From positions 5,914,212-5,978,211 of the forward strand of contig NC_031478.1 in the NCBI RefSeq assembly GCF_000006565.2: a stretch of 64,000 nt of DNA, written 5' to 3'. This document shows, one piece after another, positions 1 to 64,000 of this stretch; the first letter of the stretch is position 1, and the number at the start of each line of letters is the position of its first letter. The notes under the pieces were generated by a model, which saw only the letters and a program-made list of their open reading frames with translations, was not told the origin of the DNA and did not search any database. This DNA comes from Toxoplasma gondii ME49 (taxonomy: Eukaryota; Apicomplexa; Conoidasida; Eucoccidiorida; Sarcocystidae). A program made the position numbers and the translations under genes.

Positions 1-1592
1 ACTTCCTCTCAGTTCCGTCTCGTCCTCGTCGTCATCTATGCAGACAATGGAGTCGGGCGCCTCGAAGGTGTCTTCGCCTTCGATGCGTTCCACTGCCTCC
101 TGCTCTCTTTCTTCTCCTCGATTTGCTTCCTCTTCTTCTGCATCGTCGCTTCTGTCCCTCGCTGCAACCTGCACGCATTCGCGAGCGTCTGCGTCTTTCT
201 CGGCAGAGGCGGAGACACCTCCCTTTCCCCAGATTCTCCTCCCTCCGCTGTCTGCGTGGTGAGACGCGTAGAAGGACGCAATGGAGTTGCTGGCGTAGCG
301 CTGCCGCGTCTGCAGCTCCTGCGGTCGAAAATTGGAGGCCGGGAGAAGCTTGCCTCTGTCTATACAGTCGAAGACCCACTTCACCGTCACGACAACGTAC
401 TTTTTGCCTTCGCCTCCTTGCTCTCTGAAGAAAAAAGGGCAGGAAAGAAGTGAAGAAGGAAATGTCCTGGCGGAAATTCGGGAGCGGCGAAAAGACGCCA
501 TAAGATGGAAGGGTGGACGGAGACGGTGAAAAGCGCAAGAAAAGGATCTGAGTTTGAGTCCTCCAAGTGCTGCACCCAATCGGATGCCCCTGACATCCTG
601 GGAAGGGAACGTTCCAGAGCTTTGTCTGTCTGTCTCTGTCTTGAGCAAGGGCGTGCCTCGCGGCCAATCGGTCTCCTCTGTCTCTAAGGCGAAAAGCAAG
701 AGGTGCTTCAGAAGATTCGCTGTTTCGTCAGACCCTCCAAGAGGTCCAATTCAGGAAAAACAAAAGCTGGCGACGCGTTCCCTGTGCGTGGTTGTGCGGG
801 GAATGGACGTCTGTTTCGGAACGGGTCTGCTCAGGCTGTTCTGAGAGACGAAAGAGATGAACGCATGCAAGCTTACCGCAAGTGTCGCCACCTCTGGTTG
901 CCCATCGCGACTGTCTCTGCAATGATGTGCGTGCATCCCTTGCCGAAGAGCATGCATATGCGTCCTCCGAAGAGCAGCAAAAGTTTCTTGAAGCAAATGT
1001 CGTCCATTCCGAGAGTGTCACCGTCGACGTAGAAGACGCAGTTCTTGAAAAGGCACGGATTGACGAGTTTGCTCGCGTCGTTCTCGTTCAGAAGCAACTC
1101 GCGAACCCGCCGCGCGTACCGGCTCTCCTCGTACGCTGTTTGTCCACCGGAAGACGAGGTGGTTGAGGACGAGGAGTGAAGACCGGGAATGAACGCCGGA
1201 GAGGACGCGGCCAAGGAGGTTCCTTCCGTTCTTTCAGCGGAAGAAATCGAGGAGGAAGCCTCGCGAGGAGGAGGCTGCACACAGGACGACATTGGGGAGA
1301 CGCGAGCAGTCCAGACAGAAGTCGGGCAAGACCCGCCGTCGGCGACTCGGTCGCCTTTCCTGCGTTTGCGCGGGCTCTCCGAGCCAGACACCTGTGCCTT
1401 TTCTCTGGCTCTTCTTCCGCGAGTCGCGGGCTCTGAGTCACCGGAAGAAGTTGCCTTTTCTTCGCCTGACAGCTGGCGGTGCTGTCGCAGAGAGTTGTGC
1501 AACTGTTGATGCATCTTTTCGCTCTTGTGCCGGAAATACTCCCCGTAGGAGTTCCACTTTCCGCCTCCGAAGAAGCCGTGGCCGCGCCCCAT
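1..1592 (-). CDS. REV1: REV1-like Y-family DNA polymerase, N-terminal part (partial, runs off left edge)
   Basis: REV1 is a nuclear deoxycytidyl transferase and scaffold for translesion synthesis. Two exons are visible: 1592-877 and 424 to the window edge. The intron (876-425) has a GTAAGC donor and a TTCAG acceptor, and joins in phase 2 to give ..NQRWRHLREQGGEGKKYV. The start is the first in-frame ATG (1592). Residues 6-18 read FFGGGKWNSYGEY, the short conserved element that precedes the BRCT domain in REV1 proteins. After about 150 low-complexity residues comes the BRCT: CLFKNCVFYVDGDTLG, the GG turn (LLLFGGRICMLF), CTHIIAE, and the tryptophan helix VTVKWVFDCIDRGKLLPAS. The sequence then continues as FRPQELQTRQ and an acidic Glu/Asp-rich stretch up to the edge. 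The polymerase palm and fingers would lie outside the window, so catalytic activity cannot be judged. Another BRCT protein is possible, but the motif in front of the BRCT favours REV1. Confidence 0.8.
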
Positions 1593-3240
1593 GTTTCTGG
1601 AGAGTCGAACTCAAAGCCATCGTCAGAAAACTTTTCTCAGTGGAACAAACACACGCAACCGCTAAAAGAGAATCGAGACGCGCCGGCAAACACGAGAGAC
1701 GGCAGACGCGGAGTCTCAGCGGGAAAGAAGGTGCACGGAGCCGCGGGATGGCGAAGGTGCTCTGAAAGGAATGTAAATGAACAAAAAACATGACATTTTC
1801 CAGGAAAGTGAAAGGCAACCGACAAGAAATGCTCTGCTGCATCGCTCGAAAAGTCGCGTGGTCTGCTGGCGGTTGCTGTCTCGTGTCGCCAGGAACGGTG
1901 TTGGCAGCCCTTCTCCTCGCTAAAAATCATTTTTCACTCACCAGCAAAGTGGAGGAGGTGTTGCTGGTCTGGTAAGATGCTCGGGACATCGTAGAAGATT
2001 CACGAATGCTTTGGAAGGGTCAAAGAAAATCCATGCATGCACAAGCCCACCTTTTCAAACAAACAAGGCACCCGCGGCAGCTAGCAATCTAGGGCTGAAA
2101 GGACTGAACTCATTCCAGTGTCTTTGTCCCCCAGTTCAAGCAAACGATCCTGCTGTATATATTCTTGTCAGTTCAGTTCTTATCCCTGAGAGGCATTACG
2201 TCAAATAACGCACAACGTCACACCGGCAAAGATGCGTTTCCAGACGCCCTAAAAAACGCGTAACCCGCACGGCTTTGTTTTACTGTCAACCTGCCTGAAG
2301 CTAGAACCCCGAAAAGTGGAGTTCCTGCCGACAAAGCCGACAAATATGTCAGTACAGCTGGGGCCTCGTTCGATTTGATAAAATTTTAGTAGGTGCAGTA
2401 GAGGTGTGCCACGGACTTCAGATCGACTGCGGTTCCGTTTTCTAGGTTTGCCGTTCTAGTCTATTTGGTCTTCTAGAAGCGGCGGGCGTCCAAAGCATTC
2501 CAAATTGCCACAAATACCGAGGCATTGCTCAGGAAAAACCGAGGCTATCTCACTCTCCCGCTTCGCTAAGGGATGGGTGTGAGAGAGACCGTCAGCACAG
2601 CCCATATGCCTCACGAGTCTCGTACCTCTTGTTTTTTCGTCCGCATATCACAGACACAGGGTTCTTTATCATTGCTGTACACCATCACCACACTCGCCTG
2701 CTTAAGACGGATGACAGTGTTGGATTCCATTGTTTCACGACACTACCGTTGTTCCACATGGGTTGTGTTCTAGTGGTTTTCAAAAAGTTCATGGCTTGCG
2801 ACTTAAATCGTATCGGATGGATTCGCAACTCTGTTTTGCAGTGCTACCGGAAATTGTTCCGATCATCGCGGAGGGACATCTTCAGTTGCCGGAAGGAATC
2901 ATAGCGGCGAGGCTCTTCGGGGAGTTAAATCGGAAACGACACAACTGACACGGCGGAAAAGCCACGCGCAACCACTTTGTGTCTTTCAACGAGGATTCGA
3001 CCGTGTTATACGCGTTCCTGCTTTCGACGTAACTCAGGCGCCGCGGCCCAGAGTTTGCTTCAGCTGTATGCCTTTGGCAATTTCAGTATGGAAACAAAGG
3101 TCTGGATGGCAAGGGACGAGGGAAGCTCAAATCATGGACAATGGAGTCGCCAGTAACTCTTTTCGAGTGCGGCGAGTTTCAACTGGAAGCAACCAGAAGC
3201 AGGGACCGACACGCACAGTTGGTGGCTGAGGTCTCAGTTC
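1593..3240. other. Intergenic region upstream of REV1 and downstream of the centrin-like gene
   Basis: No supportable coding exon was found here. It should contain the REV1 promoter and 5' UTR and the 3' UTR of the centrin-like gene, since both are read leftward. Small ORFs on either strand lack splice context and conserved motifs. Confidence 0.5.
2034..2041. promoter_or_regulatory. TGCATGCA palindrome upstream of REV1
   Basis: An 8-bp palindrome TGCATGCA lies about 440 bp upstream of the REV1 start codon. GCATGC-type words are known cis-elements bound by ApiAP2 factors in apicomplexan promoters. Function here is inference: the word also occurs inside introns (for example 12105-12112), so it is not specific. 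Confidence 0.25.
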
Positions 3241-4602
3241 TCAAGCTCGAAGGATGCGAAGAAAGTCTTCTTCGGTCACGACCCCCTTATTGTGTGAGTG
3301 AGACGCGTGGTTGAGCATCTCGCGCAGTTCTTCGTCTGTAAGTTTCTCTCCGAGTTCAACCGCAGCTTTCTTCATCTCTTTCCAACCGATGACGCCCGTA
3401 GGACCAGCTAACATGCGGAAGCCTGAAGAATGCGCACAACACCGCAACGCGAAAAAAAGTGCAAGGCTTTGTCCGCAACAGGTTTTGTCCCTTTCTGCTG
3501 ATCTCCAGCATGCAGAGATGTGCTGCTGCCCCTCTGTTGTTGCGGCAAATGTGCATGTGGATATCTCAACTCTTCTCGTTGCTGTAGCAAGGGGGCATGG
3601 GCGCGTGGCTTGTGAGGCTCTCTCGGGCTGGCAAACTTGTGCAGCAGACTGTGAGGGATCTGGAGATGGGGAACATGGCCGTTCATCACACTGTGTCAGA
3701 AAGGTGTAAGCTCTTTGAGTCCTGTCGAATCTTGACATGCCACTGCTCTCGAAAAAATAGGAATGTGCGTTTCGACGGCGCCGACAAGTCTAAGCGACGG
3801 ATGGGCATCTCTGAAGACCCTGCTGCGCCCGACTTCACTGCATTTCACCCGCCCACCCCTCCGGGTTTCCTCGAAGTGCCTTGCCTCGAGAGATTTGTTC
3901 CCTTGTCGGCTTCTCGTTGATTTTGATTGTGAGAATCTCAAGAAACTCGTTGAAGTCCAACTGCCCCAGGGACGTCGTTGCGGTCTGCGCAACTGGCGCT
4001 GCTGCGCATATAATCACCACGGAATGGAACACGAAGACCGAGAGCAACTGTCCTGTCCGACTGCCTAATCAAAGACGCACGCTGACACAAAGACGTCACA
4101 GATGTTCTTTTCGAAACGTCGCATGAATGCCGCCTCGCAGCTGTCTTTCTCAGCTAGCAAAAAACGCTGCGGTGAACTCACAGGCTGCGACGGCGGCTGC
4201 TGCGTTCGGGTTGCTGGTGGAAATCATTTTCATGACGTCTGGTTCGCGGCGTTTCTTCTCGATCTCGTTCAGCAGCTTCTTCATTTCTTCCTTTGTGGGC
4301 TCGAACCCGAGAGCCCGCAGAGCGACCTTCAACTCTTTCGCGTCGATGCTGCCTGTTCCTTCCGTGTCGAACAGATCGAATGCCTCTTTGATGTCTTTCC
4401 GCTGCTCTTCGCTGAGTTCCACGCGAACGCTTCGACGGCTCTTCGCCCCAGCTCCGCCGTGACTCCGGCATTTTCCCTTTGCCCCTGTCTCGTTGCCCAT
4501 GCCAGACGTCGCTCGCACTGCAGACGGCCTGTTTCCTCCAACTGGAGAAGAGACACCCGGGCCTCCATGTGACGGACTGCCAGGGTTGCCCACAGTCGCC
4601 AT
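3241..4602 (-). CDS. Divergent centrin-like EF-hand protein
   Basis: Centrins are small calcium-binding proteins of centrosomes, basal bodies and contractile fibres. Three exons: 4602-4182, 4001-3885 and 3422-3241 (720 nt, 239 aa); usual centrins are about 170 aa. The start ATG (4602) opens a Gly/Ser-rich tail of about 65 residues. Then follows [20 protein letters not shown], with a canonical first EF loop ([12 protein letters not shown]) and the centrin signature [21 protein letters not shown]-hand 2 is split by an Ala-rich insert that spans intron 1 and ends in [19 protein letters not shown]-hands 3 and 4 ([42 protein letters not shown]) keep the helices but have lost most calcium ligands. 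Intron 1 has a GTGAGT donor and two tandem CAG acceptors. Intron 2 begins with GC (CGAG|GCAAGG) and is the only join that preserves frame. It could be a calmodulin-like protein, but helix sequences favour centrin. Confidence 0.8.
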
Positions 4603-7600
4603 GCTGTGCAACCGTGTCAGGTGTCGTTCAGTGCGTACTCCGGAAGAAAGGAAGAGTGGAAGACATGCAGGTGCAGGGGAGGGAACGTTTGTGTAGTGCG
4701 TCCTCAGGAAAAAACGACATGCAGCGTCCAGGAAAACGCACGGTTCGCCAGTAGCATGCAAATGGTGCAGTTAGACTAGGGAAATTCTCTGGGAATCCCC
4801 CGATAAGGACAGCGGACGCAAAACCTGGCGAGAAACTGAGTCGTGTTTCGACAGACGAGACGCCTGAACTACCGCGGAGTGCCTGCACTCGGGACGGAGG
4901 CGCTTGCGATGCATTGCGAAGATGTCAACGGTTCGTTTTCTCTCAAGAAGAGCGATCCTTGAGGCAGTCGTCCTCCGGGAAGAACCCGGAACACGATATT
5001 GCGACAGGTGTACGTCCTTCGCACCTAGCCGGCGCTTCGTCGAGAGAAACATGTCAGCGAATGAGCGAGACCCCGTTGTCGTTTTCTCATCGGCACTAGC
5101 ATTTCAGAGGAAGCAAGGACGCAGCGACCAGCAGCACATCGTTGAGCTGAACTAACAGACGTAGTGAGACGCATACGCTATCAGGGTTGAGGGAAAGAGG
5201 GTAAGGACAGCAGGCAATAGCGGCGAGAAAGGGGGTAGGGAGCTGCAGGAAAGCCGTTGGACAAACGATTACCGCAGCAAAACGGCACAGTGTGGAGTTT
5301 TCCTGCCCCTCTATAGGAACAGGAATGCAAGCTGAGAGGGAAAACGACTTGTTATCAAAAAGGAGAAGCTGAAGGGTGACGAACGGTACCCCAAGAGTCT
5401 TGTGGTTCTGTAACTGCATAAGAGCACAGCGATCTTCTGCCACTATTTCTCTAGTGTGCACTGTCGACAACAAACACAGGTGCACGCTTTGCCGCGTACT
5501 TTCTCACGACTCGTCGATTTTATCCAGAGCACACGCACAACAAAGCAAGCACGCTTCCGCTTCAGGGGCGCTAGAGGTTTCGTGGCATTTCTGCATTCTC
5601 TAGTGTCTTCTGCCGCGGCATTCCACCCTGAACTCATCGAATTCTTGCTTCTGTTCCACGTAAAAACGCCGAGAGACGTGTGGGGCAATCACAGCCAGTT
5701 TGCTACGGCCGGCAACCCGAGAACAGGGGCAGACAATTCCTTCGAACAAGTATGTGAAGAAGGTAAAGGAGAATGCCTCTAGGAATATCCGTGCCTCGGA
5801 ATCCCCAGAATGAAGAAACGAGTCATTGTGGTCGGTCAGAAGTGGTCGTTTTTTCCATGCGGCTGTTCCAATGTAGTCGGAAGGCGCAGGTGACCTGCAG
5901 AAACGAAATGTTCTGTCCTAGTGCGTAAGCTGAAGTGCGACTTACAGCACTGCCGCTGTTTGAAGCGTTTTACTTTCTCTATCCCTTTCTCGGGTTGAAC
6001 AATATTCGGGAAGGCTTGAGACAACAGTCGATCTTGCGTTACTGCTCTAGTTTCCGCACCGCACGAATGCTAACGCACGTCAGCGTTGAGATCCGATCCT
6101 TCGTGTAAAAGCACCTCAACACGGTCCCAGGTTCTATTTGCTTAGCATGGAGTTAAGCAGCCGCTGCTCGCGGCGGCACTTCTGAAGACAGAACTATGCG
6201 ACGAAGTGGAAAAGACGCACGCACGGCTGCGAGGCTTCTGATACAGACTCCCGAACGTCTTCTTGCGTGAGGGATCTCCGTACGGCCACGGCAGCCTTTG
6301 TCTCTGCAGACGAGTTTCGATCTCTTAGGCTGCTAAAAGAGAACGATTCCTTGGTCCACCACTGTGGTTTAGGGTTTAGATTGCACAAATCCCTAAGTTT
6401 GTCAAAGAAAAACAACGAAGCTCGTCTTGTTCGCCGCTCGTTGGTTTCGTCTGTCACGCCGGGGCGCAACTTTGCAATGCAATTTTCAGAGTATAACACA
6501 TATCTTCCTAGGAGTCCTGACAGCAAACAGACACCAGTACTAACGTGACAACCCCTGGCGTACGCCCAAGCGCCTCTCGAATTTTTTGATGCCGTCCTCT
6601 GTTCCGGTCTCCACATGAGAGTGGCACCAACTTCCCGTCTGTGAGCACAGAGAACCCCGAGTCTCCAACATGTCTGAGCAGATGTTGTTGCGCATGCACA
6701 GACAAGGGAACGAGATTGTTCGAACCCGGTAAAAAACCCACCCTTGTTACTGCAGGTGTTCTCAAGTTTCATTCCCTGGGTACTTCTGATGAGTGAACTG
6801 TGATATACTTATTGTACAAGCATTCAGCTAGTTTTTCGGGGACGCTCACTATTAAACACGTGGAAGATCAGTATCTTTATCTTCTTAGCAGCTGTTTTGG
6901 GGTTCGGGACTCCATCTACTCTGCAAAACATGGACCCAGGAGACATCGGCGGTGTTGCGAACTGGCTCATGTAGGGAGAATGTACCGCGAGATCCTGTGC
7001 TAGCTTGAATATTGAAAGTGTTTTCTAGAATCCAACTTCTGAAAAAAAGTCGACCGGTATTTCGAGGATTGTGGAACTCCGAACGACATGAGGCCGTTGA
7101 ACACGCGGCTTCGGTACTGCGTACCCCTGCGTGTTTCGACCCTGAAAAGTAATGGCGCCCGACAAACGGCGAACTAAGACAGCTCTGGAAGCAAGGAAGA
7201 ACGCGAAAAACGAAAGGCATTTCCAGAGTCGTGCTTTCTATTTCCCGGGCTAGGTCTATATACGGCGAGAAATCGTACGTACTAGCTGACCAACGACGCT
7301 CCTGACGGCAACGCAGTCACAAGTTAGCTTATTCGCAAGCGTCTGCACGTTTGTATGCTTTTATACTATCTACAAGCATAAACGCCCGTGTTTTCGAATG
7401 TATAATTAAAAAGTATTTGTATACATGAACAGACTTACTGAAACACAGAGGATCTGGGGTTTCGCTGTAGACGACGTCGGCGTTCGGCTCTCCACTCGGA
7501 AGACCAACACCTCCAACTTCTTATTTAATGCTCTCCTCGTTGCAAGCCAGGTGAAGACTGTTTTTTCATAAACCCAAAAGAACTGTAGAAGCATCTGAGG

Positions 7601-8211
7601 AGAGACGCCCTATGTACTCATCGATGCCCTGGGTTCCCTGATCGTGTCTTCTCCCGCCCGGCGATAGGTTTTTGACGTCGTGTTTCTCGTCTCTTCCCCG
7701 CGTCTGTGGTTCTTCTGCGCTGAGGGGTCTCTATACAAAAACGACGAGATGCGAAGCGGCTTGGCATTCAATCCCGCTACTTATTTTTATATTTGCTTTT
7801 CATTTTCCTCTCCCCATTTCCGCCCGATCCCCATTGACATTTCGGTCGACGCACTCGTGCCACTGGCTGCCGAGACGGCGACGACCTCGGTTGTTCGTGT
7901 TTCTTGTTTTGTTTTCTGCGAGTCTGCTTGGCTTGTTTTCCTTTGGCCAGTTGGCTGTCTTGTGCGGAACGATACTCCTCCATTTGAAGAGTTTTCCTCG
8001 CGGGCCTCTGTTTTTTCGCGAGCGGCGCAGTCGCGCACACCGTGCAAGAAGCCCGACAGCCAGTTCTCCATTCGACACAGTTTTTGGGTTTTGTGGAGAC
8101 TTTCTTCGGTTCAAGAGGCCTCTTTTCTGTGCATTCGCTTCCACTCTCCGTTCTCCTTGACCGACCCGCCTATCGAGCAGAGCCACAAGGAAAACGCAAT
8201 CCACTCTTGTC
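4603..8211. other. 3.6-kb intergenic region between divergent centrin-like and PP2C genes
   Basis: The two flanking genes are read away from each other, so this block should hold both promoters and 5' UTRs. No ORF here combines an ATG, splice sites and a recognisable motif. The open frames at 7672-8160 and 7680-8504 overlap the leader and start of the phosphatase gene in other frames and look accidental. Confidence 0.45.
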
Positions 8212-11200
8212 ATGCAACTCTGTCTGCCGCCGGCTCCTCCGGGAGCGCGGCGGCTCTGTCGGCTGCCAATTCATCTCGCCTGCGCCTCGAAGTTCTGCGG
8301 TCCTTTCGACCTTCTCTTTCTCCTGTTTTTTCTGCTTTCGACCTGCGGGGGTCGTGGCGTTTTTGCGCCTCTCTCTGCACGGGGCGACGGACTGGAGCCC
8401 CGAGGCGTCGCTTCCGTCCCGGCCACGGACTCTTCTCGACGCGCCGAAGCCATTCCGCAAACTCGCCGGGAGCTGACGCAGCCTTCGTCCTCTTCTTCAG
8501 ATAAGTCGCGAGTCAACGAAAGCTCCGAATTCCCCGACAGGCTGCCTGCGAACGCGCCGCTCGCGGACGAAATTGAGGTTCCCGCGGAGTGGCTCGCGCT
8601 TCTCAGTCGAGAGCCAGCAGGCGTATCCTTCCCTTCCACTTCTGCTCCCCCAGCCATCCCGAAATGGAAGGAGAGAAGTGATCTTCTTCCTCCAGGACGC
8701 CTGGCGAAATCCGGAGAGTCGGTCGCGGCCCAGAGGCCCCTGGCCTCTCATGTGGCTGCGCCCGGCTCTCGGCTGTCTAGACACTCCAGAGGTGGGCAGC
8801 CGCAGGACGCGGCCGACGTCCGGCAGCAGCCTTCTTCCCCTCTTTCCTTCGGAGCACAGCAGGCGCCCGGCGGCCGAGCAGACGCGCAACGGGGCGGCGA
8901 GAGACAGCCGGAGGATGTGTCATCGGAGCAAGGATCAGGACGAGGAGAACCACGAGATGCAGCCGTGCATGCGAATTGGCACTCTTCGTCTCAGGCGGAA
9001 CCGGAGGACGAAGGACTCTTTCAGTCAGGAGCTGCTTCGGAGGTCCCTCGTGGAGGGTCGCTCCCGGAGGAGGTCTTCCACTCTGCGCCTCGACATGGTC
9101 AAGCACCTGGCAAGGACGGCGGCGAAAGTGTCTCTGTCGCACGAGCTGTGGGGTCTCCAGCATCGCAGTTTCAAGCCAATGCGCCGTACGTCACCGTTGC
9201 CTCGCAAGAGTCTCGCGGAGGAGACGCTGTAGTCTCCGAAGGAGGACTAAGCGCAGCTCCGCCGGACGAGCCCCAGAGAGGGTCGCTAGGTCGAGTCCTC
9301 CAACGCCTGTCTCCGAGGACCAGCAACGCCCCCGCGCATCCTGAGGTTGTCGAGCTGGCGCCCCGGCTCGAGAAGGACTCTCTCGCTCAACGTGGAAAGG
9401 CGGAATCGTCGGAGTTTGCCGACGGAGACAAGGAAGGACGAAGCAGTGCCCGAGACTCCTCTCTCCTCTCTCTTTTCAGGCCCACCGGGATTCTTGAGTC
9501 TCTGCTGCCTGACGACTTTGCGCGAGACGTGAGGGCATCAGTGCTGCGGAAAACTGGACAAGTGCAGGAGGAGTATCTGCGCCCAGGGTGGAGGTCGGTA
9601 GCCCTCGCACTGAATTCGCTGTTCTCTCGGGAACCCAGCGCGGCGCGAGACACAGCTCTAGGCAGCTCAGAGACGTACGGGGGACCGGAGCTTTCGGACT
9701 CTCCTGCCGACGATCGCGACTTGGAGAGGAGGGGAAAACAGCAGGCAGGAGTCGGCGCCCGAGTGTTCGCGAATCTCGGACTCCGTGAAGAATTTATTTC
9801 CGTGCTGCGCGCGGTTCAACAAGTCAAGGAGTCCCTAGGCCTCGACGAGTCTCAGAGTGTGTCGCCGCCACCCTCGCCCTCTCAGAGAGGAAAAAAGAAA
9901 GTTCTGCCGCCGTACCAAGTCCAGGTATGACTGTCTGAGCAGAGGCCACCACAGGTGACGGCACAGGAGAAGAGAAGGGGGGTGTATGTCCACTGGGACC
10001 GCCTCTCGCAGACCGGAAGAAGTATTTGCAGTTTAGGCCAGGAGAGCGGTTGTCCAAACGAGAAGGCGAGGAAGACACTGCGTGGTGGGCGAGAGGAGAG
10101 ACGAGACCACGAGACATAGGAGGGAAGAAAGGGGAGAGAGCGAGAGGAGAGGAAGGTGAAGAGAAACGAGAAGGAGAGAGGATAGGTAAGAGAGAAGATA
10201 CAGGAAAAAGATAAGAGCGGAGAGAGGAGAGGGGCGAGAAAAGTTGGAGAACAAGGGGGAGACACGGAGGCAGAAAGAGAACCGGGAGCCATAAAAGGAA
10301 ATGGAGGATACGGGGAGCGACGTTTGCTGCCACAGTTGACACGGACAGGCGAGAAGGAAGTCCAAGGTGACACAGGAGACTTTCAGATGGGTCTCTCACG
10401 TTGTGGTCTCAGGTTCGCAAGAAAATGGTGACAGTGAGCGAGTGGTACGTACGTTCTCTCGGCGCGACAATGAATGGCCGCCGCACGGACGACGAAGATG
10501 TAAGTAAAGTTTTAGTTGACGGAAAGGCGCACGCCGACTCGTTTTCGAGTCCGAAAGGTGTCAAGTTTTGAGTCGAGGAGGCGGGGGTGAACTCTCCACT
10601 GGAGAGGAACGCAAACCGCTGCTTGCCTGCAGAAAGCGAGTGACGCGCATGCGTCTGCTTCTCTGTTCTGCGACTTCTTTCTGTGTGGAGAAAAGCGTAG
10701 AAGGGCGGGCAGGAGGGGAAAGAAGACCGGGACGTTTCGTTGTCGGAAGTGGAGGCGCGAACCGGTAGACAGCGCTGGAGTCATCGGAGCGTGATGGATC
10801 AAGCGAAGAGTCGTTCGAGCGACGACCCATCTGTGTTTTCTTTGGTCTGACAAATCCTTCCACGTTTCTCCTGAACTCCGGTGTCTGCTCTAAGCGGGGA
10901 GAACAGCGGTGTCTCCGAGGAAGACGGAAGCGTTTGCGGAGCCTCTCCCGTTCCAGCTCGAGAGAGGCTCGTCTTTCCTCGCCTTGAGTGTGAAGGAGGT
11001 TGGCCCGCTTCCTGTCTCGCGCGCTTTCTCGTCTCGGGCGATTCTGTCACCAACCGCTTTTTGCTCGAAGGCTCTCTCTGGGTCGCGGTGAAGGGGGGGC
11101 CTTGAGTTCTGGACCGCGGGTCCGTTGTGCAGAGACAGCGGTCGTGAGCTGTGGCAGCTTCAGAGTGTGGGTCAGCTGTGGTATCGTTTGCTTTCCTCTT

Positions 11201-12642
11201 GTCGTTTGAATGCGCTCGGCGTCTTCTCTGTCCTCTCCCTGCGCATGCCTCGAGACAGGCTCTGCTGGTTCACTCGCCTCTCGCTGGGTTCCCCGACGCG
11301 AGGCTCGTCGGACTTTTCGACGGTCACGCTGGCTACGAAGTCTCCCGCTTCTGCGCGACGCATGCATCCAGTTTCCTAGGTGAGCAGACGGTGGATCTCG
11401 ATTCGGCGAAAGGCGTGGACTTCAGATTTCAGGCAGAGCAGTGGACGGCAGGAGAGACAGAGCGATTCGAGAAAGGAGGTGAATTCGAATGTCGTCAACG
11501 GCGACGCACGGATTGGAAAGGTAGCGCAACAAACAAGGACGAAGGGAGTTTGCGCTTGAAAGCAGTGACCACAACAAATGCAAAGAAAGTGGAGTCAAGA
11601 AACGAAAGGCACAAGAACGGAACGGGTCAAGCACACCAAGAGATCCCAGACTGGGCGCGTCGTATATACACCCAGGTTTTTCTACTGCTGCTCTGAAAGC
11701 CGCGCTACCGCACAGGAGCGTGGAACCAGCAACCGAGACTCAAGGATCAAATCAGTGAAAAGAAAAGATAAGGAAGTTTTAAGAATCACAGTCCGCAGAG
11801 TGTCGCCACTGTGAATCCGAGACTGGTCTCTTCTGCCGCTCTCCTGAGAGACTCGCGTCGAACTGTGACCCCGGGTGTCGAGCAATGCTTCAGACGTGGA
11901 CAACACCACCTGGAAATGGCGCATGCATCTGCTTTGTGCGTCGCCACCCGGACTTCAGCCTGGACTTCAGGAGAGGTTTCAACAGGAAATGGAGCTGCTA
12001 AACGCAGACTGAACAACATCTGCTGCTCAGTGACCAGGCTCACGAAAATGTCCGTACGTAGATGTAGACAGATACACGTTTGTGTCCAAATAGCTGTCTG
12101 AACGCATGCATGCATATACGCATAGCTGTGTCTGTACGTGGTCCCGTTTATCTGTGTTCGTTTGTGTTGCTTTATTAGGTACCATGACAGATCTTTCGGC
12201 AGCGTCGTTTAAGGAAGCATGTCTTGCGATGGACGATGCTGCCTTTCGTCAGTCGGTGCCTATGCTTAGGTCCGGGTCGACAGGTAAGGATGATTGGGGG
12301 GGGGAGGGTGTTTTTCTTTCAGAGACAGCTTCTTTGGATCTCTCCGCTGGAAACGTCTTTCGCCGGAGAATCGTCTTCTTTGTGTCTCAGTGGGGGACCG
12401 CCTCCTATCCTCTCACATTTCTCTTCTTCAATTCTCGCTGGGGCACTGTCTCCGTGCTGGCTGGGCCCACTCTGTGGGGGGGGGGGGGGCGTGTAAGATT
12501 CGGAGACATCGACTCATATGTCTGTACGAGAGAAGCGAGTCTGCGACTTCGAGCTGAAAGAGTGCGATCACCGCTTTTGCTCCAAAACAGCATTGTTTAA
12601 TCCTCCATTTCTTACCATTCAAGAAGCAGTCAAATATATAAT

Positions 12643-12682
<40 letters not shown>

Positions 12683-13905
12683 AAAATCAAATACACGTAT
12701 ACACTTACACAGGTGTGTGCCTATATGTATACATATGTATGCGACTACACATACAAACATACATACCTACGTACATACAGATACGTATTCATGTGTGTAC
12801 ATGTTTATGAAGACATGTTGCCACGTGTATCGAGAGGTAAAGACCCTGTTCCACTCGTTTGTTGTTTCGCAGCCGGATTTTTTGCAGATTGTGAGAAGCG
12901 TTTTTTGCGAGAGAAGTTGTTTCGCTGACCCTCGGTTTTTCTGCTTGCAGGGATTATGGTCGTCATTGAGCAGAAATGGTCTCGTGCTGGTCACCTGTTT
13001 TTCCGAGTGCATGCAGCCAACGTCGGTGAGAAAAGCAATGCAGGTTTTTCGTTTGCTTTCGGTGGTTTTGGAAGATTTTTTCAACACACACACTCGGTTC
13101 CCAGTTTTCATTGGAAAGGGTCTTGCAGCTTTTCCTCCGCTCCTCAGTACAGATTTCATGGTCTGCGCCGCCTTCCCTCTCCCCCTTCGTCTGTTCCTAC
13201 CCTGCTGGCGTTCGTGCAATGACGCTGAGTCGACGACTCTGCATGTCGGACTTTCGCGTTCTCCGAAACTCATCTCGCTGCTCCCCTAATTTTCTTCTCC
13301 TGAACATATGCAGATGCATATGCATATATATGTATATATGTTTCGTGAGAAAGAGAATGGTGTAGACATATATGTTATCGATATTGGCGTGTATATATAT
13401 ATATATATATATATTTACCTGAAGGGAGAGAGGAGAGAATACTCTATCCGTCTATGAACATGCATACACGGTAAAACAATCTATATATGTATGTATATAT
13501 GCAGATAGAGATGAGAGAAAAGTGTAAGTCTATATATAACTCTATAAAGAACACACCTGAAGGGAGAGGACTGTTGAAATATATATATATAGATATATGT
13601 ATATGTCTGAACGCGTCTGTGTCGCTGAGCTTGTGTGTGAGGGTTCGTACTACGCGGGTGTGCATTGGCTTAGTTGTTTGCTGTGTCGCGTTTGGTTGGC
13701 CGGAATGTGGTGCAGGAGACAGCAGGGCCTTTCTCCTGCGACGCGATGGATCGTTCGTCGCACTCTCTGCAGACCACAAACCGAACGATCCGGACGAACG
13801 CCAGAGGATTGAATCTGCAGGCGGTCACGTTAAAAAAATGGGGAACGGCATTTGGCGCCTTGATGGATCTCTCGCCCTCTCTCGAGCTTTCGGGGACTTT
13901 GTAAG

Positions 13906-13938
<33 letters not shown>

Positions 13939-15874
13939 TATTGTAGATATATATATGTATATATATGTATTTATGTCTGTGATTTGCATTTAACTATACT
14001 GTTTGTGCTTATGTGTTTGCACTAAATATATATATATATATATATATGATTAGCGTACGGTAGGTTTGAATGGTGTCTGTGGTTTGTTTTTTGTTTGACG
14101 GCGTGTGTAGCTCGTTCCCCGTTTTCCTTTCGTCTGTCTAGGTGCTCCGGTGCCCAGTGTTTTCCTTTTCTTCTCACATCTCTCGACTTCGCTGTTTAGT
14201 GCCAGCCCTTGAACATCTGCACATTTCCTCTTGTGCATTTTTGCTCCTTGTTTGCTTTCTCTGATTCGTTCGTCTCGTCACTTGTCTCGTGTCTTTTCAG
14301 CGACTGAAACAAGAGCCGTCGCTGCCTGCAGACGCCCAGAGAGTCGTTGCCGTCCCCGATGTCGTCCAGACTTTTGCAGAGCCTGGAGACATTCTTTTTC
14401 TTGCATGCGATGGTAAGTGTTTTGAGAAGAAAGTCGCAGCACTTGCCTGTCGCTTCGTTTTTTTTGACTCCTCTCTCGTCAAATGTTTTGTGTGTCTCTG
14501 TTAACCGAGCCTTCTCTTTAATTCTCCTTCGTCCCCCTTTTTCCCCTGCTACTCCCTTGTTGGTTTTGTTCTCTTCACTTGTACCTTGTGTCTCTTTTGC
14601 GTTCTTCTCCTCTCCTTCACCTTTTGTCTCTCCTGTTTTTTTTCTTCTCTCTCTTCACAAGCTCGCGCAAGCGCAGGTGTCTTTACACCACACGTGGCTG
14701 GCATCTGTGTTTGTTCAGGCATGTTTGAGGCTCGGGGCATGACTTGGTCAGGTGTCGCCGCGCTTCTCAAAGAGAGTCTCGAAGAACTGCGGGGAGATCT
14801 GCCGAGGGTGGCCTACAAGCTCCTGGATTCAGCCTTCACCAGAGGTACGCATAACGTCGAGATGCTTCGTGGATTGGCAGACAGGCGTCGGTTTGTCGCC
14901 TTTTCTGTGCCAAAGTTCTCTCCAAAAGCCTTCGTCGCGACTCGACAGGAAAGATCCAAGGTCCAAACGCGTCAACCTGTTTCCCTTCTGTCTCGCCTCG
15001 CTCTGCACTTACGTCGACAGGTCGATCTGCGAAATCAAAATACGTTTTGTGGCACACTTCCAAAATTTCTAGTTCTCAAGTTTGTCTTCTCGTATCAGTC
15101 TCTCAAATAGATCTTTTTTCTGAGTCTTTCCAATGACGTCTGCTGAGGTTCTCCATCGCGTAGCACGTTTCTCCCTTTACGCTGCAAGTACATGTGGTTA
15201 TAGGACGCTATACATATATACATACATATATATATATATATATATGTATATTTCTATGAGACGTGGAGAGTCATGTGTTCATGTGTGTGTTTATCTGAAC
15301 CTTGAAAGGAGAGACAAGCGCCAAGATTCTACTTTACATATTTATGCGTATATAGATACCCAATATATATATATATACATATATATATGTACGTATTTAA
15401 ACAGAGGGAAAACAAATATGTGTGTGTATATGTGTGTGAGTGCGTATAAGTCTGAATGTGCGTTGATGCGTTTGTGTATTCCGATTTGTTTTTTCAGGCT
15501 CTCGCGATAACATTAGTTTGATTATTACGCGTCTCGACGAGGTCTGGTCGCCAGCGTCGACCATCAGTAGATTTGACTACGATGCGTTGGGTAGGCTTTT
15601 TTTCGGACGCACCTGATTGAAGTTTCTGGTCGATCTTCTTCTGCATTTTCTCGTGTTCTTTACTGTTTTCGTTTCCCTTCGCCGATTCAAGAGGAGAAGG
15701 GGCTTTGTGAGAGAAGCCGCGTCTCCGCGCTCGGAAGGCTGGTGAGGAAACCGCAGAGATGAGACGCTCGATTTGTGAAACTGAATTGCTTTGACGCCGA
15801 ACATGTTCCGAGGTCCAGGTGTCAACAGAGCCGTGGTGGCTTCCACCATCCAGTGGTGCAAGAAACGAGTTTAA
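8212..15874 (+). CDS. PP2C-family Ser/Thr phosphatase with signal anchor and long N-terminal extension
   Basis: Metal-dependent protein phosphatase (PPM/PP2C). Exons: 8212-9924, 10413-10499, 11259-11379, 12179-12283, 12951-13025, 13716-13900, 14301-14412, 14719-14844, 15498-15590 and a tentative last exon 15819-15874. All joins keep phase (about 890 aa). Exon 1 starts at the first in-frame ATG and has a hydrophobic run at residues 31-45 ([15 protein letters not shown]), suggesting entry to the secretory pathway, followed by about 520 charged, disordered residues. Catalytic motifs come in order: [93 protein letters not shown] and [13 protein letters not shown]. Metal-binding Asp residues are present in DGH, CDG and SRDN. 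The Asp usual after DGxW is Glu here (DGMFE). Start codon, C-terminus and target organelle are uncertain; the PP2C assignment is firm. Confidence 0.88.
9925..10412 (+). other. PP2C intron 1 with long purine-rich tract
   Basis: The intron has donor CCAG|GTATGA and acceptor GGTCTCAG. Between about 10051 and 10260 the + strand is almost all G and A, in short gaga/ggag units. Apart from the PP2C exons around it, no coding potential was found. Confidence 0.5.
12476..12489 (+). repeat. Poly-G tract in PP2C intron 4
   Basis: Fourteen consecutive G residues lie in intron 4, with a second run of nine G at 12296-12304, just after the GTAAGG donor. Confidence 0.8.
12648..12680. repeat. (TA)n microsatellite, PP2C intron 4
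   Basis: A near-perfect TA dinucleotide run of about 33 bp, followed by degenerate tatacata/acatacat units to about 12830. Confidence 0.9.
13392..13414. repeat. (TA)n microsatellite, PP2C intron 5
   Basis: A TA run of about 23 bp inside the intron between 13025 and 13716. Shorter tatata patches surround it at about 13315-13340 and 13480-13500. Confidence 0.9.
13906..13933. repeat. (TA)n microsatellite directly after the exon 6 donor of PP2C
   Basis: The donor GTAAGT at 13901 runs straight into a TA tract of about 28 bp, so the microsatellite begins 5 nt inside the intron. Confidence 0.9.
14025..14048. repeat. (TA)n microsatellite, PP2C intron 6
   Basis: A second TA run of about 24 bp in the same intron as the one at 13906. 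Confidence 0.9.
15212..15250. repeat. (TA)n-rich microsatellite, PP2C intron 8
   Basis: Mixed TA/CATA run of about 39 bp. A second tract of the same kind lies at 15363-15390 in the same intron. Confidence 0.85.
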
Positions 15875-16225
15875 GATGTCTCACTCTCCTCGTTTAGGGA
15901 TGAAGCTGAGGATGGCGAATCAGCGCCTGAAAGAGAGCTTCGGTAATGTCTTGTGGAGAAAGGAATCAAGGCATGCATGGTGTTCTTCTTCAGTCCCAGG
16001 ATTCTGGAAACTGTGCACAGACCATCGAACGCGGATTCGAAAGAACACTCAGGATTTATCGTTTCATGCCGGAATGAGCAGCTGTGTGTGTGTATGACAA
16101 GAGGAGCGTCTTATACCGGCTTTCTTCGCCTTCTTTTAGGCGACGAAGCGACGTCGCGGGCTGCTCCGCAGATGCGAGGGCGCTCAGGATCGACATGCTA
16201 GGAGGACTCTCCTCTTTTGAAACAG

Positions 16226-17235
16226 GACGATTATGAGCTTCATCTGGGGCGTGTCTACGCAGAGAGCCGGAGTCCAGCTGCGGAGATCTCGAGAGTCTTT
16301 GCTCGCTGGGTTGAGGCTCTTGTGCGCGTTTCGTGTGGCGCCCGAGCGGTGCCTTTCGGTTCCCCGCCGTACACTTCGTTCTGTGCGGTCGCATGCAGGG
16401 CAGACGAGGCGAAAAAGGATATTTGAAATGTGGACCAGGAGGTGTCGCTTTTCTGGGCAGCTGCCAAAGATTCGTTAAGCGTTTTGTTCAGCGATATCGT
16501 GTCGAAGTCGCACCTAGAGCACTCGGATCAAAACTCCAAAGAACTGTTTTCTCTGCTTTCCAATGCAGGCAAAGTGACAGTGGAGCCCGCGATAGTGAAC
16601 GGGGAGAGAGTGGATCTTCGAGCTGTGGACGGCGCTGCAGTGCATCCTGAAGGCGAACCTGTGCAGGTGACTTTGTTTTAGAGACATATGAGTCCTGGAA
16701 ACTCGCCGCTGTGCTCTACCGAGTAGCGAGAGCGTGCATCTAGGAGATGAACTGTTTGTGTGTCGTTAGAGACACTGATCGACGTCACTGTCTTTCGAAG
16801 CGCGACCGCCACCAGGTCGGGCCTGAAGTCGGGAAGTGGAAGGCGTCGTGAGCGCCAAGAAGTCGAGGCAAAGGTATTGCAGGCAAATCGAAGAACAGGA
16901 GGTGCAGGTATGCAGAGACAGACACTCCTGTACACTTGGCAACATTTCATTGGTGGCGTGTCAAGATGCGTCCAGTTTTTTCATATTTTTCAGGTGTCTG
17001 TGCTTCCTGGAGCTCGAAGAGAATGGGGTGGGGGTTCGGAGAGACACAGGGGCTGAAGGGAGGTCGGGGGAAGAGAAAGAAGCAGGAAAAATCTGGCTTG
17101 GGCGCCAGTAGGCTGTCCTCAGTGTGTGCCGCTCCTGAAAGGACAGTCTCCGTCCTACAGTTTCTTGGTGTACAGGAGAAAACGTTTTGGAAACAATCGC
17201 TGAGTTCGGTTTCCACAGGCGGCGTACGCAGGTGA
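16226..17235 (+). CDS. Possible downstream coding exons (PP2C C-terminal extension or small separate gene)
   Basis: Open segments here have protein-like composition but no recognised domain. Segment 1 (16226 on) follows an ACAG acceptor and reads DDYELHLGRVYAESRSP, then ISRVFARWVEAL. Segment 2 (about 16440-16666) reads EVSLFWAAAKDSLSVLFSDI and ends with donor CAG|GTGACT. Segment 3 (about 16772-16917) reads LIDVTVFRSATATRSG and is basic; it ends with GCAG|GTATGC. Segment 4 begins after a strong TTTTTCAG acceptor at about 16993 and runs to TGA at 17235. The link from segment 1 to 2 needs a weak donor (GTGCGC or GTGCCT), and there is no convincing phase-matched link back to the phosphatase exon 15498-15590. 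These could be C-terminal exons of the phosphatase, exons of a small unknown gene, or chance open frames. Confidence 0.25.
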
Positions 17236-20200
17236 TCAGCAGTGTTTGTTCCCACGAAATGGGTGTACGTGTCAAGGCGTTTAAGTTGTTTTTCTGCAAT
17301 TCCATTTTCTTGTGGAGTGGGGCAAAAGGCAACACGAAGTGGTAACTCGGCGCCGCCTTTGAGGCACTTCACGCACGGTTTTACGGTGGAGTTTCCCGCG
17401 TTGAACGTTCGGAAGAGGAACATGCCACAACGGCGTCTGTACGACAGAATGAATGCAAGGAAGCGTTACGAGGGGTGACAGTGTCAACCTGCTCGTCCCC
17501 GTACCCCGGTGCCTGTCGTCTGTCGAAAGGGCAGCAAAGTGCAGACTGGAGTCTCCGAGAGCTGAACGAAGAGAGGTGAACGGCTGAGGGTTGGGTGTGG
17601 CGGTTGCAAAAGGCGAAAAAAGCTCAATTGATGATGTGAAGCCCTCCCGGGAGGCCATGCCACCCCCCCGACAAGTGCCTTCGGGCGCTTCGTTGGGTGT
17701 ACGTACACCGCAGGGAAATTCTTCAGGCAGTGCCCGGAGGCGGAAAAGGCGTTGTTTCAAATGAAGCGGAAGTGGATTTCGTGGAGACGGAGTTTTCTCG
17801 AAAGGCACCTGGGAACACGCCTGACTTCTCCATTTTGCGCCCTAGACAAAGTTCAATAGGTGACATGCGTTGGCTTTGAAAGATTGGGCTCCCTCTTGCA
17901 CAGACACAAGTTGGGCCACGGCCATCAGTAGGGCACGCGCAGGAGGAAAATGTCGAAGAAACGTTTTGTGGTTCCGCGATGCTGCGGCAGTTCTGTCGGC
18001 TTTCTGCCGGATGGGAATGCGGTGTGAGGGCGGCGGCATGTCCATCTCCAAGTGCACGGACGACCAGTCGTAACCGTACAAGAAGAGCAGTTTCATGGTC
18101 TGCCCTTGGTTTGTTCGTCTGTCTGCTTTACGAGGTGCAAGAGAAGTGCTTCGCTGTTCGGTCTCGAGAACGCCGCGTTGTGTGTGGCAAGACTCGTCGG
18201 GCAGTGTGTCACGCATTTTTCTCTCGACCGCTTTCTTGAATCTGAAACTGTGTGCTGTCCTATGTCGGGAGAGACTGAGACGTTTGGCTGTGTTTTTTAT
18301 CCGTCATCTGCGCTTTCGTGCGACAGAGTTGTTTTCCGTGCCTGGCGTTCAAGGTAAAACACACAGCAGAGGGGAGTCTGCGTAGATCGTTTAGCAGTGC
18401 TCTGTGCAGCGCTCATGGGTAGCGAGAGTGGTGGGGAAAGACCTCTTAGATGCTTTTCCAGAAAGAGATAGGGTTTTTAGACGGTTCGGACTCTTCTTTT
18501 GTGCGGAGAAGTGCGACTCACGCTTCCGGGCGTCCACGGTGGTCCTTCTCCCGACCTAGGAATCTATGGCTCTGCCGCTGCGTGCGGAAATCTAAATGTT
18601 CTTTGTGCGATACGCTGTCAAGGAACGAACGGGAGGAAGATCCAGTGGCAATCGTCGGTGTTCTGCTTCGAGTTGAAGCAAGGATTCGGGTCTGCTTCCC
18701 TTCTTGTTCGAAAGTGTGTCAATATTCATGTGGAGGAAACGAAGGAGCTTCTCTCCGCCGTTGTGCTTTTGCGCAATCAACGCGAGACCCTTTTTCAGCG
18801 CTTTCTATGTTTCGTGACCTCCCACGGTCACGTTTTGCTTTGGCGATAAGCGCATTGTTGCAGGATCACCCAAAGTGATCCCTGTCTTTCCGAAAAACGG
18901 AAACAGGTGCTTTCTCGTTCTTCAGAGCCCTCAGCACAACTGAGGAACACAGTGATACATACGGAGGGTACACAGCTGCGCAGGCGAAAAAAGGATATGG
19001 TACGCACGGGGTAGATACACAGGTCTATGAAAAGGGTTGTTTTGGTGGCGTTCGGTGACCTGGGGCATCCATGCATCAACTGATTTAAACTCATTCTTCC
19101 GAAGGGCGAAGTGAGTCGCGTAGCACAAGCGAACGCGACTTGCGTCGGCGTCAAACGGCAGGGAGGCCTTTTGTGAAGTGGAGGTATTACGTGTTATCTA
19201 GAGAGTATATCTGTTCAAATAGACCGCGACTTAGAACGGTAGTAGTCAAACCGAAGAAACAAATCATAGTGCCTGGGATCCTGAACGTGACTCCAATGAC
19301 GGGAGACGGACACCAAGTTCTGTATCTTTGCTGGTTGTTGTACATCACGCTGGAGTGCTGGAGACAGGTGAACATCGTGGAATTCACAAATTTCCCACGG
19401 CAACAAAGCTGCTCCACATCGGTTCGCTTTTTCGCGTCATAGACGGGGGCTGAAGACAGTGTGTCCTCAGAATTCTGACTTCATGTAGTCTGGGCGTAAC
19501 TCCGCCAGAGGAAACAAAGCACTTGCTCGTCTCTCTTCTGAGGCTTCGTTCTTTCTGGAGCCCTCGATGTGAACGTCAATAATGGCGTTTCAAAGAAAAA
19601 TATATATTTGAGTCACAACAGCAAGTGTGCACGCTGAACGCCGGCAATACGTCCACAGGGGCACCCGATCTCCCATGACCAAGTGAGACTCCCGGAGCTG
19701 TCTTATCCGTCTACTCGCTTGATGCGTATTGGTGTTTTAGTCATTTCAGTAGCATTACGTTATTATTTTCTGCGCAGTCTTCAATCGAACGTTGTTTTCT
19801 GTCTTGTAATTAGGGGAAATAGAACTCGAAATCTTAAAAAGTCTACAGTTGTGGTTTCAGTGAAAACACAACGTCGAGTGGTTCTCTAAGCGGTAACTGC
19901 AGGAAACATCTTTTCACAGAGGACGCGGTGTGTTGTGTGCAGAAGATAGCTGGTGTGGATTCACCTTGATGTGGAATATTGAAATGCAACATTTTTAGTT
20001 CTCGAGCATCAGCGATGGCGTCTGGAGGGATGAGCGACTTCGATGTGGAACTTTTTCGGTGGGAAATGGGGGAGGGCATGCATAAGTAGATCTCTGAAGC
20101 TGTGTGCGTCGAACGGGTATTCCGTATTTACCTGAGTGTTCCTAAACAGACGTTGTCGATCTGTGGAGATGATGTTGTGTGCCTCGAGAAAGCTAGTGTC

Positions 20201-21214
20201 TTGAGCCCCAGACGCTGTAGACGCTTCGGCCTGGGACTCGTATCTCGCATCGTTCCCAGATCTCTACAGAGAGACCTCTTTGATGCTGCGTGCAACAGCG
20301 ACTTTCAGGCTAGCGCGTGTTTTGCCCCCATTCAAACAAGCCCATACGCCTTTGTCGCTGCAGTTAAGAAGGCAATCACGGTGTGGAGACTGATTGCCGA
20401 GCGTGGGACGCAAAAGGCTCGACATGCACTGTCGACAGCTCTGCACATCCCAGTTGAGCGCCAGTCTTCACGGAAAAGAAAACGCAATAACGCGGAAAAG
20501 CACGCCAGACGAAGCAAACAAGGCAAAGGAAACGACCTGTCGTAGGTGTCGCCAGAGATCTTAACCTTCTGGATGTGACGTGACGTAGATACGTGTTTGG
20601 GGATTGAGAGTTTCTCGTTTTCTGGCGAGTCTAGACTTCGAGTCGAGCCGCTGATTTAGACCTTAAAGGTCCTTGTTTACCGGATCCAAGGTCTCTTGTG
20701 CTTTTCACGACCATCGTGTTAAATGCTCAAGCAAACTCGTTTCCAGCGAAACTTGGAAGGACCAAGATGTGCACATAAAGCTTACTCCTTTCCTTATGTT
20801 TCGGCGTCCGTCCAGGTGTTGATGTTTCGAGCAACAACGCCCGTCTACCGCAGACCAGTATGTCAGCGTCAATTTCGCCTTTCTGTACCATGCGACTTTT
20901 TGGATGTAATCAAATCCGGCTCGCCAGTGACTCAGACTTCACCTCTGGTTCTCTGTGCCTCGCTGCCCGCATTCTGGTGACAACAAGCTTTGGCCAGAAA
21001 CGTACCTCTTTCTCTCCGTTCGTTTCTTTTTATTCACCGCCTCCACATTTCTCGTTCCTCCCTCGTCCTTTCGCTTCTGTCGCTGCACTGTTTTTGCCAG
21101 ATTTCCTCGATTTTCCCCTCGGTATCCCCTCGTTTCTTCCAGACTTTTCTTCACACCCAACTGGTCACCTGTGAACCCTTGGTGTGAGGAGAGTTATGTT
21201 TCTCGTGGAGTCTG
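17236..21214. other. 4-kb intergenic region between convergent PP2C and kinase genes
   Basis: Both flanking genes point into this block, so it should hold two 3' UTRs. One open frame (20102-20545, +) ends in a very basic tail (RQSSRKRKRNNAEKHARR), but its first codon is GTG and it has no clear acceptor. No other coding evidence was found. Confidence 0.4.
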
Positions 21215-24200
21215 TCACTGGGGATTTCGCTGCGCGCCGCTTCCACAGCTACTGCCTGTCCCACTGGTTTCGCCTGAGGGAGCATTTCCAGAACTAGAGT
21301 GAGGTCCGTTTCCTCCCGCTGTCGTGGAACCCGAGTACGAGGACGTCGAGACCCCGACAACGTGTTGGGCGGCCGCGAGCTCTGCATGCAGGCGAATGAG
21401 GAACGCCTCGAGCTTTTCGAAGCTCCATCTGTCGCTGGGCAAGAACGCCAAGGTGTGTCTGAGCATGGTTTTCAGATACCCGCGCCAGGGCTCTGCCGCA
21501 AAGACGCCCTGAGAGGGCAGAAGAACGTCGGGGTGCAAATTCTTGCGGCCGAGCAAAACGTTTGGGCTGTCTGTACACCCCCACTCACACAGGGCGTCCA
21601 GCGCAGCGACTTCGTCCCGATTGACGACTTGCAGAAGATTTGGGCCGCCAAACAACTGGCCGATGACCAACCCCGTGCTGAACACGACGCTGCTTTCACT
21701 CAGCAAAACTTCCCAGTAGCTGCTCGCTGCTTTCGAGCCCCCCTCCCCGCTTTTTCCGCTTCCCTCAGAGGCCCCGGAGTCTTTCTTGCCTTTTGCGCGA
21801 CGCGCCTCCTCCTCCTTCCCAGCGTCCTGCGAACCCGCAGGTGCAGAACTCATGCACATCTGCTTCAGAAATCCGTTCCGGATCCACGACTGCCAGCGAC
21901 AGTCGAGGCGCTGCTTCTTCGCCGTCAGCATCTCCTCCGGGGTAATCTTCTGGCCGTACCACACTTTGCGGAATGCAGAACTCTTGCTCCCCGCCGCCAG
22001 CAAAAACACAAGAATCGCGCACTCTGGCGAACAGTAACCCTGCAACGAGAGAAAGGGAGCAAGCGGAAAGAATGAACTCTTACCGTTTCGGAGTCTGGAT
22101 ATCGTGCAACGGTTCAGGTATCTCTTTCGACGTACATCTGGCATACGTATGCATGCTGTGTGAGTGAGTGAGTGAATCTTTCTTCCTCTTATCAGCGCGA
22201 GTGTCCCGGTACTCTTTGTTTTATCTCATCCGCGGCGGCACTTAGGTCTCGACTTAGTCTGGCGCGAGGCCGAGACTGGAAAGTTCTGGACAGTCGCCTT
22301 TCGTTTCGTTTCTTGCTCTCCAGAAGTTCGACTTCTCGATGTGTGGAAGCCCAAACAGTGTAGGCAACTGAGAAAACATCCACGTACTAGGAAACCTTTA
22401 GAGAACGACTTTTTCGGGTCCACGGAAAGCGTGCTGAACACAGAAAACTGAGTGCATCTGTCAGAATTCATCTTTCAACGCAAATGCTCTGTTTCGATTC
22501 TCCGTCTCGCTTGGGCTGAGTACTCTTTTTCATAAGAGTCGTTGCCAGTAAAGTGGTTGCCGTTCAGTCTCTCGCTTCTCTTCGAGTCCTATCCCCTGAT
22601 CTCCAAAGTTCTCCCCAACTGTCTCATAAAGAATCGCCTCCGCATTCGAGCTGCCTACCTTCGTGCAAATGATGTAGGACGGAGACACACCAGGCTGATG
22701 CCGCGTCGGGAACGAAAAGTTTGGTCCTGGGAGAGCGTCTCCAAGGTCGATGATGACGCACCGGAGACAGTGGAGTTGCTGTGTAGATACACTCCGCGTA
22801 AGCTCCACCAGGACATTCCCCGGCTTCGTGTCCCAGTTAATGATGGGTTTTTCAAGTGCAGCGGGCGACGCGAGAAGTGCCTGCGCGCGGACCAGCTTGA
22901 TGGCGATCTCGACGGCGAGGAGTGCTGCACTCTTTTTTGTAGGCACGCGCATCTGCTGGAGAATCTGCGTCAGAGAACGTCCTTCGATTCTCTCCATACT
23001 CACGCCCAAAACGCGAGTGCCGTCTTTCTTCACACCGCGGCTTGTCCAGAGATATCGCGGGATGGGCAATAGAGGCAGCTGGACGCCTGGAGAGGCAGAA
23101 AACGGGCCTCCCGAGCTCCTCCCTCCTCCGCCGGCCTGGGGCACAGGGGCAGTGCCGTGGTTCGACAGCATGCGGTCCAGCTGCTGTACGTACACCTCGG
23201 GATGGTGGAGCGGCTGGGGCTGTTGCTGAAGCTGCAGGAGCAGAAGACGTTGCTGGGCCGTCAGGCGGGAACTGTTCGGTCCTTGGGCGGCAGCCGCTGC
23301 TCGCGACCGCCACAGCTGGAGACAGAGACTTCTCAGCTGCTTTCCCTCCTGAAGCACAGAGTGCGTCTTGTACTTGAGCTTTGACGCGTCGCAGCCGTCG
23401 ATTTCGAGGAGCTTGATCGCAAATCGTTTCCCGAGTCCGACAATCGATGTGTGCAGCTTCGCTAGAGTCGAGGCGTCCTCCACAATTGCTTCTTCTTCCT
23501 CCGCTGCTGCTGAACTGTTGGACTTCTTTCCAATCGCCTCGCCCTTCTGAGTCTGCGACGAGCCCGCGCTCCCTTCTCCAGCGTTCTCTTTGGCGAGCGC
23601 GGCTGCTGCGGCAGCAGCTGCGTGCACCTCTGATGGCACTACGCCGACGGCCTCGCCTTCCCAGACGTCGAATTGGCAGTGGCACTTGGCACTCAGTTTC
23701 CGGTGCAGACGCACTAGCAATCCGCCGAACTGGATGTCGTAGTTTTCTGTTTCCTGATCTCCTGCATGCGTCGCACTCGAGCCTCGCTGAAGCAACTGGC
23801 CTTCTTCGGCGCTCTGCGCGATCGCTGTGGCGCCGCTGCGCAGATGGCTCTCCTGGGCCGGCTGCAGAGGCGCAGCCAACTCGTGAAGACCCGAAAGATG
23901 GGAAGAGATCTTCTGTGTGTGGGCGAGTCCTCTGGCTCTGCTGCCTTCACGACTGCATGCGAAGCCTCCCTCTGGAGGAGCCTGCGCCGTGCAGGAGCCA
24001 GCCTGGCGACTGCTGCTGCGACTCCGTCGAAAAGGGAAAACTTTGCTACCGTTCACTTTCTGGAGGTGGTAAGCTGGAGACAGAGGCTTTCCTTCTTCTC
24101 CGGTCTCCTCCCCTCCCCTGGGTCCCGAGGCTACGCGGTGGGCGCCGCCGAAGTGTCGCCGAAAGATACCAACTTTTCTCCCAGAGTAGGACCCGAGGGC

Positions 24201-27200
24201 GCCTCCGTCGCCTTCAGGCTCCAAAAGATACGAATCTGCCGAGTGGCGAAGCCCCAGCAAGACGGGCAGATGGCGGCCATTTTTCTCGTCTGCAGGGAAA
24301 GAGTCGCTGGATGACGAAGAAGATCCAAGGAGAGAACCTGCAGCTGCTGCGGAACGGGCTGCGCCAGCTGCATCGTTGTTCTGCTCTCCTTTCCCGGCGG
24401 CGACCGCTGCTTCGTAGTCCGCTGCAGCTGTGGCTTGGTTTTCGTGAAACTCCGAATTGGAGGGGGCTGTGTGGTATCTTCTTTCGTTTCTGCGAGTCGC
24501 TGCTGCCGACGATGCGTTGCAATTTCTGTCTCCGTTTCGGCAAACGTGGACTTCTTCCTTTTCTGGTTCAGCCCCTGCACGATGAACCTCCCAATCTTCC
24601 TCCGGTTTGTCTCGAGAAACCACGGAGCGTTGTGTGGAAGCATGCCCGCTGGAGACGTATGCGTCATCCTTCCCACTTCCGACACCGGCACGTGTACAGT
24701 GTACAGACACCTGAGAAGTCCTTGCACACGACGAAAGCGGGGGTGGCTTGTCTTCTTCTGAGTTATGGCCCCAGTGCGAGTCCGTGGCCACTCGAGTTTT
24801 CCCCGAGGATAGGGAAGGCGGATTCAGAGACACACTCTCGAGCAACTTTTGCGATCCCGTTTGCGGGACGGCGAGCTGTTCGCAGGATCCACACACAGGT
24901 CCCGCTGCCGCGTTATCAGCCTCTTGTGAAAGGTTGTCGTCTCCAATTTGTGGAGCAGGGGGCGGAGACGGCGGCGGAAGAACAAGTTGCCCAGGAGCTC
25001 CCGAATCAGAGAGAGTGGTTCCTTTCGTGTCGTAGTGGTGGGAATGCCGTCGCGGACGGAGGACCCGCGCCAAGGATGAAAGCCCTACGTAGGTAGACGC
25101 AAACGAGGATGCCCCTCCAATAGTTCTACTCTTTCGTCCGGCTGGCACACCGGCTCCGCTGCTCGACAGAGCTGCTTCCACTCCTTCTTTGCTTCCGGGC
25201 TGCGTGTGCACACTTCCCGACGAGCAGGTATGGGACCAGTGCCCGTCTCTAGAAGTACTTGGCTCAGAGCAAGAAAACTCTCCCGTCGTTCTACCTCTCA
25301 CAATTCCACCTGCGTTGGTCGCTGCACTATTGCTCTTGGAAGAGGCGGTGTTGTTTCCGCTGCTCGAACTCGCACTCGAGCTCCCGCCGCCTCTGGCAAG
25401 TGACTTCAACAGAGACGAAGGGGTCCACAAGCTTGCTTTCTTGTTTCCGGCGCCACAGTTTCCTTCATCCGGACCGCCTCGCGAAGGCGACAGAGACACC
25501 TCCACGACCCCTGGCGGCGACAGCGAAGGCGGAACTGCCGCTGTCGCTGCTCCCGCGGCTGTGGCGTCTGTGCCCGATGAGAGGAAAGGCCGTTCGCTCT
25601 TTTCCGGTGTATGGCCACCGCGGCTGGTTGCTGAGAGACCTGGTACTCTTCCTGACCGAGAAACAGTTCCTCCCTCCAAGGGACACGTACCGCTGTGAGG
25701 GCGGGGAGGCAAAGACGAGTGCTGAACCAGGTGCCCACTTTTCGGGCTCGAAGGTGTGCGCTGCGGCGACGCTGCAACACAAAGAAGGGCGACAGCGAAG
25801 GGGAATAGAATCAGAAAGTGGAGAGTCCTGATTTAGTTGCTTTGTGTTGTTACAAAGTGGAAGTAAATGCAGTGGTCTGTGGCAAATAGTGAGGAATCGA
25901 GCCGGGGCTTCTGCCAAGTGTAAGAGTGTGTGAGTCAGCTTCCTGCCTTGTTGCGTTTCGATTCTCTCAACAGACAAACAGCTTGTTCGAGCTTCGCGGG
26001 AGGAGAAACAAGTCAGAACTTACAGCGTCTCTTCACACGACTCACGATGAAGAGCCGACTCTCCGGCTCCACATCGTCATCCGCTGCGTCTTCGGGACTT
26101 GGCGACTCCTCCACTTCGTCTTCCTCCTCGTCATCATCTCCACGTAGCAGCCGCGTGTCGAAAAGTGGAGGCTCTCTTCCAGAACTGCCTCTCGCCACAC
26201 CGTCGCACAAATGTCTTCCTATCTCACGTTCGTCTTTTTCGAGCCCGCCGGTAGTTCGTGGACAGCATCTGCAGCTGCCTAGAGGGCGGCACGCACACCA
26301 GCTATTTCTCCGTCCAAAAAGTTCCCCACCCCGTCCTAGGTTGTGGTGACGGTGAAGAAGACTCTGTTGTAGAAGAACCTGCTGTTGCTGTTGGGCTTTT
26401 AGGGATTTGCATGCGCTCGAGGGCGCCCCAACGAGGCTACGCCAGTCTTCGTAGCCGTAGATGTGGCTGTGAGCGGGCGAGTACGCGCCTACCCGATGAA
26501 CGGTCTGTGTGTGTAGCGGGAAAGTGCCTGTCACATCCCCCTCAGACAGAAGCGGTTTCTGAGCGCTTTCACCACTGCCTCCAGCGTCTGCTGTCTTCTC
26601 AAATCCCCAAAAGTGGCCGGGAAAGAAACGCTCTGAGCCCTTCCTGGCGGAAGTCGAAGAAATCGCCGCGAGAGCGGCTGAGTAGCTCACAGCACTGTGG
26701 CGCCGAGACCCGCTTCTGGTTGACCGGCGAAAAGGTTCGGCCGTAGACAGAGCTTCAGCGGCGTGGTGCAGACGATACGGCATTTTCTGATGATCGCCAG
26801 CGTCGCGCCCGTCCTCTGGACTGTCTCCCTCTTCTTCCTCGTAGGCGGCAGCAGCGGCTGCCGCTGCTACAGCTTTTTTGGAGGCACACCAGTAGCTGAC
26901 AGAAGGGTGGGAACTGTGGAAGTAGCAGGACATGTTTGAGTGCGCATCGGGAAGGAAGGCGAAGTCCCCCTTGCTGAAGGCGTCACTGGGGGGTGCGAGG
27001 CTGCTGCCGCCAGCGGCGAATCCCCCGCTGGTGGCATCGAAAGTCATGGTCAGTTGTCCGCTTGGAAAGTCGAGTAACCCCCCTCCATCTCCGCCGAAAT
27101 GGGACCCAGTCCCGCCAAAGCCTGCTCCAGTAAATGTTCTGCGAGGGCCGTCTTCACACCACTCGTCCGCGACGCTGAACCGGACACGCCGTAACGGATC

Positions 27201-28256
27201 TCCAGCGGTCACGCCGTCGGCTGTCCCGGCAACTTGTCGCAAAAGGTTCTGGTGCATTGCGCTACAGGTTTTGCTGCGACCTCTCCTGCGATTGGCAATG
27301 ATCTGGCAGTTGGTGAAGCCTCCATCGCCGTCTTTGGGGTCGCTAGCCATACTGCTCTCACCGGTTCCCGTGTGATGTACTGCAGCGACTGCAGCCGCTG
27401 GTGATGCGAAAACGCATCCGGAACCCTCGTCAGCGGTCATCATGTTGCTGCTGCTGCTGTTTCCGCTGAAGTAGATCGTCGTCGCGGTTGATCCCGCGCC
27501 GGCATTTCCAGTAGAGTTACCGACAGACGGAGGAGCAGTGGAGTGAGGCGCTCCCGCGTCGCTCGGTAGACAAAACAGAGGCTGAATCCGGTTGCCATCC
27601 TTTTCTGCGGCAGCCCCAGAGCTGGGGTGTTTCAGGTAATGCAGAGATGATTCAGAGGGTTCGGTCCACTGATCGTTTCCTTCGTGAGGAAAGCGCCAAT
27701 TCTTCCCGCCAGAATTTGCGCTGGGAAGGTCGTCAGTTAGAGAATTCATGTCCAAGCAATCTCTTCGAGCTTCCGGAACGTACGTCTGGCTTGGCGCCAA
27801 CTCTTCTGGTTCAGGCAGACGCCCCTGGCTGGACAGGGGTTGCCGTTCTAACGAGCCAGTGGCCGGGCGAGAGAAGCAAAACGATCGTAGAGCAGGAGTG
27901 GCCAGGTGGGGAGACCCTTCCGTCGTAATCTCACTGTTACTGCCACTGATTTTGCTCGGGTGGTGCCTTGGATTACGAAGGTAACTGTCGCTGTAGCGGC
28001 GCAGGTGAACATGCAGAACGCCCACTTCACGTTTCGTGAAGAGGTCTGCTGAAAGCGAATCTTCACTTACAGGTGCCCTACGATTGGAATGAAGTGTCGG
28101 GGAAGGCGGCGACAGCGGCGCCAGTTTTACAAGGAGCGGACGAGACGGCAACTGAGGCAACGGGGAAGTAGGTGGCGGTAGGCTAGACAGCGGCGGGGAG
28201 CGAGAAGCATTCGGGTTGAGGGGGTTGGACAGGACACAGGAAGGCGAGTCACACAT
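21215..28256 (-). CDS. Very large divergent protein kinase (about 2056 aa)
   Basis: Three exons keep one frame: 28256-26024, 25771-22659 and 22039-21215. Introns have donors GTAAGT and GTAGGC and acceptors TTGCAG. The start is the first in-frame ATG, in a good context (gaaaaATG); the frame is open farther upstream, so an extra 5' exon is possible. Residues 1 to about 1400 are low complexity (Ser, Gly, Ala, Gln, His) with no domain seen. The kinase core lies at about 1480-2020: FAIKLLEIDG holds the likely ATP-anchoring Lys (about 1531). The catalytic loop is NWDTKPGNVLV (Asp about 1725), lacking the usual HRD His-Arg. The metal motif is DLG (about 1753). The activation segment ends TKGYCSPECAILV, formed only by splicing. 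VVFSTGLVIGQLFG and LPSDRWSFEKLEAFL match subdomains IX and XI. A Gly/Lys-rich insert of about 70 residues follows SPE. There is no signal peptide, arguing against a standard rhoptry kinase. Substrate and subfamily are unknown. Confidence 0.72.
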
Positions 28257-31200
28257 TTTTTCAATATTGCGTTTCAACCGTGGGGGCCTTGGCACCCCAT
28301 TAGCCCTGGGTAGAAACTGAAGCCTTTTAGGACTCGTTTCAGAAGAGAGACCAGGTTGATGATCATAATAATTCACACGTGGTCAGGGCGAAACCGCTCT
28401 ACACAAGTACAGATCGAAGTGGTCATCAACGGGTCAGCGATTTCTCCAACACACACCTGTTACGGAGCAAACCAAAAGCCTCCGTGTCATTTAATCTCGA
28501 CAAATCTTCGGGTTTCACAAGTGTAGGCCTCGATTCACAACAACGGATTTCACTGTTCACTTGGAGAAGCACATCAGTCATGAAGGGATAAGGTTTGACT
28601 TAGGTATGCAAGTACTTCTATGCAATCCGAGTCGTTTCCGGAACCTATTCTCGGACGCAGTCGTTGTCACGGAGATTGGCACACACGGAAACACAACGGT
28701 GTCCGGTTTTCTTTCTCCAAAAGCGTCTTTCCAACGCCCCCCCACAATTCACGGCATCGAAGCTTTTTTTTGGTCTAATTCCGCACCCACATACCGCAAC
28801 TTTTGGATCGCACCAGAAACGGAGACTGAAGGAGTGACATAAGAAGACCGGATTACCGCATCGGTCATTATTGTAAACAGAGAGTTCGGGAAATAGGGAG
28901 TCACGAAACACTACTTATCACACCTGCTGCTACTTTCTCTTCCTGACGATCACTACTTTACGGCGATTGCATTTGAACTTGAAAGACAGAAAAACACAGA
29001 AGCGAACTGGAGTCAAAGTGTAATATTCCCAACTCACAGCTTAGATCGTCATGTTCTGTTGCGTCAATACAAGCTCTAGATAATGGAAAAGTGTATGGAA
29101 TTCCCTCGTTACTGTTGGTTTGGTATTGCACTCTAGAAGAGCACAGCACAGTCGGAAATAGGTATCATGAATGAAAAAAAGACGGCAATTCAAACAGTCA
29201 CACAAACTGCTGAAATTTGTGGACACTTAGAGGTGCTTTCAACAAACGTTTCGGTCAGATAGTCTGTTTGAGAAATTAAACAGGAACGCTTCAACGCATG
29301 CTATTCCCTGTATGAGTCTTCCGCTTCTGCGATCAAGTCCTGACTGAAGGTTCAAGTATTCAAGGAATTTTCAGGAACAAACGAACTTCCGATTCACGTG
29401 CGTCATCAAATGGAGATTGTGCGCCCGACTACAAAGTCTTCCACTCGCGTTCCAATTCCAACATCCTACACAGTTGTGCGTAGCACCTCCGTTTCATTGC
29501 TTCTCAGCTCTCACTGCCATCAGGGCACTCAAATGCAGAACAGATACATGGCTGAACACGAGCAACACGTTTTTTTGAATCCGGGTCACACGAAACGCAA
29601 CACTCGAAATCAGGTCTCACAAACAAGACGAAGCAGGCACATAGCATTGTTTACTCACACGGACATCACAAAAAGGAACATCCACTGCGAAGAACACACA
29701 CAAATCGTGTAGCACAGCAGTCTGATCTGTTCCCCCACTAGGCAAAAACTGACGCTTTTGGACGGATACGATTAGCAGAGTGCGGGAGCCTGGGGGGCAC
29801 ACTGCGGTTGAGCCCCGTATGTCTTGCTTTTTGTCATAAAGGGGAAGGTGATTTATCGTTTTTGATCCTTTAGCCGCATGAAGCTAGAAAATACCGTCGT
29901 ATCTGTGCATCTTCTGTCTTCACGCGTTCCATCCGCGTTTTTTCCTGGGGAATAGAAAACTGGAGAACTACTCCGGGGTCTCTCTGCCAGAAGAGCGAAA
30001 TGTCAGATGCTAAAAGCGTTCATTGCGGTAGTGAGAAATGCTTAGATAGAGCGATACCCACACGGGTTTAGACAGATTCGTCACTTGCTCTCTTGTGGGA
30101 GCAGCATTTCTTCAGAAGCCAGCGTCAGCTTGTTTCAACGCGAGCATCCGTTGGTAGCGATGATCCGAGAATGGAAATCCTTTGAGGCGACAACTACGAA
30201 GAGCTTATCTCCCTCTGATTGGAGGCAGCGTTCTTTGGGCAAGCAATGGTGGAAAAGAAATCAGAGTAGTGCTCTCACAGTGGCGCTTCCGCCGCCACAA
30301 AACAATCGGGCGCCAGCAAGCTCAGAGATTGAGGCGCTATGCCGGGCCGTGGCCTCGCTTTCGAGGTCCCGTTCTAATGGCTGCCTATTACTACTGTGCA
30401 TCTTTCTCTGTTATTAGTCATTCAGGCGCGAAAGTCACTTCACTTTGGAAGAGAGCTGCGACTCGAGTGCTTGATGGGTATGGGAAGAACCGCGAGGAGA
30501 AAAGTCGATAACACTACACGGAGAATTGGGAGGCTTCCTGCTCCCTTCGGCAGCCACGCCAGGGTCACGTCGAAACGTCTGTATCACCTGCGGGTCTTTT
30601 GTGCTTTGCTCGCACCTAAAACCATAGGAAAAAAGCCCCATTTCTTACGTCGGGGCCTCCCGCCGCGTTGTGGGTTCCTACCGCTAGAGGGGCTGCTTCT
30701 GGCTCTCTCCCCACAAACAAATCGTTGGAGGCCGTAAAGTCTTCCAAATTTGAACAAGTGTGTTTGAAACTTTCTCCCCACCCGTTGCAAGAAAGAAGAC
30801 TTTTCAGCATAAGAAGTGTGTGTAGGCCTGCCTAGTGTAATGCTGCAATAATGGTGTCAACTACCGGCCGGAATCACGCATACCGACCTTTTGCACATGA
30901 TACGGATACGCCTAAATGGCAGCTGGAGTTCTGAACGTTTGGGCAGCTGAATATTTAAATGACAGAGTGCAAGCTTTTTCCCTTATGAGATCAAACGCTT
31001 GGCAGTGGCACCCGCGAACGTATTTACCTTCGAGGCACGTAAAAAGCTGCAATACACCTGCACAAGCTGATCGGTCGCCAGGCCTTGGATTCCGCGGCTG
31101 CACGGTTAGCTTTCAGGAGAACGAAGACAAGCGTCAGTTTCACTTCTCACACATGGCTGGGGTGACAAGGATTGAACTACCACTGGGACCTGGTTTAGGT

Positions 31201-33858
31201 TGATTTCGACTATTATGGCCACTGCCTTCATCGGGGATGGATAATATATATGTTACGGTAACAGTGGGTACCGAAACAAGGTACTTTACGATATGTTTTT
31301 TGCACCGGAGTGTCCAGCTGTTCAGTATGGATCTCTGCTATTTGTCGCAAAGGAATTTCAGATTACACGAACCCCTTGGAATACAGCCACGATGGGCACT
31401 GGCGACATCCACCACATGGGTGAGCAGAAGACCCACTAATTAAAACTTGTGTCCCTGTGAACTCCATTCTCGCCACTCGCAGTCGGTCTGGAGGCACCTG
31501 GTTCAACTGCGGGGTACGGTGGCGAAACCAGTTTCTGGACCAGTGTCCTCCAGTCTGCCGTTTCCTGCTCCGTACCATCCAGTCTGCCTTTTGAAGTGCG
31601 ACGAGCCACAGAGGCCGCTGGTGGCTTTTGTCCAGCACGGGACAACCATGCACCTCAGGAACTGTGTTCGCACGTACAAAGATCCTCGAGCCGTATCGCG
31701 TGTCCATCTCCTGCCCACCAGGCACAAATCAAAAATATGAGTAAAATGCACCTTTCTGTATAAACGTGACAGTCGCAGCGGTCACGCTGTGTAATGCTGA
31801 CAGTTGAGACCGTGCGACTCGAGCCACTGACGTTTTTTTTGGCTACAGTGGCAATCCCTGGAGTGGAGTTACACATGAAGAGTTAGTGCATACCCGCAGT
31901 TTAGGACCTTACGCCGGGCACTGAGAGCGTGAGCAATTTCTGCACACCGTCGGAAGGTGGCTGGAATTTCTGTTGAGAGCTTTCACGCACCTCTCTGAGT
32001 AGCCTTCATGAGGTTCAGCATTCCGCTGACGGTGATCCAAAGTGAAGTCAGCATTGTGGAAGAAAGGTTTGGTCGGCGTCCGTTGATACTCTATTCGAAG
32101 GATATGTCAAGTCCTGAGGGAAACATAAATTGTCGTCTCCAGTGAAATCTCCCGCAAATTGACGAATCAGAAATGTTCCCACGACGAAGTATGCTCCTCA
32201 GTCAGTTTGAGCCGCGTTCGTAGCAAGTCGGGGTGCGGAACGTTTCTGAGAGATGTGATTTTGGCAAGGGAGCACGCTTCGCTGCTGACAGTAACTTTGC
32301 CGAGCTTGAGGATTTCACGGTACCGCCGTTAATGACTAAAGAAAGAACCATACAAGTGTCGCCCCTTTCGTCATAACGCTGTACAACACCGGTCCCACGC
32401 GCTTGGCAGCGCTTTTGTCAAAAATACAGTAGGTAAGTCACATCTAAGGCTATTAACCAGAGCAATGTTGACGTCGGTTCGTTTTGGCCATCGTTCGGAC
32501 TCTAGGATATTACGAAATTCGAACAGGCACAGGACAGCGTCCTAATTTGCTGAATAATACACGCCGTTGGACAAAGACTGTGTTGCATAGAACCCCGGTT
32601 CTGAAGCATGATTCGACGCGAGGCACAGTTGTTTTGTATTAGTGACCAGCTGTCTGCCAACAGTGAATATTCTCCTTGAGGGAAACAACTGCCGGAGTAA
32701 CCCGAGATGCGGGCATCAGGCAGACCAGCTGCTTCGGTTCCGCCCGAACCAAGTGGAAAGCAGACGTAAATGTTTTGACATCCCTCAAAAAAACTTTCTA
32801 GGATTCTTCTCGGCCCACGATGGCCTTGTGCCGTGCTTACTTCTGGCTAGAATACCCTCAGCACAAAGTCTCTGATGTTATGCTCAGCAATAGTTTCATT
32901 TTGACCTCGCTATTCTCTGTGCAACGAGGTAAATGACTTCCAGCTATGTGTTCCTGCCACCAACAGAAGTCTACCACTCATATCTCGTGCAGGCCACGAA
33001 CAACGCCTGTATAAGTCCTCGATAAAGATATATATATATATATAGATAGATAGATAGATATATTTGTTGGGCTGCCTGTTTTTCACGGGGAAGCGTCAGC
33101 AGTCGAACAAGAAAAGCAGTGGCTACAGGTGTTTTAATCTTGAAAAAAACGGACCAACAAGTAGGCAGTCACCTTATCAGTGGGCGCTGCAGCGTTTTTG
33201 TCAAGAAATACATTTCTAGATCCTTTCAGCTTGCCTCTCCGCAAGCGTGCTCACAGAACCTACAGAACTCCGAGACCGCGGACAACAGAAAACACACCTT
33301 GCCCTGCATTACTCACCCGGCAACGCTCCTCTTATATGAATTCGCTTCGTTCGCCAGCTACGTCCGCATCCCGGCACGCATATCTTTACCACTTGTCTTC
33401 CCTCCCTAATTTTCTCGTTGCCTCCCCTTAGTTTGGAAAGCTCTTGAACAGTCTCTTGTTCACGCGAAACGCGTACCAGGGACTTCCCATGTCTGCTCTA
33501 CCTTTTCATCACAACACCCCAATTATCCTGGACAGAGAGCTGCCCTTGTCATTTCTTCACCCCAAGAGAACATCGAATCACCTGGGGTCGGGAGGTCAGC
33601 ACAAAACAGAGGAACAGACACTTCCTCGCCTAACCCCCGTTGCCCCCGTGGTCGGCACCACCGGTCACGACCCTGTCTGCATGACTATTCCAGCTGTTTT
33701 TCGTTTCTCACTGTGCTGATCCGCAGTTGCCCCCTGCCACTTCCCCCCAAAGCGATCACGCTTGTCACGAAAAACACAAGGGCGATCTGGCGTAACACAA
33801 AAAGGAGAAAATGGTTTCGGGTTTAAGCGTGCTCCTCTGGACCAAAGGCTATGTTGCC
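28257..33858. other. 5.6-kb gene-poor intergenic block
   Basis: Upstream of the kinase and downstream of the SANT gene, both read leftward. No ORF of length and composition like the neighbouring genes occurs on either strand, and no tRNA or rRNA was recognised. It should contain the kinase promoter and 5' UTR and the SANT-gene 3' UTR; the rest is unexplained. Confidence 0.4.
33029..33062. repeat. (TA)n-(GATA)n compound microsatellite
   Basis: A short TA run (33029-33043) passes into about five GATA/TAGA units (33044-33062) in the gene-poor block. Confidence 0.85.
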
Positions 33859-36800
33859 TCATCCAAAGACAGAATGGAGAATGGTCTTGGACAAGTGGCG
33901 GTGTTGCTTCCAAGCGAGATATCGGTTCGTTTGCTTCCACAGGTAGTAGAAGTCGACGATCTCGCACGTTGTTTTCGTCTGAATGAGTCTCTGAAGAGCG
34001 CTGAAGTCTTTGCCGTATTTGCAGATCCCGGCCTCAAACAACGCCACTTCTTTCGGGCCCCAGAGATCAATAACATTATCCTTCCTCAGCGGCGAGGTGA
34101 GGAGTTCCAGGGGCGACAACTTCACGGCTCCGAGTCGAGGCGCTGCCCCGGCTGCCCCCCCGCCTCGACTGCCTTTTCCTCCAGCTGCACTCTTCGTCGA
34201 AGCGCCACCTTCCCCCTTCCTCCCGCCGCCCGCTCCCGCGGCTCCAAAAGCCCCGCTCCCGTCTTTCGCTTCTCTCCCGGAGTCTCCGCCACCTCCTGCA
34301 CCGTGGCTTCCGCCATACACACCCGAAGCCGTACTCCGGCCCACATTGTTGCTTACGATGAGGGCGTAGATCACGCTGTCTGCGGTCGCCAGGCCACCCT
34401 CGAGGTTCACGCGCCCCTCTTTCAACGCGCCTCCAGAGCCGGTATCGGCTCCCGCGCCGCCGCCCGCTGCTAAAGACCCCTCGGAGTAGAGCCCGTAGAT
34501 CCCCCCAGAGCCGGAGGTGCCTCCAGACTTCCCACCATCAGCTCCGGAGCCCTTGCTCGAGCTTCCCGCCCAAGGAGGGGCGCACACGGGGACGGGGGCC
34601 TCGACGAGGCCCGCCGACGCGTCTCCGCCCCCCCGAACAGCTTCGATTCGCCGACTTCGCTTGGTGGAATTGACGGCCGCGACGAGTTCTTGCTGTACTG
34701 TTTGCTGGTGCAGGCTCTGCCACCTTGGCGCCGCGGAACCGAAGTACCACTCTTCAATCATTTGGAGCCAGGCTTCGACTTTCCGAATCCGTCTCTGGCA
34801 AATGTCGTAGCGCGCGCGGATCTCCAGGTTGTTGTATGCATTTGCAGAGATGCGCCGCGGCAAAATGAGCACGCCGTCAGGAACCCCTGCGCCGGACGCA
34901 CTTGGGTCCGCCCCCGCCGGGCCTTCTGGTCCCGTGGCCCCCGGAGGGCCTGCCCCCGAGGCCTGCGCCGCCAGCGCTGGGTCTTCGGACCCCAAGAACC
35001 CCCCCAGCAGTACCGCGGAAGATCCAACGCCCGTCCCACAGCAGCAACACCGGACCTTGCTGTTTACGTACGGCGACGGGACGGGAAGCACATTGTAGGC
35101 TCGCGCGGCTAGCGCAGCTCTCGCGTCTCCCGGTCGCTGACGCAGCCTCGCTGAGAAGCGCGCCGCCGCCCCCGGATCCGAGGTCGCGCCTCCCACAGCC
35201 GCCGTCGCGTCGCCCCACCCCGGCGTCCCTCCGGGGCTGGAAGCCTGGCCCGCGCCTCTCTCTCCAGCTCCACCTCCGGCCTGGCCTCCGCCTTTCTTCG
35301 AAGCCCTCGCGTCCGACGTCCCTTGTCCAGGACTCGATGCATCTGACCCCTCTCGAACCCCCCAGCTGGCGCCCTTCTCGCCGCCCGACGACAAGCCTTC
35401 CAGGCTCTCTCCGGTTGCTGCAGCCCCAGCTGCTGCTGCTGCACTCTGGGCGCGCCGCTTTCGAGTGCTCATGCCCGACCCCGCATACGCGGCAGGCGCG
35501 GCGCTCGATTCCCGTGACGGCGGGCGCGGTCCCGAAGAGACAGGAGGGCCCGCTGACGAGGGTCCTGAAGCCGCGCCAGCCCCGCTGGCACTCGCGGGTC
35601 CTTCAGCTCCGGCGAGTCCGTCTCGGCCGGAGTGGATCATGGGTCTCGACCGCGACTCCTCGCGGTCTCTTTCGGACTGCTTGCACGCAGCCGAGTTCGA
35701 GAGCTGCTCGCTCGCGGTCGGCGTGGAGGCGCCCTGGGGCGAGCAGGCCATCTCCGCCTTGGTTGCACTGAGAGGCGAAGCGACAGAGGGCGACGGAGAC
35801 ATCGAGGGGCTCTGGCGAGCGTTTCGGAAGTTTTGGCGTCTCCGTTTCGCGTTAGGAAGACCGTCTGCGTGTGTCCCGTTCATCTGCTCTACAGGCACCT
35901 TTCCGCGGGCCTCTGCTGATCCGCACGCGTTTTCCGCTACCGCAGGATCTGTCGATCCGTCGTCGCGACCTCCCGCGCCGAGTTTCTTGTCTGCGTCTGA
36001 TGCGAACTCTCTGGACACGCCGTTCTCGTCCAGACAGTCTCCAGCTGGACTCGCCTGCGTCACGCCATTCGCGCGCTTCTCCGGCTTGATCGGCTCCACA
36101 TTCTTGCCCGTCTTCGGCCTGGTCCCCCGCCCACCTCCGTCCCCTGTTTTCTCTCCCAGAGTCGATCGCAGAACCTTCTTCTCAGTAGGGAAACCCCCAG
36201 AAGCGGCTGTGGCGGGTCCAGAGCTCCCACATGTCTGACTGGCGAAGTCGCCGTCACTCGAGCCCAATGCAGGTGAGGCAGTGGCTTCAGGCCGCCGGCA
36301 GCCGCGCCGAGAACGAGGCTGGGACCCCAGGGGTTCCAGGGCGGCAGACGAACAGACTGTCGCAAAGTGGGGAGACGGGGAAGCTGGCTGCGCGTCTGAA
36401 AACATACTGTGCGTGGCCGCATCTTCTTCACATGTTTGGGCTTCCACCTTCCCCGTTTCCTCCTCCTGCTTTGCTGCAGACGAACCGGCGCCGTGGCGTG
36501 GCAACACACGACCCGAGTGAGCTGTATGTACACTGAAGCCGCCGGCGTCCCCGCGCTGCGCGGGCAGGGGTGCAGGCGTGTGGCAGTCAGTTGCGCTTTT
36601 CCACTGGGCTTCCGCCGCGGATATCACGGGTTGTTCAGAGGCAGCTGAGTCGTCGTCTCGTGGCTTGCCTGAGTCGCTTCCACTTGCAGGTTTTTGCGGT
36701 GGATTTGCGGCAGCTGCGTGACGAGCAGCTGCCTCTGTCTGCACGCCTCGAGCCGGAAGACTCTTCGCATACGGAGTCTTTCCCAGGCACTCGGCACTGG

Positions 36801-37302
36801 GTCCTTCTTTATTATCTCCATTCGCTGAATCTCCTTGATGGTGTGTTTGCGTCTCCGTTGCCTCTGACGCGGCTGGAGTTTCCCTTCGGCGTTTCGACTC
36901 TGGTGTGGCAGGCCCGCGGCTCGCGACCCCCGAAGCAGCGTTTTCACCAGCATTCGGAGACGACTTGCCCAGGAGTTCGTCCTGAACTGCCTCTCCGGGT
37001 GCACTTCCTCGACGATGTTTCCTCGAATTTGCCTTTTCCTCTTCTTTCGGCACAGATTCCCCGTCCTTTTCGGAGTTCGCTTTTGCGGATCCACCTACAT
37101 GCGGCGCTGGGGCCGATGGGTGGTCGACCCGCACGTCTGTGTCGGGGGAAGGCTCTGAAGATGAATAATTTTCAGCGAAGTGCCGAGTTTGAGGAGAGTG
37201 AGATGTGGGAACGCCAGGCGATTCCTGCAAGGAAGACGCGAGCGAAGCGAGGCCGGCAGACGCCGCAGAGGCGGGCTGCGTTCCGGTCGTCTCCCCCCCC
37301 AT
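33859..37302 (-). CDS. SANT-domain (MTA/MIER/CoREST type) chromatin-associated protein
   Basis: Single long exon of 1147 codons, starting at ATG 37302. Most of the protein is low complexity: charged and Ser/Pro-rich to about residue 500, then Gly/Ala-rich tracts. Two ordered segments stand out. One, around residues 740-860, contains YNVLPVPSPYVNSKVRCCCC, then NAYNNLEIRARYDICQRRIR and VEAWLQMIEEWYFG; its identity is unknown. The other is a C-terminal SANT domain (about 1080-1140): WGPKEVALFEAGICKYGKDF, then LQRLIQTKTTCEIVDFYYLW and KQTNRY. The GxxxYGKDF and FYYLWKxT signatures are those of SANT domains that follow ELM2 in MTA, MIER and CoREST proteins and recruit or activate class I histone deacetylases. 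No ELM2 domain is evident. By family knowledge a role in a nuclear HDAC corepressor complex is likely. Apparent ORFs on the opposite strand are by-products of the biased composition. Confidence 0.8.
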   Translation of the reverse strand: MGGETTGTQPASAASAGLASLASSLQESPGVPTSHSPQTRHFAENYSSSEPSPDTDVRVDHPSAPAPHVGGSAKANSEKDGESVPKEEEKANSRKHRRGSAPGEAVQDELLGKSSPNAGENAASGVASRGPATPESKRRRETPAASEATETQTHHQGDSANGDNKEGPSAECLGKTPYAKSLPARGVQTEAAARHAAAANPPQKPASGSDSGKPRDDDSAASEQPVISAAEAQWKSATDCHTPAPLPAQRGDAGGFSVHTAHSGRVLPRHGAGSSAAKQEEETGKVEAQTCEEDAATHSMFSDAQPASPSPHFATVCSSAALEPLGSQPRSRRGCRRPEATASPALGSSDGDFASQTCGSSGPATAASGGFPTEKKVLRSTLGEKTGDGGGRGTRPKTGKNVEPIKPEKRANGVTQASPAGDCLDENGVSREFASDADKKLGAGGRDDGSTDPAVAENACGSAEARGKVPVEQMNGTHADGLPNAKRRRQNFRNARQSPSMSPSPSVASPLSATKAEMACSPQGASTPTASEQLSNSAACKQSERDREESRSRPMIHSGRDGLAGAEGPASASGAGAASGPSSAGPPVSSGPRPPSRESSAAPAAYAGSGMSTRKRRAQSAAAAAGAAATGESLEGLSSGGEKGASWGVREGSDASSPGQGTSDARASKKGGGQAGGGAGERGAGQASSPGGTPGWGDATAAVGGATSDPGAAARFSARLRQRPGDARAALAARAYNVLPVPSPYVNSKVRCCCCGTGVGSSAVLLGGFLGSEDPALAAQASGAGPPGATGPEGPAGADPSASGAGVPDGVLILPRRISANAYNNLEIRARYDICQRRIRKVEAWLQMIEEWYFGSAAPRWQSLHQQTVQQELVAAVNSTKRSRRIEAVRGGGDASAGLVEAPVPVCAPPWAGSSSKGSGADGGKSGGTSGSGGIYGLYSEGSLAAGGGAGADTGSGGALKEGRVNLEGGLATADSVIYALIVSNNVGRSTASGVYGGSHGAGGGGDSGREAKDGSGAFGAAGAGGGRKGEGGASTKSAAGGKGSRGGGAAGAAPRLGAVKLSPLELLTSPLRKDNVIDLWGPKEVALFEAGICKYGKDFSALQRLIQTKTTCEIVDFYYLWKQTNRYLAWKQHRHLSKTILHSVFG

Positions 37303-39477
37303 TGCGGGACAGAGCGCTGTCCTTGTTTACGGACCTGTCAGTGCGCAAAATTTTCGCGGGACTGAGAAAAACGTACGAGAAACTGAACGTTTACGGAGAA
37401 ACGAGCGGAGAATCAACGTGCAGACGGTGCCGAGACAGCATCCGAGACGGGGAAGAGAGCGGTGGCGCGCGAACGGGCAACGGACACCGGAAGTGGAGAG
37501 TGGAAAACGACGGATACGTTGTTAAGGAAAAAAGAAGAAGAAAGAAGACGAAGAGAGTAGAACTCCCGTCTTTGCGTCTCGTGCCTCTTGCCACAAAAAA
37601 AGCTCCACCTTTCTCGTGACAACCTGCTCCCTCCTCTGGATCTGGGAACGGCAGTTTTCTTCCGCAGCTCAAAAATCGAGCTGGCGACTTGTGCAGCCAC
37701 GAGAGACCGAGAAACGCCAGCTTTTTCCACTTTTGTCGCAGTTCACCTGCGCTAAATGCCACACTAACCTGCCTGCCGAAACAGACAGGTGACCAGCACG
37801 CCACAGCACAGCGTGAGCAGGTACTAAAGCCACACTCCGGGTGTTGTTTCGGGGTGTTTGTCGCCCTGCACAAAGCCTCGCGTTCGCAGGCGTAAAGGCA
37901 AGCTGGAGAAACACGCCTTTCCACCAGGAAAAACAGATTAGGCACACTTTAGCCGCTGCTCCACAGTCCACGGTTCGCGCTACAGCGAGAGTCCCGTGCA
38001 CCCGCTTTCTTCGCCCTCCTCGAACAAACACCGCAGATGTGTACCTGGAGAGTTTCGCAGTAAGCCGGCACGGGGACGCGAGAATTTGACCACCCCCGCG
38101 GCAGTCCACAGAACACGTTTTCTTCCTCCTTCTTTTCCTTGCAAGTCAGAATCTCCGTTATGACTCGGCTATGTGCCGGAAACCGAGGCGTGTGGACGGA
38201 AAGAGTGGCGGCGGGCGGGTCGAGGCTTTCGCCGGGGCATGTGCAAGAAAAGAAAAAAGGCTCTCTTGCGAAAACGAGTCGCTTCTGAGGCACTCCAGAC
38301 TCTTGAAAAGCCCCGAGAGACGCCGCGCCGGCAGAAAAGACTTCTCGTCCGCAAACTGATGGACACTTGCGGAAAACGCGTTAGGTGGCAGTGCCCGGCT
38401 AATTTGTCTCGGTTTCTCAGCGTACAGATCTTGAGAAGAGAGCGCCGTGGCAGAGAACGCACCCCCTGGGAGAGGGGAAAAGAATCCCCGTTTCGACCTA
38501 TATAGCGAATGGCCGCGCGCGAAAAAGAGAGCCGTCCTCTCGACAGGCTTCTAGTTAATTTGCCTGCGTCTTCTGCCTCTTGTCGGCACGAAGATAAAAA
38601 AATGTCGCAGATAACCCTCCTTCTTCATAGAGACTACATAAGGAACGGTACAGCCTTTCACCGGTCTCCACGGCGTTCGCGCCGGTCCCGCCGTAGCAAG
38701 ACAAAGCTAGTCAAAATTTGCTTCCTCCCTAGCGCGTAAATCTTGGGGTCGTCGAAGTTTTGCCGCGTCTTTTCCTCTCATCTTTCCCTTGTTGTGAAGA
38801 AACTGCGCAAGGTGGCATCTTTCTTCTTTGAAGAGAAAAATGAGACGTAGTAGCAACGAGAAACGAGAAGAACGGGGGGGCTGGAGAGCGCTGTGAACGA
38901 CGCCGGTTGTTCGGGGCTGCAGCACGCGAATTCGCGCGCGCGTGGAGGGCTCTTCGCCGATACACTCAAAAACGCCCGGTATTCCGTTTTTTCTCGCGAA
39001 TTTCTCCTGTTGGCTTCTCAGACATTTCCGACACTTGCTTATTCTCCTCGATATTCTGTCTACGGGAAAAGCCTCTGCCGTCGCTCCTCGCGGTTTCCCT
39101 GGGGATTTGAGTCCGTAGAAGAAGATGTGCTGCACGTTACCATTCGCTGTCTCCTCCGCCTCCGTGGTGTCTCCGCTTCTCCGTCCTTCTTCTTTCTCTC
39201 CGTTGGTCTCTTTCTCGCATTGATCCTGCGTCGTCTCCCACAGAGCGTCCTTGTCCCTTGCCTAAAAACTCGCGTCGACCAGATTCCACTTGTGGCTCGC
39301 GGTCCTTCTGCGCCTCCCCGGTCTCCCCCGTCGCTGTCTTCCCCCCCCCCCTGTCCTCTGTGTTTCGTCCTTCCTCTCTTTTCCTCTTTCTTCGCCCGTC
39401 GTGCATCTCTACGACTTTTGCGGCCTCCCTGCTCCTTCCTCCTCCCCCGCCTTCCCTCCCCGTCTCCGGTGCCCCAG
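37303..39477. promoter_or_regulatory. Divergent intergenic region between the SANT gene and the HPR gene
   Basis: The two genes are transcribed away from each other, so this 2.2-kb region should carry both promoters and 5' UTRs. The part at about 39140-39477, just upstream of the HPR ATG, is strongly pyrimidine-rich on the + strand (tctc/cctcc words). That is what is often seen in coccidian 5' leaders or in an intron near the start. No TATA-type element can be assigned. Confidence 0.4.
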
Positions 39478-42400
39478 ATGGCGGGGACGGCCGGTGTCGT
39501 CCGGCTGCGGAAGGCGGCCTTGTGTTTCCCTCGAGCCGCGTCTGTCGAGACAAGGAAGATTTCCTTCAACTCTCGCCTCCGTAAACGTTCACAGAGAACT
39601 CAGAGACTCGTCTCAGAACTCCCAGACGCAAAAGGGTGTAGACGGGAAGAGCCGCTTACTTCTGATGGCTTTTTTCCAGTGGCGGGTGAAGCATACCCGA
39701 GAGTTGGAATGCAAAGACACTACGATGGACAGATCGTTCCACGCTGTATTTGGACCTCTACTTCCTCGGCCCGTCCTTCGCACTCTTCTCCCTCCAACGG
39801 GCTCGCATCCTCTTCCGTCTGTTATTTCTCTCTCTCCGGCGTCGAGTCCTCCCTTCCTACTTCTGTCTCTCCTTGTTTCTATCGTTCGGACCCCACCAGT
39901 GCGGATGCGTCCCCACATTTGCTTTCTCTCTCCCCTTTTCGCTCTCCGGCCTCGAGGTGTTTCTCCGCTTTCAAGGCCTCGTCGAGTCCTTTGTTCTTTT
40001 CTTCTCCCTCGGGTATGGCGTCTCGCCGTTCGTGTGTGTCTCGTCCTAAAGCCTCTCTCTTCGTAGCCGATGAGAAGTTTCTTTTCTGGAATTCCGGAGA
40101 GAAAGGGTCGAGAACGGCGTCTTCTCTCCCGCGCGCCTCATCCGCATCTTCTCCTGACTCTTCGTCTCTGCTCACCTCTCTCTCGCCTGCTTCTCCCCCT
40201 TTCTGCTCGGCTCGTCTGCATTTGAGCCCAAATTCGTCTTCAGCGTTGGCTTCCTTCGTTTCTTCGTCTCCTTCGTCTTCTGTTTTTTCGTCTGCACTGT
40301 GTCTGCCGTCTGCTGCCTGTTCTTCGCGTCTCCTTCGCGGGAACCGAGCGCTGCACAGCTACGGGGCACCGCCGCCGAGGGTGTCTCCGACACATCGGCA
40401 TGTGTCTCCGCGGGATGCAGAGGTGCCTTTCTCACGCCTATTCTCTCCTTTCAACCCCAAACTGAAGTCTCCTTTCCAGGCCCTGGCTCGCCCTGAGTGG
40501 CGCCGGGGCCCACAGGTGTCTCCGTTGTCTCCAGCGTCTCCTTCGAGCACTGACGCGCAAGCTGCGCAGAGGCGGAGTCGGGAGGAGGAGCGCGAGGCCG
40601 GCGGCGAGGACGACGTGCTCATCGAAGAAGCCCTATGGTGGGTGAGGCAGACGCGACAAATAACGGTTGAGGTCGTCGACCAGTGGACAGAAAGTTTTCA
40701 CTTTCTCTACCGGAAAAAAAAGTGAGTTTCGCCTCCAGGACGGCCCTCGTTCTTCCTCTTTGGACTGGCAGTAGAAAGACGACTTTCGAAAAGCGGAGAC
40801 GCGGAGTCCCCAGTAGATGCGAAAGCAGGTCTTCTGCGCCTTCTGAATCAGCAGAGATTGATCCACAGAACTGAACTCACCGAATTCTCCAGGCCTAGCC
40901 GGCACAGCGGGGTAGGGCCTCCTCGTGCTCCCGTTTCTCCTTGTCGCCCGGCCCTCGCGTTGCTGCCGCGCAGCCCAACGGGGAGGAGCAGGTCTCTGTT
41001 TTTCGAGTTGACCTTACAGTTCTGGATCGCGAGTCATGTGTACAGAGACCATGTCTGTGTATGGCGTGCTGTGTCCTCAACGCCCGCATTTTACGGTGGT
41101 CCCTTGCTTCGCTGTCGAGGTGTCTGTATCCCCTCTTGTGTTATCGTTCTCTTGTTTCCCATTGTGTTAGGATTCAAAATCATGAAGAGATGCGTTCAAG
41201 AAAGGAGAAGTCTATCCACTCAAGAAAAAGACAAGGAATGCTGAATGCATGCTGCGAGTCGACCGGCTTGTCTGTGTGTGTGTGTATGGGGGGGAGGGGG
41301 AGGGATTCCGAAGCCTCTCTGCACTCAAGGGCTCGTGCGTTTTCGTCTTCGGACTCCGACATCAGTGCCCGTTTCCCTGCTTGTTTCTCTCCATTTAATT
41401 CTCTCGCATTTCTGCAATCGCTTCCCTGTTGACTCTCCTCATTCTTGGCTCATTCCTCGCCTTCGTGTTCTTGAGACGGTGCGTCTCCCTTCGCCCTCGC
41501 TGTCTCTTCAGCTCCCAGATGCACCTTCGTTCCCTCTTCACCTGTGGCCTCTGTGTGTCTGTTATGGTGTCTGGTCTCTGCTTTCTCCGCTGTCCGTGTG
41601 CCTTCCCCTCTGTTTCTCGTCGTATCTGTGTTGTTTCTTTTTTCACCTCTGTCTCCGCGTCAGCTTCTTGTCCGTCTGTCTCCTCCCGGTTCGTTTACTA
41701 ACCCCCCTGGCTTTCTTGTCGTGTGACGCTTCTCTCTTGCGGCTCTCCGCTGTGTTTCAGGCATGCCGAGCTCATCGCGATTTTGGACGACGCGCTGCAC
41801 CTGGTACCGTGTCTCCGACCCGCCGAAATCGCCATGCTCGCAAATCACGCGAGTCGGTTGATTCCTCTGAAAGCTCAGAGACTCCCTCAACGCAGAGAGA
41901 GGCGGCCCGGCTGCCTTTTGGACTCTGAAAAGGAGGCGGCTGAGAAACGCGCGAAACGTTGGTGGGGTGTCTTTGGAGACGCGATTTCTCATGTAAGCTC
42001 AGGAGACAGGGCAAAGAAACATCGTAGGCATGCACAGAACAAAGGCCATGCAACTGTTACATAAAAAAGTATACATATGCATGTGTGAGATCTGACTTGA
42101 TGTATATACAGATACATCTGTCTATGGTACATCTTATATGTAAAGACTCGTATATATATATATATATATATTCTTTCTTCATGAGATATGTGGGTACATA
42201 CATGTATGTAATATATATGGATACGATGTGCATGTGTGCTCTTACATGCCCTCGGATATTCATGAGTATAGGATATTGGTGTACATCTGAAGATCTATAT
42301 AAAATGAGTTCTCTTTTCCAGGAGCTCCACACGTTTTCTTCTTAGATTTAATATCGTTCCTGTCCTTCCGGCAGTGTGCTCCTTCAGTAGGTCTGCTGTG

Positions 42401-45400
42401 CGAACACAGATCCTTCCGTTTGCCCGCATCGACGCGTCTCTCCGTTCGCTGCAGTGTGGTGTCGGGTCTTGGGATACGTATCTCTCTCTCGCCGTTTCTG
42501 CGTCTGTCGGATGTCTCGATGAGGCGCATGCAGCGGTGGGCAAAACGCATTGAGTCCTGCGCGTCCGAGTTGCTGTTCGGTTCTTTGGTGAGGGAAACCA
42601 GGGTGCGGTCCTTTTCAAGCTGTGCAGAGGTCGCGGTGCAGTTTCGTACGCTCCTTCCCGATGTTCGCGTGTACGGAGGACGTCGGACTGGGTGTGTGTC
42701 ATTCTCGGCTGTGGTCCCTCCTGCGCTGATCCTAAGTGCACAGTGAGCTGGATAGATGCTTGCCCAGAATGGCAAGGATTTTACAAACGACAGACAGACA
42801 TCCAAAGCTTGAATCGCGTGGTACAGAGTTGAACTCTACATAGACCCGCTCCAAGCTCACTGCTCCTCGGATGCGGGTCTCTGTCGTCATTGTGTATACG
42901 TTCGTAAAGCGTTGAAGCTGATGGTGGCAGACAGGTCTTGTCGCTTTTCTCTTGAGTTTCCCTGACTTCGTCTCTGTGTGTGGATGTCTAAATCGTTAGA
43001 TCCTCTCGTGACACTTTGTCAGACATGTGTTGTGCGTGTCAGAGGTTCGATCTCTGAAGAGGTCTTTTTTCGCCGTTTTTTTCTCTTTCTTCACGCACTA
43101 TCCTTCGTCTCCCCATGCAGACTTCATGCAGACTTCCTCTCCGGTCTCGTAGCCTTTTTCCGTTTCTCGTGTGTGGTTTTATCCCCGCTTCGCGTGGCCT
43201 TACCAGGAGTTTTGCGTCGCGGTTGTGTTCCTTCTTTTTCTTCGTTCTCTCCTCTTTCGTCGCCCCCCTCACCTCCCCCCTGCCGGCTCTTTCGGCCAGT
43301 CGTTGTCTCTACGGTCCAGGATCTTAACAGCGTTCTCGCTCGGTTGCACGCTGCATGCACACTCAGCTCCTCCACGACGCAGATGGCCAGCACATCTCCC
43401 TCATTCTCAATGCTTTCTCGTCGGCCAAAGTTTTCCACCACGAAACTCTTCTCGCCTGTCTCAGCCGCGAAACAGCCGCCTGGGCTCCTCACAACTCCCT
43501 CCGCAACACAGCCGTGATCTGTAAGTGCACACCTGCCTTGGCAAAAACCTGTGAAAAAAAAGAGGAGGTGAGTCTGATCGGTGTCCTGAACTCTAAATCC
43601 AACTTATCGTTTGCCACGCTCTCTCTCTCTTAAAGCTTAAACCTCAAGCAGCGGATAAAAGCTCAATGTCATAAACCGGTTTTGTCGGGTGTCTCTACAC
43701 CGTAACACCTCAGGAACGGCTACCTCCGTGTCGCAAATCCTGACTCGAATGACTTCCCCAACTCTGCACCTGAACCGCCACACCCTAAAAGCGTCGGCTT
43801 CCTGAATTCGCAGTAGCGCCTAGCTCTGTGCGCTGAACTCTGAGCATCGGGCAACTGCGTACTTGAATCGTGAAACCGTACCTCGTACGTTCGTGCGGCT
43901 CTGTCCAGTGAGAGGTTCTGGGGGTGTGAGGAGACATCTCTCTTGGAAAACCGTGCAGTGTTTCCTCTCCGATTTTGCTCTGAGTGCAGTGAACGCCATG
44001 GCAAGGCTGAACATGAGAGACCGAGAGGCGCTCGACAGCAGCTGTCTCCGCCTTCAGAGTGAGGCGAAGAACCTCAACCACATCGACTGTGCGATGGCGC
44101 GTGAGTGAAAAGAAGAAAAGCAACGACATCGGAAAAGCGAGGAAGATTAAAAGCAATCAGAAAGCGAAAACGAAGAGCGAGGAAGAAGGCGACTCGCGAA
44201 GCGATGAGGAGAGACTCGGGCGGCAAATACACACTGAGGAAGGAGAGAGAGAGACTGGAGTGCACTGATAAAAAGGGACAGCAGGTCATAAAGATGCGCA
44301 GAAAAGACAGATGATTCAAGTGGAAAGAAAGACGGACAGACATCGGCTTGTCTTCTTCGCGTGGACGACGGAGGGGAACGAAGAGAAACGAGCGCAAAGA
44401 GACAGACAGGCAGGCCAGACACGCACGACAGAGAACAGAAGACGTGGAACGCCGGGAGGATTCACAAGGAGTGGACGCGTGGTGACTGATTTTGTGTCAG
44501 GTTTCAGTAGAGGAGTTTGACCTAAAACTGAAACGTGCAATTCCGGTTTAAACCGTGTTATGAGAACACATTTATTTGATGTATAAAGGACTAGTTTTGT
44601 CTTTTTCTCATCGACCTTCGTGGAGACTTCGGCGAGACGCTCGAACAAAAAGACGTCGCCTCGAGCGAAGGAAACAGGGGTACTAGGAGAAAACTCAAGT
44701 CGTGACTCTGCTCACTTGGTTCAGATGTTGAATGTCTTTTTGTGTCCGCGAGCCAAGTGTCTTGTATTTGCGTTGTTTTTACAAAAAACACTTGTCTCCA
44801 TTTAGGAAGCGAATGTCCGTCGCTCCCTCAATAAGGTGTATCGTCCAGAGTCTTCAGTTCGAGCTGAGCGGTGCCTTTGCCGATGTCACATCCGACAACG
44901 AATTCAGGAGCCTGTTGGGCGACGGCATTCGTCTTCCTTTGCGTTTCTCCACTAGAACCAGTTGGCCATCATTTGTTCACGTACCAAGAAGGGCGAGGGG
45001 AATCTGAAATCATTCTCGGTCTAACGAAAGAGCCCAGTTAAGATGGTGGCCGTCGTAGAACTGGAGCTCCTTTAACGTGTCTCAATAAACCCAAGACTCG
45101 AAGGATTCTTGGTTTCAGAAGAGGACGTTTTCCCTATTTTCTACGCGGAAGAAGTCAAGTGGACGTTTTCCTGGTTTTTTTCGTTTCTTCAGTCAACGCC
45201 GCAGCGCGCCTGGGCTACAGAGAACTCCAGTTCTACTCGGTTCTTGGCGATGCCGCTGTTCAACATTGTTCTCGGATGAATGAGCACAACATTTCCATGA
45301 TTCGTAAGTCGGAATGTCTGGGCAGAAAGGTCTTCCTCTTTCCGAATACCCCTTTGTGTTTTGCCTGATAGGCGGAAGTGTCTTTCTTCGCAGAAAGACC

Positions 45401-48400
45401 TTTCTGTCTACCTGGAAAGCCTCGAATACGTATGCCAGACTTCTTCGCCTTCAGCAGCAACAGGCGTCCTCTTTTTTCTCTCCTCGGCCTGCTCCCTTCT
45501 GGCGCCCTGCGTGTGGTAGGCGTTCGCCCGGTGTCACTCTCTGCGCTGAGGGGCGAGGGCGGGTGCCTTTCGGTCTTGCTTCCTCAAAAACTGTTCATTT
45601 TCCAAAGAGTGCCGCGACGCCGTGGAAGGGACTCGCACTTGAATCGGAGGTGTCGAAGCGACGCAAGCAGACAGAAAAGAGAACGTGGATCCAAGGCCAT
45701 CTCAGAAGACCCATGCAATCTGCTAGCTCGAGATCCTTCTGTGGTTTCCTGCAGTCGCCGATGCAACTCTCCAGAAAACGCGAACTGGCCCAGCTTTTGC
45801 CTCGAAACGTACTTCTGGATCACATGTTTGTATCCTGCGTTTCACTGACGTCTGGCAACGCCGTTTTCTGCTTGCTTCGCGTGCTCAACGAAGAACAAAT
45901 CTACATCTTGAGCCTGAAGTTCGAGTTCTTTCTCGCAACTGGCGACGCCAGACAGTCCGAATGTGTCTCCGTTTTCTCGCTGCGTTCACTCTTTCTTCTC
46001 GCGAGCTCGCCGCGTGTTCGGGGCCGTCTGGCGTGCATGCGGCGAATGTATCAACTTTGTCTCTGTCTTTCCAAGCCTAAAACTTCTTTTTCCCTGTTTC
46101 CGGTTGTTTTATTCTCCCGTCGCTGCCTGCTGTCCACGTTCCTCGCGCAGTAGCACCTCTCTCGAGAGAGAGAGAAGAGACGTCGTCTCCCTTGCTTTCG
46201 GCAAAGTCCTTGGAGAGGACTTTCACTCTAAAGATACTTTTTGTCCTGCTGGCTTCTCAGTCTGGGCCTTCGGAGCCGTCGGCGTGCGTCACCAGACGCT
46301 GATTGGAGAATTCATCGACCAGCTTCTCCGCATCAGCAGCTCGTGAGTTTTCCTGTTCCGACGAGCAACGTCGATGCTTTTCCGTCGCTTGTTGTGCCGA
46401 CTCAAATTGTGCTTGCTCGGGTGTGCAACGGGCGTCAGTCGGCGGGAGTTGAACCTAGAGACGTCTTTGTCGCGAGCTTTAAAATCTGCGCGTCCTCGTC
46501 AGCTGCTCTTTTTTCGCGCTTCTGAGGTTCCGAGTTCGGCGCTTCACTCGTTTCAACGCCGTTTTCGTCCTGTGTCTTCATTCGATCGTCTCTGTTTCTT
46601 CGCGGCGCTTCCCGGCGTCGCTGTCTCGACAAACATGTTTGCGTGCGTGCATCCCAGCTCTCCACGAGTGTCTACACTCTCTTCAAGCTCACGCGTTTCC
46701 TATCCAGCGCGGGCAGTGCGTCGTTCCTTCGACTGTCTGTGCAGGCGAGTGATTCATGCCAATTACGTCGCCTCCATTCTGGGCCCTCTCGGCAATCTTC
46801 GCGTGGAACATTCCCGCATGAAACTTCTCGTGGATGTCCTTGTGAAGCCGAACATCGAGAAATTCGAGCCCGTCGACGCCATTCTTGTTTGCACAGGTAG
46901 ATGGTGTCTTTTGAAAATCGGCAAGAACTGCACTTCTTCGCTTCGCCAAAGAAGTCGCAGAAACACAGGTTTCGCGTCGCCCCGGTCACAAGACCAGATG
47001 TCCAAGTGTCAAGGCTCGTCTTATCTCGCAGTCTGCAACACCCCCTCCGGCGATTGGGGATAAAGGAATGCATGGGCATGCAAGCAAAAAAGAGGCATTA
47101 CTGCACATGCACTTCCACTCAAAGACCTGCAGCCGTTCATATCGGTGTACATGTGAAGATCTACTTGTACGTATCCTGAGTGGCGTCTGCGCGCGTCCGG
47201 ATCTCCCGCGATGTATTCGTATTAATATGTATACTTGCACATTCGGAATGCGTTTGAGGAGAAAGCAGAGGTTCTTGCAGCGTGTATCTGGTTCTCCCCC
47301 TCTACCGGGCACAGGGAACCTTCCGCGCGTTCACTTTCTTTTTGTGTGTCTCTTTTTTCTGCCTTTCAGCGCTGAGCCGTCTCGGATTCCGAGTTTCGCA
47401 GTCTCCTGTCGCTTCCCAGCTCTTAACGCATGCAGGCCGTCTGGTGGCAACCAATGTGTTCGCCTCTCCGAGTCATCACATCCTTCATCTCGCAGTCGTA
47501 GGCACTGGCTTTCGTGGAGTTTGACGCGCGTTTCTCTGTCTCCGCGAGGACCGCGGAAGAGCGAAATGCGAGGCTGCACACGTCTTCCGGAGTTGAGAAA
47601 TTTCAGCTTGGAGGCATGAACAGTCAGGGTCCTGCACCCTCTTTCTGGAAAAAAGGCTTTCTCTTGACTTACTTCTCTGGATTCTCTTGAATCCTCTTGC
47701 TTGTGACGATGGAGAGGTCGACGGCGACGTTCTCTCCACTGTGTCGAAAATCTTTTCTGGTTCCGGTGGCTGGTCTTCAGGCGTACCTCGAGACGACTGA
47801 CAGCTCTCTTCCCTCCTTTTTCCCTCGGCAGCCCCTTTGCTTCTCGCAGAAACGGCGAAGACTAGACAAGGGAGTTCTGTCTGGAGGAACGCGTTTCTGA
47901 GAACTGTAGCGAGCGACTGTCACCGATCAAGACTGTTGTCTTTGTGTGCTGTTGAAGCGACAGCCGGTGGGAGAGCGCATGCAGTGTCTCGGTGGCGTGA
48001 AGTTTGCTTCTGCTGTCTCCCGTTGTGCATCTTTTTTCTCAGGCGGCTGGTCTCTTGGAGGCGTTCACCATGACGGCGTTTTGGAGTGACATCAGCGGAG
48101 GCCTCGCAGCCACGTCAGTCTCTGCTCGTTGGAAAAGTATTTTTCCTCTTCCTTGCTTGCTTCGTTTTTCGCTTTCTCTGAACACTTTCCCCACAACTTC
48201 CCTGTCTTCTCAAGATTGAGGGATCTTCTTTGTCGTTTCCTTTTTTCCGAGTAACCTCCTTGGACGCTTTCGCGTTGCTCTCTGTCCGTTGCCCCTCGAG
48301 AAGAATCACCCTCGTTTTGTATCTCTCTTTTCGCCTTTCTCGCCTTTCCTTTCTCCTCCTGCTTCGAGGACGCATGTCACGCTGTGTTCTCCTGCTGCTG

Positions 48401-51071
48401 TCTCCGACCCGTGGGTCCCCAACGGAAGAGGTCGGCATCGCTGTTTTCCGCCTTTTTTCCTCTGACATTCCCGGCTCGGCTGCTGGGTGGATTTCGCTCT
48501 GAGGCGACGATCACCGGGTTCTGAATCGGCCTCTGCTTTGCCCTGATGCAGCCTCCGGTCCACTGTCTCCTCGGCAGAGATCGCAAACGCAGTTCTTCCG
48601 TTGGTTCGCGTCGTCGGGACCCCCGTCTGGCGAGCGCCGCTCTTTCAGGTCGCCGTCACGGTGTGTCTCTCCCGGCTTTCCTCAGCTCGCGTTAGGGCAG
48701 AAAACTGAGGCAGGCGAAGCAGAAGAACCAAGGCATTCATGGGCAGGCACAAGAGAAAGCGGAGCAAACACAAGCTCTTGCAAGAGACGCCTTCGGCGTT
48801 GTCTGCTGTCCATCGTTCCTCAAACGCACATCGTGTTGATTATGCACAGCGTCCTGCGTCATCATTTCTGCAGTAGAAGCGGAAGAGAGGACAGAAGAGG
48901 GGAAGAGAGCAGAAGAGGGACAGAGCGGGAAGCAAGAGAAAGGAGAGAAGCGATTAACGCGAACTGCATTACCACACAAACACTGGCAGAGTCTGTCTTT
49001 TTCTGTTATGCTTCTCGAGTTCGTGACAACGTCATACGTCCACCGGTTTCGGTCATCGAGGGGATGCACCACAAGTCCGAAGAACGACCCGCAAGGAGTT
49101 TTCCTGGATTTCTGTGGCAGTCACTTCATTTGAGTTTGTACTCTTTCTTTCGATGGTCGTTTTTACTTTATTGCCCGCCGTCTGAACCAGGTCCACGTCT
49201 CGCAGGCCCTGCTTCGCGGTCTAAGGTCTCCTTTCGACTTCTCCCTTCCGACTGTAACGCTCCTCTCCGCCGTCCTTCCTGGGGTGTCCTCCTTCTTCTG
49301 CGCCGGTGGTTTCCTCTTTTGCCGGCCCTCTTGCCACTTGTGCTTCATTTTTCTTGTTCTCTTTGCAGGCGATGGCGGCGCAGGACCAGTCGCAGTGGAC
49401 CCCGCGAGATGTTGCAAACTTCACGTTTGCTCTTGGCAAGATTTCCGGCGAGCACGGAGAAGACCCGGTAGATCCCTCTGTCTTTCGAGCTTCTGGAGAC
49501 AACAGCGCGGCTCCACAGAAGCGAAACGCCGAGGCAGGCGGACACTCCAGACGTCAGCTAATCAGAGACCTCTGTGAATTTGCCACTCGAGAAGTAAGCG
49601 GGGACAGAGGCGACGCGAGGGAATAAAGAGGCCATCTCTTGGGGGTAGAGGGGAGGGGGCGGTACATTCTCTGACTTCGCTCATGCTATTGGGTCACTCC
49701 GGAAAATGCTGTGTCTTTGCGTCCGGTTTCCGCTCCCGTGTTCCGCCCTCTTGTCGTTGCGGCTGTTCTCTTGAATCTGCTTTCCTTAGGCTAACAGGTG
49801 GATTCAGTACGATCACACTGCGCGCAAGAAATACAGGGAGTCGTCGTTTTCGAGACTTCCCATTTGTTTGTCAACGCGACGTCGGTCTGAACACCACGAA
49901 GACCCGTTTTTTATTCTGTTGCTTCCTGTCTTGTGTCTTCCTGTCGCTTGGATTCTGCTATCGATGTCTTCTCTCCCCCAAAGAGTTTCGAGTCTGGCTT
50001 ACCTCTTCTGAAGTTTCCTCGCTATTTGTGTTTTGGGGGCTGGATTGCAGTACTCTACGGCACCAAGGTTAGTCCACATCAGTTATGCTGTAGGCATCAT
50101 GTATGGATTAGTGTTGTCGTTCGTATGACGAGCGAGAGGAAACTTGCTCGAAGAGGACATCCAGTCGACGCCAGTGTTTCTACGTGTTTTCGCATTCTTC
50201 ATCTTTGTTTCTCTCCATGTTTTCTGCTGTTTTTTTCTCTGGCGCTGTCTCCAGATGGATCGCTTCAATCCGTGTGACATCGTGAGACTCCTCCAAGGTC
50301 TGGCTTGTCTCGACTACCGCCACGAGGGAGTTCTCGCCTCCGTTTCGCGTCGTCTTCAGCATGCTGATGGCAGTTCTCCGACCGAGGCAGAAGGATTTCC
50401 TTTCCACGTTCAGCGAGCTATTGCAGAGGCCCTTCTAAAGGTAAAGGTCTCGATACGGAGGCGCCGAAAAAAGTGCCACAGAGATTCTCTGGTTACCTCA
50501 AAGAGTCTTGGAGATATCTGCTAAAGTCTGAATAATTATCCTGAAAACACGGGTGTACGCGTCTGCGCCAACGGCAGCGTCATCATCGTGGTCATGGAGG
50601 GATCAGCTAGCGTACACTCTTTACTGATGAACGAGCCTCTGGCTCGGCTGAGAGTGGAATCTGTGCACCTGTCCCATGTCGAAGTTTGCGGTAGTTTCTC
50701 CAGGTGAAAGGAGTGTCAGTTCGTTGTTTCAGGTTTTCACACCCGCATCGTGTGGTGAAGGACCTCTCCCTCTCTCTGTCGAGTCGACGTCCATGTGCAT
50801 GTGTTCCACCCGTTCACGCGGTGTACAGACAGCCTGCCTGTCGCCTTTGGTGTTCCTGCAGCTCGAAGCCTCTCATGCATGCTCGCGCGACTGGATCGAC
50901 GGCCTCCGCAGCCATCAAGCCGCTCTGGGGCACAAGGGCGGGGGGAAGGAAGGCGGGCCGGGAGAGTTTCTTTCTGGTGTTTCGTCTTCGTGCTTTCGAG
51001 TGGAGGAAGTGTCGAGTTCTTCGGCGCCTCCAGTGTACCACCAGCGAACGCATGCAGTCAGCCGCCGGTGA
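39478..51071 (+). CDS. Tandem 37-residue helical repeat protein (HPR type), probable organellar RNA-binding protein
   Basis: Fourteen exons keep one frame (about 1083 aa): 39478-40721, 41761-41992, 42375-42587, 43331-43520, 43990-44100, 45193-45303, 46261-46342, 46745-46896, 47370-47497, 48043-48113, 48552-48648, 49369-49593, 50255-50440 and 50862-51071. The ATG at 39478 is the first in frame and opens an Arg/Ser-rich, acid-poor leader (MAGTAGVVRLRKAALCFPRA) typical of mitochondrial import. A Ser-rich linker follows. From exon 4 on there are two-helix repeats about 37 residues long: LILNAFSSAKVFHHETLL, LNAMARLNMRDREALDSSCL, LNAAARLGYRELQFYSVLGD, LWAFGAVGVRHQTLIGEFID, ASILGPLGNLRVEHSRMKLL, ALSRLGFRVSQSPVASQLL, VANFTFALGKISGEHG and IVRLLQGLACLDYRHEGVLA. 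This is the pattern of heptatricopeptide repeat (HPR) proteins, which bind organellar RNA in apicomplexans. No C-terminal RAP domain was seen. The least certain parts are exon 3, the exon 4 acceptor, the exon 11 donor (GTCGCC) and the last exon. Confidence 0.72.
42151..42171. repeat. (TA)n microsatellite, HPR gene intron 2
   Basis: A TA run of about 21 bp within an A/T-rich stretch (about 42065-42300) of the intron between 41992 and 42375. Confidence 0.85.
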
Positions 51072-51279
51072 CCTTCGCTCCTCTGTCGGCCTTGGCGTTA
51101 AGGCGACGTCACGGAGATAATGACAGATGATTCGCCATTCTGGAGGAACCGCACCGCTCACAATGTCGTCGGAGTTACGCCAAGTAGTAAATGATCCACA
51201 GCGTGCAGACTGTGGAGATTTCCACCTTCCATTGTTTCACGTATACTTACATATTTACATCAATGTACATACACTGCGT

Positions 51280-51300
51280 TATATATATATATATATATAT
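51280..51300. repeat. (TA)n microsatellite
   Basis: A TA run of about 21 bp, about 200 bp beyond the proposed HPR stop codon. Confidence 0.85.
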
Positions 51301-52346
51301 GTATATACAAATATGTAAGTCTAGGTGTGTTTATATTGATAACTATCGTGGTCACAGAGCCCTCGATTCGATGGGGGCTGAAGACGCCTGCCGACTCCGG
51401 CATATTAGAGTGAAATGTATCCTGGCGAAAGAACGCGCAAAACCACAAAGCTGCGTCATCTACCGGTCCCGAGGGTGTGTCAATGTGCGATCGAGGGCAA
51501 CAGCGCCCAGTCAACCTTCTCTGGTGTACGGGTACCAGTTTCGCCTGCAAAACCTCTTCCGAAAAAGTCTCAAAGGAAACACCAGCAGACACAAGAGACT
51601 ACAGTTCTTCAGTAAGGTCCTTCAGCTTTTTGGGGACTCGTCTTATAAAGGAGTAGAGAGGCTGTCAACGGGTCATGTCTCAGAGATTGAAACACGCCCA
51701 GTATGCGGTGCTGAGGGTACTAGAACTGGAGCATGCACATATTCTCCACGAAAATCCATTTCTTGATACCTACATTACACACTTCCATATAGACGTATAT
51801 AGAGAGAGATCCGGCATATATACGCACATCTATACGTATGTAGGGGAAAAGGTGTAAAGATGTATATCCAACAGATACACCTCGCTGTCAGTCTGTTGTC
51901 TCAACACCGTTTAAGGGTTTAGACTTGGATGTGCCGCCACAACGACCCAAGACGCCGGCGACGAGACGGAAGAAAATTGCCTCACTTGACGTAGGGTTCT
52001 TATCGTGAGCACAGTTTCCATAGAATTCTATCCATTGTTCTGTCTTAATGAAATAAACCCGCATTATCTTGATTCTTCTAGACAGAGAACTTCCACAGAA
52101 ACGCTGACGGTTCAAGCGCCGTGAAAGCACTCAGTGTCCAACGTCCCTTTCCCCTCTGTCTCAAGATTGTTGCGTGAGAACACCTCGCGCCAAATTCGTC
52201 GAGAGATAGATATATGGAGATAGGTAGTTGTGGTAGGGAAGGTAAACTCTTAATAAACATCTATGTACACATGCATTGTATATATAGATGCAGATAGGGC
52301 ACGAGAGATATAGTTTCTATCAATACATATGTATCTACATATTCAG

Positions 52347-52365
52347 TATATATATATATATATAT
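52347..52365. repeat. (TA)n microsatellite
   Basis: A TA run of about 19 bp in intergenic DNA. Confidence 0.85.
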
Positions 52366-54472
52366 TTGAATATGGTAGGAGAGATACATTTCTATCAAAG
52401 TGAACCTGTCTCTGGGACTGTCACATCTGTCTGTTGAATATAAGTGACTTGGGTCGTGATTCAAAAGCATCCCTGTGTGAATACAGCACCCGTTTTTGCG
52501 GAGTGTTTCGCACGCGATGTTCGTGTGTTAGAGATAGCGCAAGTGTTTTAAATAATCCGGGAAACGTTTTGAACGTGTCTCGCAACTGTCTTCCTGTGCT
52601 GCCACCTCTCAGCACATCCGGTTCACGTCCAGGCTGCGTCTGCTGTATGTCTGAATTCGAGAGGTGATGAGTTCTCTTCTGGAAAGGTAGAATGTCGATA
52701 AAACACACGATCACTCGGCCACAGTGGGAAACCAGTGTGGGTCGGGGTCTCGTGACTCTGGCCAAACACGGGGCACCTGCCGAGTATTTCTCCACCTGTC
52801 GCGAAAATTCATAAACATCGCCCCCCTGGGGACGAATGAACGACGAGAGGCACAACTCACAAGAGCGGCATGGTGCCATGAATGCTCGCCTGGTCCCGCT
52901 CGGCCCCCCAAAAACGAAAACCCTTACGAACATGTCGACAAAGGAAGGAAACGCCCATCTCCGGGAGCTGAGTGGCGGTTGTCTGTACCGTTCTCACCCT
53001 CCACAAGCGTTTCCCCACCTGGAAAGGAGAGACGCCACCACGGTAGCGAGGCGAAAGTAGCCGATGAACACTGCGAAACGCCCTACACACACAAGGGGAG
53101 ACGCCGCGTCGCCGAACCACCTCTTTCGTGGCTGCAAAAGAGAAGAGACATCCGAGACCGTGAGCGAAGTTCGACAGTACGCTCTCACATTCACTCTCTT
53201 ACTCGGTAGGGTAGTGAAATCCAAAAATTTTGGCTTCCCAAGCAGTCCACTGGGATGCCGGTGGTGTGTCTTCACTCTCTCTCTCTCATTCGCACATCTG
53301 TCTAACGGGCTTCACGCGTAGGCGGGCTCCGGAACCTTGCTCGCCATTGCCTATGGAACAGGTGGAGCATGTCCTGCCGACGCGGCAAACACAGAAGCAT
53401 AAAACGAAACGAAGAAGGACATGTCCTTTTACGGAAAAACGACGATAAATAAAAAGGCCGGCGTGGGCCACCTGCGGCCAACATAAAACCGGCGCATGCG
53501 TCCGGACTAGCAAAGTGCCGTGGCGAGGACACGCACCTTGAGTCAACGAGACTGCTACAAAAGGCTGCCTCTCAAGCGGGTTTTTGGTACAGATCTGAAC
53601 TTTCGACACTGAGACATCCATGATGCGCATGTAGTAATTCGGCGGGTGTATCCCCGGACACACAGCGAGTGCAGAGCCACAAGCTTCTACACTCGCGACG
53701 AACTCGACAGCATGCAGGAACAGATGGTTCTTTCTCTGCATGGCAGGTCTTGTGAGGCGTGTCCACACCCCATCCAACAGGCTTTCACTCCCCCAGGAAA
53801 AAAAGCGGGTCGGCTGAGATACATTCTCACCCCGCACATCGATGAACAGATTCCCTCTTTGCTCCTCCGCTCTGTGTGGGTAGACGCAGCAGTCACCGAC
53901 TGCAACCCAAGTGAGCACTTCAGAGTCTGGCGAAACGAGGTTTGTCTGTGAGCCAAACTCATCATTCTGTGCATACACCTGCGGGTTGAGAGGGAAACAC
54001 GCCAGCCGCCTTCAAAAACCGACGCGCGTTTTCTTTCTCGTTCTTGCATGAACTCATCCTCAGTACGAAGTTGCGAACCTCATCAACGCCTCGCATACTC
54101 AGACACGGACGAGCCGAACAGAGTCCGAGGTTTCTCATGTCTGTTCTGCGCGTGTCTCCTTGCTGTCCCCACTCTGCAGTTATCCCAGAGTTTCCTCCAT
54201 CCATCATCCCACTCAAGAGTTTGACACGCACCACCTGTTTCGCTCTTCCGCTACGCAGGTTGCGTTTTTCTGCAAAAGCCACTGTGTTTCACCTGGAGAC
54301 CTTCTGAAACCGAGAAACGCAGCCGCACTCTCGCTCTCATGCCCGGGCATTTTCGTTTCTCACGCAGTGGCACTCGCCGAGGAGTGAAGAGGGGAACGAA
54401 AGCGTGTGGTGGCCCAAACAAAAGAAACCCGAGGGACCCTGATAAAAACATCCGCGAAACAGCGCGTTGGTG

Positions 54473-57400
54473 TCACACGTCTGTTCGGACTGTCTGCGGA
54501 GATCCACCGTCCCCGAAAAATCCTTGCTTTCCTTCCCCTTCCACCTTTGGGGACCGACACGGAAGAAACACCGGCCCTTTCTCCCTACGAGAAGACGCGT
54601 GAAGAGCAGCGCTAACTGACGGCAGGCTCTGTGTGGACATCAAGACTTGGAAGAGCGACGACGCGACACAGTCAGGGGAAGAGAAGAGAGGTGGAAGAAA
54701 AGCCAGCGGTGAAGCAAGGCCTTCGCCGCCACCTGGAAAACTTCCCCCGTCGAGGGGTCCGCCGAACGAGGGAAAGGCGCGTGCACGCGATTTGTTTTCG
54801 TCCTGCGAGCGCAAGGGCGAGACCCAGGTCGGAGACAGGAAGTCTTTCTCGATCAGCGGGCAGAGGCACGAAACGGGCAGAGACAGCGGGTCTCCCACCT
54901 CGCCTGTCTCTTGGCACTGCTGAACCCGGGTGTCCTGCCCCAGGGACGACATCGTTGACGGGGAGCAAAAACGCGAAGGACAAGCGTGGGTTCTCCTTGC
55001 CCCGGTGGCGCCAAGAAGAGCTTCCGCAGCAGCGAACGGCGACGCGTTCAAATGCGGCGGGCGACGAGGTGGCGAGGCAGAAAACAACCCAGCAGTATTC
55101 CGCTGCGCAAAAGGACCCAGCCTCTTGTGAGACGGCGTTCCTGCAGTCTTCACAGGTTGAGGAAACGGGGCCTGTGGAGGTGGGGAGGGCGAGAGACACT
55201 GAGGACGCGTGGCAGCGAAAGCGTGGGCAAAAGAACCGTGGAGAAGTCGGACAATGTGGGCGTCCAACAGATTCGCCGCAGAAACGATGTTCTGAGACAC
55301 CGCAGGCAACAAACAAGAGACAACGTTGTGTGAAGACATTGACCTCGAAACGGGGGAAAACGCCACATTCGATGACTTGCTGTCCCACAAAAGACGAAGC
55401 CAGCGGCGTACGCCACACATACCCCGTTCTTCTTGTCCCCCCGTCTGTGTTGTGCGCCTCATGCACTCTCCTGTCCGGCCCTCTGTTTTCTCATCACGAT
55501 ACTCATTTTTACCTACCCTCGAAAGTCCACAAAGCATGACAGTTGAAGACGCTTTGTCGAACCACGCGTCAACGAGTCCTGTCATCGCTCCGATTTGGCG
55601 CAAGAAGGATTTGCGTCCAAATTCGCTTCTCAGCCTCGCGACCTGGTTTTCAACGTTGCTCTCCTCAGCACCATCCCTCGGCTTCTCCGCCTCCAGGACC
55701 CCAACGGGAATGTCCCCTCCGGGGTGGCCCAGACGGGCGGCGAAGGCGGGTCCGACCGGGGCGTAGAAGACACAGCGCGGAGCGACTTCGGCGGCCAGGC
55801 ATCCTTTGTGGGCATGGAGATCCGAACCGCCCTCGTCTGAGAGATACTCCAAAGCCGACAGCCGAGAAGAGGGACGGAGACCAGCGCGGGGCCCCGACGA
55901 CGGCGAGGAAGAAACATACCATGTCGTGCAGCCGTTGTCTGCCTGATCTGCGCCGTCAGCACGCAAACGCCCGCGAGCAAAAGAAGGCGGATACAAACAG
56001 TATGGAGCTGAGAAAACCCGAACTTCTGCGAGAGCCTCTTCGACCGTCTGGCGGGACGAGCCGTAGATGCGGATGCGGCGCGTTGCGGAGTCCTCTTCTT
56101 GGGGAAAGACGCGGATCTCGACCTATACAGAACGAAGAAAGCGACAAAAGGCAAGCGACGCATAACATCAAACCAGAAAGAGACGCAGAGTAACATTAAA
56201 GATAGACAAAAAACGATGGACTGTCCAGAGGAGTGATGGAACAACGTAGACTTGGGAGGGGGGGGGCTGGGACACCACCTGGTGCATGGGAGCGAATGGG
56301 GGCGAACGGAGAAAGATGTCTTGTCATCGAGATCACAAGAAACACAGTTCTGGGAAAGTTTGGTTCAGTGCATTTATAAAAACGTAGATTTGAATCGCTG
56401 GGGTCTGGAAACGGCTAGACTGGCCATCTTGTCCTCGCCAGTTTCTCCCTTCAGGTGGAGCTGCTTCTCCGCTCGTGGACCCACGAACTCCACACCCTAA
56501 ATCACCAGTGTGAACCGCCGGAAGAGTCTCTGGCGACGGCGCCTCTCCTGACGGTTCCGAGCTTCGCGTACACGCCTCACCTGGAAGCGTTTCGCGAGTC
56601 TTTCGAGTCTCTCGCCTTGTTTGCCGATAATGAGGCCAATTGTCTCCTTGGCTCTGAATTCCGCACAGACGCAGGCGACGCCGTTGCTAGTCCGTTCTTC
56701 GAGGCACTTGAGGCGTTTTTCTCTTCGTTCATGAAAGAGAAGGCTCTTCATGATCCGCCTGCTGGCACTTTGCAAAATGGCTTTCAAGCGGTCCACTGCC
56801 ACCCTGTCGAACCCGAGAAGAACGAGCGCGTATCCCTGCCCCTCGCGGAGTTCGCACTGCTCCAGTTCGTGGCTGTTTAGACCGCTGGCGCCGATCTTCT
56901 GGAGACCCTCCGAGAGGACCCTGCGGGAGAAGGAGGCGGGGATGGCGGAGTTCAAGGATTTTTCTCGCCCCTCCACGTCGAGGAGAGACTTCACGCGTCC
57001 GGATGCGGCGTCCAGTGCTCCCTGGCTCAGAGATGCTTCGGAATCTAGACCTGAGACCTTGCGGCTTGCTTTGCAGGGAAATCCCGAGAGTGGTTCCCTA
57101 CTTCGTATTCCGCCGGTGGGTCCAACGCCATGTCTACCCTGCGACTGCGAAGGGTCTCCCACAGTTTTCAGTCCTATCTGCTGAAACACCGTCGCCTCTT
57201 CAACGTGTCCTGCTCTTCCTGGATAGGCCGTTCTTCCGACGAGCTTCAAGTTGTCGTCCTCCTCTGTCGTTCCCTCAGGCAACTCCCCGTGGTTTCGCCT
57301 TTCCTGTGGATGCTCTTCTTTCTCCCCGTGCACTTCTGCGCACCCCAAAAACTCGAGCGCGCGCGGTTCCGGAGCGTCCACTGTGGTGCCCGCCTCGCTG

Positions 57401-60400
57401 CTCCCTCCTGGTTTCCCGTCTCCCGCCTCCCCATCTGAGTGAGTTCCTCGCCCGTGAGTCTCTGCTGCAAGTGGGGAACCCTCGCATGCAGTCAGTCCCT
57501 CGGATCCAGAAGAAACCACCGAGGCGAGTGGCGAGGATGGAAACGGGGAGAAGGGGGATGGCAGATGCGGAAAGGCAGCGCAGCCGGATCCACGGGAGGC
57601 CCCTGAAGTCGAGGCACTCGGAGAAGCAGGGCGAAGCGAGAAGGGCGAAGACACCACTCCTGGGAAAGGCGAGTACGAGGGAGAGAAACCTCGAATCGTC
57701 TGTGGGTCCTCATCTGACGAGCCGGACGTCACAGCGTCGCTGCTGTCTGAAGCGAACGAGCAGGACAGAGCAGGGGTGAGCACGAAGATGCGGTTCTGAT
57801 AAAGACCCAGTGTAACATGTTTCATCAGCTGCCACCCGAAAGAATGAGCACATGTCAGAGGAGTGGAGTCATAGGTGCCTGCAGTTCCCTTGGTCTCCCC
57901 CAGTCATAGAATGGCACTTTTCCCTGGGGATGCTTTGGGTTCTAAGATTCAAAAGAACAAAACTGTCTCTTCCGCTTACCGGTATGGAAGTCGAGAGCCT
58001 CACGCTTTTCCGTCTTAGTGGTGCGGTCGAGTGCCAGAGTTGCCGTTCGGCCTTCATCTCCGTCTTGCGCCAAGGCCCCCCCGTCTGACATAATTGTGAC
58101 GGCGATGACGCCCGGAAACCCCTCTCTTCCGTCGCTTCGGAATCCGAGAGCTTTCTCATTTTGTCCCCCGCCCGGTGTGCTTCGTAAATTTGCGGCTGCA
58201 AACTCGAATAATTTTGCTGGAGACACTAATCTCCGGCCCTGCAGAGCCTGGAGAAGGCTTGAAGCTGCCTTCTCCTCGTCTTCCTGGTCGCCTCCAGGAG
58301 CAGCGTCGTCACCGGCGAGCGAGCACTCAGCCAAGATCCATCGGGCCGATTCAGTGGAGACAGGCAGAGTCTCTCGACATATCGACTGCAGAAGGACTGA
58401 GAGGGGAACTTCGTAGGGCAGGAGACCTAGGTCTGTTTGTCTGCAGTGTTGAAGATCGTGAAGACCGTTCTGGATGGACTGGTGGAGGCGCGCCGAGGAG
58501 TCAAGAGGCAGTGCCGACGAGAGAGACCCGGAGGCGGCTGCGGAGAAGTCGGGTTCTCCTGTGATCCTGTCTCTCCGGGGGTCTCGTAGCGACGACTCCA
58601 ACACAGTGATCTGAACGGAGGGCGCCGATAGCAGGCGAACGCGGAAATAGCGAGGTGACTCGGTGTTTGAAGCCAGGTCATCCTCAGTCTGGCGCTCGTC
58701 CTGTGTCTCTTCGAGTCGCCCTTTCATAGCCGAAACAAGCACACCGGGAAAAAAACTGTCGGGGCTTGGCGACGACAGGATTCGTGCAAGAGCATAGTGG
58801 GCAGGCGTGGAAAAGGTGCTCGGCCGAAAAACCTGCAGGGAGACAAGAGATGGGAGGGCAAAAAAACAGAAACAAAGATGTGATGGAACGTGTGTCGAGC
58901 AAATTGTCCGTCTGACTTCGGCTTCTATGTATTCCTGGTGATTCCGCATGGTGCGCTCACGAGGGTGTGCCCCGTGTAACAAGAAGAGACGCGACAAGCC
59001 TCGAGGACACAAACCCATGACCCAGGCCACTATTATTTCACGCGTTATGTGGTATTACCGCCTCTACAGAAACAGACAAGAACTCTTCTGGGATTGTTTT
59101 CTAACCTTCATTGACCGAACGCAGAGCCCTCGTGAGTAAAAACATAAATATAAAGCCTATCTCATGTTTTCTGTCCCGCAGATGCCATCTCACCTCCACA
59201 ACGTCTCCGGCTTTCCATTGTTCCGTAGTGCACGAGCGTTCTCTGCTCTTTGCACCCTCCCGGGCCAGATCTTCGTTAGGGTATTCTCCTGCGGTATCGT
59301 CGTGTCTGTGTCCTAGTTCTTTCAAGAAAACCGCATCGTCGCAGCGGTGCGTTCCCTCTTCTGAAGTTGTGTGCCGCTGGGGTCCCGCTAGCACAACATA
59401 AGAACTGGAAATCCAAGTGGGGACAAAGGCAAAAGTTTGCTGAGATGAGGCCTGAGGAGTGGACACGCCATTCTTCTCCGGTCTGAAGGGACCGCTCTCG
59501 ACGTTGCTTTCTGCTTCGTGCAGCATGCTTAAATCCGACGAAATCGCCGGGTCCAGAAGCTGTGCAGTCGAGGTGGCCGAGGTAGACGAAACTCTTGACT
59601 TTGCACGCTCGGATGCACCGCCTGAAAGAGGGAGAGTGGAAGTGCGTTCCTTTCGGGAAACCCCGGGAGGACACGCGGCCTCGCTAAACTGGATGTACGC
59701 TTCGCTCGTGGCAGCGCGGATGTCCAGCAAGAAACCAAGATAGCGACGGCCATGGTGTTCTTGACCTGGCAAGACAATTTCGACTTTCTGTCGAACTGCT
59801 GTTGTCTGCAAATCCAGAAAAGCCAGAAGCACGCCACGCGAATCATCCATGCAAGACAACAAACACAGGAAGTCTGCTGCTGTGTTTTGCACACCAGCGA
59901 AAGGTTCAGGCGAAAGTCTTCCAGACCCGTGCTGGGCAGCATCCCGCCTGTTCATCCAAGCGTTCTATCAGCAGCCCTGGGAAAGTCTGATTAACTGGTC
60001 TTCGGAAGCAACGGAATGTCAACAGTATTTTTACCCCTCACTGTCTGCACAATCAAAAGGTTTTCTTCGTGCTGGAAAAGCTGGCAGTGAGCACTTGCTC
60101 TTCTTTCGGAGTTTTCGGGCCTCCGTTCGGACCGTCGCTTTACGTCTGCACGCACTTGAGGACTGAAGCTTGTAATTTGACTGTCCACGCCTGACTTCTC
60201 TCCGGAGTTCTCTCCTCTGGCGGTTTTTTGCCCAAGAGTGCTGGAAGGTGTTCCATGTCTCGTAGACGATGAAGTGCCCTCCAGTGGAGTGCGAAGGATA
60301 GGGGGACCACAGCGTCTTGGCAAGTCAGTAAGACGTCGAGAGTCTGTACCCCCCAGATACGATAGGCACGCACCCGCAGGCGACCTCACGGAAGCTCGCA

Positions 60401-60569
60401 TTTTCCGTTCTCCTGGCAAACACGCGCTCCGAGATGTGTTGTCTCGGAAATTCGGAGAGTTCAGAGGAAGCAACAGTTCGTGTGAGGCGCTCTCAGACCC
60501 TCCATGGTTTGAGTGTGGTCGCCCACGACCACCTCTCACACGGAGAAGTTGCGGGAAGTCTCCCGCCAT
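54473..60569 (-). CDS. Fragile X family-like RNA-binding protein (Tudor-Tudor-KH0-KH1-KH2)
   Basis: Six exons keep phase: 60569-60042 (tentative), 59964-59194, 58832-57980, 57878-56581, 56122-55517 and 55291-54473 (about 1624 aa; 1445 if translation starts at ATG 59955). FMRP-family proteins bind mRNA and ribosomes and control translation. Tudor 1: QKVEIVLPGQ, RRYLGFLLDIRA, AYIQFSE. Tudor 2 is rebuilt by splicing: EQWKAGDVVE|VFRPSTFSTP, HYALARILSS, YFRVRLLSAPSVQITVLESS. KH0-like segment: HSFGWQLMKHVTLGLYQNRI and, after about 230 disordered residues, GYALVLLGFDRVAVDRLKAI and the long helix ILQSASRRIMKSLLFHERRE. KH1: KETIGLIIGKQGERLERLAK with an intact GKQG loop, then by splicing VEIRVFPQEED, RRIRIYGSSRQTVEEALAEV. 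KH2 is degenerate at its loop (EFGRKSFLRQIGAMTGLVDA) but ends STVMLCGLS|RNIVSAANLLDAHIVRLL, very like FMRP KH2. The tail is Ser/Pro-rich. The order and type of domains match FMRP/FXR; orthology is inference. Exon 1 and its 77-nt intron are the weakest parts. Confidence 0.75.
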
Positions 60570-63500
60570 CTCGTCACGCCAGTTAGCCGCGGAATGCCCA
60601 GTCGTCTCTGGCTGTTTCCTTCCCAGAAATGCCCTCCTCACTCGGGACGCCTCTGGAATGAAAAGAATATTTCGAAACGCGATCGGTGGTTGTGCAGAGC
60701 TGCGACACGTCACACGCTCCAGCCAAGCGAATGCTGACGGAAAGTGACGTCTCTTCGGTGCTCTGCGAATTCGCGTGCTACAGACGTTGTAGGTGCACCG
60801 TTGCAAGTGAATCCGCGACCTCTATCGAAAAATAATTCACGAGACATGGGCACCTCGTGGCTGTCGAGAAACGTCTAGAATACACTCTGGTCGAGTGAAA
60901 AAGCTGAACCGGCAGGCTCTCACGACCAAGAAAGCCACCAGGGTTTCTTTACAGCACGCACACAGCTGGGCGTTAACGCGTCAAGAATTACCAGAAGAAA
61001 GACGCTGACCTCTCTTCCAAGTTCTGTGTCCCTAACCGCGCGGGCCAGCATCAATTGGTTCGGTATTGTACGGGTTTGTCAATGTCAGGATTAATCGCGA
61101 CAACCCCAGAGAAATCAAAACACATGTCAAAGTCTCTCGATCACCTTCAATACTCTGCGACGAAATGACTCTTTTCCGTGTCTCACCGCAGACGCAGCCC
61201 ACTCCTCCGTCTGAGTCGAAATGAAAACGACCTATGTCATCTGTGAGACTGTGCTACGCATCCCTCACCCATTGGGTGGAAAGCCTGCACCAAAAAGGAA
61301 TAAAAAACACGCTAATCGTGTACCCTCAGATACTCTAGTCACCTACAGACACCTGGAAAGGCACCACAACAAATGGCTCCTGAAACTTCGCGAGATGTAA
61401 CACCACGGCTTTACAAATCCATGGTCTCAAAAAATTCTCTTGCGGCAATACAGCATCACTTCTCCCCTGGGAGGATTCGGTATGATACAACCGAATAATG
61501 CACAAGAGAGATATTGCGCACAGGCCTGTCCTGAATGACACGAAGCGGAGACGCCTGTCGCTTGTCTGTGTCCGCCGGCTGAACCAGTTCAAAATCAACA
61601 AAACAAAGGACGTTAACGCAGTGACAAACAACCTTCCCATGCGGTGCACAGTACGGCATCAGACTCTTTGTGACGGAAACGCTGTGTTCCTTATATGAAT
61701 TATCACAGAAGAGTCGGCATAAAACTCGTGCCGTGCTCAACGGCTCAAAACATATTTGGGGGGAAAAGACGCCCGTGTTGAATGAGGGGACGCTCCATTC
61801 CAACTGCAGGACGAAGAGTCGAGGTTGAGTCGTCTGTACGCAGTCGCCACAAAGTCCGGCGCCAACAGATGTCAAACGCCCTCTTTATGTATCCAAAACG
61901 TGCACTGAGCTCAGTGAGGACGTCATCTACTCCTGGCTGAAAGCGAATGCTGCATCCGAGGCAGTTTTCGACGAGCGTTGCTCCTTCGCAGACGCACCCC
62001 GACACTTGCGCGGTACAGAGCCGCTGGGGCTTGGAAGCCGATGTGGACGGCAGACTCTGAGCAGGCGTCCAACTGGAAAAATATTCTGTCAAAAATGCGT
62101 ATCATCATTTTCTGAACGTCGCAAATGCCATGTGGCACTTACGCCTCCGTTCCGTGCTAGCCAGGTGGGACTGTAAACTCGAAAAATGGGCGCTTCCGGT
62201 TGCCCGAGACGACGGAACTCGGCAACCGAATCCAGACGCTGCCCCCGGCCACCGGGTTGCGAAAGCCGTCACGCATTGAAACCGGAGGATCACCAATCCC
62301 AGTCAAGCGGCCAGCTACGTCGTCCTTTCGGGGAAAGTGAAGCTAGGCTGTCGATGCATCCGTAGACACGGTCCGCACCTGCATCCGTCTCCAAAGCCCC
62401 ATGATGTCGCTTTGCTTCCGGATGCACCGCCTGTCAGGAGACAGGAGGGACTTCTGCCCCTGTGGCAATGAAGGGGCTGTCAATCTACTGCAGCGTGCTC
62501 AGTGTGGCTGCTTTGTTTTGTTGTGTCCTTTTGCATCCTAGCCACAAATTGGTTCGTACATTTAATTCTTCGCAATAACCCCTAAAGGGTCCACTCCTGC
62601 CATCTCTAGCTAAATTTTACCTTAGCAGCGGCGCGAGTGGACCGTTGTTTGCATAAAAACAGGTCAACTGCAACGGGTGTTGCCGTACATCGACTGACCC
62701 TGATCCATCGTCCGACGACGAGGAACCCCTCGCCCGCCTTCCGGTACGACCAACGCATGGCACTCGAGGGCCTTGTCGCGGCTCGGGAGACAAACATCTG
62801 GACAAATTCTCGAAACGAAAGTGGCAGGTCCCTATTTTTTCGACTGTTCTTCGTCGGAACCCAAAGGTTTCCCGAATACATGAATAGATCCGGTGCGGGC
62901 CGAGCAACGAAGCCTCCTAGTACGCAGCCTAGGAAGGGACGGGGGAAAGCTACTCAATTCTCTTGACGGAACTGGTGTCAGTTGCATACGAAGTTCGTAA
63001 ATACTGGTGTGAATTCCTTTGAATACGAACTCCTTTCACAATGCTTCCCAGTGGTTTAGTGCCTAAAACGTGTTGTCACCACGCCGTTTAATTTACGTCT
63101 AGCCCCCGCTCACAAGAAAAGGAGCACTTGCGGAGGGAAAGTTTCTTTTAGAGTCAACTAGCATGTGTTTGTCGAAAGGGTGAAGGCGGTGTCGAGGATG
63201 AGGTCGTTAAGCAGCCACTGATTGGCAGCTGTCTTCAGCAGCGCCGGACGACGCATAGATAATGCGTATATCCAGGGGGGACCAGGAGCAGCAGACAGGA
63301 TGGAACCACGTGTCTTGAGGGGGCTGAGCGGCCGCGTAACGTAACATTCGATTTGCAAGCGGCTCGCTTGTTCATTTGTGATGCAGTTTGTCGTGTCACC
63401 CAATTTCTCACTAAGCTTGAGTGCTCAGCGAAGAAAGTTCACTCCCTGCAGTTGTCCGTTTGCAATTGGCCAGACGCGTTTTCCCTCTGGAAGACGGAAT

Positions 63501-64000
63501 GCGTCCACGGGGTCAGGACAGACGAACTGCCATATTTCAGATGGGCCCTCTATGTCTTGCAGCAAGACGACACGGAAATGACCACATTGATGCAGATTGT
63601 TTTCCGGAAAGTGTCCGCACGCTGTCATGACCTTAGCTTCAGTCGTGGCAGTCTTCGTACAATTCGAGGCGTATGCCTTAGCGGTTAGTTGAACCGCCAC
63701 ACACTGCCGGCACATATAGCACCGCCGGCTGGTTAGACAGACTTTGTCGACAAGCAGCGTGCTAGTGCCGAGACGGAAGTAGAAAGTGTCCGTCGAAGGG
63801 GTCAAAATAGAAATGATTGTGAAGAGTTAGGAGACGGTTAGCAGGATGAATTTTTGAAGCGTGCGAGCGAGACCAGGAGTCGTAAGCCGAGAGCGTAGAA
63901 CGGGGACTCTGCACCAGTCCTGGGAGACTACAGAGAGCCAGTGACACTTTCACTGCAGCGAATGAGCCCAGCGTTAAAGACGTCACCTAAGGCAGCGTCG
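60570..64000. other. Right-hand 3.4 kb: promoter side of the FMRP-like gene, otherwise no supportable gene
   Basis: The first part should hold the FMRP-like promoter and 5' UTR. Beyond it are only short open frames, none combining ATG, splice sites and a known motif. One minus-strand frame (63425-63805) has several Cys residues in protein-like spacing (CYMCRQC, TACGHF, QCGHF, FVCPDP) but no ATG and no clear acceptor. Confidence 0.4.

Follow-up and report, generated by a model that had tools for sequence, protein, structure and literature searches.

A Toxoplasma gondii KH-domain protein with a predicted fragile-X-like domain order

The fragile X proteins FMRP, FXR1 and FXR2 are treated from animals in the part of the literature available to us (PMC3361156, in excerpt). 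A gene in a stretch of 64,000 nucleotides from Toxoplasma gondii ME49 (contig NC_031478.1; the whole stretch is called the window here) raises the question of whether a coccidian parasite encodes a relative of this family, as a preliminary description of the sequence had proposed. A true coccidian member would mean that the fragile X domain assembly predates animals or arose twice, and parasite biology would gain a defined candidate mRNA adaptor. Toxoplasma stage changes depend on translation control. Based on profile and fold comparisons, we consider the encoded KH-domain protein to be probably a distant relative of animal FMRP/FXR1/FXR2, with the predicted domain order Tudor-Tudor-KH0-KH1-KH2. 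We found no report naming the gene fragile-X-like in the accessible portions of the FMRP and fragile X literature touching Toxoplasma, apicomplexans, protists or evolution, and an apicomplexan relative is unreported in the excerpts available of PMC4630921, PMC3361156, PMC10138883, PMC8092261, PMC10734933, PMC9712993 and PMC5430443.

Gene model and splicing

The gene is real. It occupies positions 60569-54473 of the window on the minus strand, to which all features below belong, and its six coding exons encode 1489 residues. The product differs at 12 of these 1489 residues from the deposited T. gondii "KH domain protein" (P0001); in public records the gene carries no name beyond KH-domain or hypothetical protein, and a 1489-residue model appears as TGGT1_237550 in a published list (PMC10734933, in excerpt). 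Coding exon 1 (60156..60569) begins with the ATG at 60569, ends at the donor gtgcgt, matches P0001 and supplies the N-terminus (residues 1-138). Exon 2 (59194..59805, residues 139-342) agrees with P0001 except for listed differences and carries the predicted Tudor1 and the start of Tudor2, followed by exon 3 (57980..58832, residues 343-627) with the remainder of Tudor2 and a possible first half of KH0. A long low-complexity stretch, the second half of KH0 and the first half of KH1 lie in exon 4 (56581..57746, residues 627-1015), while exon 5 (55517..56122, residues 1016-1217) contributes the second half of KH1, a linker and the first part of KH2. Exon 6 (54473..55291, residues 1218-1489 and stop) encodes the end of KH2 and the C-terminal tail.

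Each of the five introns is bounded by GT/AG, and joining the exons on the window DNA keeps the phase of the reading frame. Most of the exon chain proposed earlier could be retained, namely 58832-57980, 57746-56581, 56122-55517, 55291-54473 and the exon end at 59194, all in phase with GT/AG borders. Its first exon, however, had been started at 59964; positions 59964-59806 are intron, and the real exon 1 (60569-60156) had been missed. The observation that three domain elements are formed only by splicing was correct: intron 2 interrupts Tudor2, intron 4 interrupts KH1, and intron 5 interrupts KH2. Because of this last split, the stretch VMLCGLSR/NIVSAANLLDAH is produced by splicing. The gene is conserved in four coccidians, T. 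gondii, Hammondia, Neospora and Cystoisospora. For the Cystoisospora protein, the same domain order is predicted, although it is only 29% identical overall. Besides the gene itself, a paralogue search with the KH0-KH1 exon returned two matches, both weak (E 0.08 and 0.10).

Alignment of the domains with fragile X proteins

Apart from KH_1 and a KH_2 below threshold, Pfam scans found nothing in the spliced protein from the preliminary description or in the four coccidian proteins. The animal fragile X models PF18336, PF05641 and PF17904 did not match any of these sequences at E values up to 10, so the Tudor/Agenet and KH0 matches looked for were not obtained and Pfam reports a generic KH domain alone. 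Searches of PDB sequences with phmmer and hmmsearch retrieved generic KH proteins along with a few unrelated chains at weak E values, no fragile X protein, and no matches for the Tudor region. The T. gondii genome searched with KH_9 or human FMRP KH0-KH1 yielded no candidates, but this search is uninformative, because an intron interrupts KH1 and none of the positive controls gave a signal. KH_1 alone exceeds chance in Pfam, and the remaining fragile X layout is visible only by profile-profile and fold comparison.

The four coccidian proteins were compared with fragile X proteins profile against profile. Tudor1, Tudor2, the second half of KH0, KH1 and KH2 aligned collinearly (pairwise P ~1e-7), and the score was reached by 0/300 shuffles in each of four shuffle nulls. 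The true domain order Tudor-Tudor-KH0-KH1-KH2 scored above random orders of the blocks, which reached its score in 0/200 cases in one run and 1/300 in another. Collinearity with the fragile X proteins is statistically supported.

Of the two Tudor/Agenet-like domains described earlier, the second is present and the first is less clear. The first strand of Tudor2 (59194..59220, residues 334-342) lies upstream of intron 2 and its continuation (58764..58832, residues 343-365) downstream; hhalign places Tudor2 at FMRP 57-84 with a score reached by 0/200 shuffles, and the models contain a Tudor fold. Its last strands (58569..58649, residues 404-430) follow an insert of ~38 residues and correspond to strands at model positions 274-290 (pLDDT ~66-72), although the profile alone gives no placement for them (193/200 shuffles). 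The Tudor1-like block (59662..59796, residues 142-186) is best placed at FMRP 11-38, a weak placement on its own with 30/200 shuffles reaching the score, and no barrel was folded at this position in the AlphaFold2 model of the coccidian sequence. A block conserved in coccidia beyond an insert of ~75 residues (59380..59436, residues 262-280) is possibly the last Tudor1 strand; its placement on FMRP is not significant (106/200 shuffles). Even with KH1 removed, the two Tudor blocks aligned in order to the fragile X profile and to Anopheles Fmr1 positions 11-117 (0/300 shuffles by score).

Of the KH0-like segment, the second half with its long helix (56671..56844, residues 928-985) could be located; it is the part which hhalign places at FMRP 164-210 (1/200 shuffles; 3/200 for a shorter cut) and which runs unbroken into KH1, the two being aligned at FMRP 164-281. 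Candidates for the first half, chosen by eye at residues ~484-499 and 585-592, had best profile placements that were insignificant or fell on KH1, and the first half is therefore not claimed. KH1 with its GKQG loop was described correctly. Its first half (56581..56676, GKQG at residues 1001-1004) gives the Pfam KH_1 match at E 1e-8, and the loop is invariant in the alignment of all four coccidian proteins; the second half (56000..56122, residues 1016-1056) has G1036 at the position of FMRP G266. KH1 on its own does not mark the family, since another KH gene of T. gondii reaches equally high scores against fragile X proteins: L001, L003 and L004, in one open frame, reached 38-48 with matches covering the end of KH1 plus KH2, compared to 37.0 for the KH0-KH1 piece of P0001 and 40.4 for full P0001. 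None of the 22 other KH matches in the T. gondii genome that were compared spans KH0 plus KH1.

KH2 (55517..55666, residues 1168-1217, and the last strand and helix NIVSAANLLDAH at 55223..55291, residues 1218-1240) follows KH1 as helix-helix-strand-strand-helix in the model (pLDDT 53-77), which matches KH folds including 2qnd_B. The GxxG loop is missing: in its place the alignment shows GRKS for both T. gondii and Hammondia, RRKP for Neospora and RRRA for Cystoisospora. The AlphaFold2 models, built from coccidian sequences only and without any fragile X sequence, are poor in quality. Human FMRP Tudor-Tudor-KH0 (4ova_A) was nevertheless the top Foldseek match in the PDB for two of them, at weak E values of 0.075 and 0.2.

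A C-terminal RGG box is absent in T. gondii, where P0001 has a single RGG at residue 12, within exon 1; the Cystoisospora protein contains no RGG anywhere, and in the Neospora protein isolated RGG triplets occur at residues 34 and 1423. Taken together, the collinear alignment with its shuffle controls and the Foldseek ranking favor the fragile-X-like layout. This reading is only partly supported, because Pfam finds a generic KH domain alone, Tudor1 did not fold in AlphaFold2, the first half of KH0 is unplaced, and the KH2 GxxG loop and the RGG box are missing.

Origin of the domain order

Could the Tudor and KH exons be separate transcripts that were fused by mistake? Deposited gene models may be automatic predictions, but the GT/AG borders and kept phase of the introns, the same predicted order in the divergent Cystoisospora protein and the listing as TGGT1_237550 (PMC10734933, in excerpt) make this very improbable. 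We also regard it as distinctly unlikely that the gene encodes a different KH protein, for instance a multi-KH protein peculiar to the lineage and carrying a single Tudor-like domain, in which Tudor1 and KH0 have been over-read. The single Pfam KH domain, the failure of Tudor1 to fold in the model, the unlocated first half of KH0 and the slightly better fold match of the KH2 part to pre-ribosome and MEX-3C KH domains would agree with such a protein, whereas the alignment of the Tudor blocks to Anopheles Fmr1 without KH1 and the first rank of FMRP in Foldseek for both models argue against it.

Convergence, in which Tudor and KH domains were combined independently in a coccidian lineage to give a fragile-X-like order without a shared fragile X ancestor, appears rather unlikely. 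It is favored by the searches, in which coccidian queries retrieved coccidian relatives only and a fragile X query found only animals among the matches with an organism name, and by the folds: Tudor2 matches the single Tudor domains of TDRD3, SMN and PHF1 at about equal Z, and KH2 likewise fits other KH proteins about equally well. Against it stand the similarity that extends unbroken from the KH0 segment, helix included, into KH1, the correct placement of Tudor2 and the KH0 half, and the failure of random block orders to attain the true score in almost all cases. We favor a distant relationship to the fragile X proteins. More tentatively, and with somewhat more doubt than confidence, we propose that the fragile X family did not arise within animals: the last ancestor shared by animals and alveolates would already have had a Tudor-Tudor-KH0-KH1-KH2 mRNA regulator, of which coccidia would have retained one heavily expanded copy to regulate their own translation.

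Putative function and likeness to known families

The protein is likely a divergent mRNA-binding adaptor of the fragile X type. KH1, with its GKQG loop intact, would be the part that binds mRNA; the chief role of KH0 and the degenerate KH2 would be to brace the fold, and protein partners would dock on the Tudor pair. In this way the adaptor would tune translation or storage of its targets. The coccidian version has gained large inserts in loops and linkers. Human FMRP needs its RGG region for repression (PMC9712993, in excerpt). Since T. gondii is without this C-terminal region, any repression would need another part of the protein or recruited partners. The T. gondii protein offers a natural experiment on which elements of a fragile X protein matter, with KH1 kept and the Tudor pair probably kept, but the KH2 GxxG loop lost and the RGG region absent.

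PCBP, FUBP, IGF2BP, MEX-3C and Krr1 resemble the T. gondii protein in KH1 sequence and KH2 fold; to our knowledge, these families do not have an N-terminal Tudor pair or KH0. Multi-KH proteins of the PCBP/IGF2BP type have at least two canonical GxxG KH domains, while here GxxG is kept only in KH1 and Pfam reports one KH above the cut-off. We know of no KH domains in the Tudor-Tudor-KH0-KH1-KH2 order in TDRD3, SMN or PHF1. With FMRP, FXR1, FXR2 and insect Fmr1, the protein shares this predicted order and the collinear profile alignment. It differs from them in the two Tudor inserts mentioned above, in an insert of ~110 residues that separates KH1 from KH2, in another of ~330 ahead of the KH0 half, and in the missing KH2 GxxG loop, RGG box and matches to Pfam fragile X models. 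At the level of single residues, the KH1 GxxG is common to both, glycine is kept at the G266 place, and leucine occupies the place of FMRP I304. Mutation of either of two FMRP residues, one of them F32, disturbs Tudor binding (PMC5430443, in excerpt). T. gondii has F178 at the F32 place and, by alignment, L409 where FMRP has Y96.

Gene model and coccidian relatives

The candidate gene comprises six coding exons on the minus strand (60569-60156, 59805-59194, 58832-57980, 57746-56581, 56122-55517, and 55291-54473). All junctions keep the reading phase and have GT/AG borders, and the spliced product is 1489 residues long. The preliminary description had begun exon 1 at 59964, a position that falls within an intron. 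That the window is T. gondii DNA is borne out by the joined exons, which share 99% identity with a T. gondii protein; at 12 positions they differ from the deposited "KH domain protein" of strain MAS (P0001). A published apicomplexan search for KH-domain transcription factors includes TGGT1_237550, a "hypothetical protein" of 1489 residues, and the term "fmr" does not occur in its main text (PMC10734933). From this length and the number shared with HHA_237550, we infer that TGGT1_237550 is the candidate gene. Relatives were found in Hammondia (P0002, HHA_237550; 88% identity), Neospora (P0003; 51%), and Cystoisospora suis (P0004; 29% overall, 60% in the KH0-KH1 region).

Protein searches with coccidian queries, one of them covering lengths of ~512-1629 residues, returned matches from coccidia only. 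A fragile X query (lengths ~762-2425 residues) matched 117 proteins; all rows naming an organism were animals, and ~50 of the 117 carried no organism. Since such searches need shared five-residue words, they say little about fast-evolving protist relatives.

Comparison with the fragile X family

The protein had been described as fragile X-like, with two Tudor domains followed by KH0, KH1, and KH2. The Pfam hits were KH_1 (E 1e-8) and a KH_2 below threshold; even with the E-value limit at 10, neither Tudor nor Agenet nor KH_9 was matched. PDB sequence searches returned generic KH proteins, along with a few unrelated chains whose E-values were weak; the Tudor region gave no match. As the preliminary description was worded, this outcome could have counted as a refutation of the fragile X idea, and more sensitive tests were therefore needed.

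Using hhalign, we compared the alignment of the four coccidian proteins (three sequences kept in the profile, Neff about 1.5) with 21 fragile X sequences, namely human FMRP and 20 of the 117 matches. The uncut region (residues 131-1243) aligned to FMRP 164-281 (116 columns, 26% identity, P 2.7e-5), with Tudor2 as the third alternative (FMRP 56-85, P 0.046); all P-values refer to one profile pair. Single blocks were each judged against 200 column shuffles. The start of Tudor2 (FMRP 57-84) and KH1 (217-281) were placed with none of the shuffles reaching the score, and the second half of KH0 (164-210) with one (three for a shorter cut). Tudor1 aligned to FMRP 11-38, yet 30 shuffles reached its score. 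Placement failed for the tails of Tudor1 (106/200) and Tudor2 (193/200), the first half of KH0 (66/200, wrong location), and KH2 (17/200, on KH0). Block 576-596 (1/200) and the three joined KH0 blocks (0/200) landed on KH1 and were counted as failed.

The remaining runs used 19 of these fragile X sequences, headed by Anopheles Fmr1 (P0073), whose numbering applies. With inserts omitted and blocks chosen with FMRP in view, all domains were collinear (P 1.1e-8, 334 columns). By score, 0/200 in each of five nulls reached the real value; by column count with KH1 removed, 8/200 did. Because of this choice of blocks, the test was repeated with blocks defined by conservation between T. gondii and Cystoisospora, merging adjacent ones and leaving out three tiny ones (533-534, 871, and 1140-1145). 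Order was again recovered (P 1.3e-7, 302 columns; 0/300 in four nulls, 1/300 for random order). Without KH1, positions 11-117, spanning both Tudors, were still covered (score 35.6 versus a null maximum of 30.3).

As a specificity control, 22 KH matches elsewhere in the T. gondii genome were compared with the fragile X profile. Three, all from one open frame on contig 14 (L001, L003, and L004), scored 38-48, versus 37.0 for the KH0-KH1 piece of P0001 alone. They align to the end of KH1 and to KH2, and none of the 22 gave an alignment running from KH0 into KH1. Since other KH matches score as high, the evidence lies not in KH1 but in the Tudors, KH0, and domain order. The contig 14 frame itself carries three KH domains, and its fragile X KH2 match scores at least as high as the candidate's KH0-KH1.

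Conserved residues and predicted role

The GKQG of KH1 is kept in all four coccidian proteins, and GxxG is absent from their KH2. G1036 and L1189 occupy the places of FMRP G266 and I304. F178 and L409, which the profile alignments put at the places of F32 and Y96, are invariant in all four; the FMRP changes F32L and Y96L are reported to disturb binding by the Tudor pair (PMC5430443). Unlike human FMRP, in which repression requires RGG and the C-terminus (PMC9712993), the T. gondii protein has no C-terminal RGG box (scan of P0001). It is not a proven family member, since the tests turned up neither a GxxG in KH2 nor an RGG box nor any match to the fragile X Pfam models; we nevertheless consider it probably a divergent fragile X relative. 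It would most likely act as an mRNA-binding adaptor. A short N-terminal RGG-type stretch (RVRGGRGRP, residues 9-17 of P0001, exon 1) is altered in Neospora, and a scan of the Cystoisospora protein found no RGG.

Other open frames in the window

The longest open frame (33862-37326, minus strand; 1155 residues) has a weak DUF7952 match near its end (E 8.7e-5, under the Pfam cut-off) and no other Pfam family at E 0.001. Two further long frames on the minus strand, 22533-25832 and 26016-28382 (1100 and 789 residues), gave no Pfam match at E 0.001. A 341-codon frame on the plus strand (56754-57776), antisense to exon 4 of the candidate gene, probably arises only because the coding sequence is rich in GC.
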